Shown: positions 1 through 64,000 of the stretch, piece after piece
Layout of the letters: each line of letters starts with the position of its first letter
How positions within the stretch are numbered: the stretch's first letter is position 1
Source: Microbacterium sp. No. 7
GTDB taxonomy: Bacteria; Actinomycetota; Actinomycetes; Actinomycetales; Microbacteriaceae
Length of the DNA: 64,000 nt
Assembly (NCBI RefSeq): GCF_001314225.1
Contig: NZ_CP012697.1
Coordinates: 4,216,001 to 4,280,000, forward strand
Reading direction: 5' to 3'
Notes under the pieces: generated by a model
Told to the model about the DNA's origin: nothing
Databases searched by the model: none
Seen by the model: only the letters and a program-made list of their open reading frames with translations
Made by a program: the position numbers and the translations under genes

Positions 1-187
1 CGAGGGAGTAGACGTGCACCATCCGGCTCGTGATCCACAGCTGCGTCGGCACCTCGGCACGCACGGTGCCCTGGTTGCTGAGCCAGCCGAACCCGTTCGC
101 CACGCGGGCGTTGCGCCCGAACTCGAACGTGCGGTCGGCCTCGGCCTCCAGCCAGCGCGCGTGCGCGGGGGTGTTGAGCCAGGTCAT
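1..187 (-). CDS. AGE-family sugar epimerase/isomerase, 5' part only
   Basis: The reverse strand opens with ATG at 187 behind a good Shine-Dalgarno (AGAAGGAG, about 192-199) and stays open to the window edge. The visible residues start MTWLNTPAHARWLEAEADR and continue to LWITSRMVHVYSL. This resembles the N-terminus of the N-acylglucosamine 2-epimerase family (mannose isomerase, sulfoquinovose isomerase and relatives), which share an alpha/alpha barrel whose first helices carry the WL-x-H-x-RWL and W-x-TSRM-x-H-x-Y segments. The family is known for aldose-ketose interconversion of hexoses; the substrate cannot be read from this fragment. It lies 49 bp downstream of the Gfo/Idh gene on the same strand, so the two are probably co-transcribed for catabolism of one sugar. 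About 60 residues of a usual 400 are visible. Confidence 0.7.
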   Translation of the reverse strand, partial: MTWLNTPAHARWLEAEADRTFEFGRNARVANGFGWLSNQGTVRAEVPTQLWITSRMVHVYSL

Positions 188-236
188 CGGAACTCCTTCT
201 GTCTTCTTTGACGTCATCGATGCGAGCGGTTCGGCG

Positions 237-1364
237 TCACCGCGCCGAGAAGTCGAGCTCGACCGGCACGTGCTCGGCGGCCGACCGCTCCGCGGCCATG
301 CCCATGAGAACGGCGCGCAGGCCGTCTTCGAGCGTCACCTCGACCTCGGCCTCGCCGCGCACGACCTGCTGGAACCGCAGGTGCTCGTAGTACGTGGAGC
401 CGTGGTGGCCGCCCGCCTCGAGGATCGCGGGATCGACGGGCACGGGGCGCTGCACGGGTCCCTGCGGGTCGCGCGGGCTGAGCTCGACGTAGGCGTCGGC
501 CCGGGCGCCCTCCCAGTGGGCGCCCGACACGGGGACGAAGCACTCGACCTTCGCCGTGTCGCCCACGACCGAGACGTGCTCCTGGAACCGGGTGCCCTCC
601 GCGAACATGCACAGGTTCAGCAGCGCGCGGCTGCCGCCCGCGAAGTCGACGACGACGAAGGCGTTGTCGAGGATGTCGGGGACGTGCCCGTCGTACGACT
701 CGTCGCGGTGGTTGACGTCGGCGGCGCCCGAGGCGTAGACGCGCACGGGCTCGTCGCGGAGGATGAGCCGCATGAGGTCGAAGAAGTGGCAGGCCTTCTC
801 CACGAGCGTGCCGCCGGTGCGCGCGGCGTAGCGGTTCCAGTTGTCGACCTTGTCGAGGAAGGGGAAGCGGTGCTCGGTGATCGCGAGCATCCGCGGGGTG
901 CCGAGGCCGCCGCCGTGCGTCTCGTCGAGCAGCGCCTGCATCGGCGGCATGTACCGGTACTCCATCGCGACCCAGATCGGCGCGTCGTAGTCGCGCGCCG
1001 CGGCGCGGAGCCGCTCGACGTCGTCGGGCGTCGTGCACAGCGGCTTCTCGACGAGGATCGGCAGGCGGCGCCCGCCGCTCATGACGTCGATGAGGATGTC
1101 GGCGTGGGTGTCGTTGGGGGTCGCGACGATCAGCGCGTCGAGGTCGGCCTCGGCGAGCATGGTCGCGTGGTCCTCGTACTCCGCGGCCGTACCGCCCAGC
1201 AGCTGCTGGGCGGCCTCCCGCGAGGGGGCGTGCGGGTCGGCGATCGCGACGATCTCGCTGCCGTCGATCAGGCCGACGTTGCGGATGTGCTCGCGACCCA
1301 TCGTTCCCGTGCCGATCAGTCCGTAGCGAATGCTGGCCGGCTCCGTCTGCGCCTCGGTAGACAC
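237..1364 (-). CDS. Gfo/Idh/MocA-family NAD(P)-dependent sugar oxidoreductase
   Basis: 375 residues. The N-terminal Rossmann fold shows the dinucleotide motif GLIGTGTMG near residue 15, followed by an acidic end of beta-2 (AIADPH). The family's catalytic VEKPLCTT motif (EKP lysine) lies near residue 107. The C-terminal half is the usual alpha/beta substrate domain. The family oxidises or reduces hydroxyls of sugars, inositols and sugar acids; the substrate is not predictable here. GTG at 1364 is preferred because GGAGGA lies 7-8 bases upstream. It heads a minus-strand unit with the downstream AGE-family isomerase, so a catabolic role on one hexose or derivative is likely. Three palindromes lie immediately upstream (separate entry), suggesting substrate-responsive repression. 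Confidence 0.85.
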   Translation of the reverse strand: MSTEAQTEPASIRYGLIGTGTMGREHIRNVGLIDGSEIVAIADPHAPSREAAQQLLGGTAAEYEDHATMLAEADLDALIVATPNDTHADILIDVMSGGRRLPILVEKPLCTTPDDVERLRAAARDYDAPIWVAMEYRYMPPMQALLDETHGGGLGTPRMLAITEHRFPFLDKVDNWNRYAARTGGTLVEKACHFFDLMRLILRDEPVRVYASGAADVNHRDESYDGHVPDILDNAFVVVDFAGGSRALLNLCMFAEGTRFQEHVSVVGDTAKVECFVPVSGAHWEGARADAYVELSPRDPQGPVQRPVPVDPAILEAGGHHGSTYYEHLRFQQVVRGEAEVEVTLEDGLRAVLMGMAAERSAAEHVPVELDFSAR

Positions 1365-1385
1365 GCTGTTCCTCCACTGCTCCCT

Positions 1386-1449
1386 TGCAGCGCTTGCACA
1401 CTGCCAAACGTTTGATACTCAACATCTAATGTTGATATATCAACACTAG
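1386..1449. promoter_or_regulatory. Operator cluster upstream of the Gfo/Idh gene
   Basis: Three palindromic sites lie within 65 bp upstream of the minus-strand GTG at 1364. They are a perfect 16-bp palindrome TGTTGATATATCAACA (1430-1445, imperfectly extending to 1426-1449), with an overlapping TCAACAT-CTA-ATGTTGA repeat at 1419-1435; CAAACGTTTG (1405-1414), with the central CG typical of LacI-family operators; and a weaker AGCGCT core (1389-1394). The palindromes are directly visible. Assigning regulator families is inference, and no cognate repressor gene is in the window. Confidence 0.55.
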
Positions 1450-1498
1450 CTCGTCAGGGCGCTCCGGTCAAGGGGTTTTTCGGGATCGAAGGGGCGCG

Positions 1499-3010
1499 TC
1501 AGTGCGCGGCGTCGACCCAGCCGAGCGACCGCTCGACGGCCTTCCGCCACAGGCGCAGCTGCCGGGCGCGCTGGGCCTCGTCGACCCGCGGCAGCCAGCG
1601 GCGCCCCTCCTGCCAGTTGGCGCGCAGGTCGTCGAGCCCCGCCCAGAAGCCCACCGCGAGCCCCGCCGCGTAGGCGGCGCCGAGCGCCGTCGTCTCGGCG
1701 ACGACGGGCCGCACGACGGGCACGCCGAGCACGTCGGCCTGGAACTGCATGAGGGTGTCGTTGGCGGTCATGCCGCCGTCGACCTTCAGCTCGGCGAGCC
1801 GCATGCCCGAGTCGGCGTTCACGGCGTCGAGCACCTCGCGCGTCTGGAACGCCGTGGCCTCCAGCGCGGCGCGGGCGATGTGGCCCCGGTTCGCGAACCG
1901 GGTCATGCCGACGATCGTGCCCCGGGCGTCGGGGCGCCAGTGCGGTGCGAAGAGCCCGGAGAACGCGGGCACGAAGTAGACCCCGCCGTTGTCGTCGACG
2001 CTCCGCGCCAGGTCCTCGACCTCCGCCGCCGACGAGATGATGCCCAGCTGGTCGCGCAGCCACTGCACGAGCGAGCCCGTGACGGCGATCGAGCCCTCCA
2101 GCGCGTAGCGCGCCGGCCGGCCCTGCAGCTGGTATCCGACGGTCGTCAGGAGCCCGCCCTGCGAGTGGACGATCTCGGTGCCGGTCTGGAAGAGCAGGAA
2201 GTTGCCGGTGCCGTAGGTGTTCTTGCTCTCGCCCGCCTCGAACGCGGCCTGGCCGAAGGTGGCGGCCTGCTGATCGCCGAGGATGCCGCAGACCGGCGTC
2301 TCGCGCAGCAGCGACGAGTCCTCGGCGTGCCCGTAGACCTCCGACGACGACCGGATCTCGGGCATCATCGCCCGCGGCACGCCGAACGCGGCGAGGATGT
2401 CGTCGCGCCACTGCAGGGTGCGCAGGTCCATGAACAGCGTGCGCGACGCGTTCGTCACGTCCGTCGCGTGCACGCCGCCGTCGGGACCGCCCGTGAGGTT
2501 CCACAGCACCCAGGAGTCCATCGTGCCGAACAGCAGCTCGCCCGCCTCGGCCCGCTCGCGCGCCCCGTCGACGTTGTCGAGGATCCAGCGGATCTTGGTG
2601 CCCGAGAAGTACGTGGCGAGCGGCAGGCCGACGATCGGCGCGAACCGCCCGACGCCCTCGTCGCCCGCGAGCGCGTCGACGAGGTCCTGCGTGCGGGTGT
2701 CCTGCCACACGATGGCGTTGCAGACGGGCCTGCCCGTCCTCCGGTCCCACACGACGGCCGTCTCGCGCTGGTTCGTGATGCCGATCGCGGCGATGTCGTG
2801 GCGCGTGAGGTCGGCCGTCGCGAGCACGATGCCCACGACGAGCTGCACGTTGCGCCAGATCTCCTCGGGGTCGTGCTCGACCCACCCCGCGCGGGGCAGG
2901 ATCTGCCGATGCTCCCTCTGCTCCGACGCGACGATGCGGCCGCGACGGTCGAAGACGATGGCGCGCGTCGACGTCGTTCCCTGGTCGATCGCGATGATGT
3001 GGTCGGACAT
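1499..3010 (-). CDS. glpK: Glycerol kinase
   Basis: 503 residues, the normal length for GlpK of the FGGY kinase family. It phosphorylates glycerol to glycerol 3-phosphate with ATP in the cytoplasm. The N-terminus has the phosphate-binding [14 protein letters not shown] segment. [11 protein letters not shown] follows near residue 45, [13 protein letters not shown] near 80, the DQQAATFGQ stretch in the middle, and the second FGGY signature region [15 protein letters not shown] near residue 345. ATG at 3010 starts at the conserved N-terminus. It lies 87 bp downstream of glpD on the same strand and is likely co-transcribed with it. No glycerol facilitator gene is seen beside them. Regulation is probably by the divergent SorC-type gene at 4953. 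Confidence 0.96.
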
Positions 3011-3097
3011 ACGGGCGACTTCCTTGTCTCCGGGCGAGCCGGTCCCGGGGCTTGGTTCCAGACGGTGCCGGTCTCCGGCCGGGCGCGGCCCGCGCGG

Positions 3098-4819
3098 CTA
3101 GCTGCGGACGTTCTCGCGCCCCGCGTCGGCGAGGCGGACCCCGTGCTCGTCGGCCAGCAGGCGGGTCGCCGCCGCGCACTGCGCGGCGACCTCGTCGGCG
3201 TCCCAGCCGAGCGGCCCGGCGATCGCCTCGGCGACCTCCGTCAGGGTCTCGGGGGTCATCCCGCCGACGAACGCGAGCGAGGTGCGGCGCAGGAGCACGT
3301 CGGCGAGCGAGACGACGTGCTCGGTCGCGGCGAGATGCGCGAGCTCCTCGCGGTAGTGGCCGCGGGCGTGCGGGAGGGGTGCCGGATCCGCGGGCAGGGC
3401 CGCGAGGACGCCCGCCGCGCGCGTGCCGTAGCGCTCCAGCATCCGCTCGGCGAACGCGACGTCGTGGACGCCGCGGTGGGCCTCGACCCACGCGCGCCGG
3501 GCCGCGATCCCCCGCGGGAAGCCGGCGCCGCCGCCGATCGCGAGGCCGACGGTCGAGACGCGCCGGGTGCGGCCCAGCTGCGCGAGCACCGCGTCGGTGA
3601 CCGACTCGCCGAGCGCGCGGAACGTCGTCCACTTGCCGCCGACGAGGCTGAACGCCGGGGTCGAGCCGATGGTGCCGCGCTCGATGCGGTAGTCGCGCGA
3701 GACGAAGCCCGGCGACACGTCGTCGTGCCGCGGGAGCGGACGGATGCCCGCGAACGAGTACACGATCTGCGACCTGTCCACCGTGATGTGCGGAAAGACC
3801 TGGGCGACGAGCTCGAAGAAGTAGTCGACCTCGGCCTCGGTGCAGCGCGCCGGCTGGGACGGGTCGGCGTCGATGTCGGTCGTGCCGACCATGACGCGCC
3901 CCTTCAGCGGGTAGATCAGCACGATGCGGCCGTCGGCGGCCTCGAAGAAGATCTCGTTGCCCCTCGTCGCCTCGGCGAGCGCGGGGTTGTCGAGCACGAT
4001 GTGCGAGCCCTTCGTGCCGCCCATGTAGGCGGTCGGCACGCCGAGGGCGGCGTTGGTCAGGTCGGTCCACGGACCGCTCGTGTTCACGACGACCTTGGCA
4101 TGGAACGCGAACCGCTCGCCCGTCGTCTCGTCGCGCAGCTCGACCGCGCCGTCCGACGCGCCCACGGCGGCGAGGTAGTTCGCGGCGCGCGCGTGGTCGC
4201 CGGCCTCGAGCCCGTCGCGCAGCACGTCGAGGGCGAGCCGCTCGGGGTCGTGCATCGAGGCGTCGTGATAGGTGGCGGTGTAGCGGAAGCGGGTGTCGAG
4301 CTGCGGGAAGGCGCGCTGCGACGCGCGACGTCCGCGCACGCGGTGACGCGGCACCGCGCCGCCGTCGCGGGAGAACGTGTCGTAGATCATCAGGCCGATC
4401 TTGATGAGCAGCGCGCCGCGCTCGCGCGGGGCGCCCTTGCCGTGCGTGACGAGCAGGCGCAGCGGCGCGGTGAGCACGCCCGAGAACGTCCGAGCGATGG
4501 GGATCGTGGTCGGCAGCGGCTTGACGTAGTGCGGCGCCGTCCTGACGAGCCCGTTGCGCTCGGCGACCGACTCCTTCACGAGCCGCAGCTCGCCGTTCTC
4601 GAGGTAGCGCACGCCGCCGTGGATCATGTGGCTCGACGCCGACGAGGCCCCCGACACGAAGTCGCCGCGCTCGACGAGCGCGACGTCCACGCCCTGCAGC
4701 GCCAGGTCGCGGAACGTCGCGATCCCGTTGATGCCTCCGCCGATGATGAGCACGTCGGCCTCCGGCCGCTCCCGCAGGCCGCTCACGGCATCCCGATCTC
4801 GCTTCGTCGTGGCTGGCAT
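3098..4819 (-). CDS. glpD: FAD-dependent glycerol-3-phosphate dehydrogenase
   Basis: 573 residues. The N-terminal FAD-binding Rossmann motif is DVLIIGGGINGIATFRDLALQ (near residues 23-43), followed by the family's GASSASSHMIHGGVRYLE. The central substrate domain contains GTKGSHIVLDN and VGTTD, and the C-terminal DAO_C domain carries the helical extension typical of aerobic GlpD. The enzyme oxidises glycerol 3-phosphate to dihydroxyacetone phosphate and passes electrons to the quinone pool at the membrane. ATG at 4819 has GAAGAGG just upstream. It precedes glpK in the same direction, and together they form the catabolic route for glycerol. The divergent regulator begins 134 bp away. Confidence 0.95.
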   Translation of the reverse strand: MPATTKRDRDAVSGLRERPEADVLIIGGGINGIATFRDLALQGVDVALVERGDFVSGASSASSHMIHGGVRYLENGELRLVKESVAERNGLVRTAPHYVKPLPTTIPIARTFSGVLTAPLRLLVTHGKGAPRERGALLIKIGLMIYDTFSRDGGAVPRHRVRGRRASQRAFPQLDTRFRYTATYHDASMHDPERLALDVLRDGLEAGDHARAANYLAAVGASDGAVELRDETTGERFAFHAKVVVNTSGPWTDLTNAALGVPTAYMGGTKGSHIVLDNPALAEATRGNEIFFEAADGRIVLIYPLKGRVMVGTTDIDADPSQPARCTEAEVDYFFELVAQVFPHITVDRSQIVYSFAGIRPLPRHDDVSPGFVSRDYRIERGTIGSTPAFSLVGGKWTTFRALGESVTDAVLAQLGRTRRVSTVGLAIGGGAGFPRGIAARRAWVEAHRGVHDVAFAERMLERYGTRAAGVLAALPADPAPLPHARGHYREELAHLAATEHVVSLADVLLRRTSLAFVGGMTPETLTEVAEAIAGPLGWDADEVAAQCAAATRLLADEHGVRLADAGRENVRS

Positions 4820-4868
4820 GACCTCTTCGCCTCTCGTCCCGGTGTCTGCGCCCTAGACTGTCGGTGCG

Positions 4869-4882
4869 TGCACGTCGGTGCA
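4869..4882. promoter_or_regulatory. TGCAC-N4-GTGCA palindrome between glpD and its divergent regulator
   Basis: An exact 5-bp inverted repeat with a 4-base spacer sits in the 133-bp gap between glpD (reverse) and the SorC-type gene (forward). Its position suits an operator serving both promoters. Binding by the neighbouring regulator is an inference. It is short, so chance is possible. Confidence 0.4.
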
Positions 4883-4952
4883 ACATATTCGGGAGGAGTT
4901 GCAGCGCGTGCCGCGCCATGACACGAACGTGCAGCAGAAGGAAGGCGTCACC

Positions 4953-5915
4953 GTGAGCGTTTCGCACACGCGTTCAGAGGATGCGCTGCGCGCGGCGCAG
5001 CTGTACTACCTGCAGGACCTCAACATGGACGCCGTCGCGCGGGAGATGAACCTGTCGCGCTCGTCGGTCTCGCGCCTCATCTCCTACGCGCGCGAGTCGG
5101 GGCTCGTGCAGATCACGGTCACCTCGCCGCAGGAGGCGATGGGCGACGTCGCGCACCGCATCGCCGACGCGTACGGGCTCGTCGCCCACATCGTGCCGAC
5201 GCCGCCCCGCGCCACCGAGGCGGAGCGGCTCGAGCGCACCGCGCTGTCGGCCGCGCGGATCCTGGCGGTGATGGCCGACTCCAACACCGTGATCGGCATC
5301 GCCTGGGGCGCGACGGTGTCGGCCGTCGGGCGGCAGCTGCCCACGAAGACCCTGCACAACGTGCACGTCGTGCAGATGAACGGCGCCGCGAACACGCACT
5401 CGTCGGGCGTCGCCTACGCGGGCGCCCAGCTCGAGCGGTTCGGCCAGGCGTTCGGCGCCGAGATCCACCACTTCTCCGTGCCCGCGCTCTTCGACGACCC
5501 GCTCACGAAGCAGGCGATGTGGCGCGAGCGCTCCGTGCGCAGCATCCTCGACATCCAGCGGAACGTGAACCTGTTCGTCTTCGGGGTCGGCTCGCCGGCG
5601 GCCGACGTCCCCTCGCACGTCTACGCCGGGGAGTACGTCACCGCGGCCGACCTGCGCAGCGTCGTGCGCGACGGCGTCGTCGGCGACTGCGCGACCCGGT
5701 TCTTCCGCGCCGACGGCTCGAGCGACGGCATCGCGCTCAACGAGCGGTCGAGCGGCCCCGAGTTCACGATGGTGCGCCAGATCCCGCACCGGCTCTGCGT
5801 CGTGTCGAGCATGTCGAAGCTCGACGCGCTGCGCGGCGCGCTCAACGCCGGCCTCGTCACCGAGCTCGTCGTCGAGGAGTCCGTCGCCCGCGCCCTCGCC
5901 GAGCCGCGCCGCTGA
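4953..5915 (+). CDS. SorC/DeoR-type sugar-binding transcriptional regulator
   Basis: 320 residues from the GTG at 4953, chosen over upstream in-frame codons because AAGGAAGG lies 7 bases before it and conserved sequence begins there. Residues about 8-50 form a helix-turn-helix (AAQLYYLQDLNMDAVAREMNL, then SRSSVSRLISYARE), as in the SorC family. The rest is the sugar-phosphate-sensing domain (PF04198 type), with GIAWGATVSAVG and FGVGSP segments that contact the effector. Such proteins act as tetramers that release or activate promoters on binding a phosphorylated sugar or polyol. Divergent placement next to glpD-glpK suggests control of glycerol use, probably sensing glycerol 3-phosphate or dihydroxyacetone phosphate; that assignment is inferred. 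Confidence 0.85.
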   Translation: MSVSHTRSEDALRAAQLYYLQDLNMDAVAREMNLSRSSVSRLISYARESGLVQITVTSPQEAMGDVAHRIADAYGLVAHIVPTPPRATEAERLERTALSAARILAVMADSNTVIGIAWGATVSAVGRQLPTKTLHNVHVVQMNGAANTHSSGVAYAGAQLERFGQAFGAEIHHFSVPALFDDPLTKQAMWRERSVRSILDIQRNVNLFVFGVGSPAADVPSHVYAGEYVTAADLRSVVRDGVVGDCATRFFRADGSSDGIALNERSSGPEFTMVRQIPHRLCVVSSMSKLDALRGALNAGLVTELVVEESVARALAEPRR

Positions 5916-6152
5916 CCGCGGGGCGGGGCGGGGTGCGGGCGGAGCGGGTGTGATCGGGCGTGATCGGGTGTGGGTGGAACGGGTGTACGCCGTCGGGCGC
6001 GGGCGGGCGTGGATCGTGGGCGGTCGGTGCCGCTTTCCGACGCGGGATGCGACCACAAGCGCCCACCGTTCTCCACCCCGCCGGAATCGTGGGCAGACGT
6101 GGCCGCCTCCCAGCGCACGTGCGACCACGAGGATCGCCTCCCACGACCGTTA

Positions 6153-6477
6153 CACGGGTCTCGATACACTCGCGGCTCCGCCGCGAGCACTCGACCAGCG
6201 GAAGTCGGGACGCGACCAGCGGGGGTCGGAACCCGACCAGCGGGAGTCGGAACCCAACCAGCGGGAGTTGGGACACGACCAGCGGGAGTCAGAACCCGAC
6301 CAACGGGAGTCGGAACCCGACCAGCGGGGGTTGGGACGCCCGACCCGCCCGACCGGCCCGCGGGCGGAGACGTCCGACCCGCCGACCCCCGCCGGTTCTA
6401 CAGCCCCGCTGCCCGAGAGGCCCGGCCCGCAATCACCGCTGGTTGAGTAGCCGCCGCAGGCGGCGTATCGAAACCCC
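6153..6477. repeat. Pair of inverted REP-like elements bracketing a tandem repeat
   Basis: The right boundary (6430-6477) read on the minus strand repeats the left boundary (6153-6200) with variations. Both share TTCGATAC or TCTCGATAC, a GC-rich hairpin (CGCGG-CTC-CCGCG type on the left, GCCGCC-x-GGCGGC on the right), then TACTCAACCAG or CACTCGACCAG. Elements of this form are abundant between genes in Microbacteriaceae, to my recollection. No open reading frame here has codon use or a ribosome site supporting a gene, so the whole 5,916-6,668 gap (753 bp) is read as non-coding repeat DNA. Confidence 0.7.
6192..6338. repeat. Seven tandem copies of a 21-bp repeat
   Basis: Seven head-to-tail 21-bp units, each close to CGACCAGCGGGAGTCGGAAC plus one C, with one to four changes per unit. 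The unit start matches the inner tail of the left REP-like element (CTCGACCAGCGG), suggesting the array grew from that tail by slippage. The period is a multiple of three, so several frames stay open across it, but no start signal supports translation. Confidence 0.85.
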
Positions 6478-6502
6478 TCCCGCGCACCGACGCATGAGAT
6501 CC

Positions 6503-6633
6503 TGGGCGCTTGTCGCCGCTTCCCCGCGCGGGATGCGGCGACGAGCGCCCACGATCTGCGGCATCCCGCGCGAAGTGGGCACTTGTCGCTGGATGCGGGG
6601 CGGCGATGCGACCACAAGCGCCCACCATGTGCG
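6503..6633. repeat. Two further imperfect intergenic palindromes
   Basis: TGGGCGCTTGTCGCCGC (6503-6519 region) pairs with GCGGCGACGAGCGCCCA about 15 bases later with one mismatch. A second pair, beginning GTGGGCACTTGTCG and ending CGACCACAAGCGCCCAC, occupies about 6577-6631. A diverged relative of the same motif (GACCACAAGCGCCCACC) is at 6051-6067. This is a different family from the 60-bp CAACCGCGGC elements elsewhere in the window. Confidence 0.6.
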
Positions 6634-6668
6634 GATGCCGGATCCGCGACGCCGCGGTGCCGCGCCCC

Positions 6669-7763
6669 TCACCCCGCGCCGAGGGCCGCGTTCACGAGGG
6701 GCTCCAGGGCGTCGACGCGGTCGAAGGTGCCGAGGCCGCGCGTGACGTAGGCGAACGAGTAGTCGTCCGTGAACGAGTGCCACGCGCAGCTGCCGCCGAG
6801 GCCGCCCATGCCGAACTCGCCCGGATCGACGCGGAATCCGAGCGACCACGACGCCTCGCCGCCCACGAACGCGTCCTCGCCCGTCGCCTGCGCGCGCAGG
6901 TACTCGCGCCACAGCTCCTCCCCCAGCATCCCCGCGACGACGCCGGTCGAGCGCGACGCGTCGTCGTAGAACCGAGCGAGGGCGGATGCCGACGTGAACA
7001 GCCCGTCGGCGGGGAACGACGCCCGCCGCGCGTCTGCCGAGTTCGTGTGCGCGGGATCGAGCCGGCCGCGCGGCACGGTGAGCGCGCGACGCGGGAGGTC
7101 GCGCTCCAGATACGGCTCGACCCAGGCGGTGGTCGTGATCTCCAGGTCGGCGACGTCGGCGAGCCGCTCGTCCGGCACGCCGAACCACAGGTCGGCACCG
7201 AGGCGCGAGCCGAGCCCGGCGACCGCCTCGCGGACCGACGGGGCCCCCGCGGCGGCGAGCACGCCGTCGATCAGGTGCCCGTAGGTGAGCGCGTGCTCGG
7301 CGATGACGGTCCCCGGCACGCCGATCGGCTCGGCGGCGGCGAGCGCCGACGTGAGCGCCTCCTTGTCGAGCGGATCGGCTCCCGCGACGGATGCCGGGAA
7401 CGCCGGCACCGCGGCCGTGTGGCTCAGGACGTGACGCAGCGTCGTCGCCCGTTTGCCGTGCGCGCCGTAGGCGGGCCACCACGTCGTCACCGGGTCGTCG
7501 AGCGTCACCTGGCCGGCGCGCACCGCGAGCAGGGCGCCGAGCGCGGCGAGCGGCTTGCCCACGGAGTACGTCATGGCGAGCGTGTCCGCGGTCCACGGCG
7601 CCGTGCGCGCGGCATCCCGATGCCCGCCCCACGCCTCGAGCAGAGGGCGCCCGCCGCGCCACACGCTGAGGGACGCCCCGGGCTCCTCCCCCGCGGCGAC
7701 GAACGCGGCGAAGCGCTCGGCCACGGCATCCAGTCGCGCATCGGCGATCCGCACGGTGACCAT
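6669..7763 (-). CDS. Serine hydrolase of the beta-lactamase (class C/EstB-like) family
   Basis: 364 residues with the penicillin-binding-protein fold. The nucleophile motif SVGK (Ser67-Lys70) sits in AMTYSVGKPLAALG. The second motif appears as YGH at 161-163 in place of the usual Y-x-N, as in EstB-type esterases and D-aminopeptidase-like members. HVLSHTAAVP near residue 111 is the family's LLTHTSG-like segment. No signal peptide is visible, so it is probably cytoplasmic. True beta-lactamase activity is unlikely on these grounds; esterase or peptide-amide hydrolysis fits better. It is monocistronic, and the 182-bp gap to the next, divergent gene holds short repeats. Start ATG 7763; GTG 7757 is possible. 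Confidence 0.8.
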   Translation of the reverse strand: MVTVRIADARLDAVAERFAAFVAAGEEPGASLSVWRGGRPLLEAWGGHRDAARTAPWTADTLAMTYSVGKPLAALGALLAVRAGQVTLDDPVTTWWPAYGAHGKRATTLRHVLSHTAAVPAFPASVAGADPLDKEALTSALAAAEPIGVPGTVIAEHALTYGHLIDGVLAAAGAPSVREAVAGLGSRLGADLWFGVPDERLADVADLEITTTAWVEPYLERDLPRRALTVPRGRLDPAHTNSADARRASFPADGLFTSASALARFYDDASRSTGVVAGMLGEELWREYLRAQATGEDAFVGGEASWSLGFRVDPGEFGMGGLGGSCAWHSFTDDYSFAYVTRGLGTFDRVDALEPLVNAALGAG

Positions 7764-7792
7764 CTGACATGCGCGTTCCCTTCGTCGGCCCT

Positions 7793-7890
7793 CGCAGAGC
7801 CTCGCACGAATCCCGGAGAATCTCGCGAGCCCCGGCGCCTCTCGCCGGGATCGTCCGAGCCTCGCGTGATTCTCCGAGCCTCGCGCGCCC
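7793..7890. repeat. Short intergenic repeats related to TTCTCCGAGCCTCG
   Basis: The gap between the hydrolase and the peptidase contains several variants of (G)CCTCGCG and ATTCTCCGAGCCTCGCG (7865-7883). The same core recurs at 27,715-27,812 and, inverted, at 28,540-28,570. This is visible sequence similarity only; function unknown. Confidence 0.45.
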
Positions 7891-7945
7891 CCGCCGGCGC
7901 GACGGCCCCCTGCCCCGCGGCGCGCGCGTGTGAAAGGATCGCAGC

Positions 7946-8941
7946 GTGAAGGCCTACGCCTGCCGCGCGTGCGGCAACCCCCTGTACTTCGAGAACTCCG
8001 TCTGCGTCGGATGCGGCACCGGCCTCGGCTACTCGCGCGGCGAGCGCGACATCGTGCCGGTCGACGAGCGCGGCGTGTACGTGGATGCCGCGGGCTGGAT
8101 CTGGCACGTCTGCCGCAACCTCAACCTGTCGGGCTGCACGTGGCTCGCGCCGCTGGAGGGCGGGCAGTGCGCGGCGTGCGACCTCACCCGAACGCGTCCC
8201 AACGACGCCGACGCGGCCGGCATCGCGAACTATCCGCTCGCGGAGCGCGCGAAGCGGCACCTCGTGGCCGAGCTCGACGCGCTCGGCTTCCCGGTCGTGG
8301 GCAAGGTCGACGACCCGGTGAACGGCCTGTGCTTCGACCTGCTCTCGTCGACGCAGCAGCAGGTGATGATCGCGCACGCCGACGGCGTCATCACGATCGA
8401 CCTCGCCGAGGCCGACGACGCGCATCGCGAGCACGTGCGCGCGCAGCTCGACGAGGCCTACCGCACGATGCTCGGGCACTTCCGCCACGAGGTCGGCCAC
8501 TACTTCGAATGGCAGCTGGTCGAGGGCGGCGACGCCGACGTGCTGGCGCGGGCCCGCGAGCTGTTCGGCGACGAGACCGTCGACTACCAGCAGACCGTGC
8601 AGCGCCACTACGACGAGGGCCCGCCCGCCGACTGGCCGTCGTCGTACATCTCGTCGTACGCGACGATGCATCCCTACGAGGACTTCGCCGAGACGTGGGC
8701 GCACTACCTGCACATCTGCGACACCGTCGAGACCGCCGTCGAGTACGGTCTCGTGCGCGCCGCCGACCTGCTCGGCCGCGAGCGCTTCCGCGACCTCGTC
8801 ACGGGCGTGTGGATGCCGCTGTCCACCGCCCTCAACCTCGTGAACCGCTCGATGGGCAACGACGACCTCTACCCCTTCGTCATCGCCGACCCCGTGCTCG
8901 ACAAGCTCGACTTCGTCGCCTCGCTCCGCCCCGCCGCCTGA
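7946..8941 (+). CDS. Zinc-ribbon putative zinc metallopeptidase
   Basis: 331 residues. An N-terminal zinc ribbon uses Cys6, Cys9, Cys20 and Cys23, with further Cys pairs near residues 54-80 (HVCRNLNLSGC, GQCAACD). The catalytic HEVGH motif (HExxH) lies in FRHEVGHYFEW near residue 181. A downstream glutamate, probably in PYEDFAETWAHY near 245-255, would be the third ligand of a gluzincin-like site. This matches the zinc-ribbon plus Peptidase_Mx family (DUF2248 type), known from genomes but without an assigned substrate. GTG at 7946 has GAAAGGA upstream. No signal peptide is present, so it is expected in the cytoplasm. It stands alone, divergent from the beta-lactamase-fold gene. Confidence 0.85.
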   Translation: MKAYACRACGNPLYFENSVCVGCGTGLGYSRGERDIVPVDERGVYVDAAGWIWHVCRNLNLSGCTWLAPLEGGQCAACDLTRTRPNDADAAGIANYPLAERAKRHLVAELDALGFPVVGKVDDPVNGLCFDLLSSTQQQVMIAHADGVITIDLAEADDAHREHVRAQLDEAYRTMLGHFRHEVGHYFEWQLVEGGDADVLARARELFGDETVDYQQTVQRHYDEGPPADWPSSYISSYATMHPYEDFAETWAHYLHICDTVETAVEYGLVRAADLLGRERFRDLVTGVWMPLSTALNLVNRSMGNDDLYPFVIADPVLDKLDFVASLRPAA

Positions 8942-9001
8942 GCCCCACCCTCGCTGACGCCCCGCCCCGCGAGCCGAGCGCCCCGGTCCCCACCCCTCCA
9001 T

Positions 9002-9134
9002 TTCAACCGCGGCAAACGGCGGGTGCGCGCCGCGCCAACGCGCACTTTGCCGCGGTCGAACAGGACGACCTTTCACTCAACCGCGGCGAAGTGTGGGTCA
9101 GGCGCCCGCGCACCCGCCGTTTGCCGCGGTTGAA
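9002..9134. repeat. Two copies of the 60-bp CAACCGCGGC palindrome (copies A and B)
   Basis: Copy A spans 9002-9060 and copy B 9077-9134. Each begins with (T)TCAACCGCGGC and ends with GCCGCGGT(T/C)GA(A). The outer arm of A and the outer arm of B are nearly identical when inverted over more than 25 bp, so A and B may also pair with each other as one larger inverted repeat. This is the same family as the copies at 12,005, 12,080, 13,880, 17,238 and 22,815. Confidence 0.9.
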
Positions 9135-9170
9135 GGGATGTCCAGGCCACCCGTCTCGCACAGAAACGAC

Positions 9171-9203
9171 GGAGGGGCGGATGCCGGTGGCATCCGCCCC
9201 TCC
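9171..9203. terminator. Strong hairpin terminator downstream of clpC
   Basis: A perfect 15-bp stem (9171-9185 with 9189-9203) has a 3-base loop. On the minus strand it is followed by a short T-containing run, so it fits termination of clpC, whose stop is at 9226. It may also work for transcripts arriving from the plus strand. Confidence 0.75.
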
Positions 9204-9225
9204 GGGCGACGGGAACCCCGCGGGC

Positions 9226-11748
<2,523 letters not shown>

Positions 11749-11828
11749 TCGTCGACACTCCTCTGCGCACCGGGTTCTGGTGCTTACGAAAGACGATAAC
11801 GACCGTGGGATGCCGGTATGCCCGTGTT

Positions 11829-11839
11829 CGCCGTCGGCG
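11829..11839 (-). promoter_or_regulatory. Candidate ClgR box upstream of clpC
   Basis: On the minus strand the sequence CGCCGACGGCG fits the actinobacterial ClgR core CGC-Y-N-A-N-R-GCG, followed by AAC. It lies about 80 bp before the clpC start. ClgR is known to activate clp genes in Corynebacterium, Mycobacterium and Streptomyces. The left flank of the published consensus is not matched, so this is a moderate call. Confidence 0.4.
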
Positions 11840-11882
11840 CACCGCCGATGCAGTGGGGGCTGGGGTGGGCGGGCTGCGGGAT

Positions 11883-11947
11883 GCTCGTGTCAGGACGAGA
11901 GCGGGGACCCCGCCGCTTCGCGGGGGCCCGATTGTCCTGACACGAGC
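11883..11947. repeat. 14-bp perfect inverted repeat with GC-rich hairpin core
   Basis: The arms 11883-11896 (GCTCGTGTCAGGAC) and 11934-11947 are exact reverse complements. Between them is a second, smaller stem (CCCCGCCGC-TTC-GCGGGGG-like). It differs from the CAACCGCGGC family and lies between the clpC promoter region and copies C and D of that family. It could be another REP-type element. The whole 11,749-12,217 gap (469 bp) holds no gene. Confidence 0.6.
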
Positions 11948-12004
11948 ACCCCTTCGCCCTTCGCCTCGGCTCTCCCCCTTGCCCTCGCTTCTCCCGCTTC
12001 TTCG

Positions 12005-12139
12005 TCCAACCGCGGCATGTTGTGGGTACAGACGGGGTGGCATCCACACTTTGCCGCGGTTGAGTTCGGCGCCCTGGATTTCAACCGCGGCAATACGTTG
12101 GTGCTGGCGGGGTCGTACCCGCACTTTGCCGCGGTTGAA
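12005..12139. repeat. Two copies of the 60-bp CAACCGCGGC palindrome (copies C and D)
   Basis: Copy C spans 12005-12063 and copy D 12080-12139. Both have CAACCGCGGCA at the left and TTTGCCGCGGTTGA at the right; the central 30 bases differ. Copy D ends 11 bp before the -35 box of the following operon, so a structural effect on that promoter is possible. Confidence 0.9.
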
Positions 12140-12150
12140 GGGGAGGGGGG

Positions 12151-12204
12151 TTGACAGGAGTTGGGGTCAGGCATATCGTTTTTCGATAACAACGAATATC
12201 GATA
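12151..12204 (+). promoter_or_regulatory. Promoter with overlapping TATCG-N5-CGATA operator
   Basis: A consensus -35 TTGACA (12151-12156), a 17-bp spacer and -10 TATCGT (12174-12179) precede the DUF2975 gene. The inverted repeat TATCG-TTTTT-CGATA (12174-12188) covers the -10 box, and a further TATCGATA palindrome is at 12197-12204. AAGGAG follows before the ATG at 12218. Steric repression at this site, most likely by the Cro-like protein encoded third in the same operon, is inferred from geometry. Confidence 0.7.
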
Positions 12205-12217
12205 AGGAGTGGGAGCG

Positions 12218-12862
12218 ATGTCGACGAACGAGAACGGAACGGGAACGGGAACGGGAACGGATGCCACGATGTCGCGCGCCGACGCGAGCGCTTGGTGGTT
12301 CTTCATCGTGATCGGGGCGGCGTTCGCCGTGTGGACCGTCGTGCGGGCCGTGATCCGCATCGCGGAGATCGTGCCGAACAGCGACGTGCGCGTGTTCGCG
12401 CAGTTCCGCGAGACGCTCGCCGAGGCGCCGATCGGCCCGGACGGCGCGCCCGTCGCCGTCGAGCTCCAGACCGCCTACCTGCGCGCACCGGAGCTGCCCG
12501 TGGCATCCGTCGGCGCGCTCGTCATCGAGCAGGTCGTGATCGCCGTGTCGGTCGTGACCACGATCGCGTGCCTGCTGTTCGTCGTGCGCAGCGTGCTGCG
12601 CGGCCGCATGTTCTCGCGTACCAACACGCGCCTCGTGAACACGGCCGGCGCGACGGCCCTCGCGGGCTTCGTGCTCGCGCCGTTCTTCGCCAACATGGGC
12701 GCCAACGGCGCGTTCGCGTGGATCTCCGACCGCACCTTCGACAACGTGCTCATGTCGGTCGACCTCACGCAGCTGTTCGCGGTCGCGTTCGCTGCGGCCC
12801 TGCTGATCGCGACCTTCGCGGTCGGCGAGCGCCTGCAGCGCGACACCGAGGGGCTCGTGTGA
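12218..12862 (+). CDS. DUF2975-family membrane protein
   Basis: 214 residues from ATG 12218, with AAGGAG 8 bases upstream; an in-frame GTG at 12209 is less likely. A Gly-Thr repeat leader (TGTGTGT) precedes four hydrophobic segments at about 26-50, 100-122, 135-160 and 175-200, as in DUF2975 proteins. The C-terminus LQRDTEGLV corresponds to the conserved family tail. Members are typically encoded with a small Cro/C1-type regulator, as here, but their function is unknown. It overlaps the next gene by ATGA, so translation is coupled. The regulated promoter at 12151 drives the three genes. Confidence 0.8.
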   Translation: MSTNENGTGTGTGTDATMSRADASAWWFFIVIGAAFAVWTVVRAVIRIAEIVPNSDVRVFAQFRETLAEAPIGPDGAPVAVELQTAYLRAPELPVASVGALVIEQVVIAVSVVTTIACLLFVVRSVLRGRMFSRTNTRLVNTAGATALAGFVLAPFFANMGANGAFAWISDRTFDNVLMSVDLTQLFAVAFAAALLIATFAVGERLQRDTEGLV

Positions 12863-13626
12863 TGACCGTGTTCCCCGGCTGGCTGTTCACGGTCCTCCTC
12901 CCGATCGTCGTCGCCCTCGCCGTCGCCGTGTTCTTCTTCGTGCGGGCGGCGCGGAAGGCGCGGCGCACGGGCGACCCCTCCCCCGTCGTGTCGGTGACGC
13001 TGTCGGTCTCCGCCGTGGTCGCGGGCGTCAGCGTGATGGCCGCCGTGTCGGCGGCGATCGCCCCCTTCCTGCCGATGGCCTCGGTCAGCGTGCCGACGTG
13101 GGACTTCTGGCCCGCGCTCCCCGAGGGCATCGAGCTCGAGGGGATGACGGCGGAGCGCGTCGGCGGCGGCTTCCGCGAGGCCGCCCTCTTCCTCGACGGG
13201 CTCAGCACGGGTGCTCGCGTCTGCCTCGCGATCGGCGGCGCGCTCGGCTGGCTCGTCCCGGGCGCGATCGCCGCGCTCATCGGGGTGGCGTGCTTCCAGC
13301 TGCTCGCGGGACGCGCGTTCGCGCCCGTCGTGGCGCGCGTGACGATCATCACGGCCGTCGTCGTGCTGGTCGGCGGCATCGCCGCGGGCGTCCTGAACGA
13401 CGTCGGCAGCAGCCTCGCCGCGCAGGAGGCCCTCGCCTGGACCTCGGCCTCCGTGGCGGGCGACCGCCCGGGCGACGCCGAGCTCCTCACGTCGCTCTGG
13501 CCGCGACCGGCCTGGCGCGTGGACGTGCCCGTGTGGCCGATCGGCGCGGGCCTCGGCCTCGCCGCGCTCTCGGCGGTCTTCCGCTACGGCGCCGGCCTGC
13601 AGCGCGACACCGAGGGGCTCGTGTGA
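12862..13626 (+). CDS. Second multi-span membrane protein with DUF2975-like tail
   Basis: 254 residues from ATG 12862, overlapping the previous stop by four bases. Transmembrane stretches are visible at about 6-28, 45-68, 125-160 and 165-190. The last nine residues, LQRDTEGLV, are identical to those of the preceding DUF2975 protein, and much of the underlying DNA is identical too. It is therefore probably a diverged paralogue with an enlarged extracytoplasmic loop (WDFWPALPEGIELEGM region). Function is unknown; by position it is a partner of the DUF2975 protein, and the two may form a hetero-oligomer. Translation is coupled to the downstream regulator by GTGA. Confidence 0.7.
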   Translation: MTVFPGWLFTVLLPIVVALAVAVFFFVRAARKARRTGDPSPVVSVTLSVSAVVAGVSVMAAVSAAIAPFLPMASVSVPTWDFWPALPEGIELEGMTAERVGGGFREAALFLDGLSTGARVCLAIGGALGWLVPGAIAALIGVACFQLLAGRAFAPVVARVTIITAVVVLVGGIAAGVLNDVGSSLAAQEALAWTSASVAGDRPGDAELLTSLWPRPAWRVDVPVWPIGAGLGLAALSAVFRYGAGLQRDTEGLV

Positions 13627-13850
13627 GCCCCGCGGAGGAAGAGGTCACCGGCATCCACTGCCGGCTCGACGAGCTGCTCGCCGAGCGCGGGATGACGCTC
13701 ACGCGGCTGTCGGAGCTGGTCGGCGTCTCGGTCGTGAACCTCTCGGTGCTGAAGAACGACCGCGCCCGCGCCATCCGCTACTCGACGCTCTCGGCCATCT
13801 GCCGCGCCCTCGACTGCGAGGTCGGCGACCTGCTCGTGCGCACCGACTGA
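13623..13850 (+). CDS. Small Cro/C1-type (XRE) DNA-binding protein
   Basis: 75 residues from GTG 13623, overlapping the previous stop by four bases. A compact five-helix HTH is visible: LDELLAERGMTLTRLSELVGV, then SVVNLSVLKND as recognition helix, ending CEVGDLLV. This is the YozG-like group that accompanies DUF2975 proteins. It most likely represses its own operon at TATCG-N5-CGATA over the -10 box. Copy E of the palindrome family follows immediately and may act as terminator. Confidence 0.85.
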   Translation: MSPAEEEVTGIHCRLDELLAERGMTLTRLSELVGVSVVNLSVLKNDRARAIRYSTLSAICRALDCEVGDLLVRTD

Positions 13851-13879
13851 GGCCGCGGTCGAAGGAACGACCTTGATTC

Positions 13880-13936
13880 TCAACCGCGGCAAAGTGCGGA
13901 TGCGGCGACCCTCGACCCGCACTTTGCCGCGGTTGG
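13880..13936. repeat. 60-bp CAACCGCGGC palindrome (copy E) with a solo arm before it
   Basis: TCAACCGCGGCAAAGTGCGG at the left pairs with the reverse complement ending GCCGCGGTTG at 13,936. A lone right arm GCCGCGGTCGAA sits at 13853-13864, directly after the regulator's stop codon, perhaps a remnant of another copy. Confidence 0.88.
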
Positions 13937-14009
13937 GGCAGAGAGGGCAGAGGGGCCAAAGAGCAAGAGAGGGCAAAGAAGAGGAGGGGACCAGCACGGT
14001 CCGCCCGGC

Positions 14010-14661
14010 TCAGCGGGCGGCGAGGGCGTTGCGCACGCGCGCGATGGTCTGGTGGGGGCGGTCGTCGAGGTCGGCACGGGTGACGCGGATGACGCGCCAT
14101 CCCGCGGCCTGCAGGCGCTCGATGCGATCGACGTCCTTGGCCCACTGCCCGGCATCGGTGCGATGGTGGTCGCCCTCGTACTCGATCGCCAGCTTCTGCG
14201 CGAGGTAGGCGAGATCGACCTGCGCGATCCATGCCCCCGTGCTCGACGACATCGAGGTTGACGAGCGGCAGCGGAAGCCCCGCGTCCACGAGGGCGAGGC
14301 GCAATCGCGTCTCCTGCCTCGATCGCGAGCGTGTGCTCACGCGCGGCAGCGCGTCGCGGAGCCGCGCGGCACCCCGGCGACGACCCGCGAGGAGCGCGCT
14401 GCGCAGGTCCTCGACGCTCGCCAGCGGAGGCGGATCGGTATGGTGCAGGGGCTCGCGCACGACGGCATCCGCGGCAGCGACCAGATCGTACGGATCGGTC
14501 AGCACGGCGCCGAGCATCGCCCACGTCGTCGCCGGGCATGTCAGCCGGTAGCCGAGCTCAGGATGCTCGACGACGTGCGCCATGCCGGGCTTCACGCAGT
14601 GCGTGACGATGCCCCGCCCTTCGGGATTGCGGCGAGGACTGAGCACGCAGGCGTCGATCGG
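14010..14661 (-). pseudogene. AbiEi/DUF559-type protein, C-terminal part (split by IS21)
   Basis: This is the 3' part of a gene whose 5' part lies at 16789-17093 beyond the IS element. Reading from 14661, the frame gives IDACVLSPRRNPEGRG, then a central domain (VTHCVKPGMAHVVEHPELGY) and, after a frame change, a Vsr-like DUF559 segment: QKLAIEYEGDHHRTDAGQW, then DRIERLQAAGWRVIRVT. The frame change falls in a run of five C at 14234-14238 (plus strand); removing one C restores EHGAWIAQVDLA. So besides the IS insertion there is a +1 frameshift, or a sequencing slip. Intact relatives combine an AbiEi-like N-terminus with a restriction-endonuclease-like C-terminus and are common in actinobacteria; their function is uncertain. 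Confidence 0.8.
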
Positions 14662-14723
14662 TGTCGGCGGCGCTCGAACTCTGGACGCTTTCGGCGCTCG
14701 AAAAGTGAACGGTTGCGGGCAGT

Positions 14724-16723
<2,000 letters not shown>

Positions 16724-16788
16724 TCTCCAATCGTTGAGTGTCCACTTTTCGAGCGCCGCTATCGATCAGTTCTCAAGCGCCGTCGACA

Positions 16789-17093
16789 ATCGGCCGGCCC
16801 CGCACGACGGCGAACGGCAGGGGCAGGCCCCAGATCACCGCCGCGGTCACGTGACTGAAGAACTCGTCGCCGCCCATTCGCGGCGCGTATCGCCGAGCCC
16901 GTTCGCGCAGGAGGGTCTCGGGTCCCGGTTCCTCGCGGTCGTGAGGAGCGGCCGGCAGGCTTCTCAGACGCACGCCGTGATGCGGACGCTCAAGATCCAT
17001 CGCGCGAAGGCGGGATGCGGGAACACCCGCCGCCCGCGCCTCGGCGGTCGTGAAGAGGTCGCCGAGCGAGGCCGGCAGGGATGTTCGACGCAT
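16789..17093 (-). pseudogene. AbiEi/DUF559-type protein, N-terminal part (split by IS21)
   Basis: The 5' part of the gene at 14010-14661. From ATG 17093 it reads MRRTSLPASLGDLFTTAEA, then RAAGVPASRLRAMDLERPHHGVR, a winged-helix start typical of AbiEi-like antitoxin domains. It continues through LLRERARRYAPRM and a HVTAAVIWGLPLP segment, ending at VVRGRPI where the IS21 end interrupts it. An in-frame ATG at 17138 could extend it by 15 residues, but GGTGGGGA before 17093 favours the shorter start. Without its C-terminal nuclease-like half the gene is expected to be inactive. Confidence 0.8.
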
Positions 17094-17237
17094 GTCCCCA
17101 CCGTCGGGCACCGCATCCCGGCATCCGCGGTTGTCCACAGCTTTTCTGCGCGCACGCGAGAAACTCCCGCCTGTGGACGAGGCGATGCCTCCTCCCCTTC
17201 ACCCCTCCTCAGCCTCCTCCCCTCGCCTCTCCCCCGG

Positions 17238-17296
17238 TTCAACCGCGGCGAAGTGCGGGTGCGAGCCGTCGACACCCGCACTTCGCCGCGGTTGAA
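17238..17296. repeat. 60-bp CAACCGCGGC palindrome (copy F)
   Basis: TTCAACCGCGGCGAAGTGCG at 17238 is answered by a near-perfect reverse complement ending 17296. Where other copies have AAA in the left arm and TTT in the right, this copy has GAA and TTC. It lies between the AbiEi-type remnant and the lipoprotein gene, in a gap (17,094-17,367) otherwise without a gene. Confidence 0.93.
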
Positions 17297-17367
17297 CGGG
17301 CAGAGAGGGAACGAGCAGAGAGGAGACGAGCAAGGACGAGCAGAGAGGAGAGGAGACGGGACGAGGC

Positions 17368-18072
17368 TCAGGACACGGGCAGCGTCACGGGGTCGGCGAA
17401 CTCGGCGCCGCCGCCCGAGAGCGTGAGGGTCGCGGCGTCGTGCGCGACGTCGGCGACGCCGACGAGCGCGACGCGCGGGGCCATGTCCATCGTGCAGGGC
17501 TTCGTGCCGGGGTCGGCGAAGACGACCGAGACCGCGGACGCCGAGGTCTCCTCCACGCTCTCGACGACCGGCGCGCACGACGACGAGCCCCAGGTCAGGA
17601 TCGCGATCAGGTCGTCGCCCGCCCACCCCGCCGACGGCGTGTACTCGGCGACGTCGCCGCCCGCGTACGCGCCGAGCGAGGTCTCGCCGCGCGCGTCTTC
17701 GAGGGTCACGACGAGGTTCAGCGCATCGCCGGCGCTCGCGCCGGCCGGGAGGCCGACGAGGGTGGCGCGCGGCGCGTAGTCGGCCGTGCACACCTCGGCG
17801 TCGGCGGGACGCAGCGAGACCGCGACGCCGCCGTCGGCCTCCAGCTTCACGTCCTCGGCGACGGGGACGCACGACGACGAGCCCCAGGTCACGACCGCGA
17901 CGGAGCGCCCGCCGTCGAGCCACGCGGCCTCGACGTCGATCCCGGCCTCCAGCGGCGGAGCGGGCACGCCCGTGGCCGTGTCGCCGCCGGCACCGGCGGT
18001 TCCCGGGGCGCACGCGGCGAGCAGCAGGGCTCCGAGGGCGAGCGGGACGAGGGCGAGGGCACGACGAGACAT
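17368..18072 (-). CDS. Lipoprotein with two tandem copies of a Cys-containing domain
   Basis: 234 residues from ATG 18072, chosen over 18147 because AAGGAAG lies just upstream and a signal peptide starts there. Type II signal peptide: ALVPLALGALLLAAC with lipobox LAAC and acylated Cys21. The mature part holds two homologous units, about 51-127 and 149-220, each with (V/L)TWGSSSC(V/A)PV and C-T-x-D-x-APR-x-x-LVG. The cysteine pairs Cys68/Cys95 and Cys166/Cys193 have identical 27-residue spacing, so one disulfide per unit is likely. I recognise no named family. It is expected on the outer face of the cytoplasmic membrane. It stands alone; cls lies upstream on the same strand, 88 bp away. Confidence 0.8.
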   Translation of the reverse strand: MSRRALALVPLALGALLLAACAPGTAGAGGDTATGVPAPPLEAGIDVEAAWLDGGRSVAVVTWGSSSCVPVAEDVKLEADGGVAVSLRPADAEVCTADYAPRATLVGLPAGASAGDALNLVVTLEDARGETSLGAYAGGDVAEYTPSAGWAGDDLIAILTWGSSSCAPVVESVEETSASAVSVVFADPGTKPCTMDMAPRVALVGVADVAHDAATLTLSGGGAEFADPVTLPVS

Positions 18073-18160
18073 GGTGGCTTCCTTTCGAGCGGGCGGACGC
18101 TCGTGGCATCCACTCTCTGAGTGTCGGCGGACGGCCGATCGTCTCAACGCCGCCGCCGTC

Positions 18161-19624
18161 TCACTGCAGCGCCGAGGTGAGGCGGGCGAGGTTGTCGAGC
18201 ACGGTCGAGCGCAGCGGCTGCTGCTCCCACTCCTCGAGCGTGAGCTGACGCGACGAGGCGCGGTAGTCGTCCTCGACCTCGCGCAGCTGCGAGACGAACT
18301 CCTCGCCGCGGACCATCATCGAGATCTCCATGTTGAGGCCGAAGGAGCGCATGTCCATGTTGCTGGACCCGATGATCGCGACCTCGTCGTCGACCGTCAT
18401 CGACTTGGAGTGCAGGATGAGCGGACGCTCGTACATCCAGATCTTCACGCCGGCCCGCAGCAGCGCCTCGTAGTAGCTGCGCTGCGCGTGGTAGACCATC
18501 GCCTGGTCGCCCTCCTCCGAGACGAACAGCTCGACCTCGACGCCGCGCTGGCACGCCGTCTGGATCGCGAGCAGCAGCCCCTCCTCGGGCACGAAGTAGG
18601 GGCTCACGATGTTGACGCGCTCCTGCGCCGCGAAGACGAGGCCCATGAACAGCTTGAGGTTGTTCTGGAACTCGAACCCGGGGCCCGACGGCACGATCTG
18701 GCAGTCGAGGTCGCCCGTGCCCGCCGACTCGACGAGCCGCAGGTCCTCGATGATCTCGTCGGTCTCGCTGAACCAGTCCGACGCGAAGACGGCGTTGATG
18801 GATGCCACGACCGGCCCCTCGACGCGCACCATGAGGTCGACCCAGTGCAGACCCCGCTTGATGTTCTTCTTGAGATTGTAGGTGGAGTCGGTGATGTTCT
18901 GCGAGCCGGTGAACCCGACGCGGTCGTCGACGACGAGCAGCTTGCGGTGGTTGCGCAGGTCGGGACGCTGGTACTTGCCCTTCAGCGGCTGCACGGGCAG
19001 CATGAGGTGCCACTGCGCGCCCATGGCGTCGAGCCGCGCGAGCGTCTGCTTGTAGAAGGGCTTGCCCCGGTTGGCCCAGTGGTCGAGCAGCACGCGCACC
19101 GTCACGCCGCGGGCGGCGACCTCTTCGAGCGCACGGAAGAAGTCGTCGGTCGTGCGGTCGGACTGCAGGATGTAGAACTCGACGTGCACGTACTGCCTGG
19201 CCGTGCGGATGGCCGCGGCCATCGCCGCGAGCGACTCCTCGTAGTCGGGGTAGAGGTCGGCGGTGTTGTCGCCCGACAGCGGCATCGCGCCGAGGTTGCG
19301 GTTGAGGTACACGAGCGAGGTGAACCACTGCGGCGCGTTCGGCCGCAGCTCGCCGAAGTCGAGGCCCTCGCTGGTCTCGCGGATGTTGCGGTTGATCAGG
19401 TCCTGCTTCTTGCGGCGCTTGCGCGGCAGGCGGGGGTTTCCGATCAGCAGGAACAGCAGCACGCCGATGTACGGCATGAAGAAGATCGCCAGCAGCCACG
19501 CCATGGCCGCCGTGGGACGCCGGTTGCGCGGCACGATGATGATCGCCAGCACGCGCACCGCCAGATCGACGAGCAGCGCGAGGATGACCCACCACGACCA
19601 TGTCACGTCGATGGTGATGTTCAC
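18161..19624 (-). CDS. cls: Cardiolipin synthase (phospholipase D type)
   Basis: 487 residues. Two N-terminal transmembrane helices (about 10-32 and 38-62) anchor the enzyme. Two HKD motifs follow: HRKLLVVDDRVGFTGSQN near residue 228 and HSKSMTVDDEVAIIGSSN near 407. These form the active site that condenses two phosphatidylglycerol molecules, or CDP-diacylglycerol with phosphatidylglycerol, to cardiolipin. Start GTG 19624 has AGGAGGT upstream. Some actinobacteria use a CDP-alcohol phosphatidyltransferase-type synthase instead, so this could be a second or a general PLD-type transphosphatidylase. A small membrane protein lies 57 bp upstream in the same direction. Confidence 0.88.
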   Translation of the reverse strand: MNITIDVTWSWWVILALLVDLAVRVLAIIIVPRNRRPTAAMAWLLAIFFMPYIGVLLFLLIGNPRLPRKRRKKQDLINRNIRETSEGLDFGELRPNAPQWFTSLVYLNRNLGAMPLSGDNTADLYPDYEESLAAMAAAIRTARQYVHVEFYILQSDRTTDDFFRALEEVAARGVTVRVLLDHWANRGKPFYKQTLARLDAMGAQWHLMLPVQPLKGKYQRPDLRNHRKLLVVDDRVGFTGSQNITDSTYNLKKNIKRGLHWVDLMVRVEGPVVASINAVFASDWFSETDEIIEDLRLVESAGTGDLDCQIVPSGPGFEFQNNLKLFMGLVFAAQERVNIVSPYFVPEEGLLLAIQTACQRGVEVELFVSEEGDQAMVYHAQRSYYEALLRAGVKIWMYERPLILHSKSMTVDDEVAIIGSSNMDMRSFGLNMEISMMVRGEEFVSQLREVEDDYRASSRQLTLEEWEQQPLRSTVLDNLARLTSALQ

Positions 19625-19681
19625 TGCGGGACCTCCTAGACTCGCACGCGCTGAGCCCGCAGCCGGCGCCTCTCGGCGCCG

Positions 19682-19873
19682 CTAGCCGGCGGACGTGTCG
19701 CTCTTCGCGGGCGCCAGCCCGCGCTTGGCACGTTCTTCGGCTTCGATCTTGGCGTACAGACGCCGCTCGGTGCGATCCAGGCGCAGGATGGACCGCAGGA
19801 TGAACACGAACAGGCCGAGCACGACGATGGTCGGAAGCAGCGACCACGCGGCGGCGACCCAGAAGTTGTCCAT
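19682..19873 (-). CDS. Small single-span membrane protein, unknown
   Basis: 63 residues: short polar N-terminus, one hydrophobic helix at about 7-28 (AWSLLPTIVVLGLFVFILRSI), then a charged C-terminal helix (ERRLYAKIEAEERAKRG). It resembles small conserved actinobacterial membrane proteins found near cls, but I cannot name a family. The position, 57 bp before cls on the same strand, suggests co-transcription and perhaps a scaffold or envelope role. Codon use matches the neighbours. Confidence 0.7.
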   Translation of the reverse strand: MDNFWVAAAWSLLPTIVVLGLFVFILRSILRLDRTERRLYAKIEAEERAKRGLAPAKSDTSAG

Positions 19874-19987
19874 GTCTCTATCGTAGGCGGTCGCGCAGAC
19901 TCGTCCCCAGGCGGCCGTTCTCGGAATCTGTCCTCAGATCGCCGGTTTCGGCGGAATCGGCGGATGCCGGGGCACGAGGCTCGACGC

Positions 19988-21118
19988 ATGACAACGATCA
20001 CCCGGGCCGCCGACGCCGCCCACCTCCTGTCCCTCGTCCCCCGGCTGCTGGAGTACACGCCCCGGCGGAGCCTCGTGCTGATCCCGCTGGAGCGGGGCCG
20101 CAGCGTGGGCGCGATGCGCCTCGACCTGCCGCCCGACGCGGGACCGCGCGACGAGACGGTCGAGCGCGTGGCCTCGACCGTGATCGGCATGGTGTGCCGC
20201 ATCCCGCACGCCGACGCCTTCGTCGCCGTCGCGTACACCGACGACGCGGCCGGCCCCGAGCTGCCCCACCGCGGCCTCGCCGACGCGCTCGCACTGCGGG
20301 CCGACGCGTGCGGGCTGCGCATGGTCGACGCGCTCACCGTCGCCGCGAACGGCTGGGGCTCGCACCTCGACCCCGCGGGCGCGATCGAGCCGCTCGACGC
20401 CGTGCGGCAGAGTGCGCTGCAGAACGGGGATGCCGAGGATCCCGCCGAGGTGCGCGGCGACCAGACGACGGGCGCCGAGCTTCCCGCCACGACCCCCGAG
20501 CGGCGTCGCGAGGTCGCCGGCGTGCGGGCCGAGCTGGAACGGGCGATCGAGGTCGTGCGCGACGTCGAGGCCCCGGCGTCCGACGGCTCGGGGCCGATCA
20601 CGGCCGCCGCGCTCACGGCCGTGTGCGCACTGGCCGACCTGCCGGCGCTCTACGAGGACGCGCTGCGGTGGGATGCCGGCGCCCTGAGCCCTCTGCATGC
20701 CGGGCTCCTCTCGTGGTGCCTCGATCGTCCCGCGCTGCGCGATGTCGCGCTCATGCAGTGGTCGGGCGACCGGCGGCTGGGCGAGGAGGCCGCCGCGGCG
20801 CAGTCGGCGTGGGAGGAGGGCGGGGAGTACCCCGTGAGCCTCGCCGAGCGCCTGTGGGGAGAGGGCCCGCAGCCCGATCCCGAGCGCCTGGCGCGTGCGC
20901 TCGCGCTCGTCCGCCAGGTGGCCGCGCTCGTGCCCGACAGCGCCGGCGCGCTCGCCGTGTGCGCGTGGCTGTCGTGGGCGCAGTGCCGCTCGACGCACGC
21001 CGACGGCTATGTGCGCCGCGCGTGCGAGATCGACGCCGAGCACGGACTCGCGCAGATCGTCGGCTCGTTCATCGCCGCCGCGCATCTGCCCGACTGGGGA
21101 TTCCGACGGTTCTCGTAG
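19988..21118 (+). CDS. DUF4192 family protein
   Basis: 376 residues from ATG 19988 (GAGG about 10 bases upstream). The N-terminus, ITRAADAAHLLSLVPRLL then EYTPRRSLVLIPL, matches actinobacterial DUF4192 proteins, which open with a segment on the P-x-LLGF-x-P-x-SLV pattern. The remainder is Ala-rich and mostly helical, ending with a TPR-like stretch (ALAVCAWLSWAQCRSTHADG). The function of the family is unknown; a cytoplasmic location is expected because no signal peptide is visible. Convergent with lysS and separated from it by a hairpin terminator. Confidence 0.8.
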   Translation: MTTITRAADAAHLLSLVPRLLEYTPRRSLVLIPLERGRSVGAMRLDLPPDAGPRDETVERVASTVIGMVCRIPHADAFVAVAYTDDAAGPELPHRGLADALALRADACGLRMVDALTVAANGWGSHLDPAGAIEPLDAVRQSALQNGDAEDPAEVRGDQTTGAELPATTPERRREVAGVRAELERAIEVVRDVEAPASDGSGPITAAALTAVCALADLPALYEDALRWDAGALSPLHAGLLSWCLDRPALRDVALMQWSGDRRLGEEAAAAQSAWEEGGEYPVSLAERLWGEGPQPDPERLARALALVRQVAALVPDSAGALAVCAWLSWAQCRSTHADGYVRRACEIDAEHGLAQIVGSFIAAAHLPDWGFRRFS

Positions 21119-21133
21119 CGGCGGCGCGTCGAG

Positions 21134-21164
21134 CGTCCGGCATCCTCGTGCGGGATGCCGGACG
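21134..21164. terminator. Bidirectional hairpin terminator between DUF4192 gene and lysS
   Basis: Perfect 12-bp stem (CGTCCGGCATCC at 21134-21145 with its complement at 21153-21164) and a 7-base loop, between two convergent stop codons. Confidence 0.7.
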
Positions 21165-21193
21165 ACGCGGCGTCCTTGAGGCGTCCTTGACGC

Positions 21194-22726
21194 CTACTTC
21201 ACGAGGGGGAACAGGATGGTCTCGCGGATGCCGAGGCCCGTGATCGCCATGATGAGGCGGTCGATGCCCATCCCCATGCCGCCCGTCGGGGGCATGCCGT
21301 GCTCGAGGGCACGGAGGAACTCCTCGTCGACGCGCATCGCCTCGTCGTCGCCGCGCGCGGCGAGCTTCGCCTGCTCGACGAAGCGCTCGCGCTGGATGAC
21401 GGGGTCGACGAGCTCGGAGTAGCCGGTCGCGAGCTCGAAGCCGCGCACGTAGAGGTCCCACTTCTCCACGACGCCGGGGATCGAGCGGTGCTCGCGCACG
21501 AGCGGGCTCGTGTCGACGGGGAAGTCCATGACGAACGTCGGACGCTCGAGCGAGCCCTTCACGAAGTGCTCCCACAGCTCCTCGACGAGCTTGCCATGCG
21601 TCGCGACCTTCTCGGGCACCTCGACGCCCACCTCGGCGGCGAGCGCCTGCAGCTCGGCGAGACCCGTCTGCGGGGTGATCTCGCGGCCCGCGGCCTGCGA
21701 CAGGCTCTCGTACATCGAGAGACGCTCCCACTGGCCGCCGAGGTCGTACACGGTGCCGTCGGCCCAGGTCACGGTCGTCGAGCCCGCGACGGCGATCGCG
21801 GCGTTCTGCACGAGCGTCTGGGTGAGGTCGGCGATGCCGTGGTAGTCGGTGTAGGCCTGGTAGGACTCGAGCATCGCGAACTCGGGGCTGTGCGTCGAGT
21901 CGGCGCCCTCGTTGCGGAAGTTGCGGTTGATCTCGAAGACGCGGTCGATGCCGCCCACGACGGCGCGCTTGAGGAACAGCTCGGGCGCGATGCGCAGGTA
22001 GAGCTCGGTGTCGAACGCGTTGGAGTGCGTCACGAACGGGCGGGCGGCGGCGCCGCCGTGCTGCACCTGCAGCATCGGCGTCTCGACCTCGACGAACCCG
22101 CGCTCGGCGAACGTCGCGCGGAGGCTCGCGTTGACCGCGGCGCGCGTGAGCACCGTCTCGCGCGCCTGCGGGCGCACGATGAGGTCGAGGAAGCGGCTGC
22201 GCACGCGCGTCTCCTCCGACAGCTCGGAGTGCAGGTTGGGCAGCGGCAGCAGCGCCTTGGCGGCGATCCGCCACGACGAGACCATGATCGACAGCTCGCC
22301 GCGGCGGCTGGAGATCACCTGGCCCGTGACCGACACGTGGTCGCCCAGGTCGACGAGCTCCTTCCACGCCTGCAGCGACTCCTCGCCCACCTCGGCGAGC
22401 GACACCATCGCCTGGATGCGGCTGCCGTCGCCGGCCTGCAGCGCGGCGAAGCACAGCTTGCCCGTGTTGCGACTGAACACGACGCGGCCCGCCACCGAGG
22501 CGACGACGCCCGTCTCGGCGCCGGCCTCGAGGTCGGCGTAGCGGGCGCGCAGCCCGGCGATCGTGTCGGTGACGGGCACGGCCACCGGATACGCGCCGCC
22601 CGCGGCATCCGCCCGCTCGGCGAGCAGGCGCTCGCGCTTGGCGAGGCGCACGGCCTTCTGCTCGTGCACGTCTTCGAGGATGTCCTCGTCGGACGGAGTC
22701 GCGCCGGGCAGGGTGGTGTCGGTCAT
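21194..22726 (-). CDS. lysS: Lysyl-tRNA synthetase (class II)
   Basis: 510 residues. An N-terminal OB-fold anticodon-binding domain covers about 60-170 ([19 protein letters not shown], then [12 protein letters not shown]). The class II core follows: motif 1 with VETPMLQ, motif 2 [11 protein letters not shown] (near residue 270) and motif 3 [13 protein letters not shown] near the C-terminus. It charges tRNA-Lys with lysine in the cytoplasm. ATG 22726 has GAGGAG upstream. In many actinobacteria lysS follows panC/panD-like genes; here a DUF2520 gene lies upstream on the same strand, separated by 204 bp containing a palindrome. Confidence 0.97.
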
Positions 22727-22814
22727 GGTGACGGGCTCCTCGGGAATCGACCACCCAGTCTATCCGCGGCGCGTGGCGGGCTGTGGCCCGCGCGGCCACG
22801 CCGCGCGCCTCCCG

Positions 22815-22873
22815 TTCAACCGCGGCGTTCTGCGGGTGCGGAACGCGGGGACCCGCAGAACGCCGCGGTTGAA
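22815..22873. repeat. 60-bp CAACCGCGGC palindrome (copy G) with co-varied arms
   Basis: TTCAACCGCGGCGTTCTGCG at the left pairs perfectly with the right arm ending GCCGCGGTTGAA. Where other copies have AAAGT/ACTTT in the inner arm, this copy has GTTCT/AGAAC on both sides, so pairing is kept although the sequence differs. Confidence 0.93.
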
Positions 22874-22930
22874 CGCACGATGGGCGGGCGCGGGCGGCGG
22901 GCGCGGGCGGGGGGAAGGGGGCAGGCGCCC

Positions 22931-23611
22931 CTATCCCTCGGGGACCACGCCCAGGGCCTGCTCGACCGTGGAGTGCACGAGGGCGGAGAGGTAGCGGCCG
23001 GGGTCGTCGACGCCGGCCTGCTGCAGGAGAGCGGCGGCCTGGCGGACGATGGATGCCGAGAACTCCGTCGCCGTCGCGATGCCCTCCGCGTAGGCGGCGC
23101 GGTCGGCCTCGGCGACGACGACGGGCTCGCAGCCGAGCTCGACGGCGAGCGCCTGCGCGATGGGCAGCACCGCGGGCGGCGCCGTGACGGCGGCGTAGGC
23201 CTCGTGCAGCTGCCGCAGGTCGATCGACGTGCCCGTGAAGGTCATCGCGGGATGCACCGCGAGCGGGATCGCGCCGGCGCGCTGCGCGGGCTCCAGCACG
23301 CCGATGCCGTAGGCGGGATCCGTGTGCATCACGAGCTGTCCGGGCTGCCAGGCGCCCACGTCGGCGAGCCCGGCGACGAGGCCCGGCAGCTCGTCGTGCG
23401 GCACCGCGAAGACGACGAGCTCGCTGCGGCGCAGCACCTCGGGCGCATCGCACACCGGCACGTCGGACAGCACCGCGGAGACGCGCTCGTCGTCGGAGCC
23501 GGGCGTGATGCCCGTGATGGCGTGTCCCGCGCCGGCGAGCGCGGCGCCGACGACCGGCCCGACGCGTCCGGCGCCGACGATGCCGACGCCGAGCCGGCCG
23601 TCACGCCTCAT
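22931..23611 (-). CDS. Rossmann-like / DUF2520 oxidoreductase-like protein
   Basis: 226 residues from ATG 23611, which overlaps the stop of the upstream PH-domain gene by 11 bp. The N-terminal Rossmann motif is VGIVGAGRVGPVVGAALAGAGH, followed by VFAVPHDELPGL as the second strand. The C-terminal half is the DUF2520 helical domain (PLAVHPAMTFTGTS, then DLRQLHEAYAAVT). Homologues resemble ketopantoate reductase or pyrroline-carboxylate-reductase-type dehydrogenases. In actinobacteria they often lie near pantothenate and lysS genes, suggesting a role in cofactor metabolism; the substrate is unproven. It ends a run of overlapping genes that begins with folB. Confidence 0.82.
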   Translation of the reverse strand: MRRDGRLGVGIVGAGRVGPVVGAALAGAGHAITGITPGSDDERVSAVLSDVPVCDAPEVLRRSELVVFAVPHDELPGLVAGLADVGAWQPGQLVMHTDPAYGIGVLEPAQRAGAIPLAVHPAMTFTGTSIDLRQLHEAYAAVTAPPAVLPIAQALAVELGCEPVVVAEADRAAYAEGIATATEFSASIVRQAAALLQQAGVDDPGRYLSALVHSTVEQALGVVPEG

Positions 23612-25499
23612 CGGTCCGCGGGGACGGCTCGGGGGCCTGTGGGGCTGGCGCCTGCGGGGCGGGCGGGGCGGTGTACGGCGGAGGCGGGGCGGTGTACGGC
23701 GCAGGCGCAACAGCGTGCGGCGCGGGCGCAACGGCGTGCGGCGCAGGCGCAACGGCGTACGGCGCGGCCACACCGGCATCCGGGGCGGGCTCGGCGACCT
23801 GCCGCTCGGGCGCACCGGCATCCGCCGTCTCCCCGGCATCCGCGTCCCCGTCGCGCCAGCGGTGCGACCGATCGTGCGTCGCAGCGGCGACCGCCGCGCG
23901 GCTGCCGCTGAGGAGCAGGTCGACGACCTCGTCGCGCTCGAGGCCGACGACGGCACCCGAGATCGGTCCCGTGATCGAGTGCGCCTGCGCCCACGCGACC
24001 TTCTGCAGCCGGTCGATCGGCCCCTGCGCGACCGAGAGCCCCTGCAGGCGGGCGAGCGGGAACACCGCGAGCTTGCGCCACACCCGGCCGCGCCGCAGCA
24101 GCAGCGCGAAGTCGGTGAGCGCGAAGCCGTGCCGCCGCCACGACATCGGCCGGCGCCACCGCGCGCGCCGCGCCATCGTCGTGTAGGGATCGGCGCCGGC
24201 ACCGTGCGGGCCGAGGATGCCGTGCTCCCACAGCAGCGACCTGTCGTGCGCCGGGAAGTCGGGCAGGATCAGCTCGAGCACGCGCTCGACGTCCTCGCGC
24301 GTGCCGACCGGCAGCACGACGTTGAACTGCTGCGTGCTGCTCGACGCCTGCTGCGTCGCGCTGCGCCCCGTCATCCTGTTGATGCGCACGATCCACCACC
24401 CGAACGGACGCCACAGCACGCCCTGCGACACCTCGACGGCGAAGATGCGACCGGGCGGGATGGTCTCGGTCACGGTCGTGAGCAGGCCGTAGGTGATGCG
24501 CACGCCGTCGGGCGTCGGCGCGATCGAGTAGCGCAGCGAGCGCGAGATCTGCGCCCACGTGACCGCGACGGCCGTGATGACGAGGGGGATGCCGACGCCC
24601 AGGCCCGTGCCGAGCAGGATCATCCAGCCGCCCCCGTCGGCGTTGCGCGCCGCGACGGGGATCATCGTGATCATCACGACCGCGAGGATCGCGAGGAAGA
24701 ACGCGAACCACACGACGCCCGCGATGAGCTGCGACCCGATGAGCCGGCCCGTCGGGATCTTCACGACGCTCTCCGGCGCGACATCGGCGAGATCGACGCC
24801 GTCGATGAGGCCCGAGAGCCCCGCGCCCACCTCCTCGACGAGGTGCGCCCGCGTCGCCGGGGCGCGGCCGAGGCGGGCGTCGCGCGCCGCACGGGCGCCC
24901 GACGCGAGGCGCAGGATGTCGGCGCGCACGCTCTCGGCACGGGCGGTGGCGAGGTATTCGAGCGGCACGTTCGCGTCGGTGCCGGCACCGACGACCTCGA
25001 GCTTGGCCATGCCGATGAGGCGTGCCGGGAAGGGCCGCGTGAGGTTCACGCCCTGCACGCGGTCGAGCGGCGCACGGCGCTGCGATCGGAAGACGATGCC
25101 CTTGCGCACCTCCACGTGCTCGTCCGTGATGCGGAACTGCTGGAACCGCCACACGACCCAGAACGCCACGATGAGCACGATGAGCACGCCCAGCACGGCG
25201 AGCAGCGCCCACAGGATGAGGTTGTTCTCGACGACCCAGTCGAGCGGGTCGTCGCTGTCGTAGTCGCCGTAGCGCGTGCCGGGCGCGAACGCGTCGACGA
25301 CCCACGCGATCAGCCGGTCGCGCATGTTCGAGATCACGATGCCCGCGACGATGATCAGCACCAGCCCGCCCTTGAACAGCGGGGTCAGCGGATGCAGCCG
25401 ATGCCACTGCCCGTCGGCGAGCGACGACGAGCCGCCGCCCGGCAGCGCCTGGCCGGCCGGCGACGCGTCCGGCGACGCGGCCTGGTCGGGCGCGCTCAC
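23601..25499 (-). CDS. Membrane protein with repeated bPH2 (YdbS/DUF304-like) domains
   Basis: 632 residues. Two hydrophobic segments near 45-65 and 90-112 precede the first bPH2 domain (ITDEHVEVRKGIVFRSQR). A second pair of membrane segments lies near 220-270. Two further bPH2-type units follow (YSIAPTPDGVRITYGLLTT and the region around WRRHGFALTDFALLLRRGR). The C-terminal 60 residues are a Pro-Ala repeat (APAPHAV and TAPPPPY units), low-complexity and probably disordered. Such PH-like membrane proteins occur in tandem pairs in Gram-positive bacteria, as here with the next gene; no precise role is established. ATG 25499 overlaps the upstream stop (ATGA). Confidence 0.85.
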   Translation of the reverse strand: MSAPDQAASPDASPAGQALPGGGSSSLADGQWHRLHPLTPLFKGGLVLIIVAGIVISNMRDRLIAWVVDAFAPGTRYGDYDSDDPLDWVVENNLILWALLAVLGVLIVLIVAFWVVWRFQQFRITDEHVEVRKGIVFRSQRRAPLDRVQGVNLTRPFPARLIGMAKLEVVGAGTDANVPLEYLATARAESVRADILRLASGARAARDARLGRAPATRAHLVEEVGAGLSGLIDGVDLADVAPESVVKIPTGRLIGSQLIAGVVWFAFFLAILAVVMITMIPVAARNADGGGWMILLGTGLGVGIPLVITAVAVTWAQISRSLRYSIAPTPDGVRITYGLLTTVTETIPPGRIFAVEVSQGVLWRPFGWWIVRINRMTGRSATQQASSSTQQFNVVLPVGTREDVERVLELILPDFPAHDRSLLWEHGILGPHGAGADPYTTMARRARWRRPMSWRRHGFALTDFALLLRRGRVWRKLAVFPLARLQGLSVAQGPIDRLQKVAWAQAHSITGPISGAVVGLERDEVVDLLLSGSRAAVAAATHDRSHRWRDGDADAGETADAGAPERQVAEPAPDAGVAAPYAVAPAPHAVAPAPHAVAPAPYTAPPPPYTAPPAPQAPAPQAPEPSPRTDEA

Positions 25500-26245
25500 A
25501 GCCCGGTCCGGCGCGTCTCGGCCACGGCGATGAGGGTGTCGCGCAGCGCCTCCGCGGCATCCTGGGTCAGCCCCGGGATCTGCACGCCGGTCGTCGCCGC
25601 GGCCGTCACCATCTTGAGCTGCGCGACGCCGAAGGCGCGGTCGAGCGGGCCGTGCGTGATGTCAACGAGCTGCAGGCGCCCGTAGGGCACGGCGATCATG
25701 CGCTGCCAGAGGATGCCGCGGCGGAACACGATGTCGTCGGCACGCAGCATGTAGCCGATCGCGCGCGCCTGCCGCGGCAGGATCACGAGGGTCACGACCG
25801 TGATCAGCACGATGACGCCCGCGGGGATCCACGCCCACGTCTGGTGGAAGAGCACCGCGAGCACGACCGCCGCGACGATGATGATCGCCAGGAAGATGGC
25901 GTTCTGCACGAACTGCGAGGTCACGTAGCGCCGCGAGATCTGATGCCACGTGCCGTCGAGCGCGAGCGCGCCGGCCGCCTTCGGCTGGCGGAGCTGCGTG
26001 AACGTGCCGTCGTCGAGCACGGGCGCGGCGCGCGGAGCCTCCGGGGCGGCGGCGGGCGGGGCGTCCGACGTCTCCGTCGCCGGGGCGGCGGGCTCGGACG
26101 ACGCTGCGGGGGCCGATGCGGCGGGCGGCGGCGTCACCGGCGGGGCGGCCGGCGGCGCGGGCGGCACCTGCTCGAAGGGGAGAACGCGATCAGTCCTGGT
26201 GGGAGAGGCCGAGTCCGGGTTCTGGGGGTCCGGGCTGGTCGTCAT
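25496..26245 (-). CDS. bPH2-domain membrane protein, smaller partner
   Basis: 249 residues. The first 95 residues are Pro/Ala-rich and probably disordered. Two transmembrane helices follow (FLAIIIVAAVVLAVLFHQTW, then IPAGVIVLITVVTLVILP), then a single bPH2 domain with YMLRADDIVFRRGILWQRMIAVPYGRLQ and VDITHGPLDRAFG, the characteristic YdbS/YdbT pattern. ATG 26245 has GGAAGGA upstream although it lies 56 bp inside the DUF3180 gene; this long overlap appears real. It is paired with the larger bPH2 protein downstream through a four-base overlap, so the two probably form one membrane complex. Confidence 0.85.
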   Translation of the reverse strand: MTTSPDPQNPDSASPTRTDRVLPFEQVPPAPPAAPPVTPPPAASAPAASSEPAAPATETSDAPPAAAPEAPRAAPVLDDGTFTQLRQPKAAGALALDGTWHQISRRYVTSQFVQNAIFLAIIIVAAVVLAVLFHQTWAWIPAGVIVLITVVTLVILPRQARAIGYMLRADDIVFRRGILWQRMIAVPYGRLQLVDITHGPLDRAFGVAQLKMVTAAATTGVQIPGLTQDAAEALRDTLIAVAETRRTGL

Positions 26246-26684
26246 CGTCGTCCTTCCGAATCGTGCACAGCTGTTCGGCGACCAGCGCGGCCGCCGTGAG
26301 GAGGACGCCGCCCGCGATGGCGGCGATCACTGCCCCCATCGAGCCTACCGACGGGGGCACGGGGCGGGTCAGCAGAAAGACGATCAGGCCCGTGCCGAGG
26401 CCCGCGACCGCCGCGCCCACGATGCTCGACGCCTTGGCGAGCACGGCGACCCGCACGGCCTGGAACGGATCCACGCGGGCGCCCGGAACGCCCCGCGCGG
26501 CGCGGCGCACCGGCAGGGCGAGCAGCACGACGCTCACGGCGAGCAGCACCAGCAGCACCGGCAGCAGCAGCGACGGCGTGAAGGTCGGGCGGCCCGACGA
26601 GGTCAGCAGCTGGTCGGCGACGAAGCCGACGATGCCGCCGACCACGGCGACCGCGACCAGCAGGCCGATGCTCGTGCGCTTCAT
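26190..26684 (-). CDS. DUF3180 family membrane protein
   Basis: 164 residues with four transmembrane helices (about 8-28, 40-62, 82-105 and 117-138), then an acidic tail (RKDDDDDQ). The N-terminus MKRTSIGLLVAVAVVGGIVG and the conserved DPFQAVRVAVLAKASSIVGA loop fit DUF3180, a family almost always found just after folK in actinobacteria, as here. Function unknown. Its start ATG overlaps the folK stop (ATGA), and its 3' end overlaps the next gene by 56 bp. Confidence 0.88.
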   Translation of the reverse strand: MKRTSIGLLVAVAVVGGIVGFVADQLLTSSGRPTFTPSLLLPVLLVLLAVSVVLLALPVRRAARGVPGARVDPFQAVRVAVLAKASSIVGAAVAGLGTGLIVFLLTRPVPPSVGSMGAVIAAIAGGVLLTAAALVAEQLCTIRKDDDDDQPGPPEPGLGLSHQD

Positions 26685-27313
26685 GGCGCGTCCTCGGTGG
26701 CGGGAGCACCCTCGCGAGGAGAACTGGCACCCTCGCGAGGAGAACTGGCACCCTCGCGGGGAGAACTAGCACCCTCGCGGGGCACGGGGGTGCGCAGGGC
26801 GGCGAGGAGGGTGGCGACGGGGCCGTGGCCGGGCAGCACGGCATCGGGGTCGATCGCCGCCCAGGGGGCGAGCACGAAGTCGCGCTCGTGGGCGCGCGGA
26901 TGCGGCAGGGTGAGACGCGGGTCGGCCGAGCGCACGTCGCCGTAGGCGATGAGATCGAGGTCGAGCGTGCGGTCGCCCCAGCGCTCGCGGCGCTCGCGGC
27001 CGTGCCGCTCCTCGATGCCGTGCAGGAAGTCGAGCAGCACGCTCGGGGCGAGGCGCGTCGCGACGATCGCGACGGTGTTCAGGTACGCGGGCGCCGACTC
27101 GTCGGGTCCGTCGAGGGTGAGGGCGACCGACTCGATCGGCTCGGCGGCCGCGACGAGCTCCGTCAGCGGCAGCCGTGCGAGGGCGTCGAGTGCGGCATCC
27201 ATCGTCGCGGCGCGGTCGCCGAGGTTCGCGCCGAGGGCGACGACGGCCCGCACGGCGCCGTTCTCGGCGCGCGGCGTGGGGCCGTGGTACCCGTGCGCGA
27301 GCCGCCGGTTCAC
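26681..27313 (-). CDS. folK: HPPK (FolK) with a C-terminal seven-residue repeat
   Basis: 210 residues from GTG 27313, which overlaps the folB stop (GTGA). 6-Hydroxymethyl-7,8-dihydropterin pyrophosphokinase transfers pyrophosphate from ATP in folate synthesis. Diagnostic segments are VVALGANLGDR near residue 25, AYLNTVAIV, the signature RWGDRTLDLDLIAYG near 120 and LPHPRAHERDFVLAPW near 142. After residue 180 the protein ends in four copies of PREGASS-like heptads (the last PREGAPA), encoded by a 21-bp tandem repeat at 26,705-26,785. This tail is outside the known fold and may be disordered. Co-transcribed with folB upstream and DUF3180 downstream. Confidence 0.95.
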   Translation of the reverse strand: MNRRLAHGYHGPTPRAENGAVRAVVALGANLGDRAATMDAALDALARLPLTELVAAAEPIESVALTLDGPDESAPAYLNTVAIVATRLAPSVLLDFLHGIEERHGRERRERWGDRTLDLDLIAYGDVRSADPRLTLPHPRAHERDFVLAPWAAIDPDAVLPGHGPVATLLAALRTPVPREGASSPREGASSPREGASSPREGAPATEDAP

Positions 27314-27687
27314 CGGCCGCTCCGGGCGTCGGCGCCCCGCGTCACCGTGACGCTCACGTCGCCGAAGGGCACCGCGATCGGGGCGGAGGGCTTGTGGATC
27401 GTGACCGTCGCGGTCTCGACGAGCGGGTGCGCGAGCACGGCCTCCGCGATGCGCTGCGCAAGGGTCTCGAGCAGGTTCACGGGCTCGCCCGCCAGCAGTG
27501 CCGCGACCTGCTCGGCGAGCTCGCCGTAGTGCACGGTGTCGGCGACGTCGTCGGTCTCGGCCGCACGCACGAGCGACAGGCCGAGCGCGACGTCGGCGAT
27601 GAACTCCTGTCCCTCGCGGCGCTCGTGCGCGTACACACCGTGGAACCCCGTCGCGCGGATGCCGGTGAGCCTGATCTCGTCGGTCAC
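27310..27687 (-). CDS. folB: Dihydroneopterin aldolase
   Basis: 125 residues, standard length. It converts 7,8-dihydroneopterin to 6-hydroxymethyl-7,8-dihydropterin plus glycolaldehyde. Conserved segments are IRATGFHGVYAHERREGQEF at the N-terminus (active-site Glu and Tyr), TVHYGELAEQV in the middle, and NLLETLAQRIAEAVL then VTIHKPSAPI near the C-terminus (catalytic Lys). It is coupled to folK by overlapping codons. The upstream neighbours folE and folP, normally in the same operon, are separated from it by the toxin-antitoxin pair on the other strand, so folB needs its own promoter in 27,688-27,830. Confidence 0.95.
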   Translation of the reverse strand: MTDEIRLTGIRATGFHGVYAHERREGQEFIADVALGLSLVRAAETDDVADTVHYGELAEQVAALLAGEPVNLLETLAQRIAEAVLAHPLVETATVTIHKPSAPIAVPFGDVSVTVTRGADARSGR

Positions 27688-27714
27688 GTCCCCAGCCTAC
27701 GTGGACGCGCCGAC

Positions 27715-27812
27715 ACGCGCCCGCGCCCTCCACGAACCTCGGAGGATCCCACGGACCTCGGAGCGATCCGCGGAGATCATCCGCGCTTCGCGCGATTCTC
27801 CGAACCTCGTGG
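27715..27812. repeat. ACCTCG / TTCTCCGAACCTCG repeats upstream of folB
   Basis: Four ACCTCG-type cores occur here, ending with GCGCGATTCTCCGAACCTCG. An inverted relative lies at 28,540-28,570 on the far side of the toxin-antitoxin pair, and another copy cluster is at 7,793-7,890. Confidence 0.5.
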
Positions 27813-27832
27813 GCGGCGTCGGGACGAATATC

Positions 27833-27846
27833 TAGACACTTGTCTA
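27833..27846. promoter_or_regulatory. Inverted repeat TAGACA-CT-TGTCTA before the antitoxin gene
   Basis: A perfect 6-2-6 palindrome starting 35 bp before the antitoxin ATG at 27868. Phd/YefM antitoxins usually bind such sites to repress their own operon. TATCGT at 27856-27861 is a possible -10, and with no Shine-Dalgarno visible the antitoxin mRNA may be leaderless. Confidence 0.6.
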
Positions 27847-27867
27847 CTTTGTCGGTATCGTCTCCCC

Positions 27868-28119
27868 ATGAGCATGACGATCTCCGTGGGCGAGCTGCGG
27901 CAGAATCCCACGCGCGCGCTCGACGAGGTGAGCGACGGGGCGACGGTCGTCGTCATGCGGCACAACCGGCCCATCGCCGACCTCGTTCCGCACCGGCCGG
28001 CGTCGGGTGTGAGCGGCGCCGAGGCGATGGCGCGCGTGCGGGCGATTGCGATCGACGAGGGATGGCTCGACGAGCTGCGCGCGGCCCGCGAAGCGCCCGA
28101 ACGCGACCCGTGGGCATGA
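27868..28119 (+). CDS. Phd/YefM-family antitoxin
   Basis: 83 residues from ATG 27868. The N-terminal DNA-binding domain reads MTISVGELRQNPTRALDEVS, then GATVVVMRHNRPIADLVPH, a clear Phd/YefM pattern. The C-terminal half (RVRAIAIDEGWLDELRAARE) is the helical toxin-neutralising segment. It represses the pair through the palindrome at 27833. ATGA overlap couples it to the PIN toxin. The pair lies on the opposite strand inside what is usually a continuous folE-folP-folB-folK operon, suggesting acquisition after that operon formed. Confidence 0.92.
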   Translation: MSMTISVGELRQNPTRALDEVSDGATVVVMRHNRPIADLVPHRPASGVSGAEAMARVRAIAIDEGWLDELRAAREAPERDPWA

Positions 28120-28529
28120 CGGCCGCCCTGCTCGACACCTCGACCGTCATCGCGCTCTTCCAGGAGCAGCGCCGCTTCACCCTGGAGGGCTTCGAACGGG
28201 TCGCGCTCAGCAGCCTCACCTATGCCGAGCTGCGCCTGGGCGTCGCGATGGCGACGACGGCGACCGTGGCGCGGCAGCGCATGACGGCGTTCGAGACGGC
28301 ACGGGAGGTGTTCGGCGACGGCATCCCCTTCGACGACGGCGCGGCCCGCGCGTTCGGGCTCATCGCGGCGCGCGTCGCCGACCGCGGCGGCGATCCGAAG
28401 GCCCACCGCACCGACCGGATGATCGCGGCCGTCGCCGCCGCGCACGACCTGACGCTCGTGACCCTCGACGCGGCCGGCCTGCGCGGCCTCGACAGCCTCG
28501 TGCGCGTCATCGAGCCGCCCGCCGCCTGA
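28116..28529 (+). CDS. VapC-like PIN-domain ribonuclease toxin
   Basis: 137 residues. The PIN fold carries acidic metal-binding residues Asp7 (ALLDTSTVIAL), Glu38 (TYAELRLG), Asp99 (HRTDRMIAAVA) and Asp117 (LVTLD), the complete VapC set. Such toxins cut tRNA or rRNA when the antitoxin is degraded. It overlaps the antitoxin by four bases and is convergent with folP, 60 bp away. The length is typical. No defect is visible, so the pair is probably functional. Confidence 0.93.
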   Translation: MTAALLDTSTVIALFQEQRRFTLEGFERVALSSLTYAELRLGVAMATTATVARQRMTAFETAREVFGDGIPFDDGAARAFGLIAARVADRGGDPKAHRTDRMIAAVAAAHDLTLVTLDAAGLRGLDSLVRVIEPPAA

Positions 28530-28589
28530 GCCGCGCGCTCCGCGAAGTTCGGAGAACCGCGCACGAGGCGCGCCGCACGGATGCGGCGG

Positions 28590-29402
28590 TCAGCGGCCCG
28601 CGCGCCACACGGCGAGGGCGTCGCGGGTCGCGGCGACGTCGTGCACGCGCACCGCCCACGCGCCGGCCTGCGCGGCGAGCACGCTCGTGACCGCGGTCGC
28701 GAGGTCGCGGCGCGCCTCGGTGACAGCACCACCGGCGTCCTCCCCGGCATCCTCCAGCAGCTCGGCGAGGAAGCGCTTGCGGCTCGTGCCGACGAGCACG
28801 CGCGGCCCCCACGCCGTCACGCGCTCCAGCCCCCGCAACAGCGCCCAGTTCTGCTCGCCGCGCTTGCCGAAGCCGAAGCCGGGGTCCACGACGATGCGAT
28901 CGGGCGGGATGCCGGCGGCCATCGCCTCGTGATGCCGCTCGCCCAGCTCGGCGAGCACCTCCTCGAGCACGTCGTCGTACTGCGCGCGGGCGTACATGTC
29001 CGCCGACGGGCCGCGCCAGTGTCCCAGCGCGATGTGCGCCTCGGTGTCGGCGACGACGTCGAGCATCTCGCGGTCGGCGAGCCCGCCCGACACGTCGTTG
29101 ACGATCAGCGCGCCCGCCGCGATCGCGGCGGCGGCGGTCGACGCGTTGAGCGTGTCGACGCTGATCATGGCACCCTCGGCGGCGAGCGCCGAGATCACCG
29201 GCAGCACGCGGGCGCGCTCGACCGCGGCATCCACCCGCTCGGCGCCGGGCCGCGTGGACTCCCCGCCGACGTCGAGGATGTCGGCGCCGGCGGCCCTCAG
29301 CGCGCGGCCGTGCGCCACGGCATCCGCGACGCCCAGATAGCGCCCGCCGTCGCTGAACGAGTCGGGGGTGACGTTGACCACGCCCATGATGAGCGTCGTC
29401 AC
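28590..29402 (-). CDS. folP: Dihydropteroate synthase
   Basis: 270 residues from GTG 29402, overlapping the folE stop (GTGA). It joins para-aminobenzoate to 6-hydroxymethyl-dihydropterin pyrophosphate and is the target of sulfonamides. Signatures are IMGVVNVTPDSFSDGG at the N-terminus, ADILDVGGESTRPGAERV near residue 45, DVSGG near 100, IVVDPGFGFGKRGEQN near 175 and LVGTSRKRF near 210. Complete TIM barrel. The gene following in the usual operon, folB, is here beyond the inserted toxin-antitoxin pair. Confidence 0.96.
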   Translation of the reverse strand: MTTLIMGVVNVTPDSFSDGGRYLGVADAVAHGRALRAAGADILDVGGESTRPGAERVDAAVERARVLPVISALAAEGAMISVDTLNASTAAAAIAAGALIVNDVSGGLADREMLDVVADTEAHIALGHWRGPSADMYARAQYDDVLEEVLAELGERHHEAMAAGIPPDRIVVDPGFGFGKRGEQNWALLRGLERVTAWGPRVLVGTSRKRFLAELLEDAGEDAGGAVTEARRDLATAVTSVLAAQAGAWAVRVHDVAATRDALAVWRAGR

Positions 29403-29986
29403 GCCGCGCCTCCGATGAGGGCGACGAGCTCGGCGCGGGCGGCCGGCTCCGACAGCTCGCCGCGCGCGGCGATCGTGACGGTGGATGCCGAGGGCTGCCG
29501 GCCCCCGCGCATCGTCACGCACTCGTGCACGGCGTCGAGCACGACGAGCACCCCGCGCGCGTCGAGGGCGCCCGCGATCGTGTCGGCGATCTGCTCGCCC
29601 AGGCGCTCCTGCACCTGCGGGCGCGCCGCGAGCACGTCGACGACGCGCGCGAGCGCGCCGAGCCCCACGACCTGCTCGCCCGGCAGGTAGGCGATGTGCG
29701 CGCGACCCGCGAACGGCAGCAGATGGTGCTCGCACACCGACCGGAAGCGCACGTCGCGCAGCATCACGGCACCCGACGGCAGCGTGTCGGGCGCCGGACC
29801 GCGCGACACCGAGATCGTGTGCGCGAGCGGCGCCGCGGCATCCTCCCCCACGCCCGCGAAGAACTCGCCGTAGGCGTCGGCGACCCGCTGCGGCGTCTGC
29901 CTCAGGCCCGGGCGGTCGGGGTCCTCGCCGATCGCGACGAGCAGCTCGCGCACGAGCGCGGCGACGCGCTCACGGTCGACGGCCAC
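29399..29986 (-). CDS. folE: GTP cyclohydrolase I
   Basis: 195 residues from GTG 29986, six bases after the ftsH stop. It converts GTP to 7,8-dihydroneopterin triphosphate, the first step of folate synthesis. Zinc-site residues are visible in FRSVCEHHLLPFAG (Cys85, His88 region) and DAVHECVTMRGGR near residue 155. LGALARVVDVLAARPQVQERL is the conserved central helix. Homodecameric toroid in characterised members. Tight spacing places it in one operon with ftsH and folP. Confidence 0.96.
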   Translation of the reverse strand: MAVDRERVAALVRELLVAIGEDPDRPGLRQTPQRVADAYGEFFAGVGEDAAAPLAHTISVSRGPAPDTLPSGAVMLRDVRFRSVCEHHLLPFAGRAHIAYLPGEQVVGLGALARVVDVLAARPQVQERLGEQIADTIAGALDARGVLVVLDAVHECVTMRGGRQPSASTVTIAARGELSEPAARAELVALIGGAA

Positions 29987-29992
29987 GACGCA

Positions 29993-31990
<1,998 letters not shown>

Positions 31991-32054
31991 ATCCGTTTCA
32001 GGCTATCGCGCGCCACCTTTGCCGGGTCTGTGCATTCGCCCACGGCGTACCGCA

Positions 32055-32606
<552 letters not shown>

Positions 32607-32700
32607 GGAAGAAGTCTAGAGAAACCTTGTGCCGCGCGACGAGACGGGGCAATAGGCTGAGCACGGCGCGGCACGGTTGCCGCGAAAGGGAGGAACGCAC

Positions 32701-33234
32701 ATGGCCGGCTTGGAAGACATCCTCAAGGTCCTGCCCATCGATCAGATCGCGGAGCGCCTCGGCGTCGACCCCGCCGTGGCATCCAAGGCGGTGCTCGAGG
32801 GCGGCGGCGCGATTCTCGGCGGTCTGCAGAAGAACGCCGAGACCCCCGAGGGCGCGTCGGCGATCGAGAAGGCGCTGGGCAAGCACCAGGGTCTCGGCGA
32901 CAAGGTCGACCTCGACGCGGTCGACACGAACGACGGCTCCAAGATCCTCACGCACGTGTTCGGCGACGACGCGGGCCAGGTCGCGCAGAAGCTCACGAAC
33001 GAGCCCCAGACCGCGGGCATCGACTTCGGCAAGCTGCTGCCCGTGCTCGCGCCCATCATCCTCGGCCTGCTGGCCAAGAACCAGGGCGGCGGCCAGGCCG
33101 CGCAGAGCCAGAGCGCACAGGCCCAGGGCGGCGGCATCTTCGACGTCATCGGCGGCCTGCTCGGCGGTGGCGGCCAGGGCGGCGGCCTCGACCTCGGCGG
33201 CCTCCTCGGCGGCCTGTTCGGCGGCAAGAAGTAA
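32701..33234 (+). CDS. DUF937 family protein
   Basis: 177 residues from ATG 32701 (GGGAGGA about 8 bases upstream). The body is helical, with the DUF937 pattern of a short segment (IDQIAERLGVDPAVASKAV, then LEGGGAILGGLQKNA) and a repeat-like second half (ILTHVFGDDAGQVAQKL, KLLPVLAPIILGLLAK). The C-terminal 50 residues are Gly/Gln-rich and end in GGLFGGKK. Function unknown in bacteria. It is divergent from hpt and convergent with tilS, interrupting a commonly conserved tilS-hpt arrangement. Confidence 0.85.
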   Translation: MAGLEDILKVLPIDQIAERLGVDPAVASKAVLEGGGAILGGLQKNAETPEGASAIEKALGKHQGLGDKVDLDAVDTNDGSKILTHVFGDDAGQVAQKLTNEPQTAGIDFGKLLPVLAPIILGLLAKNQGGGQAAQSQSAQAQGGGIFDVIGGLLGGGGQGGGLDLGGLLGGLFGGKK

Positions 33235-33255
33235 CAACGCCCCACACCCCTATCC

Positions 33256-33328
33256 CCGCGAGACTGCGTCTGCGGGCCGAGAGTGCAGGAATCTCCGGCA
33301 TCCTCGTCCGCCAGATGCAGTCTCGCGG
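33256..33328. repeat. Inverted repeat between convergent DUF937 and tilS
   Basis: CCGCGAGACTGCGTCTG (33256-33272) pairs with CAGATGCAGTCTCGCGG (33312-33328) apart from one G-T pair. The 39-base centre contains CCGAGAGTGCAGGAATCTCC. It can serve as a terminator for both genes. It is unlike the CAACCGCGGC family and looks like another dispersed intergenic element. Confidence 0.65.
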
Positions 33329-33349
33329 CGTTTCAGGATGCCGGCGGGG

Positions 33350-34342
33350 TCAGGCGGCGGTGAAGGTGATCCAGGCGGCGGTGCGGGTGGCGCGGCAGGC
33401 GGGCAGGTCGATCGGGCCCTGGCCGTGCCAGTCGGTCACGAGGCGGGCGACGTCGAGCGTCTGGGCGCGGGTGAGACTCACACCGAACTCGCTCGCCACG
33501 ACGTGCCGGATGATGCGGTGCCGCAGCGCCGCCGGGTTCGCGGCGAGCGCCGCGACCGACACCGCGATGCCCGCCTCGGCGTGGGCGACGATGTCCTCGA
33601 TCGTCTCGTCGATCATGTCGGCGAAGGCCTCGGCATCCTCCCTCAGCTGCTCCGCGGTGCGCGCGAGGGCGTCGGCGACGCCCGGACCCAGCTCGCGCTC
33701 CAGCACGGGCAGCACCTCGTGGCGCACGCGCACGCGCGCGTAGCGGCGCTCGTCGTTGTGCGGATCGCTCCACGGCCGCAGCCCCTGCGCCTCGCACGCC
33801 GCGTGCGTCGTCGCGCGCCGCACCGCGAGCAGCGGGCGCGCCCAGCGGATGCCGTCGCTCTCGCGCACCGGCGCCATGCCCGCCAGGCTCGCGGTGCCCG
33901 CGCCGCGCGCGAGGCCGAGCAGCACGGTCTCGGCCTGGTCGTCGAGCGTGTGCCCCAGCAGCACGGTGCCCGCGCCGGCCTCGCGGGCGGCGGCGGCGAG
34001 CGCCGCGTACCGCGCCTCGCGCGCGGCGGCCTCGGGCCCCGCGCCCGCGCCCACCTGCACGCGAGCCACCCGGGCATCGAGCCCGAGGGAGCGTGCCGCG
34101 TCGGCGGCGCCGGCGGCCACGGCGTCCGACCCCTCCTGCAGCCCGTGGTCGACGACGACCGCCGTCGCCGCGATGCCGGCCTTCGGCGCCTCGAAGGCGA
34201 CCGCGGCGGCGAGCGCGAGCGAGTCGGGGCCGCCGGAGAGCGCGACGATCACGGCGTCGCCGCCGGACGGGCCGGTGAGCGCCGCGCGCACAGCGCGGCG
34301 CACCTCGGCGACGGACGGGTCGAGACCGGGTCGGTGATTCAC
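33350..34342 (-). CDS. tilS: tRNA(Ile)-lysidine synthase
   Basis: 330 residues from GTG 34342; GTG 34351 is equally possible. The PP-loop motif VALSGGPDSLALAAA lies near residue 32. GTVLLGHTLDDQAETVLLGLARGAG near 125 is the conserved substrate-binding region. The C-terminal domain is short, as in actinobacterial TilS. The enzyme converts C34 of the CAU-anticodon tRNA-Ile to lysidine so that it reads AUA. Divergent from ppa. Confidence 0.93.
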   Translation of the reverse strand: MNHRPGLDPSVAEVRRAVRAALTGPSGGDAVIVALSGGPDSLALAAAVAFEAPKAGIAATAVVVDHGLQEGSDAVAAGAADAARSLGLDARVARVQVGAGAGPEAAAREARYAALAAAAREAGAGTVLLGHTLDDQAETVLLGLARGAGTASLAGMAPVRESDGIRWARPLLAVRRATTHAACEAQGLRPWSDPHNDERRYARVRVRHEVLPVLERELGPGVADALARTAEQLREDAEAFADMIDETIEDIVAHAEAGIAVSVAALAANPAALRHRIIRHVVASEFGVSLTRAQTLDVARLVTDWHGQGPIDLPACRATRTAAWITFTAA

Positions 34343-34472
34343 GCTCGCCACGGTACCGCCCCGGGGATGCGCCGCCCGCCTCCTTCCGGACGGGGTGGCG
34401 CGGCGCACCGGCCACTAGGCTTGTGCGCGGCAGGCCCCGAGCACGACCGACACAGACACGAAGGAGTTCCAC

Positions 34473-35006
34473 ATGGGCGCGTACGACGCCGTCATCGAGA
34501 TCCCGCGCGGCAGCCGCGTGAAGTACGAGGTCGACCACGGCACCGGGCGCGTGTTCCTCGACCGCGTGCTGTTCACGCCCATGGGCTACCCCGCCAACTA
34601 CGGCTTCTTCGAGAACACGCTCGGCGAGGACGGCGACCCGCTCGACGTGCTCCTGCTGCTCGACCGCGACATCCACCCCGGCGTGCTCGCCAAGGTGCGT
34701 CCCGTCGCCGTGCTCAAGATGAGCGACGAGGCGGGCGGCGACGACAAGGTCGTGGCCGTGCTCGCGAAGGACCCGCGCTGGGCGCACATCCAGGACGTCG
34801 ACGACATCGACGAGTGGACCAGGAACGAGATCGGCCACTTCTTCGAGCACTACAAGGACCTCGAGCCCGGCAAGTGGGTCAAGGTCGACGAGTGGGCGAA
34901 CGCCGCGGAGGCCGAGCGCCTGGTGACCGAGGCGTTCGAGCGCTTCGACGAGCACGAGGGCCAGACCAAGACGCAGGGCGAGGGCGAAGCCCCCAAGACC
35001 ATCTGA
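34473..35006 (+). CDS. ppa: Inorganic pyrophosphatase (family I)
   Basis: 177 residues. N-terminal YDAVIEIPRGSRVKYEVD contains the conserved Glu and Lys. The family signature is GDPLDVLLL near residue 53, with DRVLFTPMGYPANYGF before it and HFFEHYKDLEPGKWVKVDEW near 125. Metal-dependent hydrolysis of pyrophosphate in the cytoplasm drives biosynthetic reactions. The last 20 residues (EGQTKTQGEGEAPKTI) are a polar tail. ATG 34473 has AAGGAG upstream. Ends at a strong bidirectional terminator. Confidence 0.97.
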   Translation: MGAYDAVIEIPRGSRVKYEVDHGTGRVFLDRVLFTPMGYPANYGFFENTLGEDGDPLDVLLLLDRDIHPGVLAKVRPVAVLKMSDEAGGDDKVVAVLAKDPRWAHIQDVDDIDEWTRNEIGHFFEHYKDLEPGKWVKVDEWANAAEAERLVTEAFERFDEHEGQTKTQGEGEAPKTI

Positions 35007-35016
35007 CGTGGTGACG

Positions 35017-35052
35017 ACGTGGGGCCGGATGCCGTGGCATCCGGCCCCACGT
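35017..35052. terminator. Perfect 17-bp hairpin between ppa and the M23 gene
   Basis: The arms 35017-35033 and 35036-35052 are exact reverse complements, with a loop of only two bases (effectively four after opening of the top pair). It is located between two convergent stop codons, so it probably terminates both transcripts. Confidence 0.85.
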
Positions 35053-35089
35053 GTCTCCGCCGCCGTCGGACGTCAGGTCGAGGGCCCGC

Positions 35090-36517
35090 TCAGAGATAGA
35101 CCCCGCGGTCGGCCATGAACGGCACGGGGTCGATGCGCGCGCCGTCGCGGTAGATCTCGAAGTGCAGGTGGCAGCCCGTGGAGGCGCCGGTGGTGCCGAC
35201 GTAGGCGATGACGTCGCCCGCGTTGACGTACTGGCCGTTGCCGACGTTGTACCCGCCGTTGGCGATGTGCGCGTAAGCGCTCTGGATGCCGCCGCCGTGG
35301 TCGATCATGACGTAGTTGCCCCACGTGCCGCTGTAGGCCGCGAAGCTCACGGTGCCCGAGGACGCCGCGTAGATGGCATCCCAGCATCCCGCCGAGAAGT
35401 CGACGCCGCGGTGGAAGCCGCTGGAGCATCCGCCGCCGCTGCAGATCACGGGGCGCGGGCCGTATCCGTCGTTGATCCAGCCGCCGTGCGGACGGGCCCA
35501 GCCGGTGCCGTTGACGACACCGCCGCCTCCGCCACCGCCGCCGCCCGATGAGCTTCCGCCGCCTCCCCCGCCGCCACCGCCACCGGCTGCGGCGGCCGCC
35601 GCGGCGGCGTCGCGCTGACGCTGCGCCTCGGCCTCGCGGGCGACCCGGCGCGCCTCCTCTTCTTCGCGCAGGCGGCGCTGACGCTCCTCCTCGGCCTTGC
35701 GGCGGGCCTCGACGCCGGCCTCGTAGCCCGCGACGGTCGTCGCGGTCGAGTCGCGCAGGGCGGCGAGCTGCGCCTGCAGCACGTCGAGGTTCGCGGTCTG
35801 GGTGTCGAGGGCGGCCTGCGCGGCGATCGCGGCGGCCTGCGCCGACTCCATCTTGCGCTGCGCCTCGACCTGCAGCCGGTCGCGCTCGTCGCGGGCGACG
35901 GCGGCCTGGTTGCTGAGGTTCTGCGCGTTGTCGCGGGCCCGCACGGCCTCGGTGTGCACGGCGCGGTTGGCCTCGACGATCTTGTCCATCGTGCCGAGGC
36001 GGGCGAGCAGGTCGTCGGCCGAGGCGGCCGATCCCGAGAAGAAGAGCTCGAGCGAGGTGTCGTCGCCGCCCGTGCGGTACTCCTGCGCGGCGAGCTTGCC
36101 GAGCTTCTGCGCGGCCTCGCGGGCCAGGATCGCCTCGGCGTCCGCCTGCGCCTGCAGCGACTCGGCCCGCGCGACGGCGTCTTCGAAGGCCTCCTGCGCG
36201 ACGATGAACTCGCTCATCAGGCGCTCGGCCTCAGCCTGCTTGTACGCGACGTCGGCGGTCAGATCGGCGATGAGCTTCTCGATGCGGGAGATCTCGGCGG
36301 CCTTGGCCTGCTCGTTCGCCATCGCCTTCTCGACGTCTTCCCACGTGGGGTACTCGTCGGCGAAGGCGGGGGAGGCGACCAGGGATGCCGCGGCACCGAT
36401 GCCGAGCGCTCCGACGATGGTGAGGCCCAGGGCGGTACGCCGCGAGACAGGCGTCGCGAACGCACGCCACTCGTCGTGAGTGGGGGCGCACCCGCATTCG
36501 GCATCGTTCGCGCGCAC
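35090..36517 (-). CDS. Secreted M23-family peptidoglycan peptidase with coiled-coil domain
   Basis: 475 residues from GTG 36517, preferred over 36544 because AGGGAG lies seven bases upstream. The N-terminal signal region is VSRRTALGLTIVGALGIGAA...SPAFA with twin arginines, perhaps Tat-like. A long coiled coil (about 50-290, rich in Ala, Glu, Gln and Arg) resembles the CwlO/RipA and EnvC-type regulatory helices. A glycine-serine linker follows, then the M23 domain with zinc ligands in HRGVDFSAG (H-x3-D) and HLHFEIYRDG. It probably cleaves cross-link peptides during division or elongation. The coiled coil suggests control by FtsEX-type partners. Confidence 0.88.
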   Translation of the reverse strand: MRANDAECGCAPTHDEWRAFATPVSRRTALGLTIVGALGIGAAASLVASPAFADEYPTWEDVEKAMANEQAKAAEISRIEKLIADLTADVAYKQAEAERLMSEFIVAQEAFEDAVARAESLQAQADAEAILAREAAQKLGKLAAQEYRTGGDDTSLELFFSGSAASADDLLARLGTMDKIVEANRAVHTEAVRARDNAQNLSNQAAVARDERDRLQVEAQRKMESAQAAAIAAQAALDTQTANLDVLQAQLAALRDSTATTVAGYEAGVEARRKAEEERQRRLREEEEARRVAREAEAQRQRDAAAAAAAAGGGGGGGGGGSSSGGGGGGGGGVVNGTGWARPHGGWINDGYGPRPVICSGGGCSSGFHRGVDFSAGCWDAIYAASSGTVSFAAYSGTWGNYVMIDHGGGIQSAYAHIANGGYNVGNGQYVNAGDVIAYVGTTGASTGCHLHFEIYRDGARIDPVPFMADRGVYL

Positions 36518-36667
36518 GGTCGGGCTCCCTTCGCGAAACAACATCAGTCACATTAGCAACACTCACGGCGAGCCTCCAGCCCTGTTTCAGCGGAACCCAC
36601 TAAGCAGGCGGGCAGGGCGTGCGACGCAAGGGCGGCGGGTCGGGGCTCGGACGGCGGGGTCGCTGCG

Positions 36668-36711
36668 GGTCGGCTCGCGGTCGGCTCGCGGTCGGCTCGC
36701 GGTCGGCTCGC
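36668..36711. repeat. Four tandem copies of an 11-bp repeat
   Basis: GGTCGGCTCGC is repeated four times exactly, between the M23 gene and the tRNA cluster. The 290-bp gap 36,518-36,807 shows no gene. A TATGCT at 36767-36772 could be the -10 of the tRNA promoter, but no good -35 is seen. Confidence 0.85.
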
Positions 36712-36807
36712 GGGCGGCCTCGAGGCGCACGGCCGCCCCGATTTCACTTTTGCCGACGTTTGCGCTTATGCTTGATCGTCGGTAAGCGTGAGCCTCCGGG
36801 TTCGCTC

Positions 36808-36880
36808 GGCCCCATCGTTTAGCGGCCTAGGACGCCGCCCTTTCACGGCGGTAGCACGGGTTCGAATCCCGTTGGGGTCA
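36808..36880 (+). tRNA. tRNA-Glu (anticodon TTC)
   Basis: 73 bases. The acceptor stem GGCCCCA pairs with TGGGGTC, including one G-T pair. The anticodon stem is CCGCC/GGCGG with loop CTTTCAC, and the T-arm is CGGGTTCGAATCCCG. No CCA is encoded. First of three tRNAs in a row. Confidence 0.97.
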
Positions 36881-36902
36881 CCCCGTACAACTGAATATGC
36901 AT

Positions 36903-36976
36903 GGCCCTGTAGCGCAGTTGGTTAGCGTGCCGCCCTGTCACGGCGGAGGTCGCGGGTTCAAGTCCCGTCAGGGTCG
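36903..36976 (+). tRNA. tRNA-Asp (anticodon GTC)
   Basis: 74 bases. Acceptor GGCCCTG pairs with CAGGGTC, discriminator G. The anticodon loop is CTGTCAC with stem CCGCC/GGCGG, and the T-arm is CGGGTTCAAGTCCCG. It lies 22 bp after tRNA-Glu and is probably co-transcribed. Confidence 0.97.
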
Positions 36977-37046
36977 CTCCAAGCGACGGGCCCTTTTCTC
37001 GAAGAGGGCCTTTCGTCTCGGACATGGCGATCTTCGGATGCCATGC

Positions 37047-37119
37047 GGCTCTGTAGCTCAGTTGGTAGAGCGTTCGACTGAAAATCGAAAGGTCACCGGA
37101 TCGATGCCGGTCGGAGCCA
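37047..37119 (+). tRNA. tRNA-Phe (anticodon GAA), probable prophage attachment gene
   Basis: 73 bases. Acceptor GGCTCTG/CGGAGCC, anticodon stem TCGAC...GTCGA-like with loop CTGAAAA, variable loop AGGTC. The T-loop reads ATCGATG between ACCGG and CCGGT, so position 54 is A rather than the near-universal T. Prophage sequence begins after the 3' end, and tRNA genes are common integrase targets; the matching att copy would lie beyond the window. Confidence 0.95.
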
Positions 37120-37123
37120 CAGG

Positions 37124-37156
37124 AACCCTCGCGTAGCTTCTACATCGCGGGGGTTT
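37124..37156 (+). terminator. Hairpin terminator after tRNA-Phe
   Basis: AACCCTCGCG (37124-37133) pairs with CGCGGGGGTT (37146-37155) with one G-T pair, followed by TCATCTTTTC. It fits termination of the tRNA transcript. Confidence 0.75.
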
Positions 37157-37278
37157 CATCTTTTCCCAGATGGATCGACCAATACACCGCCGCCCCCCGA
37201 CGAGCCGAACAGCTCCGCGTCGGTGCTTCGGGCCGGTCCCCGTCGAGGCAGGTACACCCGTTACTGCACCCAACATGA

Positions 37279-37515
37279 TCAACGTCGCTTCGCGTCTCTC
37301 ATCCGCCTGAGTCTGTTCACGAGCACCGGGTGTGCTTCGAGGGCTTCCCGGGTGTCGATGATCCTGCTCAAGAGTTGGTAGTAGCGGGCTGGGGTGAGGT
37401 GGAGTTCGGCGCGTATCGCTTCCTCTTTCGCGGCCGATTGGGCGCCCCACCGGTCCTCGAAAGCGAGCAGGGTGAGAGGGTCCATGGGGTCTACTGTGCA
37501 CGGGGGGTCGGACAT
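37279..37515 (-). CDS. DUF3263-like protein
   Basis: 78 residues. The core LTLLAFEDRWGAQSAAKEEA, then IRAELHLTPARYYQLLSRIID and LRRMRDAKRR, matches the DUF3263 pattern of small helical actinobacterial proteins (an HTH-like helix pair followed by a basic tail). The chromosomal form is often somewhat longer; phages of this group also carry versions. Start ATG 37515 (or ATG 37485); no clear Shine-Dalgarno for either. It lies 160 bp after tRNA-Phe, so whether it belongs to prophage or host is undecided. Confidence 0.7.
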   Translation of the reverse strand: MSDPPCTVDPMDPLTLLAFEDRWGAQSAAKEEAIRAELHLTPARYYQLLSRIIDTREALEAHPVLVNRLRRMRDAKRR

Positions 37516-37533
37516 GCGGGTAGCGTCACGAGC

Positions 37534-37665
37534 ATGGACGATGGCCTAGACGACGCGCAGCAGCCGCGGTGCCCGGAGTGCGGGACCGTGCTCGTCGAGT
37601 TCCAGAGAGCACTGCAGTGCAGATGGTGCGAGCTGATCTTCGTCGGCGGGGCCACACTGGCGTGA
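37534..37665 (+). CDS. Short zinc-ribbon protein
   Basis: 43 residues. CPECG and CRWCE form two CxxC knuckles (a four-cysteine ribbon), with an acidic N-terminus (MDDGLDDAQQ). Short ribbons like this are common in actinophages. Function unknown; nucleic-acid or protein binding is plausible. It starts 18 bp from the divergent DUF3263-like gene, so the two must share a very compact control region. Confidence 0.6.
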   Translation: MDDGLDDAQQPRCPECGTVLVEFQRALQCRWCELIFVGGATLA

Positions 37666-37808
37666 TCGGGTGTCGTCCGGGGCTATCAGAGGTTGTCAGG
37701 GCATCTCACGACACGCGCACCCAATCGCGGACATGAAGCCCCATACGCGTACATTGAGTGTTGTTCTAGGTTGGCGTGTGTGGCAGCAAGCTCACCTACA
37801 TGATCATC

Positions 37809-37840
37809 GGAAAGCCCCTCGTCCACCCGGGGGGCTTTCC
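37809..37840. terminator. Hairpin terminator in the left accessory gap
   Basis: Perfect 10-bp stem GGAAAGCCCC/GGGGCTTTCC with a 12-base loop. It lies in a 370-bp gap (37,666-38,035) with no convincing gene, and could end transcripts from either the zinc-ribbon gene or the gene at 38036. Confidence 0.8.
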
Positions 37841-38035
37841 TCTTGCCCCGGCGTGTCGCGGAGTCGGTTCGTCGGGAGCTATGCGTACGCTGTGAGATGC
37901 CACACACCTTCCGCCTGCGTCTGAGAAAGGCCTGCACCTAGAGCGTGATGATCGTGTACGAGATGAGCCCCGGTGAGCGCTCCATGCTCCGGTGAGCCGT
38001 CGACGATGCTCAGCCCTGGCCCCTGCGGGTCGGGG

Positions 38036-38239
38036 CTACTGGTGTTCACCGCAGTCGTTGCAGATCAGTTCGCCCGAGTAGCCGACGATCCGCCCGTCGT
38101 GGGTGATGGTCACGACGCCGCCGGTCCGGATGCCTTCGAGGTTCGTTCGTTCGAGCCTGAACCACGTCGAGCCGCACGAACATGTGCGCTCGTCGCCTTG
38201 ACGCGACGCCCGGTCCATCGGGAAAGCGATCAGGGTCAT
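38036..38239 (-). CDS. Small phage protein with split cysteine pairs
   Basis: 67 residues from ATG 38239. RTCSCGSTWFRLER and LICNDCGEHQ supply two CxxC-type pairs about 35 residues apart, with a beta-rich segment between (GGVVTITHDGRIVGYSG). I recall similar small proteins in actinophages but know no function. Divergent from the gene at 38276 with only 36 bp between starts. Confidence 0.65.
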   Translation of the reverse strand: MTLIAFPMDRASRQGDERTCSCGSTWFRLERTNLEGIRTGGVVTITHDGRIVGYSGELICNDCGEHQ

Positions 38240-38275
38240 GTTGGAACGATACCGCGAGAGGAGGTGAAACTCACG

Positions 38276-38473
38276 ATGGCCAAGAACCACTTCCCCCTGG
38301 GCCCCGACGGGGCCTGGAAGACCGGCCAGCGGGTCCCGTTCACGGGCTTCTACGCTGACCAGTTCGGCACCGTCTCGCACCACGAGACCGGTGCGACGTT
38401 CCCGCCGTGCATCGACCGCAAGGCCGAATGCGCGTTCCGTCATCTGGTCGGACAGTCCGCGGCAACGGGCTGA
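38276..38473 (+). CDS. Small YjzC-like protein
   Basis: 65 residues from ATG 38276 with a strong Shine-Dalgarno (AGGAGGTGA). The segment WKTGQRVPFTGFYADQFG is like the YjzC family core (GQ-x-x-P-x-x-G-x-Y). FPPCIDRKAECAFRHL adds two cysteines. Function unknown. A hairpin terminator follows directly, so it forms its own transcript or ends one. Confidence 0.65.
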   Translation: MAKNHFPLGPDGAWKTGQRVPFTGFYADQFGTVSHHETGATFPPCIDRKAECAFRHLVGQSAATG

Positions 38474-38491
38474 TCGGATGGAGATCCTGGA

Positions 38492-38517
38492 GGGGCGTCG
38501 GTGAAAGCCGGCGCCCC
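38492..38517 (+). terminator. Hairpin terminator before the accessory operon
   Basis: GGGGCGTCGG (38492-38501) pairs with CCGGCGCCCC (38508-38517), one G-T pair, six-base loop, followed by TTCGTCGT. It insulates the operon starting at 38685 from upstream transcription. No gene is seen in the rest of 38,518-38,765 apart from the promoter. Confidence 0.75.
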
Positions 38518-38684
38518 TTCGTCGTGTTGGGGAACGCGTGTCGCCTCGGGGCCGGTGCGCGGCGGGACACAGACCTAATATGCGGCAAACTCGGGTTCGG
38601 CGCAAGGTGCCCGCCGGGCTGGCGGTGGTTGCGCCCGGTGCCGCGGGGAGGGTGGGAGAGTGGCGAGAATCTTCGGATTCCTGC

Positions 38685-38713
38685 TTGCATCGATTACACA
38701 ATGTGTGTACTAT
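38685..38713 (+). promoter_or_regulatory. Promoter of the prophage accessory operon, with internal operator
   Basis: -35 TTGCAT (38685-38690), 17-bp spacer, -10 TACTAT (38708-38713). Within the spacer and touching the -10 is the inverted repeat TACACA-ATG-TGTGTA (38695-38709). The arrangement fits a promoter that a phage or host repressor can switch off. AGGAGG follows before ATG 38766. The repressor is not identified. Confidence 0.7.
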
Positions 38714-38765
38714 GGGGGTATCGGAGGAAGCCAGAGGGCAAGCCTCACGAGACCAGGAGGTCACC

Positions 38766-39101
38766 ATGGACAGCATCACCAGCCGCATCCTCGCCGGAGA
38801 GATCGTCCTCACCAAGGACGCGACCGGGTTCGCCGCGACGGGCTTCGCTAGCAGCATCTTGAACTCGCTGACCGGGCGCCCGCGCTCGGTGGTCCGCGCG
38901 TTCAAGAAGGACGGCACGGGCGTGGACGCTCGGCCGACCGACATCATCGGGCGCACCGAGATTGATGGCCACGATGTCGTCAAGGTCGCTGTCTCCCTCG
39001 ACAACGGGCGCCGCTGCGACCACTACGAGACCGACACGCACGGCACCTGCTACGCCTGCGGCGCCTATGTCCGCGCCAGCGACGCCGGCCGGTACCTGTG
39101 A
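38766..39101 (+). CDS. Accessory phage protein, unknown (operon gene 1)
   Basis: 111 residues with a good Shine-Dalgarno (AGGAGG) and start ATG 38766. The N-terminal part reads ITSRILAGEIVLTKDATGFA. The C-terminus has HYETDTHGTCYACGAYV with one CxxC. I recognise no family. First gene after the regulated promoter; the next gene begins 19 bp later. Moderately charged, soluble, no membrane segment. Confidence 0.7.
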   Translation: MDSITSRILAGEIVLTKDATGFAATGFASSILNSLTGRPRSVVRAFKKDGTGVDARPTDIIGRTEIDGHDVVKVAVSLDNGRRCDHYETDTHGTCYACGAYVRASDAGRYL

Positions 39102-39120
39102 GCGCAGAGAGGATCACATC

Positions 39121-39507
39121 ATGACGACCATGCATGACGCCATTCAGGCCCTTGTTGATGAGGCGGGGATCACCGAGGACCGGATCCGGTGGGGTCGCCT
39201 CCACCCTGGCAGCAAGAATGTGCAGTGGCGGCTGCTGTGCCGTTCCGGCCTCAGCAAGCGCGAGATCGCCTCCCAGGCGGGCGCGCTGAGCGCGGCCGAG
39301 GCCTTCCACAGTCCTGCCGAGCTGGCTGAGCCCGACACGGTCCAGATCACCCTGACCTCGTGGCTGTCGGGGTCGGATTCGGGGTTCCCGACCATGCACC
39401 AGTGGGTGCGGTACTACGCCTCGCAGGTACCCGACGGGTATCAGCCTTGCGCGATCTACGTCGGGGATCACCCCCTGACCCGCAAGCTCCTCGCGGGTGC
39501 CGCATGA
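39121..39507 (+). CDS. Accessory phage protein, unknown (operon gene 2)
   Basis: 128 residues from ATG 39121; the preceding bases GAGAGGATCACATC supply a ribosome site. GITEDRIRWGRLHPGSKNVQ and CRSGLSKREIASQAGAL could form a short helix-turn-helix-like region. The remainder (TMHQWVRYYASQVPDG) is mixed alpha/beta. No known family. Its stop overlaps the next start (ATGA), indicating coupled translation. Confidence 0.7.
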   Translation: MTTMHDAIQALVDEAGITEDRIRWGRLHPGSKNVQWRLLCRSGLSKREIASQAGALSAAEAFHSPAELAEPDTVQITLTSWLSGSDSGFPTMHQWVRYYASQVPDGYQPCAIYVGDHPLTRKLLAGAA

Positions 39508-39899
39508 GCGGCGCGGAGTTCCGGTCGATTCTGGAGGCGTGTGCGCATGGCGACGATACTGATGCGGCGCGTGCGCTGTCGCTGTCGCGGGCGATGATCC
39601 AGAAGATGAAGGCCGGGGCCGCGCCGGTCAGTCCCGCCACGGCGGACAAGGTGCGGGCGCTGCAAGACGCGTACGCTGACGCCCGTGACGCTGCGCTGAC
39701 TGCTGCGCCCGCCAGGATCGAGGTGTGGCGGGGCGGGCAGGCCGACAACGACGCCTCGTGGGACGCGACGGGCAGGCCCGCACGGTGGCACCGGATGATC
39801 GCCGCGGAGTGCCACCAAGAGCACGGCACTCGCATCGTCTACATCGACGAGCCCTCACCCGTGCACGATCCGATGGAGCTGCTGGAGCAGGGCACATGA
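39504..39899 (+). CDS. Accessory phage protein with HTH-like N-terminus (operon gene 3)
   Basis: 131 residues. The N-terminal 55 residues (FRSILEACAHGDDTDAARAL, SLSRAMIQKMKAGAAPVSPA, then TADKVRALQDAYADAR) resemble a Cro/C1-type HTH, so DNA binding is possible. The C-terminal part (IEVWRGGQADNDASWDATG and HQEHGTRIVYIDEP) is unknown. Overlaps both neighbours by four bases. It could regulate its own operon. Confidence 0.65.
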   Translation: MSGAEFRSILEACAHGDDTDAARALSLSRAMIQKMKAGAAPVSPATADKVRALQDAYADARDAALTAAPARIEVWRGGQADNDASWDATGRPARWHRMIAAECHQEHGTRIVYIDEPSPVHDPMELLEQGT

Positions 39900-40216
39900 G
39901 CTGGAACTACCTCCAGCTGGAGGTCATCCCTGGCGACGCGCTGGTGCGCCCGCTGATCGGCCCGGGCGGGCTGAGCCGGCAAGGCGCGCATCGCGAGATC
40001 GCCGGCATCCTCCGCCGGCTCGCTGACATCCACGAGCCTGCAGTCAAGCTCGTCAAGGCGTGGCACGCGGGCGCCGTGGACGACACCGTCTTCTACGGGC
40101 CGTTCACCTGGGCGATCTACGAAGCCGACGACCCGCAGCAGGGTGCGCGGGAGTGGATCGACGGGTACATCGCCACGCTCCGCGCCCAGGGGATCGACGT
40201 CGGGGTGGCGTGGTGA
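39896..40216 (+). CDS. Accessory phage protein, unknown (operon gene 4)
   Basis: 106 residues from ATG 39896, overlapping the preceding stop. A hydrophilic alpha/beta protein: SWNYLQLEVIPGDALVRPL at the N-terminus and FTWAIYEADDPQQGAREWID near the C-terminus. No family recognised, no membrane segment. Translation is linked to genes 3 and 5. Confidence 0.65.
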   Translation: MSWNYLQLEVIPGDALVRPLIGPGGLSRQGAHREIAGILRRLADIHEPAVKLVKAWHAGAVDDTVFYGPFTWAIYEADDPQQGAREWIDGYIATLRAQGIDVGVAW

Positions 40217-40656
40217 GCGACCTGCCTGACGGGTACACGGTCCGCTACCGGCCCGCAAAAGCCCACGCGATCGGGGCACGCGACACGTGGCAGATCACCT
40301 ACCAGACCGAGGACCGGGAATGGACGGAGAAGGTCTACGCGGCAGGCGACGTGCCGACCGCGATCGCACGGCACCAGGCCGCGGGTGCACCGACGAAGCC
40401 CTCCCGCGCGTCGATCGAGGCCGCGCGTGACGCGGCGGTCGTGAAGGGCGCCGCCGAGGGCATCCCGCACTGGAAGCTCGCGCGCAGGCACGGCCTGACC
40501 GTCACCGCGGTCGGACGCATCATCGAGGCGGCGCAGCGCGAGGAGCGCAAAGCCCGCCGGCCGCGCGTCACCGAAGAGCGACGAGAGCACCCCGCCCCCG
40601 TGCGCCGGTCCTGGCCACGGCGACCGGCGACCGTGAGATTCGAGCCCGGCCCCTGA
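40213..40656 (+). CDS. Accessory phage protein with HTH-like segment (operon gene 5)
   Basis: 147 residues from GTG 40213 (GTGA overlap). The N-terminal half (YTVRYRPAKAHAIGARDTW) is beta-rich. The C-terminal half contains IPHWKLARRHGLTVTAVGRI, a clear helix-turn-helix-like segment, and a very basic tail (RKARRPRVTEERREH, RRSWPRRPA). DNA or RNA binding is likely. Immediately followed by the paired CRISPR-repeat-like hairpins. Confidence 0.65.
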   Translation: MSDLPDGYTVRYRPAKAHAIGARDTWQITYQTEDREWTEKVYAAGDVPTAIARHQAAGAPTKPSRASIEAARDAAVVKGAAEGIPHWKLARRHGLTVTAVGRIIEAAQREERKARRPRVTEERREHPAPVRRSWPRRPATVRFEPGP

Positions 40657-40666
40657 TAGCGTGACC

Positions 40667-40744
40667 GCATGCCCCGCCCCCGCGGGGATGACCCCTTCCG
40701 ACGTCGACTCGACCGGCAGGCCCCGCTTCTGCGGGGATACGCGC
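40667..40744 (+). repeat. Two tandem stem-loops shaped like type I-E CRISPR repeats
   Basis: Unit 1 is 40667-40695 and unit 2 40716-40744, with 20 bases between. Each has GCA(T/G)G, then CCCCGC-N4-GCGGGG, then AT; unit 1 continues ATGACCCC and unit 2 ATACGCGC. The 6-bp stem, 4-base loop and 8-base trailing handle are the layout of type I-E repeats, and unit 1 is close to actinobacterial versions. They are on the operon's sense strand, so transcripts would carry them in crRNA orientation. No cas gene or further unit is visible. A third, weaker GC hairpin lies at about 40,771-40,797. Confidence 0.6.
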
Positions 40745-40826
40745 CGAACCGTCCCGCTCCTTCGTCTGGAGGGCGGGGCGGTGTCGGTGTAGCGTGGCAT
40801 CCTCGGCCGGAGAAGGGAGACCGGCC

Positions 40827-41132
40827 GTGGTTGAACGATTCGAGCCCGCTGAGGTCATCATCGAACGGCGCCTGGCGACCGTCGAGGTGCATCCAGGGAT
40901 CTGCAACGTACCGGCGGGAGCATACGGACCGCAGCGGATGACATGGGCCGATACGGTCATACCCGTCTGGGCGTGGATTCCGTGGTGCCACAAGCCAATG
41001 GAGTTGCGCCCAGGCTTCGCCAAGGGGTGGAACGACCGCGTCGTGAGCCTCTACTTCGAGGATGAGGGCGGTGAACGGTACGCCACCGTGTGGCGAAGCG
41101 CCGTGCGGCTGCGGACGGTGACGCGCGACTAG
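40827..41132 (+). CDS. Accessory phage protein, unknown (after the hairpins)
   Basis: 101 residues from GTG 40827 with AAGGGAG seven to eight bases upstream. It contains FEPAEVIIERRLATVEVHPG and a Trp-rich middle (MTWADTVIPVWAWIPWCHKP), then VVSLYFEDEGGERYATVW. Soluble, probably beta-rich; no family recognised. Its stop overlaps the end of the convergent SRAP gene by four bases. Confidence 0.65.
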   Translation: MVERFEPAEVIIERRLATVEVHPGICNVPAGAYGPQRMTWADTVIPVWAWIPWCHKPMELRPGFAKGWNDRVVSLYFEDEGGERYATVWRSAVRLRTVTRD

Positions 41133-41776
41133 AACAGCGCGGCGGGCGCGGTGTCGGAGGCCTGGGGGCGGGCGATGATCGACGCGTCCAGGTCCTGCGC
41201 GGCGCCGGCGGCCGTGGCGAGAAGTTCTGCGGCGGGTGCGTCGCTGGTGAGCCACTCGTCCGCGAAACCGGGGGCCACGAGCAGCGGCATCCGGTCGTGG
41301 ACATCGGCGATGTGCTCCGCCGCGGGATGCATGACCAGCGAGTAGCAGACGTACTCGCGCCCGTCGGCGGTGTGGCCGGGGCGCGTGACGGCCGCCATGC
41401 CGAGCAGTCGGTCACCGGGGGCTGCGAGCTCGTGCCAGACCCGGGAGGGCTTCTGCATCTCCAACCAGTGCGATGCGGGGACGATCGCCCGCCCGCCGAG
41501 AGGGCGGCGGCTACGGGATAGGCGTTCGGCGCGGGAGTTGATCGATGGGAACGGGGCGACCTTGCCGTCGACGAGGTACCCCCACCATGCGAGCGTGAGA
41601 GAGCCGGGGTGCTGGATGATGGGGTTGAGGTTGCGGGCCCGGATGCCCGTCGGGCGGAGCGTCGAGCGGTTGTTCTCCTCGGCCCAGGTGCGGAGGTCGT
41701 CGAGCACCGCCCGGTCGACGGCGTCCCGCCACTCCTCGTCGGCGAAGCGGGGATCGAGTCCGTAGCTGGCGCACAT
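41129..41776 (-). CDS. SRAP (YedK/HMCES) family DNA-protein crosslink protein
   Basis: 215 residues from ATG 41776. This start, not the in-frame GTG at 41785, places the catalytic cysteine at position 2 (MCASYG), which must become N-terminal after Met removal. Other active-site residues fit YedK: Asn80-Ser-Arg-Ala-Glu in SINSRAERLS, Glu106 in ASHWLEMQ, His160 in ADVHDRMPLLV. Family members trap abasic sites in single-stranded DNA through a Cys2 thiazolidine link. In a phage this may protect replicating DNA. Divergent from the gene at 41815; convergent with the accessory operon. Confidence 0.93.
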   Translation of the reverse strand: MCASYGLDPRFADEEWRDAVDRAVLDDLRTWAEENNRSTLRPTGIRARNLNPIIQHPGSLTLAWWGYLVDGKVAPFPSINSRAERLSRSRRPLGGRAIVPASHWLEMQKPSRVWHELAAPGDRLLGMAAVTRPGHTADGREYVCYSLVMHPAAEHIADVHDRMPLLVAPGFADEWLTSDAPAAELLATAAGAAQDLDASIIARPQASDTAPAALF

Positions 41777-41814
41777 GACGGTCACGATACGCTGCTCACC
41801 GTAGGCTGTGGGGC

Positions 41815-42090
41815 ATGCTGATCGGTCGAATCCGCCCCGTCGAGATCCACGCCCTCACCCTCGAAGGGGTCGATGCGGCAGACATCCGAGCACAGGCGGA
41901 AGCCGCGACGCCAGCGGGGTGGGAGCTGGTGGCGATGCCGGTCGTGCCCGTCAAGGGCAGCCCCCGCATGTCCGCCGCGGTTGTGTTCGCGCGGCGCGAC
42001 GGGGTGAAGGACATCGAAGCGGACACCATGCCCGCCCTCGAAGCGAGGGTGCCCGAGGGGTGGGAGCTGCTTTCCGTGCAGCGCCTGTGA
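41815..42090 (+). CDS. Small phage protein, unknown
   Basis: 91 residues from ATG 41815, 38 bp from the divergent SRAP start. The sequence has two similar motifs, ATPAGWELVAMPVVPV and RVPEGWELLSVQRL, a repeated 'P-x-GWEL' pattern that suggests a DUF4177-like or Sporulation-YjcZ-like small fold; I cannot name it firmly. A strong terminator follows. Confidence 0.6.
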   Translation: MLIGRIRPVEIHALTLEGVDAADIRAQAEAATPAGWELVAMPVVPVKGSPRMSAAVVFARRDGVKDIEADTMPALEARVPEGWELLSVQRL

Positions 42091-42139
42091 GCCCGTGACT
42101 TCCGGTACAGTGGCGAAAGCCCAGATCCCCCCAATGGGC

Positions 42140-42173
42140 AACCGCCCCCAGCATCCCCCCGCTGGGGGCGGTT
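42140..42173 (+). terminator. Terminator after the accessory segment
   Basis: Perfect 13-bp stem AACCGCCCCCAGC/GCTGGGGGCGGTT with an 8-base loop, followed by CTTCGTCT. It stops plus-strand transcription before it meets the late operon. Confidence 0.85.
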
Positions 42174-42283
42174 CTTCGTCTCCCAGCCCGAACAGAGACG
42201 ACCACCAAGGCCCCCCTTGGTCGGGCAGTCTATGCCCGGAGAGTGTGGCTGTCCACGGTTCTGTGGCCCACGACACGACGAAA

Positions 42284-42325
42284 CCGCCCCCGCCCCGAGC
42301 CGTGGTGGCGTCGGGGCGGGGGCGG
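42284..42325 (-). terminator. Terminator of the late (structural) operon
   Basis: Perfect 15-bp stem CCGCCCCCGCCCCGA/TCGGGGCGGGGGCGG with a 12-base loop. On the minus strand it follows the stop at 42338 and is trailed by TTTCGTCG. Confidence 0.85.
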
Positions 42326-42337
42326 GGCTGGTCGCGG

Positions 42338-44797
42338 CTACGTGATGGGTCTCACGGACGCGGCCCACTGCTCGTAGTTGGAGGGCGAGTAGTGGGTGAC
42401 GTTGACGACGAGGGCTTGGTCGACGTTCCCGCCGGTCGGGACGATCGGCCGGAACAGTCGCCCCGCGGTGGTGGGCTGGGTCATCATGGTCTGCTCACGG
42501 TAGGGGCCGAGGTCGGTGCGGCGGAGGATCTTGACGGTCTCGGTGGTGCCGGTGGACTGTGCGGTGATGACCGTGTCGTCGACGGCAGGGTCGCAGAACG
42601 CGGGCATCGGGACGTAGTTCGACGTGGCGACGTAGCCGATGCGGGGCCCGGCGATGCCGATGTCGGTGACACGGGGTGCGGTGTCGGCGTCCGTGCCGGG
42701 GATGAGGGTCGCCGTGTTGGTCCACGTCCGGCCCTGCGGGTCGGGGTCCTGCCAGCGGCCGGCGGTCATCTGCGAGGCGATCAGCGTCCCGTCGGGCACG
42801 GACCGGTACTCGTACCGGCTGATCGACTGGGTCGCGGACGCCCCGGTGGTGGATGATCCGATCTCCAAGGGTGCGATCGAGCTTGCGAGCGGTGCGATGC
42901 CGGTGAGCGTCGCACCCAACTGCACCCACGTGTCGCCGTCGAGCGTGTAGTAGAGACGGATGTCGTCGGGAGCATGGATGTCGAGCCCGTACCCGACCGC
43001 GTCAGCGGGGAGGACGAGGGTGGATTGCACACCGCCGCCGGTGAAGTTCACGCCGGTGGCGGAGCACTGCACCTGCAGGCGCCGGTCGGTCAGCAACTGC
43101 AACTGCCAGGACCTGTTGTTGCCGTCGGTGGAGGTGCGGCGCACGAGGGTGCGTGTCGCGCCGGGGGTGCCGATCGGGGCGGCCAGCCACACCCGCACCG
43201 ACGGTGTGGTGGTCTGGAAATCGGGATGGAACGCGGCGGCGGCGTAGGAGGTGCCGGTGCTGGACAGGTCGAGCCGGTCACGGGTGAACGCGACGCCGGC
43301 GGAGACCGTCACGATCTTCTGCATCGCCTGGTTCGGGGTGGTGTTGTCCCATTCGGCGATCGCGATCCGCGGCGGGAACGGCCCCGGGGAGACGTACGAC
43401 AGGCGCCTGGAGTGGGTCGTGATGTCCGGCAGGTTCGGGATCAGGCGGGGCACGGTGCGGGTGTCGATCGGCAGCCCGGCACCGGTGAGGACGTTGCCGG
43501 TCGTCGGGGCGTGCGGAGACGTGATCGCACCGGTGACGCAGTTGAGCTCGAAGTAGAGCAACGTCATGTTCGACAGCGTATTCGGATTGTATGCGCACGC
43601 GAGGCGGATGACCTGATCGCCCGTCCCGTGCGCGTCCGCGGACGTCACGTACAACTGCAAGAACTCGGACGTGAACAGAACCTGGATGCCGAGGACGGTG
43701 ACTTCTCCGGTGACCTGGTCGACGGTGAAGCGCGCGACACGCCACGAGAACCCGATCCCCGTGTTGCCGTAGCGGGTGAGGACCCAGAAGTGATCCACGA
43801 GCGGGTTGCCGGCCGCGTCGACGGTGGACAGGTGCGCGATGTGATGCAGCTGCGCGTAGCTGACGCCGACGGTCGCCCCGCCAGTGAAGTTGATCACCAC
43901 AGGGACCGCGGCATCCGTGCGGAGGCTGGAGAGCGTGCCGTCACGGTCGGAGACCCGCAGGTGCATGTACCGGGGCGGGTCACCACCCGGGGACGTCTGC
44001 CCGTGGTTGGTCCACGCGACCACCGTGCGGTGCCCATCACGCGCCCACACCGCCGGCACGTTGTGGTCATCCTGCGTCGCGGTGCCGACCTCAACAGTCC
44101 GCACCCTCGCGTCGGTGACCTCGCTGACGATCACCGTCCCATCCGCACGCAACCCGCCCTTCACGATCCGCGGCACCGGCCGCTGCAACACCGTCGCCTG
44201 CGGGTGCACCCACCATTCGGCGGTGTCGTCGGTGATGACGGGCACGAAGTCGCCCTCGGGGCCCCGGACATGCCCGGCGGTGATCTCGGTCCCGTCATGG
44301 CGGGTCAGCACAAGCCAGTCGCCGTCGACGCGGGCGTCGGTGATCGCCTGGTCCACGACCTCGGACCACTGATCGGCGACCACGATCGGAACACCCTCCA
44401 CGGTGCCTGCGGCGATCGCCCGGTCCAGATCCAGCGCGCCCGCCCCGGTCGGGACGGGGAACGTGACCTTGCGGACGCCGATCACACGACGGGCGAGGAG
44501 GTAGGTGATCGTGGCCGTGAGGAGGTGCGTCGCCTCCCCACCGGAGATGTCGATGACCTGCTGGGTGGTCGCGTCGACCATCCCGACCATGTCCGACACG
44601 ACCGCCGTGAACGCGATCTGCCCGCCGGGTTCGGAGGTGTGGCGGAGCCCGTCGACCGTCACGATCGGCTGACCCTCCCAGATCAGCATGCGTGTCGAGG
44701 TGATATCGACTCGGCTGATCACGTCTTCCCCCTCGACGGGCAGGTACGCGGACCCGCACGTCACGACACGCTCACGAACACCATCAGGAAACGGCAC
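42338..44797 (-). CDS. Large tail-associated protein, probable receptor-binding or fibre protein
   Basis: 819 residues from GTG 44797, chosen over 44839 because GAGAGGAG lies seven bases upstream. Beta-rich sequence with many Thr, Val and Asp, no membrane segment. The C-terminal half contains a jelly-roll-like stretch (YGLDIHAPDDIRLYYTLDGD, then WVQLGATLTGIAPLASS), similar in style to concanavalin-like carbohydrate-binding modules. It is last in the late operon, beyond holin-like genes and separated by a 23-bp hairpin, a typical place for host-range genes. Role inferred from position and composition. Confidence 0.6.
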   Translation of the reverse strand: MPFPDGVRERVVTCGSAYLPVEGEDVISRVDITSTRMLIWEGQPIVTVDGLRHTSEPGGQIAFTAVVSDMVGMVDATTQQVIDISGGEATHLLTATITYLLARRVIGVRKVTFPVPTGAGALDLDRAIAAGTVEGVPIVVADQWSEVVDQAITDARVDGDWLVLTRHDGTEITAGHVRGPEGDFVPVITDDTAEWWVHPQATVLQRPVPRIVKGGLRADGTVIVSEVTDARVRTVEVGTATQDDHNVPAVWARDGHRTVVAWTNHGQTSPGGDPPRYMHLRVSDRDGTLSSLRTDAAVPVVINFTGGATVGVSYAQLHHIAHLSTVDAAGNPLVDHFWVLTRYGNTGIGFSWRVARFTVDQVTGEVTVLGIQVLFTSEFLQLYVTSADAHGTGDQVIRLACAYNPNTLSNMTLLYFELNCVTGAITSPHAPTTGNVLTGAGLPIDTRTVPRLIPNLPDITTHSRRLSYVSPGPFPPRIAIAEWDNTTPNQAMQKIVTVSAGVAFTRDRLDLSSTGTSYAAAAFHPDFQTTTPSVRVWLAAPIGTPGATRTLVRRTSTDGNNRSWQLQLLTDRRLQVQCSATGVNFTGGGVQSTLVLPADAVGYGLDIHAPDDIRLYYTLDGDTWVQLGATLTGIAPLASSIAPLEIGSSTTGASATQSISRYEYRSVPDGTLIASQMTAGRWQDPDPQGRTWTNTATLIPGTDADTAPRVTDIGIAGPRIGYVATSNYVPMPAFCDPAVDDTVITAQSTGTTETVKILRRTDLGPYREQTMMTQPTTAGRLFRPIVPTGGNVDQALVVNVTHYSPSNYEQWAASVRPIT

Positions 44798-44832
44798 GGG
44801 CGGGCTCCTCTCGATTCCAACGCCGGAGTGAT

Positions 44833-44886
44833 GCGTCACTGCATGTCACTGAGGCTCAGTGAGGCCTCAGTGACATGCAGTGACGC
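44833..44886. terminator. Perfect 23-bp hairpin between the holin-like gene and the last late gene
   Basis: Arms 44833-44855 and 44864-44886 are exact reverse complements with an 8-base loop. The stem is only moderately GC-rich and contains CATGTCACTGAGG. It starts six bases after the stop at 44892 and ends about 20 bases before the ribosome site of the next gene. It has no T-run on the minus strand, so partial termination or RNase III-type processing is as likely as full termination. Confidence 0.7.
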
Positions 44887-44891
44887 GAGGG

Positions 44892-45125
44892 TCAGGCCTT
44901 CGGCGTGTTGGGGTTGTCGACGCCCAGACCGAACGCGAGACGCAGGTACGTCCAGCCGGCCAGGACGGGCGTGGTGAACGCGGCGACATCGAACTCGGGT
45001 GCTGCCGCGTCGATGACGAGCAGGGTGCCGAGGAGGACACCGACCACATCCAGGGTGGTGCGGGCGATCCTGCGAGCCTTGGGGCTCTCGATCACGACGT
45101 TGGGGGTGTTCACGGGACTGGTCAT
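44892..45125 (-). CDS. Holin-like small membrane protein
   Basis: 77 residues from ATG 45125 (AAAGGA upstream). Two hydrophobic helices: RTTLDVVGVLLGTLLVIDAAA (about 23-43) and FTTPVLAGWTYLRLAFGLGV (about 49-68), with polar ends. Next to the endolysin and a second membrane protein, the standard context for a holin of an actinophage. The name rests on topology and position, since holins have little sequence conservation. Confidence 0.7.
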   Translation of the reverse strand: MTSPVNTPNVVIESPKARRIARTTLDVVGVLLGTLLVIDAAAPEFDVAAFTTPVLAGWTYLRLAFGLGVDNPNTPKA

Positions 45126-45162
45126 GCTGATTCCTTTCATCACAGGGGGCTGCTGCTCGCGT

Positions 45163-45534
45163 CTACCGCGGCAGGTCGTCGGGCCATTCGGGTGGGGGCG
45201 GGGGCTTGCCGTCCCAGATGTGGGACCGGTGCTTGTGGAGCAGGTCGCGGTACCGGTCCGTGCGGTCCACGAGGATGCCGTTGCGCTCCTCGAGCCCGGT
45301 CATCCGCTCTTCCTGGGCGAGCATCCGCGCCGCCTGCTCCGTGCGCGACGACGACAGCTCTTCCTGGAGCTGGTCGATCAGATGGTTCTCACGGGACGTG
45401 GCCTGCGCTTCGGCTTGCACCCTCGCGGCACGTTTCTGCGCCGCGGACGTCAGAAGACCACCCACGATCCCCGACCCGGCCATCAGCACCGGGGTGGCCA
45501 GCGCCTCCACGAGGCTCTGCCAGTCCACGCTCAC
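45163..45534 (-). CDS. Membrane-anchored coiled-coil lysis-module protein
   Basis: 123 residues from GTG 45534, overlapping the endolysin stop. One N-terminal membrane helix (VEALATPVLMAGSGIVGGLLT, about 7-27) is followed by a long charged helix (QKRAARVQAEAQATSREN, DQLQEELSSSRTEQAARM) and a Pro-rich C-terminus (GKPPPPPEWP). The layout resembles DUF2746-type proteins of actinophages, thought to be second holins or anti-holins. It lies between endolysin and holin-like genes. Confidence 0.65.
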   Translation of the reverse strand: MSVDWQSLVEALATPVLMAGSGIVGGLLTSAAQKRAARVQAEAQATSRENHLIDQLQEELSSSRTEQAARMLAQEERMTGLEERNGILVDRTDRYRDLLHKHRSHIWDGKPPPPPEWPDDLPR

Positions 45535-46907
45535 GCCTCGAACGACGGAGCCACCGCCGCCCGCCACGTGGCGGCGCGCTCACGAGCGGCGGCCTGACGG
45601 GCGATGTAGTCCTTGCGTGAGATCAGCACCGGGTTGGTGCCCATCAGGCGGGCGATCTCCGCGTCGGTCGTGACCCGGTACCCGTCCTGCTCCGGATGCT
45701 CCGGGTGCGGCGGGAACGACGGGTCGATGAGCATCCACTCCGGGCCCAACTCGCTGCGCCGGTAGAACCCCTGGATCACCCCCGTACGGCCCGCGGTGAT
45801 GCGGCCGAGCTGCACGGTCTCCGCGACCGACGCGGCCAGGGAACGCTGATTGTCGGGCATGGATGTGCCGCCGGTGAAGATCGCGTCGTAGATCGCGGCG
45901 ATCTTCCGTTCAGCTTCTGCGGACATGTCGTCCTCTCCTCCTGCCGGGCTGCCGGCGGTCTGGTTCATGTGGGCGAGGATGAAAGCGCGCGGGTCAGTGG
46001 TCGCGCCCGGGTTGCTGCCGGTGCCGCGGTCCACGCGGCCGCGGTAGATCTCCCAGTGCAGGTGCACGCCGGCGGCCTGCCCGGTCGCGCCCTCGGTGCC
46101 GATCACCGCGCCGGCGGCCACCTGGTCGCCGCGGGACAGCAGCGACGGCCACGCGAGGTGGCAGTACCGCACCCATGTGCGGATGCCGTCGAGCTCGCCC
46201 AGGTAGACGAGCACCTGATTGCCGGCCCAGTCGATCCAGCCGGACTCGATGACCGTGCCTGCGGCGATCGCCCGGATCGTGCCGATGCTGTGATGGTCCG
46301 TGCCGACATGGAACGGGCGCGTCCACCCGGCGCTGGTCAGGATCGACGTGCGCGGCCCGTACCCGTCGGACCGCTTGGGTTCGGTGGTGGTGCCGTTGGG
46401 CCAGAGCATGCGTGCCCCTCTCAGGTCGCGGGCGCGGGCGACGATCCGGTCGATGTTCAGATCGACCGGGCACACGGTGCCGCTCGTCACCCCGGGCGCT
46501 TCCCGATGCCCGATCACCCGGGCACGGGATATCTCGAAATCGACCGGGATGCCGTCGACCTCGGTCTGGTCGGCGAGCCACGCGATGAACCGTGCGACCG
46601 CCTCGTACTGTTCGGGTGTCGCGTCACCGACCGCTTCGATCTCGAACGTGACCGCGCTCTCATCCAGCGGCACCGCGGTCGTCCACGCACGCCACCCGAA
46701 CCGAACGAACTGCGTCAGCATCCCGTCCGGCCGCGGGTACAGGTGCGGGGCGACGCTGCGCTCGTTGCGACGCGAGAAGTACGCCGTATGGTCGGCGAGG
46801 TTGCCCGTCAGGTGCAAGATCACATGCGTGATCCGCGCCCCGGCCCGCCGCGGCGCACAGTTCGGCGACTGCACGAAGAACGCGGCGCCCGGATACGTCG
46901 CCGTCAT
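45531..46907 (-). CDS. Two-domain endolysin: amidase_2 plus M23 peptidase
   Basis: 458 residues from ATG 46907 (GAGAGGAG upstream). Residues about 1-175 form an N-acetylmuramoyl-L-alanine amidase_2 domain: zinc His in ITHVILHLTGN, HLYPRPDGMLTQFV as substrate region, and VIGHREAPGVTSGTVCP with the second His and catalytic Cys-side motif. About 185-330 is an M23 endopeptidase: FHVGTDHHSIGTIRAIAAG (H-x3-D) and GVHLHWEIYRGRVDRG. The C-terminal 120 residues are unassigned and could bind the wall. Two different cuts in peptidoglycan in one protein. It heads the lysis module. Confidence 0.9.
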   Translation of the reverse strand: MTATYPGAAFFVQSPNCAPRRAGARITHVILHLTGNLADHTAYFSRRNERSVAPHLYPRPDGMLTQFVRFGWRAWTTAVPLDESAVTFEIEAVGDATPEQYEAVARFIAWLADQTEVDGIPVDFEISRARVIGHREAPGVTSGTVCPVDLNIDRIVARARDLRGARMLWPNGTTTEPKRSDGYGPRTSILTSAGWTRPFHVGTDHHSIGTIRAIAAGTVIESGWIDWAGNQVLVYLGELDGIRTWVRYCHLAWPSLLSRGDQVAAGAVIGTEGATGQAAGVHLHWEIYRGRVDRGTGSNPGATTDPRAFILAHMNQTAGSPAGGEDDMSAEAERKIAAIYDAIFTGGTSMPDNQRSLAASVAETVQLGRITAGRTGVIQGFYRRSELGPEWMLIDPSFPPHPEHPEQDGYRVTTDAEIARLMGTNPVLISRKDYIARQAAARERAATWRAAVAPSFEA

Positions 46908-47040
46908 CAGCGGCTCCTCTCGATAGAGCCCGGGGTGCGCGCAGGGCCCCGCAGAGGCCAGGAGTAACCCGGCATGCGATCGGGTGGGCGCCCTTCGCGC
47001 GCAATGGGTCGCGTTGACGCGCACCCCGGGAGCTTGTGGG

Positions 47041-48192
47041 TCAGCGGCCGTTGATGCGGTTGATCGGATCCTTCAACGCGGACCCGAGCTCGGAGCATCG
47101 GATGCGGTAGTTGCGGAAGGAGACGATCAGTTGCGGTCGTGCCGCCTGGTACGTTCCACCAACCCATGACGTGGTCCCGCCGCTGTACGCGTACGCGCCG
47201 AACGTTTGGTCGGCGCGGAGGGTGTTGATCGCTGTCATGAGCGTGCCGATGCGGTTCGTACACCAGTCGTCGACAAGACCGATCTGGCTCGCTGCACTCG
47301 TCCACGACAGGTCGTCCAACGTGACCGACGGGACTGTGGGGAACGCAGGAACCTGGGTGAGTTTCCGGTATGCGAGGCCACGGTTGACGGCTTCACGGAT
47401 CTGGTAGAGGGTGCTGGTGCGCCATGCGAGCATGCGCGTCGCTTGCCGTTGGGTGGTCTGGTCCCACTGCTCGTACCCGGTCCGGTCGATGTTCTCCGGC
47501 GCTTCGGACATGCCGAAGCCCTGCACTCGGCGTGCCGTCCCTGATTCAACTGCCGCGTCGGCTGTGGACGATGCTGCTCCCGCGGCGGCGCTTCCCGTGT
47601 TCTCGGTGTAGTTGTTGCCTGCGACATTCGCGGCGTCGGCTTCGATGAGGCTCGTGCGGACACTGTTGAGCCGTCCCGCCGAGGTGGACGCGAACGCCTG
47701 CAGTGCGCCGATCGCGCTCGCATGTGAGTTGACGGCGGGGATGAGCCAGTCCCAGAGGTAGTCGTAGATCTGCTGCGTGCTGTTGCCAGGTCCGACGCCA
47801 GCGCCGTTCAGCCCGACCGGGCTGTACGACGTCGTCGCGATCGTGCTGATCGGGTTGTCGGGCTTCAACGGCAGCTCAGCTTCTGTGGAGACGGGCTCGG
47901 GTTCCCGCCACGTCACGATCCGGACGACACGGTAGGTGCCGCCCATGTGAACCGTCTCGACTGTGTCGGACGTGTGCACGGCGCCGAGGGAACGGTCGAT
48001 CGTGGCGGGAACGACGGTGCCGTTGATCTCGACACGCACCCGGTTTCCGTCACCGATCTCAACAACTCGGGCGGGCCGAGTGGGCGCACTGCTCGTGTTC
48101 GCGAGCCGTTCCTGCATGGCACGGACGCGGGCGTCACGCATCTCCTGACCTTGCACGAGCGCTTCTCGTAGCGCGGTGTTCAGATCACCCAT
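47041..48192 (-). CDS. Phage tail-tip or baseplate protein, unknown
   Basis: 383 residues from ATG 48192 (GAGGTG six bases upstream), overlapping the previous gene by eight bases. The N-terminal 100 residues contain an OB-like beta segment (RVVEIGDGNRVRVEINGTVV, then MGGTYRVVRIV). The middle is Ala/Ser/Asn-rich and helical (SAAAGAASSTADAAVES). Function inferred from its place between the tail-tip protein at 48185 and the endolysin. Confidence 0.6.
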   Translation of the reverse strand: MGDLNTALREALVQGQEMRDARVRAMQERLANTSSAPTRPARVVEIGDGNRVRVEINGTVVPATIDRSLGAVHTSDTVETVHMGGTYRVVRIVTWREPEPVSTEAELPLKPDNPISTIATTSYSPVGLNGAGVGPGNSTQQIYDYLWDWLIPAVNSHASAIGALQAFASTSAGRLNSVRTSLIEADAANVAGNNYTENTGSAAAGAASSTADAAVESGTARRVQGFGMSEAPENIDRTGYEQWDQTTQRQATRMLAWRTSTLYQIREAVNRGLAYRKLTQVPAFPTVPSVTLDDLSWTSAASQIGLVDDWCTNRIGTLMTAINTLRADQTFGAYAYSGGTTSWVGGTYQAARPQLIVSFRNYRIRCSELGSALKDPINRINGR

Positions 48193-50023
48193 CGACAGCA
48201 CCTCGCATCGTGACGGCCATCATCGATTCCGGGTTGAGGTTCACGGACCACCCGGTGACCCTGCGGGGCCCGACGGCGCGGGGATGGTCGAGCACCGCGA
48301 CCTCCAACGCGTCGACGTGTGCTTGGACGGACGTCACAAGGTCGAGTTGCTGTGATCCTTCTCGGCGGAGGATCAGCTGGTTGACGGCGTACTCTCCTGC
48401 TTGCGCTTCCGTGCGGACCTTGTCGGACGGGACCGGGAGCGGGTAGTAGACGCCGTGGGTAACGCTGATCGGGTCTTCCGGATCGATGATCTGCGCGATC
48501 GCGTGGACGGGCGGGTCGACCTCGGAGGAAGTTGACGACACCATGACGGTGTTGACGGTTTGCGTGATGTCGGCCCCGCGGACGCTGATTCGCTGCACCA
48601 CGTTCTGTGTCCAGTCGTACATGGGCGTCGCGTCGGGGATCGGGTCGAGCCGGATCACGCCGACCCGGTCTTCGTAGAGCACCATTCCGGCGGCGGCGGC
48701 GATCTCGTGCATGTCGGCGACGGGGTCTCCGTCGTGTGGTTCACCGACGATGTACTCCGCCGGGAGTGAGTGCATCGACGGCGTCAGGTCACGTGGGAGC
48801 GTGGGGGCGACAGCGGCGAGGATCGTGTCGATCGCAGTGTGCGCGCGCATGCCCGACACGTCGATGGGTACGAGGTAGTGGCGGATGGTGCCGAGCGCAC
48901 TGACTCCGGTGACATCGAACTCCAGCGGCGGTGCGTCGGCGTCGTCCGCGGCGTCTCCGACACGGGGGTGGAATCGTCCGCACGGGATCTCCACCCACCG
49001 CTGTGAGCGTGGGAGGAACAGCTGGAACCACAATTGGATTCGGTGCCGGGAGTGCGGATGGAGGGGGTCCGTTTCCAGCCACGGGTACCACGCTTGGTCG
49101 GGGACGATGAACGACACCGACCAGCGGTGGTCACGTTCCGCGTCGACGACGAGTTGCCCGTCGATGAACGGGAGAGGGTCGCTGAGCACGACACCGCTCG
49201 GGTTGATGATCTCTGCCCGCCAGTCGACGTCGCGATGCAGGGCGGTGATCGCCTCGATGTACTCGGGGTCGCTGATGACGTCCTGCCAGGGCGGCGGGGG
49301 CGGGTCGAACCGCACGATCGACGCCGCGACCTGATCGAGCACCGGCACGCTGTCCGCGGCGCCGCGGCTGATGCCGGGGATGAGGGTCGCGACCGCCGCG
49401 TCCGACACCGCCGCCGTGTCGAAGCCGTCGCGGACGGTCGGCATGAGGTGCTCGGCGGCATCCGCGATCCCGACCGTGTCGGCACCGTCGCGCGCCCACC
49501 CGGCGCCCGCTCCCGCAGCGTCGACCACCCCGACGGCGTCTTCGGCGGTGCGCTCGTAGTTGGTGAACGGGTCGTGCCAGTCGACGCTCAAGCTGACGGC
49601 GCTGAGGGTGCGGTCGGATAACTCGAACGAGAGACCATCCCACCGGACGGTGAGGGCGTTCCCGGACGCCCAGCCGGGCCGGTCGACGAGGGCCTGGATC
49701 GCGGCGACCACGCTGACGGTCTTCGCGCCGCCGCCGGACGCCCACTCCACGGTCGGGGTGTTGTCCGTGCCGCGCTGACCGTTGCCCAGCGCCGGCGCGT
49801 TGTCGACCTGGTGCACGCCGACCGCGCGGCCGCTGTTCGCCTCACCCGAGAGGGTGAACGCCAGCGTGGCCGCGTCGATCACCGCGCCCTGCGGGATCGT
49901 GACCGACGCCCACCGGGCGCCCGCCGACCGCGTCGACAGGCCACCGAACGAGAACGTGGACGACCAGGTCGTGTTGTCCCACCGGCCTGTCGCCCCGGGA
50001 GCTCCCCCGTTCCATGTCGGCAT
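48185..50023 (-). CDS. Minor tail / tail-tip protein
   Basis: 612 residues from ATG 50023. The N-terminal 150 residues are a beta-sandwich-like domain (WASVTIPQGAVIDAATLAFT, then ALVDRPGWASGNALTVRW) reminiscent of DNRLRE carbohydrate-binding domains. A helical AVG-V-AAG repeat region follows (EDAVGVVDAAG, ADTVGIADAAE, FDTAAVSDAAV), then a C-terminal baseplate-like domain similar to DUF5047-type siphovirus tail proteins (DVDWRAEIINPSGVVLSDPL, CGRFHP, GLLLY-like). Probably at the tail tip near the receptor. The family call is tentative. Confidence 0.65.
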   Translation of the reverse strand: MPTWNGGAPGATGRWDNTTWSSTFSFGGLSTRSAGARWASVTIPQGAVIDAATLAFTLSGEANSGRAVGVHQVDNAPALGNGQRGTDNTPTVEWASGGGAKTVSVVAAIQALVDRPGWASGNALTVRWDGLSFELSDRTLSAVSLSVDWHDPFTNYERTAEDAVGVVDAAGAGAGWARDGADTVGIADAAEHLMPTVRDGFDTAAVSDAAVATLIPGISRGAADSVPVLDQVAASIVRFDPPPPPWQDVISDPEYIEAITALHRDVDWRAEIINPSGVVLSDPLPFIDGQLVVDAERDHRWSVSFIVPDQAWYPWLETDPLHPHSRHRIQLWFQLFLPRSQRWVEIPCGRFHPRVGDAADDADAPPLEFDVTGVSALGTIRHYLVPIDVSGMRAHTAIDTILAAVAPTLPRDLTPSMHSLPAEYIVGEPHDGDPVADMHEIAAAAGMVLYEDRVGVIRLDPIPDATPMYDWTQNVVQRISVRGADITQTVNTVMVSSTSSEVDPPVHAIAQIIDPEDPISVTHGVYYPLPVPSDKVRTEAQAGEYAVNQLILRREGSQQLDLVTSVQAHVDALEVAVLDHPRAVGPRRVTGWSVNLNPESMMAVTMRGAVDG

Positions 50024-50083
50024 CACTCACCCCCAGAGGCGACGAACCCCCGACGCGGGGGCTGCGGGCAGGAGATCACCGGG

Positions 50084-50587
50084 TCAGCCGAGATCGTGCG
50101 TCCAGGTGACCTGCAGCGTGTCCAGCGCGCCCTTGGACGGCACGCTGGGCGACAGCAGCACCCGGGCGAGCGTGGACGCCTCCGGGCTCGTCGCATCCGA
50201 CAGGCTGTTGTTCACGATGACGACCTCGGTGATCGCCGAGCCCGTGGTCGCCTTCCCCGCCCCCCACGTCGCGACGTAGGTGATGCGCCGCTTCCCGCTC
50301 ACCGTCGAGGCGCTGGGCGTCCCGGCGAGCGCCTGATGCGAGTTGGACAGGTACGTGGCGAGCGCTGCCCCGGCGCCGGTCGTCGCGGGCGCCGTGCTGC
50401 CGGTGCCGAGCTTCATGCCCGTCGCGGCCGGCGGCACGCCGCCGATGTCGGCGCCGGCCTCCGCGTACCTTCTCAGGCCGATGAGGGTGACGAGGTTGTC
50501 GGCCTCGCCGAACTCGGTGGTGCCGTCGGCGCGGGTCAGCACCCACGCCACATGTCCCGCAACGCGGGGATGATCGGTGTTCAGCAT
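50084..50587 (-). CDS. Minor tail protein
   Basis: 167 residues from ATG 50587 with AGGAGG upstream. It contains HVAWVLTRADGTTEFGEADN and LVTLIGLRRYAEAGADIGG, then a Gly/Thr/Ala-rich strand region ending WTHDLG. Similar compact proteins follow the distal tail gene in many actinophages. No enzymatic motif. Structural role inferred from context. Confidence 0.65.
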   Translation of the reverse strand: MLNTDHPRVAGHVAWVLTRADGTTEFGEADNLVTLIGLRRYAEAGADIGGVPPAATGMKLGTGSTAPATTGAGAALATYLSNSHQALAGTPSASTVSGKRRITYVATWGAGKATTGSAITEVVIVNNSLSDATSPEASTLARVLLSPSVPSKGALDTLQVTWTHDLG

Positions 50588-50595
50588 GGTTCCTC

Positions 50596-53500
50596 CTACA
50601 GGTGGATGATCGGGTGCGTGATCGGCGTGCCTGGAGGCGCTTCGCCCACGGCGGGTGTGCGGGCCTCGACCCACTCGACCGGGATCTCCCGCGGTTCCCA
50701 CGCCTCCTGCTTGATCCGCGGCTCGGAGTGCTCCGACACGACACGCACCGTGACCCGCTCCCCCGGCTTCAAGGCCGTGTACGACCATGTGAACTCGGGC
50801 GGCATCTGCAGGATCAACGGGTCGGTTCCCTGCAAGAGCTCGTGCAGCGCTTCGCGTTCGGCGTCGTCACGGGCAACCAGGATGAACCGTCCCTGCCGTG
50901 CCTTCTCCTGCCCGCGGAGCACCAACGCGTACTTGTTGTTCAGGAGGTGGTGGGCTGCGGTGAGCCGGGGCCACACGTTCGGGTCAGCGTTGCGGATGAC
51001 CGCTTCGATCCACCGGGTTGCCGGGGAGTACGCGGAGGTGACGATCCCTGAGTACGTCGTTGGGACGTACGCGTCGGAAACGCCTCGCTCGGACGGCAGC
51101 CGCATCCCGTCGATGATCTGATACTGGATCGCGGACCATCGCATCGGTTTCCCCGACGCGACCAACGGGTCGGTGAGGAGAGCGGAACCGGTGGTGGCGG
51201 TGAACGACTCGACGAGGTTCCACGTCAGACCGTCATCGGTGGAGGACCACACGACGACCGCGTTGCCCGGGGTGAGGTTGTCGATCATAACGTCAGTGCC
51301 GACGTTCGACACCGGGGGCGCGACCTCACGCGACTCCAGCACCGACATGGAGTTGTGCGGGGTGCCGAGCCACCGCACCCGCCACAAGGCGGGGTCCAGG
51401 CCCGCGGGGAGGTTCGACCCGTCGAACCATCCGCCGGTGTAGGCGGGGTCGAATATCCCGAGCGCGTCCCACCAGACCTCGCCCTGACCGCGCGCGGCAC
51501 CGTTGTAGAAGCGGACGATGTTGTGCCCGCCGGCACCAGACCAGGTGAAATCGTGGTCCGTGTCGCCCGCCGTGTTCGCCGCTTGCGTGCCACGGACCTC
51601 CGGCCAGCCCGCGAGAATCCGCCGCGCCCTGGCATGCTGACCGGGCGCACCCTGCGCGCCCTCCAGATGCAGGGCGCCGACCGCCCGCGCAGCAGACCGC
51701 AGCGTGCCCACAGCAGGCACGGACGCCTCGATATAGCTGTCGCCGTCGGATGGGTTGTTGGGGATGATCCGCACCGAATGCGTGCCGTTCTTCGCCCACC
51801 TCGTGGACCGGACAGCGACCGCGTTCCCGCCCGAGATCACCCCCGGCACGCTCACACCCTGCACAAGCGTCGACGACTGATGCGCGGTCCCCGCCCAGAC
51901 ACCCGTCAGGTCAGGGTCGGTCGACACCCCACCACCGACGAATGTGCCCGGGGAGAGGATCGGCACGGCCAGCATCGTGCGACGGATGCGATACCAGTCC
52001 CCCGCCTGCCACGGTGTCGCCGCCCTTCTCAGCACGAAGGCGACTGTCGCGGCCGACGCGTGCGACGTGAACTCCACGAACCTGCGCCCCGAGCCCGGAT
52101 CCGTCTGCAAGGTCATGGTCGCGTCGTTGACGACGATCCCGCCGCCCGCGTCATACTCCCACCGTGACGCGACCGCGTCCGGCAGACCCGACGCCCGCTC
52201 CAACTCGAACGACAAACGATACAACGTGTTCGTGGCGATCGGCAGGCCGTTCACGGCCCAGTTCGATGCACGGAAGATTATCGCATCCGAGATCCCGGAC
52301 GTGTCGGCCTGCGCACGAGCCCACCCCGAATCGATGCTCACCGGCACACCCGCAGTGTTCTGCGACCATCTCGCCTGACCATTCGCCAGACCGACGCCGT
52401 TCGGAAGTGGATCGGACCACAGATTCGTCACCACCCCCACCGGGGCGCCAGCCGTCCCAAAGCTCGGATTCACCGCGAAATTCCGCGCCTCCTCCACCCA
52501 GGACGTGTACCTCGTGCCCGCAGACACAGCGGGAGTCGGCGGGGGCGTCCACGACACCACGAATGGCGCCGACGACGACCACGCCGACCACGCACCACCG
52601 GTCTGCTGCACACGACCCCACGCGGTGACGCTCGCACCGTTGACCCACGGTGTTGACGCGGGCACGTCATGCACGACGCCCTGGCCGGCGAGAACACCGG
52701 AGTCCCAGATGATCGCGCCCGACGTGTCGCGAATCTGCCAGTGAGATGCGACGACGACCGACGCGGGCCGGGAGATCGTGGGGGTTCCGGTGATCGTGGG
52801 CGACAGGTCACCGTGCGGGGACGCGACGGTGAGCGACAGGATCGGCGGCGTCACAGGGGTGACCGCTCGTTCCACAGACCACGGCGACCACAGCCCGTCG
52901 ATGGACTCCTGCGTGCGGACCTGCCACACCCGCCCCACACCGAGGTTGTCGAGACTCCCACCGGGAAGCGGGAACGTGCCTGCGGCGCCCGCGTTCTGCG
53001 TCTCCGAGGACGTGAGGGCACCGGCCGCTTGCGACCAGTACAACCATCCGGACGAAGAGGAGATACGCCACGACCAACCGCCCTGTTTCCCACCGGCGCG
53101 GGACGACTGGTGCATCCACGAGAAGTCGTTCGGCGCGGACGCGTTGATCTCCTCCCCCGCACCGGGCGCGGTCAGCACCGGCGGGCGCGGACCCACCGGC
53201 GGAAGGAACTCGATCCCAAGTCCAGGGACGGTCGCGGAACCCGCGGTGCTGGACGTCGCTTCTCCGACGGTGACCCACATGCTCGGCCCCCACCATGCGG
53301 TCGGGGTGACCGTTGCACGCCCGGAGAGCCACGACACGGCACTGCCTGCGGGGTTCACGTTCTGCGTGGTCACGCCGACGACGACGCCCGACGCACCGTC
53401 TCTGACGGTCACACGGGCGCTACCCGTGGTCACACGAATGGACGGCGCCCCACCGGTATCGACGAGCACACGCCCCCACCATCCGTCCGCCCCCGTAGGT

Positions 53501-53733
53501 GCGGCGGGTGCGGTGTCTCCGGCGGTGAGCGTGCGTGTCGACACGCGCAACCACGTCCACCCCATACCGGCGACCTGCGTGATCGGCATCGCCGCGTACG
53601 GCTTCCACCCGTCCGGCACAGGAGGCAGTTGGAGAACGAACGCGGGCACGACCTCAACGAGGGCCGCGAGCTGCCCGACCGTCCACCCAGCCGGGAGCGG
53701 TGCGGAACTGGTTCCCCAAGCGCCTGCGGTCAT
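50596..53733 (-). CDS. Large distal tail / central tip protein with fibronectin-like repeats
   Basis: 1,045 residues from ATG 53733, overlapping the tape-measure stop (ATGA). The size and position directly after the tape measure match the distal tail or tip attachment protein of siphoviruses. Repeated beta domains with W-x-x-R-T-x-x-S-x-G-x-WS patterns (VWQVRTQESIDGLWSPWS, VQQTGGAWSAWSSSAPF) resemble fibronectin III or Ig-like folds used for adsorption. A later region (VVVASHWQIRDTSGAIIWD) continues the series. The final 120 residues carry the basic, conserved-looking YALVLRGQEKARQGRFILVARD. Confidence 0.7.
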   Translation of the reverse strand: MTAGAWGTSSAPLPAGWTVGQLAALVEVVPAFVLQLPPVPDGWKPYAAMPITQVAGMGWTWLRVSTRTLTAGDTAPAAPTGADGWWGRVLVDTGGAPSIRVTTGSARVTVRDGASGVVVGVTTQNVNPAGSAVSWLSGRATVTPTAWWGPSMWVTVGEATSSTAGSATVPGLGIEFLPPVGPRPPVLTAPGAGEEINASAPNDFSWMHQSSRAGGKQGGWSWRISSSSGWLYWSQAAGALTSSETQNAGAAGTFPLPGGSLDNLGVGRVWQVRTQESIDGLWSPWSVERAVTPVTPPILSLTVASPHGDLSPTITGTPTISRPASVVVASHWQIRDTSGAIIWDSGVLAGQGVVHDVPASTPWVNGASVTAWGRVQQTGGAWSAWSSSAPFVVSWTPPPTPAVSAGTRYTSWVEEARNFAVNPSFGTAGAPVGVVTNLWSDPLPNGVGLANGQARWSQNTAGVPVSIDSGWARAQADTSGISDAIIFRASNWAVNGLPIATNTLYRLSFELERASGLPDAVASRWEYDAGGGIVVNDATMTLQTDPGSGRRFVEFTSHASAATVAFVLRRAATPWQAGDWYRIRRTMLAVPILSPGTFVGGGVSTDPDLTGVWAGTAHQSSTLVQGVSVPGVISGGNAVAVRSTRWAKNGTHSVRIIPNNPSDGDSYIEASVPAVGTLRSAARAVGALHLEGAQGAPGQHARARRILAGWPEVRGTQAANTAGDTDHDFTWSGAGGHNIVRFYNGAARGQGEVWWDALGIFDPAYTGGWFDGSNLPAGLDPALWRVRWLGTPHNSMSVLESREVAPPVSNVGTDVMIDNLTPGNAVVVWSSTDDGLTWNLVESFTATTGSALLTDPLVASGKPMRWSAIQYQIIDGMRLPSERGVSDAYVPTTYSGIVTSAYSPATRWIEAVIRNADPNVWPRLTAAHHLLNNKYALVLRGQEKARQGRFILVARDDAEREALHELLQGTDPLILQMPPEFTWSYTALKPGERVTVRVVSEHSEPRIKQEAWEPREIPVEWVEARTPAVGEAPPGTPITHPIIHL

Positions 53734-56700
53734 CGTGCAGCACCCCCGTAGACGCTTGGAGCAGAGGAACGAGCGACCGCGGACCGGGAACCGAGAACAA
53801 CACCAGGGATGACGCCCTTCGCGACGTACTCGCCGATGATGCGGGCGAACTCCTCCTTGTCGGCTGGCGACCAACCGCTATCGCTGGTGCTCGTGGGGAG
53901 AACGGTCGCGAGACGGGACCGTTCTGCCGGAGACAGTGACACGAGCTTCGTCATCGCCGCTTGCACGGCACGCCGGGAATCCTCGATACCAGCGGACCAC
54001 TGGTCGCCGACGGCCTGACCCGACATGCGGAGACGCCGCCACCCAGACCCCGACAGGGGGCCCCACTTCGCGGGAGAGTTCGGGAATGCGCCCAGAGCGC
54101 GCTGGACCACGCGGACTACGGCCGCGCCGACCTCACCGATCATGCTGTCGATGCCGTCGATGAACCCGCGAATAATCGCCTTGCCGGAACTGACGAGCCA
54201 ATCTCCGGCGCCCGAGAAGAATCCCTGAATCTGGCCCGGAAGGTTCGTGAACCAAGTCGTGACTTCCACGAACTTCGTGACGATGCCGGTCTTCAGCCCC
54301 TCGATGATCTTCGGGCCCTCGTTGACAAGCCATGAGACGGCCGTGACGAAGTAGTTGCGGATCTCGTTGGGTAGGTTGATGAACCACGTCGTGATCTCGA
54401 TGAACTTCGTGATGATGCCGTTCTTCATGCCATCGATGACCCTTTGACCGCCGTCGATGAGCCAGATGGCTGCGTCCGCGAAGTAGTTCGCAATCACACC
54501 AGGACGCTCGAGGAACCAGTCTTGGATTGTCAGGAACGCCGTTGTGATGCCATTCCCCAAACCTTCCATGATCTTCGGGCCTTCGTTAACAAGCCATGTC
54601 GCGGCATCGACGAAGAACCCACGGATGTTGTCCGGTAGCTCCTCAAAGAACTTGCGGATGTTCTTAAATGTTTCTCCGAAGAAGATCTGCACAACCTCGC
54701 CGGACAATCTGGCTTGCTCTCCAATGTCAACGAGCATCGTTGCAGCCAGGTTTCCTTTCTCGGATAGTTCCTCGAAGTAGTCGCGCATGCCTTCGTAGTA
54801 GAGAGGAATCTTCCCGGTCATGAAATCCTGCGATATGTTCCCGGACCCGGCGGTGAAGTTGACGAGCGCACCCACCGCGCTGATGAGGTCGCCGAGGAAC
54901 GGCGTGACGGCGACGAGCGCGTCTGCGAGATTCTGAAATGCGTCCCGCAAGGCGGGCGTCACTGCGCGCGCGAAATCTTCGATCGCTGGAGCGAGGATGT
55001 CTGACACTTCTGAGAGCGCGTCTGACATGTCCCCGAGGATGTCCTCGACCCCGTCAATGACGATGTCGATGGCGGGCATGAGGTCCGCGAGTACCTCGGC
55101 GGCGGCGGGCAGGGCGGTCTCCACGAGCCGACCCAGCAGGCTCAGGAAGTTCCCGAACGTGTCCGCGATGGGCTGTAGAGACGGCTTGATCCGTTCGAGC
55201 GCGTTGGTCAGCCCACGGGAGAAGTCGTTGAGACCTTGGGCGACGACGGGCGAGTTCAGGGCGTTCGCGGATGCTTCAAGCAGCCCGCCGAGGAACCGGC
55301 CGGACGAGGCGATGAACCGTTCGACGGCGGCATACTGGTCTGCGATGAGCTGCCCAACGGCCTGCACACCGTCACCGAGGGCTTTCATCGCGTCCCCGGA
55401 GCCCTTGAAGATCGCAACGAGTGCACGCTGGAACGACGCGGACTTGACGGTCTTCTCCCATGTGAGCATGAGGTCGGCGAAGCCCCGCAACCCACCAGAC
55501 CCGGCAGCATCCGCGGCCCTCCACAGGCCTTCGAAGACCCCGGCGACGCCCTTCGTCGCGTCCCACAGGTCGTACATGGAGTCGATCGCGTCTTCCATCC
55601 ACCTTGACAGGCGCCCGTCGGTGGCGATCGCTTTCAACCAGTTGTCGAACGTGTCGGCCTGTCGGACGAACCATGCCGCGAGGCGGGGCGTGTAGGTCGC
55701 GGCGATCTGCGACAGCGACACGATCGCGCCAGCGAACGCGTCCGCACCGGTCGCGAGGACACGCCACCCGTCCGCGATGCCCTTGAAGATGGACTCGAGG
55801 CGCCCGTTCGACAGTTCCCGGAGGAACGAGTCGGACAGCGCGCCGGTGAAGTCCCCCACTCCGGCGGCGAGGTCGCGGAACGAGTTCCGCAGTTGCGGCA
55901 TGAGCCCGTTGACGAGGTCGAGGATGGGCTGCCGGGCCCGCCCCCAGAACTCGGCGTTGATGATGTCGCCAAGTTCGCGCATGTGATCGCCGAGAGGTTC
56001 GAGCTGTTCGTTCGCCTTGCGGAGCGCGACGAACAACGCGATCGCGGACCCGACCGCGTTGAGGAGCAGGCCGGGGAGGACGAGCGCGGCGGGCAGGATC
56101 TGGAACAGCCCGTTGCCGATACCCACGATCCCCGACACGGATGCGGACAGCGCCGCGAACAGGGTCGTCAGCCCGGTCGTCCACCCGAGGATCGACGGGA
56201 GGTTCTTGTCAAGGTCGCGGGCAAGGTCGGCGAGGTTGTCGATCCACTTCCACGCCAGCCGTGCACCCGACAGCGCCGCGAGGGTCGCCGCGGCCTTCGT
56301 GAGGGATGCCTGGTTGATGCGGACGAAGATCTCCACCCACCGGGGGCGGGTGAGGTTCCGCAGCCGCGCGGACGCGATAGCTGTGGTGACCCCGGCGGCG
56401 ATGTTGACCTTGTTGCGGGACGCCTGGTCAACCATCCGCTTCACTTCATGCTGGAAGTGCTCCTTGTTCTTGATCGCCGCTTCGATGTTCACGGCGATGT
56501 TCTCGAACTTGTCGAACTCAGCCTGAATGGACTTCCGCAACGCGGTCTTCTTCAGCTTCGCCTTGTCGACGGTGACCTTGATGTTCGCGTCAAGGGTCAC
56601 GTCGCGGAGCGCCGCGAGTTGCCGTTCAATACTCGCTTTCACGGCCCGCTGGTCGACGTTCACCCCATCGACACGCACTTTCATGCTTGTCGTGCGGGCA

Positions 56701-56801
56701 ATACGCTCCAGGTCGCGGCGAAGCTCCCTGCTGAAGTTCTTCGTGTTGGGGACGACTCGGATCGATACGCGTCCGACGTTGTGTCCAGGGCTGAATGCCA
56801 T
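53730..56801 (-). CDS. Tape measure protein
   Basis: 1,023 residues from ATG 56801. An N-terminal helical region resembles TMP starts (VVPNTKNFSRELRRDLERIA). Membrane-active hydrophobic segments lie near 190-260 (GLTTLFAALSASVSGIVGIG). Long alternating helices follow. Near 690-860 are four tandem 44-residue repeats, each beginning F-x-x-LP or F-L-E-RP and containing (A/S)-x-WL(V/I)-x-x-G-x-x-(I/V)-(I/M)-x-G (DNA about 54,150-54,660). It determines tail length and helps DNA entry. No lytic motif is visible. Follows the chaperone frames by direct overlap. Confidence 0.92.
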   Translation of the reverse strand: MAFSPGHNVGRVSIRVVPNTKNFSRELRRDLERIARTTSMKVRVDGVNVDQRAVKASIERQLAALRDVTLDANIKVTVDKAKLKKTALRKSIQAEFDKFENIAVNIEAAIKNKEHFQHEVKRMVDQASRNKVNIAAGVTTAIASARLRNLTRPRWVEIFVRINQASLTKAAATLAALSGARLAWKWIDNLADLARDLDKNLPSILGWTTGLTTLFAALSASVSGIVGIGNGLFQILPAALVLPGLLLNAVGSAIALFVALRKANEQLEPLGDHMRELGDIINAEFWGRARQPILDLVNGLMPQLRNSFRDLAAGVGDFTGALSDSFLRELSNGRLESIFKGIADGWRVLATGADAFAGAIVSLSQIAATYTPRLAAWFVRQADTFDNWLKAIATDGRLSRWMEDAIDSMYDLWDATKGVAGVFEGLWRAADAAGSGGLRGFADLMLTWEKTVKSASFQRALVAIFKGSGDAMKALGDGVQAVGQLIADQYAAVERFIASSGRFLGGLLEASANALNSPVVAQGLNDFSRGLTNALERIKPSLQPIADTFGNFLSLLGRLVETALPAAAEVLADLMPAIDIVIDGVEDILGDMSDALSEVSDILAPAIEDFARAVTPALRDAFQNLADALVAVTPFLGDLISAVGALVNFTAGSGNISQDFMTGKIPLYYEGMRDYFEELSEKGNLAATMLVDIGEQARLSGEVVQIFFGETFKNIRKFFEELPDNIRGFFVDAATWLVNEGPKIMEGLGNGITTAFLTIQDWFLERPGVIANYFADAAIWLIDGGQRVIDGMKNGIITKFIEITTWFINLPNEIRNYFVTAVSWLVNEGPKIIEGLKTGIVTKFVEVTTWFTNLPGQIQGFFSGAGDWLVSSGKAIIRGFIDGIDSMIGEVGAAVVRVVQRALGAFPNSPAKWGPLSGSGWRRLRMSGQAVGDQWSAGIEDSRRAVQAAMTKLVSLSPAERSRLATVLPTSTSDSGWSPADKEEFARIIGEYVAKGVIPGVVLGSRSAVARSSAPSVYGGAAR

Positions 56802-57555
56802 CACACCCCCATGAATTTCGAGAACGACGCTTCGCTGAATTCAGCGATGGTCTTGAACGGCATTTCTTCGGCCTGAGCGGTCGGGTAGTGCACGAACGCA
56901 GACGGGTCTTTCACCCCCACTACTGCGAGGAGAGTGTTGATGAGTCGCGCGATGAGTCCCGCTTGTGTGTCCCACCCTTGGAGTTCGGGTGTTCCCCCAC
57001 GAATCGCGAACACCTGGGAATGCGGGTTCGTTTGAAGATTCCCGGTGAGGTAGATGACGTGGCGGGCAGATAGTGTTCCCGCCCACACGTCGTCGAGGTT
57101 GAGCCCGTAGAACTGGGCGAGGTCGGAGCGCAGCGCCCCGTGAGCGTCGAGTTCGTCGATCAGCTCACGGAGCTGCCCGATTCCCCCAGTTCGGCCTGGT
57201 ACTTCTGGAACAGGGCCATGAAGTGCTCCTCGGTCTTCCCCTCAGCCCATTCCGCATAGGCGTCCTTGTCGACGGCGATCCCTTCGGCCCATTCGTCGAT
57301 GGTGACGACGAAGTCGCGCAGCTTCTGCAGGCGTTCGATGTCGGCCGGGTTCGCGATGTCGAACTCCATCGGCCCGTCGTCGTCATCGGAGATGATGCCG
57401 TCCTTGACGGCGTTGAGCATGAGGTTCTCGAACGCGACGCGCTGACCGATGCGGAACTTGTGCGCGGGCCGCAACGCCGGGAGGTCGGCGAGAAGTGTCG
57501 CGGCGACTTCTTCGGCTTCGAGACGCGCGTCGATGTCTTCGGTGGGCTTGGGCAT
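56801..57555 (-). CDS. Tail assembly chaperone, frameshifted long form (gpGT-like)
   Basis: Predicted product of a -1 ribosomal frameshift at GGGGGAA (57181-57187 on the plus strand as TTCCCCC). Translation begins at 57555 in the short-form frame, slips after GGG-GAA and continues to the stop at 56801, giving about 251 residues. The downstream frame stays open from the slip: IGQLRELIDELDAHGALRSD, LAQFYGLNLDDVWAGTLSAR, YLTGNLQTNPHSQVFAIRGG. The fusion partner binds the tape measure in characterised phages. An independent start at GTG 57088 is possible but unsupported by a ribosome site. Confidence 0.8.
57160..57555 (-). CDS. Tail assembly chaperone, short form (gpG-like)
   Basis: 131 residues from ATG 57555 (GGAAGAGGT upstream), ending at 57160. 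Acidic, helical: PKPTEDIDARLEAEEVAATL, LMLNAVKDGIISDDDDG, DEWAEGIAVDKDAYAEWAEG. Length, acidity and position between the major tail and tape-measure genes are standard for gpG. The frameshift site lies close to its end, as expected. Confidence 0.85.
   Translation of the reverse strand: MPKPTEDIDARLEAEEVAATLLADLPALRPAHKFRIGQRVAFENLMLNAVKDGIISDDDDGPMEFDIANPADIERLQKLRDFVVTIDEWAEGIAVDKDAYAEWAEGKTEEHFMALFQKYQAELGESGSSVS
57181..57187 (-). other. Slippery heptamer for -1 frameshifting
   Basis: On the minus strand G-GGG-GAA in the gpG frame (codons CTG GGG GAA TCG). After a -1 slip the codons are GGG GGA ATC GGG CAG, opening the long frame to 56801. GGGGGAA-type sites are used by other actinophages for this gene pair. 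Confidence 0.8.
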
Positions 57556-57639
57556 GGCAGACCTCTTCCGTGCAGACCTGTGGGTGTTGTGGTGCCCCTG
57601 GGCGGGTCTGCGGTTCTGCACCCAGGGGCACCGGTCGGG

Positions 57640-58500
57640 TTAGCTGGAGGTGACGGTCACGGTGGGGTTCGTGCCGCCGGTGAGGGCGGTGGTACCGGGC
57701 GCGAGTGCGGCACCGGGCGAAGCGAACGTGACCGTGAATCCGCCGCCAGCGGCCGTGACGGTCGCGGTCGGGACGCTGGGCACCGCGTTGATGGCCGACT
57801 GGATAGCGGTGTTGTTCGCGTTGTGGGCGATGTCTGCGGTGGAGACACCGTTGACGAGGAGGCGGTAGTTGCCGCCCGTCGGGGTGCCGAGGAGGGTGAG
57901 TGTGTGGCTGGTGGACACGAGGCCGCTCTTGAAGATCTGGAACAGGCCGGGTCGCCCGTTGACCGGGGGGATCACACCGGGAGGGGCGGCGAGGATGCTG
58001 CCCGACAGCGGGAGTTCGAAGAAGTTCGCCGTGTCGACCGAGGGTGCGTCGCCGAGGCCGACGTCGTTGTTGGGGAGCCAGAAGCCGAGCTTCCCTGTGG
58101 CGTCCTGGAAGTACAGGAACAGTGCGGTCTGCACGGGTGCCGGGGATGCGACCGTGTAGCCGCCGGTGGTGGGGTCGACCTGGCCGTTGAACGCGAGCCG
58201 CAGGTTGTCGAGGTCGAACTGCAGGGCGGCGATCGTGACGCCCCAGGCGACGGACGATGCGACGGTGCGGACCGCGTCGGCGATGAACGTGTCGAGCGAT
58301 TCCCGCTCGCCACCTTCCTTGGTGAACGCGATGGTGTTCTGCTTGGACGTGTGGCCGAGGTTGCGCCACGCGCCGGGGCCATCGGCCATGAGGTTGAAAC
58401 CTGCGGGGCCGAGGGGGTTCGCCGGCGGGGGCGTGTTGACGGGGGCGAAGAACACGGTCCCGTTCCCCGGAATGATGAGCTTGGTCGAGTCAACAGACAC
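57640..58500 (-). CDS. Major tail (tube) protein with an added C-terminal domain
   Basis: 286 residues. The body (SVDSTKLIIPGNGTVFFAPV, then WGVTIAALQFDLDNLRLAFN) fits a siphovirus tail tube protein, located directly before the chaperone frames. From about residue 195 a second domain begins (SHTLTLLGTPTGGNYRLLV, NNTAIQSAINAVPSV, GGGFTVTFASPG). It resembles repeat domains on phage and actinobacterial surface proteins and probably decorates the tail exterior. It ends in a Thr/Val-rich TNPTVTVTSS. Confidence 0.82.
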   Translation of the reverse strand: MSVDSTKLIIPGNGTVFFAPVNTPPPANPLGPAGFNLMADGPGAWRNLGHTSKQNTIAFTKEGGERESLDTFIADAVRTVASSVAWGVTIAALQFDLDNLRLAFNGQVDPTTGGYTVASPAPVQTALFLYFQDATGKLGFWLPNNDVGLGDAPSVDTANFFELPLSGSILAAPPGVIPPVNGRPGLFQIFKSGLVSTSHTLTLLGTPTGGNYRLLVNGVSTADIAHNANNTAIQSAINAVPSVPTATVTAAGGGFTVTFASPGAALAPGTTALTGGTNPTVTVTSS

Positions 58501-58554
58501 GGTTCCTCCTGGTTGGGTTTCGCAGACCCACCCCGGGGCTGGGGTGCAGAAGGA

Positions 58555-58974
58555 TCAGAGTTCGCGGGCGGTGAGTTCCCACGACGCCCGCCACTGGGTG
58601 ACGAGCTTGTTGGTCATGTGGACGCCCGCGGTGACACGGGTGAAGGCGGAGTTTTCGTTGTCGATCGACGTGACCGCGCCGACGCCGGGAGCTGTGCCCG
58701 TGTCGAACGGGTGCTCCACCCATGCGTGGATGCTGTCGTAGATGTCCTGCACGAACGAGAAGGGCGTTTCACGGTGGTCGAGGAAGATGTTCACGTCGAG
58801 GGACACGGTGTATAGGCCGGGACCGTTGCGGTTCTGCGCGGCTTGTGACGAGTGGGTGATGAACGGGATGTGGTCGATCGTGTCGACGTCGAGGTCCGCG
58901 GCGACGCCCCCTGCGCCGTGCGTGTTCCCGACCGCGGTGAGGAGCGTTTGGAACAGGCGGGTGTGGTTCAGCAT
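58555..58974 (-). CDS. Tail terminator/completion protein
   Basis: 139 residues from ATG 58974, overlapping the previous stop. Sequence pattern MLNHTRLFQTLLTAVGNTH, then DHIPFITHSSQAAQNRN and YTVSLDVNIFLDHRETPFSF, ending WRASWELTAREL, is typical of small head-tail joining proteins upstream of the tail tube gene. Role inferred from gene order. Confidence 0.7.
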   Translation of the reverse strand: MLNHTRLFQTLLTAVGNTHGAGGVAADLDVDTIDHIPFITHSSQAAQNRNGPGLYTVSLDVNIFLDHRETPFSFVQDIYDSIHAWVEHPFDTGTAPGVGAVTSIDNENSAFTRVTAGVHMTNKLVTQWRASWELTAREL

Positions 58975-59318
58975 CAGGTGCTCGACATCCAGATCGCGGT
59001 GCGGAGGATGTGCCGACCGGGGACGTACTGCACGCGCCGGGAGTTCTTGAACCGGCGGATGTAGCCGAACTCCTGCGCCGCGGCGCCGGGGTCGTTGTTC
59101 ACGACGAGACGGTCGTCGACGCTGCGGCCGGTGCCGAACTGGCCGGGAACGGTGACGACGTCGAAGTTGTTGACGTACGCGCTGGTGTCGATGTAGCGGG
59201 CAGCGACCTGTTTCGCGTTCATCATGACCCGGGTAGCGCCGCGGTCCATGTCGGCGCTACGGCCGGCGATGCGCGCGGCGATCAGGTACGCGTTCTGGTT
59301 GACGTGCACGTCGGCCAT
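58974..59318 (-). CDS. Head-tail connector / DUF5403-like protein
   Basis: 114 residues from ATG 59318. Contains VHVNQNAYLIAARIAGRSAD near the start and GYIRRFKNSRRVQYVPGRHI near the end; the basic C-terminal segment fits the DUF5403 group found at this place in actinophages. Stop overlaps the next start. Role by position: neck or connector protein. Confidence 0.65.
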   Translation of the reverse strand: MADVHVNQNAYLIAARIAGRSADMDRGATRVMMNAKQVAARYIDTSAYVNNFDVVTVPGQFGTGRSVDDRLVVNNDPGAAAQEFGYIRRFKNSRRVQYVPGRHILRTAIWMSST

Positions 59319-59319
59319 G

Positions 59320-59667
59320 TCACGCCCCTTTCAACCACTTGAGGGTGATGCGGTAGTGGGAGGTGCGGCGGGACACGAAGTGGTGCTGCACGGGCCCGTT
59401 CGGCTCGTACCAGTTGTCTTCGATGCGGACGAGGGAGTGCACGTCGCCGGGCCATTCCTTGGAGCGCCAGATGACGAGTTCGATGATCTGCAGCCCGTAG
59501 GTGGTGTGTTCTTCGGCTTGCGCCCAGTCCCGCACGGGTTCTGCCATCCCGCGGACGGGGATGGGGTCGCCGATGTTGACGGGCACGCGGATGCCCTCGG
59601 GGTTGCGGGTCATCGTCCGCTGTTGGACGTATGCGGTGTGGGGTGCTTTGCGGGTGAGGAGGCTCAT
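59320..59667 (-). CDS. Head-tail joining protein
   Basis: 115 residues from ATG 59667, which overlaps the upstream stop (ATGA); a GTG at 59676 is an alternative. Beta-rich: IIELVIWRSKEWPGDVHSLV, then RTSHYRITLKWLKGA. Matches the small stopper-type proteins of siphoviruses in size and place. No named family assigned. Confidence 0.65.
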   Translation of the reverse strand: MSLLTRKAPHTAYVQQRTMTRNPEGIRVPVNIGDPIPVRGMAEPVRDWAQAEEHTTYGLQIIELVIWRSKEWPGDVHSLVRIEDNWYEPNGPVQHHFVSRRTSHYRITLKWLKGA

Positions 59668-60068
59668 GGGCGCCACCCGGGCCTGTGGCGTCCGATGGTG
59701 GCGGTCCCGACGATCCCTCCCCCGCCTTTCGGGTCGATGCCGGTGAGGTCGTGGATGTCTTCATCGGTGAACCAGATGGTTCCCGACGCGACCGCGGGGT
59801 TCAGTTCGTACCCGTACCCGCCCTCGTTCTCCTTCCGGTACCCCTCGGGGTTCGCGAACACGCGCGCGGCGATGCGCACAACGGTCGCTTCGTAGAGCCG
59901 ATCGGGGAGGGAACCGTTGTCCAGACGTGCCTTGACGAGCGACCCGAACCGTGTGGTGATCTTGTCGACGACTTCACCGAGCTTCCCTTCGAGGTACTCG
60001 TTGGTGAAGTCCTCGAGGTCGCCGTAGTAGTAGTGGGGGATCATCTCGACGGGCACGTCGGGCAGCAT
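59664..60068 (-). CDS. Head-tail adaptor (Gp15/Gp19/Gp42-like)
   Basis: 134 residues. Helical N-terminus (DFTNEYLEGKLGEVVDKITT, then RLYEATVVRIAARVFANPEGY) fits the Phage_Gp19/Gp15/Gp42 connector family, in which ANPEGY-like motifs recur. The Gly-rich C-terminus (DPKGGGGIVGTATIGRHR) is variable. Position first after the capsid genes supports an adaptor bound to the portal. Confidence 0.78.
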   Translation of the reverse strand: MLPDVPVEMIPHYYYGDLEDFTNEYLEGKLGEVVDKITTRFGSLVKARLDNGSLPDRLYEATVVRIAARVFANPEGYRKENEGGYGYELNPAVASGTIWFTDEDIHDLTGIDPKGGGGIVGTATIGRHRPGWRP

Positions 60069-60070
60069 GG

Positions 60071-60493
60071 TTACTCCTCGACGATCGCTTCGAGTTCTTC
60101 CTCGGTGAGGGTTTCGGCGTCCTCGTATCCGAGTTCCTTGGCCTTCTCGATGAGGTGGCTGTGGTCGGCGTCCGGTTCCTCAACGGTGGTGCGGGCGGCG
60201 CGGATCGCGGCCTTGAGGGTGTCCTTGTTGCCCTTCGGTGCGATACCGAGGTCCACGGCGATGGCCTTGAGTTCGTCGGCCTTCAGCGCGTCGAGGTCAT
60301 CCGCGGGAGTCTCGGCCGGCGCGGGAGGCGCTGGGGTGGGCTCGGCTGGTGCCGTGGGGAGGATGGTGGCGAACACGTCGGGGTTGGTGACGATGTCCGC
60401 GGCCCAGTCGGGGAGTTCGTCGCCGGGGGCGAAGGTGACGAGCTCGACGTCGCGGAGGACGTGCACGTACTTCTTCAGGATGCGCTTGCTCAT
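60071..60493 (-). CDS. SAP/LEM-like domain protein of the head module
   Basis: 140 residues from ATG 60493. The N-terminus reads KRILKKYVHVLRDVELVTFA and a Pro/Ala linker follows (TAPAEPTPAPPAPAETP). Two SAP/HeH-like helical units come next: LKADELKAIAVDLGIAPKGN and HLIEKAKELGYEDAETLTEE. Such small DNA- or protein-binding domains occur in genes following the capsid gene in many actinophages. Function unproven. Confidence 0.65.
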   Translation of the reverse strand: MSKRILKKYVHVLRDVELVTFAPGDELPDWAADIVTNPDVFATILPTAPAEPTPAPPAPAETPADDLDALKADELKAIAVDLGIAPKGNKDTLKAAIRAARTTVEEPDADHSHLIEKAKELGYEDAETLTEEELEAIVEE

Positions 60494-60554
60494 GGTGGTG
60501 ACCTTCCGGTTCGGGGCCCCGGGCACCCTGTTGTGGGTGCCCGGGGCGTGCGTG

Positions 60555-61553
60555 TCAGTACGCGTCGAGGACGGCCGTGTTGTCCGGAGCGGACGCGACG
60601 GGCAGGAGGATGCCGGAGACGAGCACGTCGTACCCGGTGGGGTCGTCCGACGGGATCGCGCCAGCGAACAGGCCGGGCGCTTCGGATGCGGAGATGCCGT
60701 TCTCCGAAGCGATCGCCTCCGCGGTGACCCCAACTTCGGTGGTGCCGACGGACGGACCGGAGACGAGGATGACCTTGTCCGCGGGGAACAGTGGCACCTC
60801 AACGCCAGCCGTGTTGACGACCGTCTCCTCGTTGACCTCGATGCGGCCGAAGCCCTCCGAGGTCAGGAACGACATCACATCCTCAGCGGAGACCCGCGAA
60901 GGCAGGTCGCTGCCGCGTCCGATGATCATCTTCATCAGGTCGGCGTTGCGCTGCAGGTAGCCGAGCGTGACGCGCGACAGGATCGTCGACGACACGCTCT
61001 TGCCGAGCACGAGACGGAGCGCCTCGAGGTCGGTGAGCGGGGTGGACGTCGCCGTGTTCGACCAGACGGTCGCGGCGTTGGCGGTGAGGCCAGGCTTGCG
61101 TCCGAAGTCGATCTCGACGGCGAGCTTCCGCTCATTGATGTTCACCTTGCCGGTGACGATCGCTTCCGCCTGGGCGAGGACGAGGCGCTGCGCGACCGAG
61201 ACCGCGTTCGCCTCGGCGTAGTCGTCGAACTTCGCGCCGATCGCGTCGTTCTGCCCGTAGAGCTTGAGCTGCGTGTACTCGTCCACGTGCAGTCGGATCG
61301 ACATCGGCGGGAGCTTGCCGGACTTGCGGGAGCCGACGCCGAGGGTGTTGACCATCGACTCGGTGTTGAACGACCGGAACTTCGCGGCGGGCGGCAGGGG
61401 CGCCGATCCGGCCTGGAAGTCGTAGTCGAGGGTGAAGTTCTCCTTCGTCGGAAGGAGCGTGTTGGTGCGGAACCCCTCCAGGGTCGCGTCGAACGCGCCG
61501 CGGGCGACTCCGGTGAGCTGCACCGGGGTGCGGAAGTTCTTCGTGAACGGCAT
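60555..61553 (-). CDS. Major capsid protein (family E type)
   Basis: 332 residues. The sequence has MPFTKNFRTPVQLTGVARGA at the start, SMRLHV-like IRLHVDEYTQLKLYGQND, and ALRLVLGKSVSSTILSRVTL in the centre. It ends with a DPTGYDVLVSGILLPVASAP stretch. The pattern matches major capsid protein E, with an HK97-related fold. It assembles the icosahedral shell. Gene order (scaffold and decoration protein before it, adaptor after it) agrees. Confidence 0.88.
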   Translation of the reverse strand: MPFTKNFRTPVQLTGVARGAFDATLEGFRTNTLLPTKENFTLDYDFQAGSAPLPPAAKFRSFNTESMVNTLGVGSRKSGKLPPMSIRLHVDEYTQLKLYGQNDAIGAKFDDYAEANAVSVAQRLVLAQAEAIVTGKVNINERKLAVEIDFGRKPGLTANAATVWSNTATSTPLTDLEALRLVLGKSVSSTILSRVTLGYLQRNADLMKMIIGRGSDLPSRVSAEDVMSFLTSEGFGRIEVNEETVVNTAGVEVPLFPADKVILVSGPSVGTTEVGVTAEAIASENGISASEAPGLFAGAIPSDDPTGYDVLVSGILLPVASAPDNTAVLDAY

Positions 61554-61556
61554 GGG

Positions 61557-61997
61557 TCAGTCCTCCACGTAGATGAACGAGCCCGTGACGGCCTCAGCGT
61601 TGCCGAGCGTGGTCCGCTGCCCTGCGATGGGCAGGAGGGACGGCTTGACGATGCCGTGGACGAGGAGGGCGAAGAACGGGTCGGCGGTCGCCGGTGCGTC
61701 TCCGAGGGGCACGCCGGCGTCATCGTTGATGAAGCCGGCGAGCTTCCGGCGGGGGTCGCCGGTCGTGCCTGCAGCGGCGTCGTACGGGCCGTACATGCCG
61801 TTCGCGAGGATCGCGACAGCGACACCCGAGGGGATGATGTTGTCGGTGGCGCCGCCGATGTTGTAGTGGGTTCCGGCGGTGAATGCCGAGGAGTCGAGCT
61901 GGCCGGGTCGGGCGGCATCCTGTCCGTGCTTTCCAGCACGCCACCGGGTGTCGACCTTCTCACCGACGACGCTCGTCTTGACCTTGAGGTCAGTCAT
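61557..61997 (-). CDS. Head decoration protein (lambda gpD-like)
   Basis: 146 residues from ATG 61997 (AAAGGCG upstream). The central segment PSGVAVAILANGMYGPYDAA, then GTTGDPRRKLAGFINDDAGV matches the head-decoration family, which has a G-x-V-x-A pattern near residue 60 and a short beta core. It would stabilise the shell. Three bases separate it from the capsid gene. Confidence 0.8.
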   Translation of the reverse strand: MTDLKVKTSVVGEKVDTRWRAGKHGQDAARPGQLDSSAFTAGTHYNIGGATDNIIPSGVAVAILANGMYGPYDAAAGTTGDPRRKLAGFINDDAGVPLGDAPATADPFFALLVHGIVKPSLLPIAGQRTTLGNAEAVTGSFIYVED

Positions 61998-62019
61998 GGG
62001 TTCGCCTTTCTGCGAGTGG

Positions 62020-62745
62020 TTACTTGTTGGCGGTTCGGCGTTCGTAGGCCTGCTTGCGGTACTGGCCGACCGAACCGGCCGACCCTGGTGCAGGCATCTG
62101 CTCACGCCCGAGCGACTGGTACAGCGGATCGCCGCCCTGGTCGCTGTCGTTCCCGCCCACCGGAGCGATGGACTGCGCGAACGTCTGGATGGCTTCGGCG
62201 TCCAGATCGCCCTTGTCGTCGAGGAACTTGGTCACGTCGACGAACTTGAGTGCCCCACGGACACGTTCGACCGCGTCGTTGGGGGTTTCGCCGGATGCTC
62301 GGGTGAGTCCGACGATCTGGCCCTCGATCGCGGGGGTCAGATACTTGGTGCGGGCTTCGGCCTGACCGGCCTGCTTGCCTTCGGTGCGTGCGTCCTCGAT
62401 CGCCTTCTGCGCGTCGTCGAGGTTGCTGCGACGTGCCTGCTCCTGCTGCGCGAGGGTCGCCGCGACGTCGTCACGGGAGCCGAGCTTCGCCCACTCCCCG
62501 TTCTCACGGGCGACGGTGTCGGCACGGTGCTGCTGCTTCTTCGCCTCGTACCGCCAGTACGCTTCGCGTTCGGCGGGTTCCATGTCGTCCTTCTTCGTTC
62601 CGCGGGGGAACCCACGCTTGGCTTTGAAGTCGGTGTCGTTGAGGTCCGCGTCTCCGGGCAGGTACTCGTCGGGGTTGGCGACGATTCCGCCGCCTTCGGT
62701 TCCCGTTCCGTTGAGCACGATGAACGGGGGGATGCGCTTGCGCAT
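62020..62745 (-). CDS. Capsid scaffolding protein
   Basis: 241 residues. Charged helical protein: KKDDMEPAEREAYWRYEAKK, LAQQEQARRSNLDDAQKAIE, then a C-terminal region with DVTKFLDDKGDLDAEAIQTF. The tail ends AYERRTANK, basic as in scaffolds. No protease domain. Located between the MuF-like head gene and the decoration gene, the standard scaffold position. Confidence 0.8.
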   Translation of the reverse strand: MRKRIPPFIVLNGTGTEGGGIVANPDEYLPGDADLNDTDFKAKRGFPRGTKKDDMEPAEREAYWRYEAKKQQHRADTVARENGEWAKLGSRDDVAATLAQQEQARRSNLDDAQKAIEDARTEGKQAGQAEARTKYLTPAIEGQIVGLTRASGETPNDAVERVRGALKFVDVTKFLDDKGDLDAEAIQTFAQSIAPVGGNDSDQGGDPLYQSLGREQMPAPGSAGSVGQYRKQAYERRTANK

Positions 62746-62819
62746 GCGTTGTTGCCTCCATATCGGAATGCGTGCCCTCCCCCTGATCGGGTGGAGGCAA
62801 CCCGCATGTCGCGGGAAGT

Positions 62820-63860
62820 TCAGTAGCGTGAGGCGCGGGCGATGAGGTTCCGGTGGAACTGGATGGCCTCGTCGATGTCACGCACCGGGGTTTCACGGCC
62901 GCTGCCGGTGAGGTCGATGAGGTTCGTTCCGCGTCGCCGGGCGTCCTCGAGAATCTCGATGGACCGTTCGGACGTGTCACGCATCTGCGCCCAGTTGATG
63001 GCGTTGCTGGCCTTCGTGGGCTTGCTGTATCCCGTGAACACCCGGCGGGAGGACTGCCGGTTCACCTCGGCGACGTCCTTGTAGTGGTGGCCCTTCTGCA
63101 CAAGGATCGGGCCGAGCTCGCCGTGTTCGACGGTGCGGATGCTGATGCGCTTGAGGTCTTCCGCGTAGTTCGACCCGGCGGCTTCGTAGAGCTTGTCGAG
63201 GTCTTCCCTATTGAGCCGGAGACCCGGATCGTTCGATGCGGTCAGCGGCGCGACCGTGCACTTGCAACGATCGTGAAGGTCCAACAGGTCATCACGGGTG
63301 TAGAACCGGCTGGACGCGACGATGCAGAGCCCGCATGTGCCGGTCTTCGACAGCTCGGGATGAATGACCCGCCGGTATCCGATGACTTTCTCCGCCGGTG
63401 TCGCGTCGATCACTCGCTGTTGTTCGTCGCGTGCCGCGGCGGCGAGGTCCGCTTCAACGATCTGCTCGATACGTTCGGTGATCGTCTTCGTTGCGTCGGT
63501 GCTTTCGAGCGCTTTTCGGAGTTCATGCTCAACCTGCCGTGCGGGCCGCTTGTACACCTCGACGATGGGTGTCCCGGACCTCGCGTACATGTTCTCGAAC
63601 GCGGAAGGCGAGGGTTCGACATCGATCGCGTTGAGCATCTGGACCATGTACGCGCGGGCGAGGAGGCGAGCTTGCTCGGTCGCGACGTCCACGTACACGG
63701 CGGACTGCGCGGCACGTGCGTTGATCATGTCGGGTCGCCCGAACCATCGGAACGGCACCCACAAGCCAACGAGGATGCGAATCAGGCTGGTGACGAGCGA
63801 TGCGTGCTGTTCCGCGTAGGTCTCGACGACGCGCCGCACCTGCTGGTCAGTCGCCGCCAC
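62820..63860 (-). CDS. MuF-like minor head protein
   Basis: 346 residues from GTG 63860, overlapping the portal stop. A zinc-like CGLCIVASSRFYTRDDLLDL motif followed by HDRCKCTVAPLT near residue 200 is the MuF/VG15 signature (CxxC then H-D-x-C-x-C). N-terminal half helical (YAEQHASLVTSLIRILVGLW). Acts in head assembly and may enter the cell with the DNA. C-terminus ends NLIARASRY. No toxin domain is fused. Confidence 0.85.
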   Translation of the reverse strand: MAATDQQVRRVVETYAEQHASLVTSLIRILVGLWVPFRWFGRPDMINARAAQSAVYVDVATEQARLLARAYMVQMLNAIDVEPSPSAFENMYARSGTPIVEVYKRPARQVEHELRKALESTDATKTITERIEQIVEADLAAAARDEQQRVIDATPAEKVIGYRRVIHPELSKTGTCGLCIVASSRFYTRDDLLDLHDRCKCTVAPLTASNDPGLRLNREDLDKLYEAAGSNYAEDLKRISIRTVEHGELGPILVQKGHHYKDVAEVNRQSSRRVFTGYSKPTKASNAINWAQMRDTSERSIEILEDARRRGTNLIDLTGSGRETPVRDIDEAIQFHRNLIARASRY

Positions 63861-64000
63861 CGGCCTGTCCTGCCTGTCCGAGGGACGTCACGAACGCTTC
63901 CGCGAGACGGTCCTGCGCGGCCTGACGCATCTGCGCCGGCGTCATCTCGAACACTTCCTCGTCGATGAAAGCCTGCGTCGCCCCACCGGTCTTGAACTTC
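63847..64000 (-). CDS. Portal protein, C-terminal end (partial)
   Basis: The frame runs in from the window edge and stops at 63847. The visible 50 residues (KFKTGGATQAFIDEEVFEMT, then QAAQDRLAEAFVTSLGQAGQ) are a helical tail. Portal identity is inferred from its position before the MuF-like gene, with which it overlaps by 14 bp. Confidence 0.65.
   Translation of the reverse strand, partial: KFKTGGATQAFIDEEVFEMTPAQMRQAAQDRLAEAFVTSLGQAGQAGGGD

Follow-up and report, generated by a model that had tools for sequence, protein, structure and literature searches.

Paired type I-E repeat mimics at 49-bp period in a Microbacterium prophage, a candidate short-format mini-array

The paired units and their prophage setting

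The window, i.e. the whole stretch of 64,000 nucleotides of Microbacterium sp. No. 7 analysed here, carries at 40667-40744 two stem-loops resembling type I-E CRISPR repeats. They occupy an accessory slot of a prophage (prophage A), with a rightward operon on one side and leftward tail and lysis genes on the other. The features of the locus are the following.

40213..40656, + strand: last gene of the rightward accessory operon, 147 aa (ORF)
40657..40662, + strand: putative -10 element TAGCGT, 4 nt ahead of unit 1 (by eye)
40667..40695, + strand: repeat-mimic unit 1, GCATG-CCCCGC-CCCC-GCGGGG-ATGACCCC
40688..40736, + strand: predicted 49-nt RNA after Cas6e cleavage at both stem bases (8-nt handle, 20-nt guide, 21-nt 3' part)
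40696..40715, + strand: 20-nt guide (short spacer) TTCCGACGTCGACTCGACCG, between both units
40716..40744, + strand: repeat-mimic unit 2, GCAGG-CCCCGC-TTCT-GCGGGG-ATACGCGC
40741..40790, + strand: long predicted hairpin without a U-run, a possible transcript end (predicted fold of 40663-40790)
40827..41132, + strand: next gene, about 101 aa (ORF; no Pfam or PHROG match)
41129..41785, - strand: gene of the accessory block encoding an SRAP (SOS response associated peptidase) protein (PF02586, E 7.4e-12)

The ends of the predicted RNA follow from the usual type I-E cleavage site, the base of the stem. An ORF starting at 40669 (MPRPRGD...) was rejected as a gene, since conservation in prophage B, a second prophage copy of the locus, ends with the hairpin. 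The 147-aa gene has no Pfam or PHROG match; it is kept in prophage B, within an 1831-bp match of 96% DNA identity, and in a third relative, L040, with 84% protein identity. The TAGCGT hexamer ahead of unit 1 recurs in prophage B (L005 1799-1804), and the consensus promoter scan reported no promoter ahead of unit 1. Another TAGCGT, at 40790-40795, may by eye be the -10 element of the gene at 40827..41132. The long hairpin at 40741..40790 was not reported by the terminator scan. Slightly downstream, the segment 40777-40826 is alike in genus genomes including G141, G010, G099, G007, G036, and G214 (81-92% over 36-48 bp), and TGTCGGTG within it resembles an actinobacterial DNA-damage promoter motif, which we take to be of the PafBC type.

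Both stem-loops match CCCCGCN4GCGGGGAT exactly, at 40672-40689 and 40721-40738, both on the + strand, and they are the only two such sites in the window. This confirms the pairing, the 49-bp distance and the 20-nt gap described in the sequence-only reading. Allowing one mismatch yields the same two sites, against an expectation of 0.17 from dinucleotide shuffles, and two or more sites were reached in 2 of 100 shuffles. In the genome of 4.83 Mb there are four exact sites, namely the window pair, the same place in prophage B (C1:2308313), and one inside the host's own CRISPR array (C1:186062).

The handle of unit 1, ATGACCCC, is identical to that of the host repeat, ATGATCCC, at seven of eight positions, and the handle of unit 2, ATACGCGC, at four of eight. 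Compared by hand with the host array repeat having a 4-nt loop, unit 1 is identical at 22 of 29 positions overall and at 14 of 15 across the 3' half; for orientation, SRUFinder asks for 90% or higher identity to a known CRISPR repeat along no less than half its length. The 5' flanks, GCATG and GCAGG, differ from each other and from the GTGCT of the host repeat. The matching 5' context and handle claimed earlier for the two units therefore hold only in part. What the earlier reading called the absence of a real spacer is more accurately described as a spacer of 20 nt, which, with a unit length of 29 nt, gives the period of 49 bp and is 12 nt shorter than the host's 32-nt spacers. The pair departs from a CRISPR array in that the units differ, the spacer has 20 nt, and Cas6e is absent nearby.

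The accessory prophage position proposed for the units is supported by minor tail and endolysin PHROGs found near them, so they lie on a mobile element, as Racr units do. In prophage B, the DNA match to prophage A ends in the first stem-loop, and a single unit, located between convergent genes, consists of the 5' half of unit 1 joined to the 3' half of unit 2, as recombination between the units would give. L040 has the upstream gene and no unit. Hence, conservation among close relatives is limited, with a lone unit in prophage B and none in L040, and no further units of this kind were found in the scanned stretches of prophages A and B. A search for relatives by the upstream protein gave none among 380 pattern stretches from genome_contigs and two among 31 from viral_contigs, these being prophage A itself and L040. 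When the 2.4 kb surrounding the units were compared with phages by BLAST, no match appeared.

The host type I-E system and its spacers

The host genome contains a complete type I-E locus at C1:170-189 kb, with Cas1, Cas2, Cas3, Cas6e, Cas7e, Cse2, and Cse1/Cas8e identified by Pfam and Cas5e as an ORF in the Cas5e position. The CRISPR array comprises 24 repeats GTGCTCCCCGCTATGCGGGGATGATCCC and 23 spacers of 32-33 nt. This repeat does resemble the units; absence of such a repeat from the host group had been named as grounds for abandoning the idea of type I-E mimicry, which is instead supported. The host thus carries the CRISPR subtype that the units imitate, as expected of a Racr. The only Cas6e match in the genome (C1:175581-176258) lies inside the complete operon of this locus, about 4.1 Mb from the units (C1:4256.7 kb) on the 4.6 Mb contig, or 0.52 Mb if the contig is circular; the claim that no cas genes accompany the units therefore holds as far as Cas6e is concerned, which alone among the cas families was searched for in the whole genome. 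Such systems are rare in the genus, as Cas6e exceeds the cut-off in 8 of 366 genomes, with a ninth below it. Between cas3 and the CRISPR array there is a Mutator-family transposase (L008 14603-15847) with repeat-like remnants seen by eye on both sides.

Two host spacers nearly match DNA close to the two prophage copies. In two searched regions of about 104 and 100 kb around prophages A and B, spacer 14 matches prophage A at 30 of 32 positions (a protospacer-like site at window 54826..54857, + strand, 5' flank AAA, mismatches at positions 8 and 9), approximately 14 kb from the window units. Spacer 20 matches at 31 of 32 positions at C1:2328364 (flank AAC, mismatch at position 4), approximately 20 kb from the prophage B unit. 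The best matches of spacers 15 and 19 in these regions were 26 of 33 and 25 of 32, respectively, while the best of the 23 spacers in a reversed-spacer control reached 23 of 32-33. As the mismatches fall in seed positions and the flank of the spacer 14 site is AAA rather than AAC, the prophages may escape without an inhibitor; judging from these sites, the lysogen may not need one against its own type I-E system.

Short-format pairs in phages and beside cas genes

The spacing was counted in IMG/VR stretches with a hairpin followed by the CRISPR-like handle ATGANCC, chosen irrespective of spacing. Among 114 such stretches, the nearest neighbouring hairpin was at 60-62 nt in 67, at 49-50 in 13, at 51-59 in nine, and at 29-48 in four; in the remaining 21 there was no neighbour within 20-90 nt. 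A scan allowing all spacings of 29-59 evenly produced 66 pairs in 52 stretches, 64 of them distinct from one another, and 41 of these 64 were spaced at 49 or 50. After clustering (at most eight mismatches), 36 of 58 pair clusters had this spacing, with a uniform-bin probability of about 2e-28. The window's own IMG/VR record, L129, is counted among the 49-50 pairs. The 49-50 nt period equals the normal repeat-spacer unit (61) minus about 12 nt. In genome_contigs, we counted at least 85 pairs among the matches listed, including at least 13 at 49, at least 10 at 50, and at least 27 at 58-59. The concern that related phages might conserve only a generic GC hairpin is not borne out by these data, since what other phages show is I-E-like hairpins at the 49-50 nt period.

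Cas6e was found in 14 of 20 genomes with pairs spaced 48-51, which are not independent, as several of the pairs lie at cas loci themselves. Of 366 genus genomes, two have pairs spaced 47-51, the window host (G000) and G296, both with Cas6e. In the family, they occur in 3 of 398 genomes (G000, G405, and G649), and Cas6e in 21 of 398; G405 has a pair and no Cas6e match.

Hairpin pairs in opposite orientation had spread-out spacings, and many looked REP-like by eye. Such inverted pairs have GTCAT ahead of the hairpins and ATGAC behind them and can pass for type I-E repeats, a trap for scans of this kind; by eye, they are present in L166, L168, L171, L181, L192, L197, L199, L208, L212, L219, L224, and L226. 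An apparent series of spacings in steps of six (36, 43, 49, 55) was dropped, as most pairs at 55 were, by eye, of this inverted kind, and only the 49-50 peak was kept. In L050, L074, L130, L252, and L258, pairs spaced at 49-50 enclose an additional hairpin with changing stem letters (CTTCTG..CAGAGG in L050), so that the DNA between their units looks like structured RNA rather than guides. In three Streptomyces arrays (L367, L368, and L371), native-looking type I-E arrays have a 20-21 nt spacer between near-identical repeats.

CreR has a similar layout, two degenerate repeats flanking a short guide, and we found such guides beside cas genes. The window host has one of its own upstream of cas8e, where degenerate repeats surround ATGTGACCTGCCGAACGGGC (L008 minus strand, about C1:180700-180810); it matches AAC-ATGTGACCTGTGGAGCGGGC before cas8e at 17 of 20 positions with PAM AAC. 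A second host guide, TCCCTCTTATACGGGGCATC, lies after cas2 at a spacing of 61 (L008 minus strand, about C1:174100-174270) and matches AAC-TCCCTCTTATATGGGGTTTC, 61 nt downstream, at 17 of 20. The G296 pair is upstream of cas3, and its 20-nt guide matches a target 81 nt downstream at 16 of 20 with PAM AAC. Further cas-proximal guides with a seed match and an AA-type PAM are found in G004 (15/20), G063 (17/20), Pantoea (17/20), Pluralibacter (17/20), Bordetella (14/20), an Actinomycetaceae MAG (15/20), and an alphaproteobacterium (15/20); the cas-linked pairs of L367, L368, L371, L312, and L316 gave no such match.

Overall, 35 cas loci gave 13 guide-plus-PAM hits, compared to 0-2 per round with shuffled guides. 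By eye, five of the hits were set aside as array or chance matches (L391, L372 twice, L374, and L400), which left eight in seven loci, two of the eight not at 49-50 spacing. The cas-proximal guides at this spacing fit the function of CreR as described (PMC12737573).

Some phage arrays also carry guides that match cas loci. One of them belongs to a prophage of G649, a type I-E host of a related genus; the prophage has integrase, virion, and minor tail PHROGs. The position of the array is similar to that of the window pair: it is preceded by a gene with an HTH match and one small gene, leftward genes lie beyond it, and a strong hairpin follows it. The first 11 nt of the array's third guide, GTTTGACACAGCAGGGATCA, are shared with the host's CreR-like guide, GTTTGACACAGAAAGCAGTA, which was found by hand outside the hits of the 35-locus script. 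The phage guide matches AAC-GTTTGTCACAG just before the cas8e start, differing within the first 11 nt at position 6 alone, although over all 20 nt only 13 positions match. A relaxed pattern had five hits in the G649 genome: the two guides account for two of them, and another two have AAC, among these the cas promoter. The second case includes L289, a Pantoea prophage of lambdoid type with Q, RusA, DnaB, and repressor PHROGs, and L203, a phage (connector PHROG), whose guides match a Pantoea cas-locus site at 18 of 20 positions with PAM AAG, where Pantoea's own guide matches at 17 of 20. The named-phage collection contained no match to the L203 or G649 arrays. As far as sequence goes, support for phage guides aimed at cas genes is confined to G649, L289, and L203.

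For the window guide TTCCGACGTCGACTCGACCG, the only site in its own genome with at most three mismatches over a 21-mer is the guide itself. A match of seed and AA-type PAM was absent from the eight type I-E loci of the genus, including that of its own host. The 15 family loci, sampled from the 19 other Cas6e genomes with the second Cas6e loci of three genomes left out, contained no cas-promoter target for it and yielded two weak AA-PAM seed hits of 12/20, at sites not shown to be promoters. The guide thus has no PAM-plus-seed match in a cas promoter of its own host or in the other 22 of the 23 type I-E loci searched, some of which end at contig ends. A looser own-genome pattern had 148 hits driven by GC content and was discarded, as were nine hits to PAM and seed with one mismatch, all copies of one repeated element (G000 C1, C2, and C3; AAC-CTCCGGCGTCGA, mismatch at position 1) and probably due to chance. 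For 69 guides compared with 34 cas loci, there were 142 matches against 120 with shuffled guides, which is near chance and leaves the majority of phage guides with no target, most guides being tested against non-host loci.

A mini-array that may divert Cascade

We consider it rather probable that the prophage encodes, with the window pair, a short-format type I-E mini-array that takes host Cascade from immune crRNAs. The + strand of the pair would be transcribed as part of the accessory operon, perhaps with the help of a promoter just ahead of unit 1. Host Cas6e would cut the base of each stem-loop, and the product would be a crRNA-like RNA of 49 nt, with a handle of 8 nt, a guide of 20 nt, and a stem at the 3' end. 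Host Cas7, Cas5e, and Cas8e would then assemble on it into a shortened Cascade, with about four Cas7 subunits instead of six, and, as Cascade would be diverted from the host's immune crRNAs, the prophage would be protected.

The expected subunit number comes from type I-F1, where spacer length is described as 6N-4 and truncated complexes bind while Cas2/3 is not triggered (PMC7296934); by this rule, a 20-nt guide would therefore correspond to four Cas7. The same source reports that type I-E complexes whose spacers are shorter by 6 or 12 retain Cas3 degradation, which becomes markedly slower (PMC7296934), so short guides are not simply inert. In an archaeon with a type I-B system, spacers of 20-24 nt are reported to cause no primed adaptation and to repress the target gene, with 20 nt weaker than 21-24 (PMC10989794). 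Titration, guided repression, or a combination of the two are thus conceivable modes of action for a short mini-array, and the two possibilities, taken as separate readings, split the mini-array claim between them.

According to the first, the units bind just Cas6e and Cas7 and form dead subcomplexes, the guide sequence being irrelevant, as in Racr. RacrIF1 is described to compete for Cas6 and Cas7, and in type I-F a non-targeting crRNA likewise lowers interference (PMC10651486). The retention of a single unit in prophage B and the absence of a target for the window guide from its own genome and the 23 loci fit this reading, and in this class the DNA between the units has a slightly stronger predicted fold than shuffled versions of it (mean z -0.60, n=61; window -1.23). 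Still, such a decoy has no obvious need of a fixed 49-50 nt period. Moreover, guides within one array are more alike than guides of different arrays, with 4.0 vs 2.2 identical positions in the first 8 nt and 4.7 vs 3.2 in the last 12 nt (18 pairs), which speaks against an irrelevant guide, though tandem duplication may explain this. In RacrIF1, the product upstream of the cut is said to matter and the 5' handle to be largely dispensable (PMC10651486); the well-kept handle of unit 1 would fit Cascade loading better than a pure decoy. We regard the decoy as possible, if somewhat doubtful.

The Racr interpretation of the sequence-only reading is borne out in part. Like the units of Camara-Wilpert 2023 (PMC10651486), the window pair is prophage-borne and intergenic, has no adjacent cas genes, mimics a repeat of the host subtype, and has a cognate host. 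Beyond being two solitary units, however, the pair, at 49 bp, has the layout of a short guide RNA and would give a handle-guide-stem product. The published Racr finder drops any unit that has a similar one within 100 bp (PMC10651486); by this definition the window pair is not solitary, the prophage B copy is, and closely paired phage units would escape the survey.

According to the second reading, the 20-nt guide sends Cascade to the cas promoter of an unsampled host lineage and thereby lowers cas transcription rather than merely titrating Cascade. Such guided repression, and not passive titration alone, has to be considered because several of the 49-50 nt chromosomal pairs are CreR-like and the G649 array shares the seed of its host's CreR-like guide. 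The window pair has the format common to cas-proximal guides, 49-50 spacing being that of most of them here, and the 18/20 matches of the L289 and L203 guides also favor this reading. On the other hand, the pair differs from CreR in lying in a prophage far from cas, its guide matches no cas promoter in the 23 loci, the G649 promoter match drops to 13 over 20 nt, and the single unit of prophage B leaves no complete guide. For the window pair itself we consider guided repression rather unlikely.

The Shmakov 2023 abstract reportedly predicts phage mini-arrays that inhibit effector expression. The window pair is similar to them in phage location and layout, and L289, L203, and, by seed, G649 fit them; it differs in that no target was found for its guide in the 23 loci. 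As Racr and CreR are already known, the pair can be seen as a variant that is not solitary like the former, has neither the cas-locus position nor the target of the latter, and may work like either. A search of the open literature, limited to open papers, did not find the tandem short format.

The main rival of the mini-array as a whole is that the units are ordinary transcription terminators or GC hairpins at the end of an operon. Indeed, they stand at the end of the rightward operon, the genes around the prophage B unit are convergent, the promoter scan found nothing here, and 6-bp GC stems with 4-nt loops are generic. However, there is no U-run, and a terminator scan of 38500-42400 reported none at the units. 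The scarcity of the motif, with four exact sites in 4.83 Mb and one of them within a CRISPR array, also argues against it, and the handle of unit 1, the 49-bp spacing, and the presence of a cognate host (2% of the genus) would all have to be coincidence. We find this explanation unlikely.

It is highly improbable that the guide is aimed at a competing phage: virus-borne mini-arrays of inter-virus conflict, with few repeats and no viral cas genes, have been described (Medvedeva 2019, per PMC11656645), and 40682-40718 weakly matches Microbacterium phages (best E 2e-3), but the arrays in that account use host-identical repeats, which would be expected here too, and spacers against related viruses, whereas the window has a 20-nt spacer with no viral target found, and the phage match is unlike a protospacer, as it is part of a coding gene, extends across the repeat handle, and aligns with the guide only when a gap is allowed.

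Returning to the mini-array, we tentatively suggest a broader interpretation. Actinobacterial and other phages may share a fixed type I-E guide format, with a 49-50 nt period and a guide of about 20 nt, 12 nt below normal or two Cas7 steps, by copying or converging on the cas-repressing guides of hosts and turning Cascade on its own cas promoter; the window pair would be a member aimed at an unsampled host lineage. The period common to phage arrays and cas-proximal guides is a simple search rule and links phage counter-defence to CreR autoregulation. It is testable whether phages defeat CRISPR by guiding Cascade onto cas, as opposed to acting by a decoy alone. In L098, L087, and L404, neighbouring guides of one phage array are alike in their first 6-7 nt and in 6-8 of the final 12; several guides may be aimed at a single target, or the likeness may come from tandem duplication.
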